A stretch of DNA of 10,500 nt, from assembly GCA_022826345.1 (NCBI GenBank), contig JAJDVB010000027.1, positions 1 to 10,500 of the forward strand, in the 5' to 3' direction. This document shows positions 1 through 10,500 of the stretch, one piece after another (within the stretch, counting starts at the first letter, position 1; the number at the start of each line of letters is the position of its first letter). The notes under the pieces were generated by a model, which did no database searches, had not been told where the DNA came from, and saw only the letters and a list, made by a program, of their open reading frames with translations. The stretch is from Alphaproteobacteria bacterium. GTDB lineage: Bacteria; Pseudomonadota; Alphaproteobacteria; UBA828. A program made the position numbers and the translations under genes.

Positions 1-515
1 GTCCACGGGTAGGAGATCATGTCGGCGATCGTGTAGTCGTCGCCGGCGAGGTAAGGCCGGTCGTAGAGCCGGTTGTTCATCACGCCGTAGAGCCGGTTGA
101 CCTCGTTGCTGAAGCGGGTCAGCGCGTAGCTCTGGTCGCCCTCGTCGTCGCCGAGCCGGTTGAAGTGGCCGCGCTCGCCGAACTTGGGCCCCTGGTTCGC
201 CATCTGCCACATGACCCACTGGTTGACCTCGTAGCGCCCGCGCAGGTCCTGCGGATAGAAGCGCCCGGCCTTCTCGGCGACGTACATCATCATCGCGCCC
301 GATTCGAAGACGCTGACCGGCGCGCCGCCGCCGGGCGGGTCGTGGTCCACCAGCGCCGGCATGCGGTTGTTGGGGCTGATCGCGAGGAACGCGTCCTCGA
401 ACTGATCGCCCTTCCCGATGTGGCAGGGGACGAGGCGATAGGGCATCCCGCATTCCTCCAGCAGGATGGTCACCTTCTTGCCGTTGGGCGTCGGCCAGTA
501 GTGCAGATCGATCAT
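1..515 (-). CDS. Glutathione S-transferase, YfcG/Ure2-like type (3' end beyond window)
   Basis: Reading leftwards from the ATG at 515-513 there is an uninterrupted frame of 171 codons that leaves the window before any stop. The N-terminal part is a thioredoxin-like GST domain: it starts MIDLHYWPTPNGKKV (Thr9 and Asn11 lie where this group binds glutathione), has the cis-Pro loop RMPALVD near residues 51-57, and the Glu71-Ser72 pair (FESGAIMMYVAEK) that holds the glutathione gamma-glutamyl group. The helical C-terminal domain begins near residue 92 and includes the YLAGDDYTIADM folding motif near 155-166. Family members are usually a little over 200 residues, so roughly the last quarter is missing from the window, not from the gene. 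An AAGGGAG-like ribosome site precedes the ATG. The likely role is cytosolic glutathione-dependent disulfide reductase or transferase; the substrate cannot be told. It diverges from the amidohydrolase and has no obvious link to it. Confidence 0.9.
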   Translation of the reverse strand, partial: MIDLHYWPTPNGKKVTILLEECGMPYRLVPCHIGKGDQFEDAFLAISPNNRMPALVDHDPPGGGAPVSVFESGAMMMYVAEKAGRFYPQDLRGRYEVNQWVMWQMANQGPKFGERGHFNRLGDDEGDQSYALTRFSNEVNRLYGVMNNRLYDRPYLAGDDYTIADMISYPW

Positions 516-744
516 GGGTCTCCCTTCCCGCCGGTGGCCTGCGGGTCATAGACCGGCCATGCTGCGATGTACAGCGCGGCCGCGCGAAATCGGCTGCCAG
601 CGCGGGTTAGCGATTGCGAGCGCCGGGGCAGGCGCCTAAGCTTGGCGCAGCGGCGGGCGCCGCCCGAAGCGGCGCGACGAAGGGATTCCTGCGGCATGGG
701 CCTACAGACCGCAATGGCGCATGCCAGAGGCGGAGGCTGAAACG
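516..744. promoter_or_regulatory. Divergent intergenic region between GST and amidohydrolase genes
   Basis: These 229 bases separate two genes transcribed away from each other, so promoters for both must lie here or overlap the gene starts. I see no convincing -35/-10 pair. The most regular element is a dyad at 632-648 (GCGCC-T-AAG/CTT-GGCGC, eight paired bases per arm with one unpaired T), which could be an operator but could also be chance in GC-rich DNA. A GGAGG ribosome site at 732-736 stands 8 bases before the ATG at 745 and decides the amidohydrolase start. Confidence 0.35.
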
Positions 745-2043
745 ATGGCAGAGACGCTCTTCACGAATGTCAGGATTTTCGACGGCAACGCCAAGCGCCC
801 CTATGCGGGCGAGGTGAAGCTGCAAGGCAACCTCATCAAGAAGGTCGCCAAGGGCAAGGGCAGGATCAGGGCCAACGGCGCCACCGTGGTGGACGGTGCC
901 GGCGCCACCCTGATGCCGGGGTTGATCGAGCCCCACTCCCACGTCTGTTACATCGATTCGACGACACTTCCGGAGATCGGGGCGCTCCCGCCAGAGGAGC
1001 ACATGGTGCTCGCGCTCGACAATGCGCGAACGATGATCGATCACGGCTTTACGAGCCTCTTCTCGGCTGCCGGTGTCGGCTACAACAAGATTCGAATCGA
1101 GCCGGTGCTGCGCGACGTGATCAATGCCGGGCGTTATCCGGGTCCGCGCATCAAGGCGGCGTCGCCCGAGATCGTGTCGTCAGGCGGGCTCGGCGACGAG
1201 CGCAAGTGGCACATGCACCAGGAGTCGGTGGGCTTCATCGCCGACGGGCCGGACGAGGTGCGCAAGGCCTGCAGGCTCTGCGTGCGCGAGGGCGTGGACA
1301 ACCTGAAGATCAACATCTCGGGCGACGAATTCTGCCAGCCGGGGCAGTCCGAAAAGATCACCTACTTCGATGCCGAGGTCGCCGCGGCGGCCGAAGTGGC
1401 GCGCGAAGCCGGTGTCAACATCATCACCCACGCCAGGGCGGACAAGGCGGTGCGGCTCGCGCTCAAGCACGGCATCAACATCATTTACCACGCCGACTAC
1501 TCGTCGAATAAGACCCTCGACATGCTGGAAGCCAAGAAGAAGGACATCTTCATGGCCCCGGCCTTCGGCATCGTCTACACGTTTGCGCACGAGGCCGGCG
1601 AGTGGGGCATCACCCGCGAGGTCGCCGAGAGCTACAACATGTTCTACAAGATGGAGAACACGATCCGCACCTATCAGGAAGTGCGGAAGCGCGGCATCCG
1701 GGCCATGCCGGGGGGTGACTACGGCTTCGCCTGGAACCCCATCGGCGCCAACGCCCGCGACATGGAGCATTTCGTCAACCACTTCGGCTACTCGCCGGCC
1801 GAGGCGCTGATCGGCGCCACGAAGTGGGGCGGCGAGCTCATGGGGCTCAACGTCGGCATGGTCAAGGAAGGCTACCTCGCCGACCTGCTGCTGGTGGACG
1901 GCGACCCGACCAAGGACGTCTCCATCATGCAGGACGCCGACAACCTGCTCATGATCATGAAGGACGGCGCCTATCACCGCGCGCCGAACGAGATCGCGCT
2001 GGCCAAGCGCCGCCGGGCCGTCACGCCCGCGGCCGCCGAATAG
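745..2043 (+). CDS. Metal-dependent amidohydrolase, imidazolonepropionase/prolidase-like (COG1228 type)
   Basis: A 432-residue cytoplasmic enzyme of the amidohydrolase superfamily. A small beta-sandwich part (about residues 1-57 plus the C-terminal GYLADLLLVDGDP segment) flanks a TIM barrel. The binuclear metal site can be read directly: His64-x-His66 after the LMPGLIEPHSH strand, Lys188 (NLKINISG, probably the carboxylated bridging lysine), His229 (IITHARA), His249 (IIYHADY) and Asp325 (MPGGDYGF). That His/His/Lys/His/His/Asp set is typical of the Xaa-Pro dipeptidase and imidazolonepropionase-like branch, which hydrolyses amide bonds in dipeptides, N-acyl amino acids or cyclic amides. The substrate cannot be assigned. 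The start at 745 is preferred to the in-frame ATG at 721 because GGAGG lies 8 bases upstream and the conserved strand (LFTNVRIFDG) follows at once. A hairpin terminator follows, so the gene may be transcribed alone, although it faces the same way as the genes downstream. Confidence 0.9.
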   Translation: MAETLFTNVRIFDGNAKRPYAGEVKLQGNLIKKVAKGKGRIRANGATVVDGAGATLMPGLIEPHSHVCYIDSTTLPEIGALPPEEHMVLALDNARTMIDHGFTSLFSAAGVGYNKIRIEPVLRDVINAGRYPGPRIKAASPEIVSSGGLGDERKWHMHQESVGFIADGPDEVRKACRLCVREGVDNLKINISGDEFCQPGQSEKITYFDAEVAAAAEVAREAGVNIITHARADKAVRLALKHGINIIYHADYSSNKTLDMLEAKKKDIFMAPAFGIVYTFAHEAGEWGITREVAESYNMFYKMENTIRTYQEVRKRGIRAMPGGDYGFAWNPIGANARDMEHFVNHFGYSPAEALIGATKWGGELMGLNVGMVKEGYLADLLLVDGDPTKDVSIMQDADNLLMIMKDGAYHRAPNEIALAKRRRAVTPAAAE

Positions 2044-2066
2044 GCTGTCGCGATCCGCAACGGGTT

Positions 2067-2106
2067 CGGGGCTCTCCCTGCCGCTGGCGGGAGAGCCCCG
2101 TTTCCT
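2067..2106 (+). terminator. Rho-independent-type terminator after the amidohydrolase gene
   Basis: A perfect 12-base inverted repeat (2067-2078 CGGGGCTCTCCC with 2089-2100 GGGAGAGCCCCG) continues inward, past a bulged T, as GCC/GGC around a three-base loop. It is followed by TTTCCTCT. The stem is very strong and sits 23 bases after the stop codon. The U-tract is short and interrupted, so termination may be partial, leaving some read-through into the dioxygenase gene 40 bases further on. Confidence 0.7.
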
Positions 2107-2146
2107 CTCGCGGTTGGGGCGGTGAGCGGTCGGCGAGGCCGGCCCG

Positions 2147-2929
2147 TTGAAGCTCAACGAAGCGCAGCTTGAGGTCTTCCTCCGGGACGGCCTGCTGATC
2201 CTCCCCGGCCTCTTCTCCGCGGCCGAGGTGGCGGCGATCCGCGCAGCCCTGCCGCCGCTCTTCGACGAGGAGAGCGAGGCCAACATCGGCGAGAAGACGG
2301 GCACCGCAGCCCGCACCATCATGGGGCTCCACCAGCGGAGCGACCTCATCGACCGCCTGGTGCGTCACCCGCGCCTGGTCGAGCCGGCGCGGCAGATCGC
2401 GGGCCCCGATCTCTACATCCAGCAGGTCAAGGTCAACGTGAAGGCGGCCTTCGAGGGCGATGTCTGGCAGTGGCACTACGACTTTGCCACCCATCACCGC
2501 GACGACGGCGTGCCGGCACCGCAGGCGCTCAACCTGCACATCCTGCTGGACGAGGTGAGCCACTACAACGGGCCGCTCTATTTCATTCCCGGCTCCCACC
2601 GGCACGAGCCGCTGCCCACCTTCCACGACGTGACGAGCACGAGCTATCCGCTCTGGGTGGTGGATCGCGAGACCGTCACGAACCTCATCGCCGTGGGCGG
2701 CATCACGCCCGCGCTCGGCCCGCCCGGCACGGTCCTCATCTTCGGCGACCTGATGGTCCACGGCTCGCCCGGCAACCTGTCGCCGTGGGACCGCGCAATC
2801 TTCTCGCTCATTCTCAACCCGGTCGCCAACGCCCAGACCGCGTTCGCCCGGCCGGAATACAAGCACCACACCGATTTCTCGCCGGTGGTGCCGCTTGCCG
2901 ACGACTGCCTGCTCGCCCCGGCGGCATGA
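2147..2929 (+). CDS. Phytanoyl-CoA dioxygenase (PhyH) family Fe(II)/2-oxoglutarate oxygenase
   Basis: A 260-residue cupin-fold oxygenase. The iron facial triad is visible: His110 and Asp112 in WQWHYDF, and His205 in DLMVHGSPGN. Arg216 (SPWDRAIFSL), 11 residues after the distal His, is in place to bind 2-oxoglutarate. The N-terminal part (AQLEVFLRDGLLILPGLFSAAEV) is the helix and strand typical of PhyH and ectoine-hydroxylase relatives, and the C-terminal FARPEY...HTDFSPVVPL segment also fits small bacterial members. Such enzymes hydroxylate an unactivated carbon, using O2 and releasing succinate and CO2. The substrate is unknown. The start is TTG with GAGG at 2135-2138, eight bases upstream; an in-frame stop at 2123-2125 and the absence of ATG or GTG in between leave little choice. 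The stop is 7 bases before the SHMT-like ATG, so the two are probably translated together and act on one substrate. Sure of family, unsure of substrate. Confidence 0.88.
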   Translation: MKLNEAQLEVFLRDGLLILPGLFSAAEVAAIRAALPPLFDEESEANIGEKTGTAARTIMGLHQRSDLIDRLVRHPRLVEPARQIAGPDLYIQQVKVNVKAAFEGDVWQWHYDFATHHRDDGVPAPQALNLHILLDEVSHYNGPLYFIPGSHRHEPLPTFHDVTSTSYPLWVVDRETVTNLIAVGGITPALGPPGTVLIFGDLMVHGSPGNLSPWDRAIFSLILNPVANAQTAFARPEYKHHTDFSPVVPLADDCLLAPAA

Positions 2930-2936
2930 CCGGCCC

Positions 2937-4253
2937 ATGACCCGATCGCCGGCGCGCGAGCCGGGTTACTTTCTCGATCACCTGCAAACAGTCGACCCGG
3001 AGGTCCACGCGGCGCTCGCGGGCGAGCTTGCCCGCCAACAGGACGGGATCGAGCTGATCGCGTCGGAGAACCTGGTCAGCCGCGCGAGTCTCGACGCGTT
3101 GGGCTCGGTCATCGTCAACAAGACCGTCGAAGGCCGGCCGGGCGCCCGCTACTACGGCGGCGCCGAATTCGCCGACACGGTCGAGTCCCTCGCCATCGAG
3201 CGGGCCAAGCAGCTCTTCGGCTGCGCCTTCGCCAACGTCCAGCCCCATTCCGGCAGCCAGGCCAACCAGGCGGTCTTTCTCGCGCTGCTCCAGCCGGGCG
3301 ACACGGTGCTGAGCATGGCGCTGGATGCCGGCGGCCACCTGAGCCACGGCGCGGCGGTGAACCTGACCGGCAAGTGGTTCAATCCGGTCCGCTACCGCAC
3401 CGATGCCTCTGGCTTTATCGACATGGGCGAGGTCGAGCGGCTGGCTCAGGAGCACCGGCCCAGGCTCATCATCTGCGGCGGCTCGGCCTATCCGCGCGCG
3501 ATCGACTTCGCCGCCTTCCGTGCCATCGCCGATTCGGTCGGCGCCATCCTGCTCGCCGACATGGCGCACTTCGCGGGCCTCGTGGCCGGCGGCGCGCACC
3601 CGAGCCCCCTGCCCCACGCCCACGTCACCACGGCAACCACCTACAAGAACCTGCGCGGCGCACGCGGCGGCCTCATCCTCACCGACGATCCCGCGCTCGC
3701 GCGTAAGCTGGACAGCGCGATCTTCCCCGGCGTGCAGGGCAGCGTAATTCTCAACGCGGTCGCGGCCAAGGCGGTCTGCCTGGGCGAAGCGCTGAAGCCC
3801 GAATTCAAGGACTACGCAGCCCAGGTGCTGGCCAACGCGCGAAGCCTCGCCGATACGCTCATGGCGCGCGGCATCGCCATCGTCGCGGGGGGCACCGACA
3901 CGCCCCTGCTGGTTGCCGACCTGCGCCCGCTCGGACTGACTGGGGCCGCGGCCTCTGATAGCCTCGAAGCCGCCGGTCTCACCTGCAACAAGAATGCGGT
4001 GCCGGGCGACACGCAGCCGCCCAGGGTGACCTCGGGACTGCGTTTCGGCTCGGCGGCCGGCACCACGCGGGGCTTCGGCGAAGAAGAGTTCCACCGCATC
4101 GGCGTCTGGATCGCCGACGTGCTGCGCGCGATGGCGGCGGCGGGCGAACGCGACGACGCAATCGAGCAAGCCGTCCGTGCCGAGGTGCGCGCGCTCTGCC
4201 GCGCCTTCCCCATCTACCCCGGTCTAGGCACGGAGCCCCCGGACGGGCGGTAG
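2937..4253 (+). CDS. Serine hydroxymethyltransferase family PLP enzyme (divergent; possibly 2-methylserine type)
   Basis: A 438-residue fold-type I PLP enzyme, clearly homologous to GlyA along its whole length. It keeps Tyr73 and Glu77 (YYGGAE), the phosphate loop SGSQAN (105-110), His134 stacking on PLP (GGHLSHG), Asp208 and His211 (ADMAHFAG), the Schiff-base Lys237, Arg243 and the carboxylate-binding Arg369 (TSGLRFG). It departs from textbook GlyA at places normally near-invariant: the His before the lysine is Tyr236 (TTYKNLRGARGG instead of THKTLxGPRGG), the FPGxQGGPLMH loop reads FPGVQGSVILN, and PFVTSGxR is PRVTSGLR. It therefore probably moves or removes a one-carbon hydroxymethyl unit with tetrahydrofolate, but perhaps on a bulkier substrate such as 2-methylserine. 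Start 2937 is chosen because the GlyA-like N-terminus begins there and the upstream extension would overlap the dioxygenase gene. No clear ribosome site is visible, which fits translational coupling across the 7-base gap. Confidence 0.88.
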   Translation: MTRSPAREPGYFLDHLQTVDPEVHAALAGELARQQDGIELIASENLVSRASLDALGSVIVNKTVEGRPGARYYGGAEFADTVESLAIERAKQLFGCAFANVQPHSGSQANQAVFLALLQPGDTVLSMALDAGGHLSHGAAVNLTGKWFNPVRYRTDASGFIDMGEVERLAQEHRPRLIICGGSAYPRAIDFAAFRAIADSVGAILLADMAHFAGLVAGGAHPSPLPHAHVTTATTYKNLRGARGGLILTDDPALARKLDSAIFPGVQGSVILNAVAAKAVCLGEALKPEFKDYAAQVLANARSLADTLMARGIAIVAGGTDTPLLVADLRPLGLTGAAASDSLEAAGLTCNKNAVPGDTQPPRVTSGLRFGSAAGTTRGFGEEEFHRIGVWIADVLRAMAAAGERDDAIEQAVRAEVRALCRAFPIYPGLGTEPPDGR

Positions 4254-4434
4254 ACGAGCTGCCTCCGCAGCGGCAATCCATGACCTTGGTGAGAATTCCG
4301 GGCTAAGGTCCGGCGCTCAAGATGCCAAGTGGACCGCAGGCGTCCGAAGTCGAAAGCAGGGGTATGGAAGGCCGCTCACGACATTCGTTGCGAGTCAGCA
4401 GTCGCCGGGCCATCGACGTGACCGAGGCACCGAC
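4254..4434. other. Intergenic region between the SHMT-like gene and livH
   Basis: These 181 bases hold no convincing gene. A small hairpin (GCTGC 4258-4262 with GCAGC 4267-4271, four-base loop) lies just after the SHMT-like stop but has no T-run, so it is a poor terminator. The gap is the largest between same-strand genes here, so it may hold a promoter for the liv genes, though I cannot point to one. At its right edge, GAGG (4424-4427) sits 7 bases before the livH TTG. Confidence 0.4.
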
Positions 4435-5358
4435 TTGACGGCCTCGCTCATCGTCGAGCAGCTCCTGAACGGCCTTCAGTTCGGCTTCATGCTGTTTCTG
4501 ATGGCCGCAGGGCTGACGCTCATCTTCGGCGTCATGGGCCTCATCAACCTCGCCCACGGCTCGTTCTACATGATCGGCGCCTTCGCCTGCGCCGCCGTGG
4601 CTGCCGCGACCGGCTCCTACTGGGTAGGCCTCGCAGCGAGCCTCGCCGCGGCCGCTGCCGCAGGCGCCCTCGTCGAGGTCGCCGTCATTCGCCGGCTCTA
4701 CCGTCGCGACCATCTCGATCAGGTGCTCGCGACCTTCGCGCTGATCCTGGTCTTCTCCGAGGGCACCCGCTGGGTGTTCGGCTCCTTTCCGCTCTATCTC
4801 ACGGTGCCCGACTTTCTGTCGGGGCCGGTGGCGCTCCCCGGTGGCATCGACTACCCCCTCTTCCGCTTCGCGATCATCCTGATCGGGCTCGTGATCGCGG
4901 GCGGGCTCTTCCTCCTGATCGCGCGGACGCGCCTCGGCATCCGCATCCGGGCCGGCGAATCCGACCGGGAGATGATCGCCGCCCTCGGCGTCGACATCCG
5001 CAAGCTCTACACCACCGTGTTCGCGATCGGCGCGGCGCTGGCCGGCCTCGCAGGGGCGCTGGTGGGCACGATCCAGTCGGTGCAGGTGGGCATGGGCGAG
5101 CCAGTGCTGATCCTCGCCTTCGTCGTCATCATCATCGGCGGGCTGGGCTCCATCGTCGGCGCGCTGGTGAGCGCAATCCTGGTGGGCCTCGCCGACACGC
5201 TCGGGCGCTTCCTGCTGCCGGTCGCGTTCGACACCTTCATGGATTCGTCCGCCGCCAACAACGTCGGCTCGGCATTGGCCTCCATGCTGATCTACATCCT
5301 GATGGCGCTGGTGCTGTTCCTGCGCCCGACCGGCCTGTTCGGCACCAGGGCGCACTGA
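4435..5358 (+). CDS. livH: Branched-chain amino acid-type ABC transporter permease LivH
   Basis: A 307-residue inner-membrane permease, made almost wholly of hydrophobic helices (about eight). It begins with the hallmark LivH segment LLNGLQFGFMLFLMAAGLTLIFG, then GVMGLINLAHGSFYMIGAF. A conserved cytoplasmic coupling loop, RAGESDREMIAALGVDIRKLYT, lies near residues 171-194, followed by GAALAGLAGALVG and a C-terminal FLRPTGLFG. With LivM it forms the translocation path of a binding-protein-dependent importer; family members carry branched-chain amino acids, but also amides, urea or other amino acids, so the substrate is open. The start is TTG with GAGG 7 bases upstream; the next residues (MTASLIVEQLLNG) match the family's usual beginning and no ATG fits better. 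The stop overlaps the livM ATG by one base (TGATG). Confidence 0.93.
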   Translation: MTASLIVEQLLNGLQFGFMLFLMAAGLTLIFGVMGLINLAHGSFYMIGAFACAAVAAATGSYWVGLAASLAAAAAAGALVEVAVIRRLYRRDHLDQVLATFALILVFSEGTRWVFGSFPLYLTVPDFLSGPVALPGGIDYPLFRFAIILIGLVIAGGLFLLIARTRLGIRIRAGESDREMIAALGVDIRKLYTTVFAIGAALAGLAGALVGTIQSVQVGMGEPVLILAFVVIIIGGLGSIVGALVSAILVGLADTLGRFLLPVAFDTFMDSSAANNVGSALASMLIYILMALVLFLRPTGLFGTRAH

Positions 5359-6341
5359 TGCTGACCAGAGAGGCGGCCATCAGCCTCCTGATCGCGGCGG
5401 GCCTGCTCGCCGCGCCGCTGCTCGGCAACGCCTTCGACGAGCCGTTCGTCATCACGCTTGCGACCAAGGTGGCGATCCTCGGGCTTGCCGGCACCGGGCT
5501 CAATATCGCGCTGGGCTACGGCGGGATGGTCTCGCTCGGGCACGCGGCGTTCTTCGGCTTAGGCGGCTACGCGGCCGGCATCCTCGCGAGCCACGCGCTC
5601 AACTACGAGCCGCTCTTCACCGCGCCGCTGCTGGTCGAAGGCACGACGCAGATGCTGATCATCTGGCCAGTCGCCATCGTCGTTAGCGGCATCGCGGCGC
5701 TGGTGATCGGCGCGCTCTCCCTGCGCACCACCGGCGTCTTCTTCATCATGATCACGCTGGCCTTCGCCCAGATGGTCTATTACTTCGCGATCTCGTGGCC
5801 GGCCTATGGCGGTGAGGACGGGCTCTCGATCTACATCAGGAACGAGTTTCCGGGGCTCAACACGCTCAACCCGCTCCACTTCTTCGCCATCTGCTACGTG
5901 CTGCTGATCCTTGCGATCGGCTTCTCCTTCCTGCTCTCGCAGTCGCGCTTCGGTCTCGCGCTCAACGGCGCGCGGCAGAACGCGCAGCGGCTCGCCACTG
6001 TCGGCATCAGCCCCTTCCGCGTGAAGCTCACCGCCTTCGTGATCTCGGGCATGATGGCGGGGCTCGCCGGCGCGCTCTACGCCGACCTCAATCGCTTCGT
6101 CAGCCCCTCGATGCTGTCGTGGCACACCTCGGGCGAGATCATGGTGTTCGTGATCCTGGGCGGCACGAGACGGCTGTTCGGCCCCGCCGCCGGCGCTGCG
6201 CTCTACATCGTGCTGGAGAACACGCTGGGCGACGTCAGCGAGCACTGGCTGCTCCTGCTGGGCGCGCTGCTGGTGGCCCTGGTGCTGTTCGCCCGCGGCG
6301 GCGTGATCGGCATTCTCGCAGGCCAACCCCGCCATGCCTGA
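5358..6341 (+). CDS. livM: Branched-chain amino acid-type ABC transporter permease LivM
   Basis: A 327-residue membrane protein, the partner of LivH. It has a hydrophobic N-terminal helix, then the family signature TGLNIALGYGGMVSLGHAAFFGLGGYAA (about residues 41-68), several more helices including SLRTTGVFFIMITLAFAQMVYY, and the cytoplasmic loop GLALNGARQNAQRLATVGISPFRVKLTAF near residues 203-230, which docks with the ATPases. The helix GMMAGLAGALYADLNRFVSP and the loop VFVILGGTRRLFGP follow as in LivM. Length is ordinary for the family. The ATG shares one base with the livH stop and the gene runs 8 bases into livG, so the four genes are surely one transcript. Substrate specificity would normally be set mainly by a periplasmic binding protein, which this window lacks. 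Confidence 0.93.
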   Translation: MLTREAAISLLIAAGLLAAPLLGNAFDEPFVITLATKVAILGLAGTGLNIALGYGGMVSLGHAAFFGLGGYAAGILASHALNYEPLFTAPLLVEGTTQMLIIWPVAIVVSGIAALVIGALSLRTTGVFFIMITLAFAQMVYYFAISWPAYGGEDGLSIYIRNEFPGLNTLNPLHFFAICYVLLILAIGFSFLLSQSRFGLALNGARQNAQRLATVGISPFRVKLTAFVISGMMAGLAGALYADLNRFVSPSMLSWHTSGEIMVFVILGGTRRLFGPAAGAALYIVLENTLGDVSEHWLLLLGALLVALVLFARGGVIGILAGQPRHA

Positions 6342-7098
6342 GCCGATCCTTCAGACCGAGAAACTGTCGAAGCGCTTCGGCGCGGTGGTCGCGAGCGACG
6401 CGGTGACGCTCGACCTTGTGCCCGGCGAGATTCATGCGCTGATCGGGCCGAACGGCGCCGGCAAGTCCACCGTCATCAAGCAGATCGCGGGCGAAATCCG
6501 CCAGGACAGCGGCTCCATCCGCTTCGTCGGCCGCGATATCGACCGCCTGGACATGGTGGCCCGCGCTCAGCTCGGGCTGGCCCGGACTTTCCAGGTGTCC
6601 TCCGTCGCACCGGAGTTCTCGGGGCTGCAGAACGTCATGCTGGCGGTCCAATCGGTGGAGCGAAAAACCTTCCGCTTCATCAAGCCGGCGCTCAAGGACA
6701 AGCCACTGATGACGCAGGCGATGGCACACCTCGAACGTCTCCTGCTGGACGACAGAGCCGACGTTCGCGCAGGCGATATGTCGCACGGCGAACGGCGGGC
6801 GCTGGAGATCGCCATCGCGCTCGCGCTCAAGCCCAAGGCGTTTCTGCTCGACGAGCCCATGGCGGGGATGGGGCCGGAGAACACGGCGAAGCTGATCGAA
6901 ATTCTCGACGACCTGCGGGCGGAGGCCCCGATCCTGCTGGTCGAGCACGACATGGATGCGGTCTTCGCCCTTGCGGACCGCATCTCCGTCATCGTCTACG
7001 GCCGGATCATCGCGAGCGGCACGCCGGAAGAGATCCGCGCCAACGAGGAGGTGCGCGGCGCCTACCTCGGGGACGAGGGGCATGACGGCGCTGCTTGA
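6334..7098 (+). CDS. livG: Branched-chain amino acid-type ABC transporter ATP-binding protein LivG
   Basis: A 254-residue ABC ATPase on the cytoplasmic face of the importer. Motifs in order: Walker A GPNGAGKST (38-46), Q-loop Gln87 in LARTFQVSS, a signature reading MSHGERRALEIA from residue 149 (in place of the commoner LSYGxQR), Walker B AFLLDEP (169-175), the GMGPEN D-loop, and switch His205 in LLVEHDMD. The C-terminal YGRIIASGTPEEIRANEEVRGAYLG is the usual LivG ending; the following DEGHDGAA tail is a few residues longer than minimal. The ATG overlaps livM by 8 bases. With LivF it forms the nucleotide-binding pair that powers import. Confidence 0.94.
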   Translation: MPEPILQTEKLSKRFGAVVASDAVTLDLVPGEIHALIGPNGAGKSTVIKQIAGEIRQDSGSIRFVGRDIDRLDMVARAQLGLARTFQVSSVAPEFSGLQNVMLAVQSVERKTFRFIKPALKDKPLMTQAMAHLERLLLDDRADVRAGDMSHGERRALEIAIALALKPKAFLLDEPMAGMGPENTAKLIEILDDLRAEAPILLVEHDMDAVFALADRISVIVYGRIIASGTPEEIRANEEVRGAYLGDEGHDGAA

Positions 7099-7771
7099 GG
7101 TCGCAGGCGTCACCGCCTTCTACGGCACCTCGCAGGCGCTCTTCGGCGTCGACCTCGCCGTCGGCGAGGGCGAGGTGGTGGCGCTCATGGGGCGCAACGG
7201 CATGGGCAAGACCACCACCATCAGGACGATCTGCCGCATGATGCCGCATCGCGAAGGCAGCATCGCCTTCGCCGGCCGCGACCTCGCGCGCCTGCCCTCG
7301 CACCGGGCGGCCTGGCTCGGCCTCGGGCTGGTGCCGGAAGGCCGGCGCTGCTTCCCGACACTGACGGTGCGCGAGAACCTGACCGCCGCCGCCCGCCCCG
7401 GCCACTGGAACGAGGAGCGGGTGATCGCGCTCTTCCCTCAGCTGGCGGAGCGCCGCAATCAGAAAGCCAACACGCTCTCCGGTGGCGAACAGCAGATGCT
7501 CGCCATCGGCCGGGCGCTGATGACCAATCCCCGGCTGCTCATCCTGGACGAGGCGACGGAGGGGCTGGGGCCGCTCATCCGTCGGGAAATCTGGTCGGTG
7601 ATCGCGACGCTGAAGGAGGCCGGCCTCTCCATCCTCGTGGTCGACAAGTCGCTGAAGGAACTTACGGCCGTCGCCGAGCACTGCGTCATCCTGGAGAAAG
7701 GCGCGACCTGCTGGTCCGGCGCAAGCGCCGACCTCACTCCGGCACTGACGGACCGATACCTGGGGGTTTGA
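7082..7771 (+). CDS. livF: Branched-chain amino acid-type ABC transporter ATP-binding protein LivF
   Basis: A 229-residue ABC ATPase. Walker A is GRNGMGKTT (37-45), the Q-loop region reads LVPEGRRCFPTLTVREN (83-99, with Glu in the LivF-style VPEGR), the signature is LSGGEQQML (132-140) and Walker B is LLILDEATEGLGP (152-164). The switch region reads ILVVDKSLKEL near residues 184-194, where most LivF proteins have LLVEQN, so the usual Glu-Gln-Asn is Asp-Lys-Ser. Neither version has a switch His, so LivG probably supplies the standard one. The start is the ATG at 7082 behind a GAGGGG purine run (7075-7080), unusually close to the start; the frame opens further upstream but only inside livG, where it encodes nothing LivF-like. 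It overlaps livG by 17 bases and ends the transporter operon, 12 bases from the stop of a gene on the other strand. Confidence 0.92.
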   Translation: MTALLEVAGVTAFYGTSQALFGVDLAVGEGEVVALMGRNGMGKTTTIRTICRMMPHREGSIAFAGRDLARLPSHRAAWLGLGLVPEGRRCFPTLTVRENLTAAARPGHWNEERVIALFPQLAERRNQKANTLSGGEQQMLAIGRALMTNPRLLILDEATEGLGPLIRREIWSVIATLKEAGLSILVVDKSLKELTAVAEHCVILEKGATCWSGASADLTPALTDRYLGV

Positions 7772-7783
7772 GGCCGCCGCCCT

Positions 7784-8614
7784 TCAGAAGCTGATCGCCT
7801 TGAACGCTTTGGTCTGCGCGGTCATGGCGACCTCGGTGGGCAGGCGCTCCATGCTGCTCGCCCCGTAGAAGCCGTGCACGTGCTCGGCGTGCTGCAGCAC
7901 GAACGTCGCGTCCTCGGGCGAGGCGATGGGCCCGCCGTGGCAGAGCACGATCACGTCCTCGCGCACGGCCTTGGCCGCAAGCGCCCACGCGTCGATCAGC
8001 GTCACGCACTCTTCCAGCGACTTGGCGGTCTGCGCGCCGATGGTGCCGCTGGTGGTGAGCCCCATGTGGCAGACGATGATGTCGGCGCCGGCTTCTGTCA
8101 TGGCAACCGCGTCGTCCTTCGAGAAGACGTAGGGCGTGGTGAGCAGGTCTGCCTCGTGCGCCGACCGGATCATGTCGACCTCCAGGCCGTAGCCCATGCC
8201 GGTCTCTTCCAGGTTGGCGCGGAAGACGCCGTCGATGAGGCCGACGGTCGGGAAGTTCTGAACGCCCGAGAAACCTAAAGCCTTCAACTCGTCCAGGAAG
8301 CGGTCGAGCACCATGAAGGGGTCGGTGCCGTTGACGCCGGCGAGCACCGGCGTCTGCCGCACCACCGGAATCACCTCGTGCGCCATCTCCTTCACGATTT
8401 CGTTGGCGTTGCCGTAGGCCAGCAGGCCCGCGAGCGAACCCCGCCCCGCCATGCGGTAGCGGCCGGAGTTGTAGATCACGATGAGGTCGATGCCGCCGGC
8501 CTCCTCGCACTTGGCCGAGAGCCCGGTGCCCGCGCCACCGCCGATGATCGGCTCGCGGCGGGTGACCATGCCGTGAAACGTCTCCAGTAGCGTTCGGCGG
8601 TCCATGCCCGGCAT
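7784..8614 (-). CDS. Phosphoenolpyruvate hydrolase-like TIM-barrel protein (Tm-1 C-terminal domain family)
   Basis: A 276-residue soluble protein of the PEP-hydrolase/TIM-barrel signal transduction family (PF09370 type), related to the PEP mutase superfamily and to the C-terminal half of plant Tm-1. Visible conserved stretches are the glycine-rich [13 protein letters not shown] (23-35), [18 protein letters not shown] (43-60), [11 protein letters not shown] (119-129), [18 protein letters not shown] (177-194), [14 protein letters not shown] (223-236) and [14 protein letters not shown] (248-261). The start at 8614 is chosen because AGGGAGG lies 6 bases upstream; the ATG at 8605 is spaced too far. 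It lies 19 bases downstream of the UPF0261 gene and is clearly cotranscribed with it. PEP hydrolysis is only a family label: the real reaction is not known to me, and nothing here proves it. Confidence 0.88.
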
Positions 8615-8633
8615 CGGCGGCCTCCCTAGGGGG

Positions 8634-9833
8634 TCAGGCGGCGATCCCGTTCCAGCTCTCGACGAGAGCCTGGGCGAAATCGGCGTCGTTGATGTGGAGC
8701 GGCAAGCGGATCAGGCGCCTCGCGTCGGTTTGCTCTACCGTCCGCTCCAGCGCCTCGAAGAGGGCCGCGTCGGCGTCGGGGTCGTGGAAGGGCATCCCTG
8801 GCGCGTCGATCAGCGAGACCCCCTGCTCCGGGATCAGGAATCGCACCGGCCCCTCGCAGGCGTTGAGCTTGGCACCGATCCACTCGCCCATCCGTGCATT
8901 CTCGTCCGCCGTCGTGCGCATGAGCGTCACGTTGGGATTGTGGATGTGGAAGGTGCGGCCTTCGTACTGCGCCGGCACGGTCTCGCGCGCGCCGAAGTTT
9001 ACCATGTCGAGCGCCCCGCAGGAGCCCACGTAGGGCAGGCCCGTCCGCGCGAAGGCGCCGAGCCGGTCCCCGCCCGCGCTGAAGACGCCGCCCATCAGGT
9101 GATCGCAGACCTCGGTCGTGGTGCTGTCGATACAGCCCAGCACCAGGCCTGAATCGACCAGCTTCTCCATCGAGCGTCCGCCGGTCCCGGTCGCGTGGAA
9201 GACCAGGCAGTCGTGGCGCGCCTCCAGCGCGGCGCGGACCTGATCCACGCAGGGCGTGGTGACACCGAACATGGTCAGGCCGATGGCGGGCTTGTCCTCG
9301 GCCGCCGGCGCCTCGCCCCGCATCATGCCGGCGAGCGCGTGCGCCGCGTTGGCGAGCACCACCCGCGAAATCCGGTTGAGCCCGGCGATGTCCACCACCG
9401 AGTACATCATGGTGATGTCGTTGGGACCGACGTAGGGCGCGACGTTGCCCGAGGCGACGGTGGAGACCAGCACCCTCGGCACCCCGATGGGGAGCGCCTG
9501 CATGCCGATGGAGACCAGCGCGGTGTTGCCGGACCCTCCGGCCCCGATCACCCCGCCGATGTCGTCCCGCGTGGGCAGGAAGCGCGCCAGCGCCTCGCCC
9601 ATGGCGGCGACCGCCTGGCCGCGGTCGTCGAGGCTGAGCACCGCGTCGGCGCCGTCGGGATGATGGGCGGCGACCTCGGCGGCGCCCACGTCCACGCCGG
9701 CGGGCCGGTCTCCGCTCCCGGTGCCGACATCCACGACGCAGGCCCGCACGCCGTCCGCCGCAAGCAGGTCGCGCACATAGAGCAGCTCATCGCCCTTGGT
9801 GTCGAGGGTGCCGACGATATAGGCCCGCGTCAT
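8634..9833 (-). CDS. Tm-1-like ATP-binding domain protein (UPF0261 family)
   Basis: A 399-residue soluble protein of the UPF0261 family, matching the N-terminal half of tomato Tm-1, a viral replication inhibitor that binds ATP. Conserved segments are [13 protein letters not shown] (5-17) at the very start, [14 protein letters not shown] (95-108), [14 protein letters not shown] (123-136), [17 protein letters not shown] (139-155), [12 protein letters not shown] (188-199), [15 protein letters not shown] (211-225) and [17 protein letters not shown] (233-249). Two Rossmann-like halves are expected, with the glycine-rich segments near 97-104 and 216-219 likely nucleotide-contacting. The ATG at 9833 is preferred to an in-frame start at 9878 because a GGGAGCGAGAGG purine run precedes it directly and the family's conserved first strand follows. 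It is first of a two-gene minus-strand operon with the TIM-barrel gene. Its biochemical role in bacteria is unknown to me; the pairing suggests one complex or pathway. Confidence 0.9.
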
Positions 9834-9922
9834 CCTCTCGCTCCCAAACTCGTCCTGCACGATTGCACGCTTCCTCACGCTCGTCGCAGTCGATCTAACT
9901 CAGTTTCCGGGAGATCACCTCT
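9834..9922 (-). promoter_or_regulatory. Presumed promoter region of the UPF0261/TIM-barrel operon
   Basis: These 89 bases lie between the UPF0261 start and the stop of the next minus-strand frame. The promoter of the two-gene operon should be here or reach into the AT-rich patch. Base composition shifts from GC-rich to AT-rich around 9890-9925. I see no clear -35/-10 pair or operator; the only firm element is the purine-rich ribosome site next to the ATG. Confidence 0.3.
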
Positions 9923-10354
9923 TCACTTGGGAGGCACTTCTGGATTAATCCGCCCAACCAGAGCTCTATCTATCTTAGATTGAACATTTTCGTCTACGAG
10001 TATTGAATTCGTTGGGGCTTGGTTTATGCCCAAACCCAAGCGGAACAATTCAAATCCCGACCGAGTTGGCGCGACAACGATTCCAGGCCTCTTGACCCAC
10101 TTATACTTTACATGATCTGGGGGGCCCCACGCAACGTTATTCGAAATCAGCCCATCATCTTTTAGGCCATGAAGCGAATGCGGAATCGTATCCGCGATAT
10201 GGCTGGCTACAATTTCCAATCTCTCGGCAGCTAAAACGCCCATTGCACTCAGATAAGATTCAAAAGACAGAAGGACTTGTAGCTTATCACTTTCACTACT
10301 GTCGTTAATATTCGCAGGATAGCCAAAATAGCATGATACTAGGCAAGAGTACAC
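9923..10354 (-). CDS. Unrecognised small protein in an AT-rich patch, possibly a truncated or acquired gene
   Basis: An open frame of up to 143 codons, with GTG as the furthest plausible start and an in-frame stop at 10397-10399. There is no ribosome site before that GTG, so the true start may be internal (for example the ATG at 10243, giving about 106 residues) or the gene may be the 3' remnant of a longer one. The protein looks real: a balanced composition with a helical stretch FESYLSAMGVLAAERLEIVASHIADTI (about 31-57), then a turn-rich, strand-like part and TRSGFELFRLGLGI near 97-110. I do not recognise the family. The ending is faintly like phage-defence DUF4393 (Abi-alpha) proteins, where a TPFG segment precedes a final helix, but this is only a resemblance. 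Codons are A/T-rich, unlike all neighbours (two lines counted at 38% G+C), suggesting acquisition from elsewhere. Confidence 0.5.
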   Translation of the reverse strand: MYSCLVSCYFGYPANINDSSESDKLQVLLSFESYLSAMGVLAAERLEIVASHIADTIPHSLHGLKDDGLISNNVAWGPPDHVKYKWVKRPGIVVAPTRSGFELFRLGLGINQAPTNSILVDENVQSKIDRALVGRINPEVPPK

Positions 10355-10500
10355 TATGTAAGAGGAATGTGCGCTGTGGCGATTTTCGGGCGCGCGTCAC
10401 TGATCTTTGGCAGCCGGATATCGACTGCCTGACCCCCACCGGGCGAGCAGAATGCAGCGATTTGGCGCGAGACCGGAACGTTACGGGTACATGATGACGC
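10355..10500. other. GC-rich right edge with no supportable gene
   Basis: Composition returns to GC-rich at about 10376. On the minus strand one frame is open from the window edge for 48 codons, to a TAG at 10356-10354, and could be the 3' end of a gene beyond the window, but its translation shows no motif I recognise. On the plus strand two tandem ATG codons at 10491 and 10494 could begin a gene running off the edge, without a clear ribosome site. Neither is strong enough to call. Confidence 0.3.

Follow-up and report, generated by a model that had tools for sequence, protein, structure and literature searches.

Here we describe an adjacent gene pair whose products, a PhyH-type Fe(II)/2-oxoglutarate oxygenase (PhyH) and a divergent PLP enzyme of the SHMT family, would act one after the other to degrade an alpha,alpha-dialkyl amino acid, with 2-aminoisobutyrate (AIB) as the likeliest substrate. 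Judging from sequence, we put the probability of this reading at about 0.6, and we place less confidence in AIB itself as the substrate than in a pathway for alpha-alkyl amino acids. In the proposed scheme, Arg235 of PhyH would bind the free amino acid, and the enzyme would use Fe(II), O2 and 2-oxoglutarate to hydroxylate a methyl group on the alpha-carbon, which would give alpha-methylserine or an alpha-alkylserine. The SHMT-family enzyme would transfer the new hydroxymethyl group to tetrahydrofolate (THF), yielding alanine and methylene-THF, and the alanine would be released as D-alanine if the enzyme behaves like the known ones. The two enzymes probably work as one pathway. The first-pass annotation of this DNA had also proposed a hydroxylase and a hydroxymethyl-removing SHMT for an alpha-alkyl amino acid. 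The pairing is strengthened by a clade shared with 2-methylserine hydroxymethyltransferase (mSHMT), by kinship with amino-acid hydroxylases and by conserved adjacency; AIB as the substrate is still presumptive.

Layout of the gene pair and its neighbours

The genes were located in a stretch of 10,500 nucleotides, referred to as the window (Table 1). Both reading frames of the pair are intact and lie on the same strand, confirming the two genes and the short gap between them as annotated at the first pass. The TTG start of PhyH is credible because 27 of 28 aligned homologues start at the same column. Inspection by eye of the 20 bases upstream of the SHMT ATG revealed no Shine-Dalgarno-like stretch, in keeping with the earlier remark that no obvious ribosome site precedes this gene. 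We compared the spacing among 10 pairs in which the SHMT gene lies downstream, the window included. A 7-base spacer is found in three (the window, L001 and L002), an in-frame 4-base stop/start overlap in five (L003, L004, L013, L016 and L023) and a longer overlap in two (L005 and L015). As the genes are no more than 7 bases apart or overlap in all 10, tight spacing is conserved, and translational coupling is probably conserved along with it.

Table 1. Positions of the gene pair and of its neighbours in the window
Feature	Position	Strand	Details
Amidohydrolase gene, prolidase/carboxypeptidase-like	721..2043	+	PF01979 (also PF07969)
Strong hairpin, possible terminator, between amidohydrolase and PhyH	2067..2100	+	fold of 2055-2112: -38 kcal/mol, z -4.7
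PhyH-type Fe(II)/2-oxoglutarate oxygenase gene	2147..2929	+	TTG start, TGA stop, 260 aa; PF05721, 104 bits
PhyH-SHMT spacer, 7 bases	2930..2936	+	CCGGCCC; probable translational coupling
SHMT-family PLP enzyme gene	2937..4253	+	ATG start, TAG stop, 438 aa; PF00464, 468 bits (scored on a longer frame starting at TTG 2895)
LivH, LivM, LivG and LivF-type ABC transporter genes	4435..7771	+	LivF from ATG 7082

The upstream amidohydrolase gene occupies the same place in L001-L004, with 90-97% identity. The hairpin that follows it has no T-run, and a terminator scan made no call there; the pair and the amidohydrolase may belong to separate transcripts. This protein was considered as an AibH-like oxygenase and rejected, its matches being to PF01979 and PF07969, not PF04909. 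On the downstream side, no binding-protein gene for the liv transporter was found among the ten window genes scanned. An association of the pair with liv genes, raised at the first pass, did not hold in most of the nearest relatives. A LivK-H-M-G-F set is divergent from PhyH in L018, liv-like genes lie upstream in L002, and livF/livG-like genes lie about 8 kb off in L005; no liv genes occur in the examined flanks of the close relatives L001, L003 and L004, and the transporter was rejected as part of a conserved unit. Genes downstream of the pair are luciferase-like and PALP cluster genes in L001, L002 and L004 (annotated in L002) and MatE in L003. Neither the liv genes nor the amidohydrolase give a firm clue to the substrate. 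Alanine racemase, folD and purU were not found among the scanned window genes. The opposite strand carries a PEP-hydrolase-like gene and a UPF0261 gene.

The SHMT-family enzyme and its kinship with mSHMT

Compared with canonical SHMTs, the window enzyme possesses five changes, Y55T, T128S, H228Y, G263S and A275C in E. coli numbering, and its own signature reads Thr63, Ser136, Tyr236, Lys237, Ser269 and Cys281. The five-position signature was derived in this analysis, not taken from a published definition. The folate residues are kept as Glu65 and Asn353, equivalent to E. coli Glu57 and Asn347. We aligned 57 SHMTs comprising a pair clade of 27 (11 PhyH-paired enzymes and 16 database relatives), an mSHMT group of six and 24 canonical enzymes (11 further SHMTs of pair genomes, four serine-cycle and five sarcosine-oxidase-linked enzymes, the GlyA proteins of Sphingomonas and E. 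coli, and two without annotation). At positions 55, 128, 228, 263 and 275, all 24 canonical enzymes carry Tyr, Thr, His, Gly and Ala. The corresponding residues of the pair clade are Thr (27), Ser (27), Tyr (26; Phe in one), Ser (26; Thr in one) and Cys (25; Gly in two), and those of the mSHMT group are Thr (5; Ser in one), Ser (6), Thr (6), Ser (6) and Cys (5; Ser in one). The folate glutamate and asparagine are present in all 57.

Four of the five changes (55, 128, 263 and 275) are thus common to the window enzyme and mSHMT (EC 2.1.2.7; from Ensifer, Paracoccus, Aminobacter and TRIS cluster II), which keeps the folate residues as well. Position 228 is Tyr in the window enzyme and Thr in mSHMT, and substrate preference may therefore differ; position 230 is Thr in mSHMT and Asn, or in some cases Ser, in window-type enzymes. 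The TRIS enzyme is 59% identical to the window SHMT. E. coli residues 55, 57, 228, 263 and 347 are taken here in their accepted roles. Loss of the Tyr55 side chain and of the histidine beside the PLP lysine would be expected if a second group on the alpha-carbon needs room.

The window SHMT was rejected as a housekeeping GlyA, as Thr, Tyr and Ser replace canonical Tyr55, His228 and Gly263, the enzyme stands apart in the tree, and each of the 10 other genomes with the pair holds a further SHMT. Its identity ranges from 54 to 91% with the SHMTs in the 10 other pairs and from 45 to 64% with the canonical SHMTs compared, which, with the changed active-site signature, bears out its earlier description as divergent.

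Phylogenetic placement, which the first-pass annotation had proposed as a check, joined the pair SHMTs in one clade with mSHMT and not with housekeeping GlyA. The pair clade had supports of 97/91 in a 57-row tree and 95/91 in a 63-row tree, and its union with mSHMT 100/98 and 100/99, respectively. An 80-row tree gave the joint clade a support of 100, with inner parts supported at 71 and 85 so that the split between pair clade and mSHMT is less sure. Removal of the five signature columns left the joint clade at 99.7. When six whole active-site stretches were removed in a first control, a quick free search put mSHMT among the canonical enzymes; with a wider set and the same six stretches removed, the joint-clade tree scored a log-likelihood 11.8 above that of the free search (p-AU 0.776). 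Kinship of the pair SHMTs with mSHMT appears the better reading than active-site convergence, and the window enzyme is best described, from these alignments, as a branch of its own inside the joint clade, kin of mSHMT but not a plain member. The residues in common could be partly convergent, in which case a similar substrate would be equally indicated.

The mSHMT group was traced via the TRIS-degradation plasmid of Pseudomonas hunanensis. According to excerpts of the report on this system, E. coli with the full cluster II degrades 2-hydroxymethylserine (PMC10848231). Plasmids of Ensifer, Shinella, Paracoccus, Ruegeria and Mesorhizobium also carry relatives; folD, purU or D-serine ammonia-lyase lies alongside in three of these five. 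Among the UniRef matches listed for the Ensifer protein, several bear names starting "2-methylserine hydroxymethyl", and all eight that were aligned carry the signature of the TRIS enzyme. Whereas several mSHMT loci have folD/purU or D-serine dehydratase alongside, the window SHMT pairs with an oxygenase.

PhyH and its genomic partners

The predicted Fe ligands of the window PhyH are His110, Asp112 and His205 (an HXD...H triad), and Arg216 is the predicted 2-oxoglutarate ligand. These residues are conserved in the 44 window-side rows aligned, with His205 present in 43 and one row holding an undetermined letter. The nearest solved structures are those of GriE and the trans-proline hydroxylase H11. 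Both differ from the window PhyH in substrate, GriE being a leucine 5-hydroxylase, and are 34-37% identical to it over the aligned part. Arg235, the predicted substrate-carboxylate residue, aligns with the carboxylate-binding Arg242 of GriE and is present in all 44 window-side and all 36 other PhyH rows. These comparisons place the window PhyH among the amino-acid hydroxylases, one of which acts on a methyl group.

To survey adjacency, genome contigs were scanned with 29 aligned PhyH proteins, and the best 80 of at least 566 confirmed loci were studied, their genes being called by a simple custom script. A window-type SHMT gene adjoins PhyH in 10 of these best 80 loci, all from other genomes; it lies downstream in L001-L005, L013, L015, L016 and L023 and upstream in L028. 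By record titles, L013 is from a gammaproteobacterium and the other nine are from Alphaproteobacteria or their orders. Moreover, of 60 genomes related to that of L003, seven have a PhyH of at least 87% identity, and in all seven the SHMT motif lies some 0.7 kb away on the contig that carries PhyH. The adjacency is more than chance, and its conservation, anticipated at the first pass, is upheld.

Other SHMT-family genes were also found beside this PhyH. Nine loci of the clade among the best 80 have an adjoining divergent SHMT relative. Eight such relatives were inspected residue by residue, six adjacent and two unlinked, and the folate glutamate is absent in all six of the adjacent ones. Three adjacent relatives match a fluorothreonine transaldolase model, with scores that fall far short of the threshold. 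With the mSHMT type described below, the PhyH clade adjoins three kinds of SHMT-family gene. In the PhyH tree, which left out L041, the label DRL was given to 18 rows, L047 among them by hand; a later search found this gene after PhyH in 23 of the best 80 loci, L047 included.

We also asked which SHMTs occur away from PhyH. Among 24 window-side genomes without an adjacent SHMT, an unlinked window-type signature SHMT is present in two (G412 and G233), an unlinked mSHMT type in three (G409, G416 and G428) and a divergent relative in two (G425 and G420). The other 17 gave no special SHMT anywhere; three of them gave no SHMT at all, so some of the 17 are incomplete. A PhyH subclade (L006, L007, L009, L010, L014 and L017) shows no SHMT pairing in any member. 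Given this subclade and the 17 genomes, the PhyH type may have partners other than SHMT.

Co-occurrence was examined in an even sample of 385 alphaproteobacterial genomes, with the PhyH type set at 55% identity or more. The PhyH type is present in 15, the Tyr motif in nine and the Thr motif in five, one of which (G306) is a pattern match holding no SHMT and was dropped from the test; the patterns miss Phe228 variants such as that of L015. A signature SHMT is found in 7 of 15 genomes with the PhyH type versus 6 of 370 without (p=4e-8; 8e-8 with G306 kept), in a sample with many small genomes and size uncontrolled. A reduced test on the same sample, size again uncontrolled, gave 3 of 11 versus 6 of 370 (p=0.0014). 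It left out the scan loci G003, G010 and G233 and G298, a close kin of G003, and kept G375, which is scan locus L006. The two genes lie side by side in 4 of the 15 genomes (G003, G298, G010 and G017). The most telling is G017, where 54 bases separate a PhyH of 58% identity from an mSHMT-type gene downstream of it, with a carbon-nitrogen hydrolase coming next. Six genomes without this PhyH type (G011, G081, G237, G379, G266 and G319) carry signature SHMTs too.

Substrate, alternative readings and known routes

Neighbours at related loci provide a clue to the product. In the actinomycetotal locus L050, PhyH comes after a divergent SHMT and before an alanine racemase. Past the divergent SHMT of Sphingomonas L037, an amino-acid permease begins at 1.3 kb and an alanine racemase at 3 kb. 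The L039 genome holds an unlinked mSHMT-type gene, and its PhyH, by the gene calls, overlaps a D-amino-acid-dehydrogenase-like gene. Alanine racemase was matched in only two of the fetched loci. If alanine is the product, AIB would be the most economical substrate.

The active-site signature would fit any alpha-substituted serine, and excerpts of published work link alpha-methylserine aldolase to alpha-ethylserine as well (PMC7918591) and the TRIS enzyme to 2-hydroxymethylserine (PMC10848231). The same two steps might accordingly act on a larger or different alpha-quaternary substrate. Candidates are isovaline, other alpha-methyl amino acids and alpha-hydroxymethyl compounds, and the product would then be 2-aminobutyrate, serine or a further amino acid in place of alanine. 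We consider this unlikely, as the neighbours in L050, L037 and L039 point to alanine. A different chemistry would have PhyH hydroxylate an ordinary amino acid at its beta-carbon, after which the SHMT would cleave the product to glycine and an aldehyde in a folate-free retro-aldol reaction. Carnitine biosynthesis, with its trimethyllysine hydroxylase and aldolase, offers an analogue, canonical SHMTs can act as aldolases, and the nine loci with divergent relatives, their missing folate glutamate and the three sub-threshold transaldolase matches fit such a scheme. The window SHMT, however, keeps Glu57 and Asn347 and has the Tyr55-to-Thr change of mSHMT, making retro-aldol cleavage an improbable account of it.

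Conceivably, the SHMT is instead an additional enzyme of serine/glycine one-carbon metabolism that sits beside PhyH through operon convenience rather than as part of one pathway. Related signature SHMTs do lie beside choline-sulfatase-like genes (L237 and L242) or divergent from an MTTB gene (L239), and some SHMT paralogues function in clusters for sarcosine oxidase or the serine cycle. But all nine sarcosine-oxidase and serine-cycle SHMTs examined are canonical in their motifs, and convenience explains poorly why SHMT-family genes of three kinds adjoin one PhyH clade; we give this reading very little credence.

The preferred reading, two-step breakdown of an alpha,alpha-dialkyl amino acid, can be set against known systems. 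AIB and isovaline lack an alpha-hydrogen, which bars ordinary transamination as the first step in degrading them. A known bacterial use of AIB is through 2,2-dialkylglycine decarboxylase, which carries out a decarboxylating transamination to acetone with no oxygenase. The Rhodococcus wratislaviensis route (AibH1H2, AibD1/E and AibC), as given in excerpts of its description, proceeds by a dinuclear oxygenase, dehydrogenases and AibC; the last is homologous to SHMT but acts as an aminomethylmalonate decarboxylase, and no hydroxymethyltransferase activity was seen for it (PMC7782822). The statement at the first pass that this route uses methylserine hydroxymethyltransferase after the oxygenase was therefore mistaken. 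The Rhodococcus route resembles the chemistry we infer for the window in hydroxylating a methyl group of an alpha-methyl amino acid with an SHMT homologue downstream, but its oxygenase, in the same excerpts, belongs to PF04909, contains a dinuclear metal site and works with ferredoxin partners (PMC7782822), whereas the window has a PhyH and neither PF04909 nor ferredoxin among the ten genes scanned. The Variovorax alpha-methylserine aldolase, as excerpted, makes or splits alpha-methyl- or alpha-ethylserine without THF (PMC7918591), in contrast to the window SHMT with its folate residues. SHMT relatives beside PhyH that lack folate residues are possibly such aldolases.

Cumulatively, we tentatively suggest, at somewhat less than even odds, an undescribed and widely spread route for AIB and related alpha-methyl amino acids, started by an Fe(II)/2-oxoglutarate oxygenase, in Alphaproteobacteria, Gammaproteobacteria and Actinomycetota. 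One oxygenase lineage would have teamed with at least three SHMT-family kinds: a Tyr228-type mSHMT relative, the mSHMT type, and a relative lacking folate residues, which in one case has an alanine racemase alongside. A search of literature titles and abstracts, covering few subscription journals, found neither the PhyH-SHMT pair nor a 2-oxoglutarate enzyme for AIB. If true, a one-component 2-oxoglutarate enzyme with an mSHMT relative would be a second oxygenase solution beside the dinuclear-metal route. It would also offer a simple biocatalyst for alpha-methylserine production and a role for a large group of uncharacterised PhyH proteins. Proteins of this PhyH group are named ectoine hydroxylase in some sources.

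A second conserved PhyH pair

In the clade sister to the window-side PhyH group, PhyH forms a second conserved pair, distinct from PhyH-SHMT. A DRL-type oxidoreductase gene directly follows PhyH in 23 of 80 loci on other genomes' contigs, these being the best 80 of at least 566 confirmed matches (L040, L041, L043, L047, L052, L053, L055-L063, L065, L067, L070, L071, L076-L079); it is PF21135 in both annotated loci.

In Pelagibacteraceae (L036, L038, L032), PhyH comes after xanthine-dehydrogenase-like genes. It overlaps the next gene by 4 bases in L036, where that gene is XdhC-like, and in L038; in L032, unlike these, the overlap partner is an arginase-family gene. A gammaproteobacterial locus (L014) carries two PhyH-family genes within about 5 kb.

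Signature SHMTs in other settings

Signature SHMTs, which carry an mSHMT-like set of active-site residues, directly adjoin choline-sulfatase-like genes at two loci, one SHMT being of the Thr type and the other of the Tyr type (residue at E. coli position 228). At L239, the signature SHMT is divergent from an MTTB methyltransferase gene. The proposed hydroxylation of 2-aminoisobutyrate by PhyH, followed by SHMT cleavage, gives no account of the choline-sulfatase-like and MTTB settings. One Tyr-motif SHMT (L194) has Ala, as called, at the folate glutamate position (E. coli Glu57).

Regulators and flanking features

LysR-type regulator genes, likewise found near many inducible catabolic operons, lie close to PhyH/SHMT genes in L019, L020 and L050 (assigned by family search) and in L016, L023, L024 and L037 (by gene-cluster membership). 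The window hairpin is followed 3' by GTTTCC, with no T-run.

Coordinates of features in the window and at other loci
Feature	Location	Strand
GC-rich, near-perfect hairpin, amidohydrolase-PhyH intergenic gap	window 2067-2100	
Adjoining PEP-hydrolase-like (PF09370) and UPF0261 (Tm-1-like) genes	window 7784-9878	-
PhyH-family gene	L014:5613-6632	
PhyH-family gene	L014:9668-10807	
Signature SHMT and adjoining choline-sulfatase-like gene	L237:611-3496	
Signature SHMT and adjoining choline-sulfatase-like gene	L242:8303-11374	
Tyr-motif SHMT	L194:4847-5974	-
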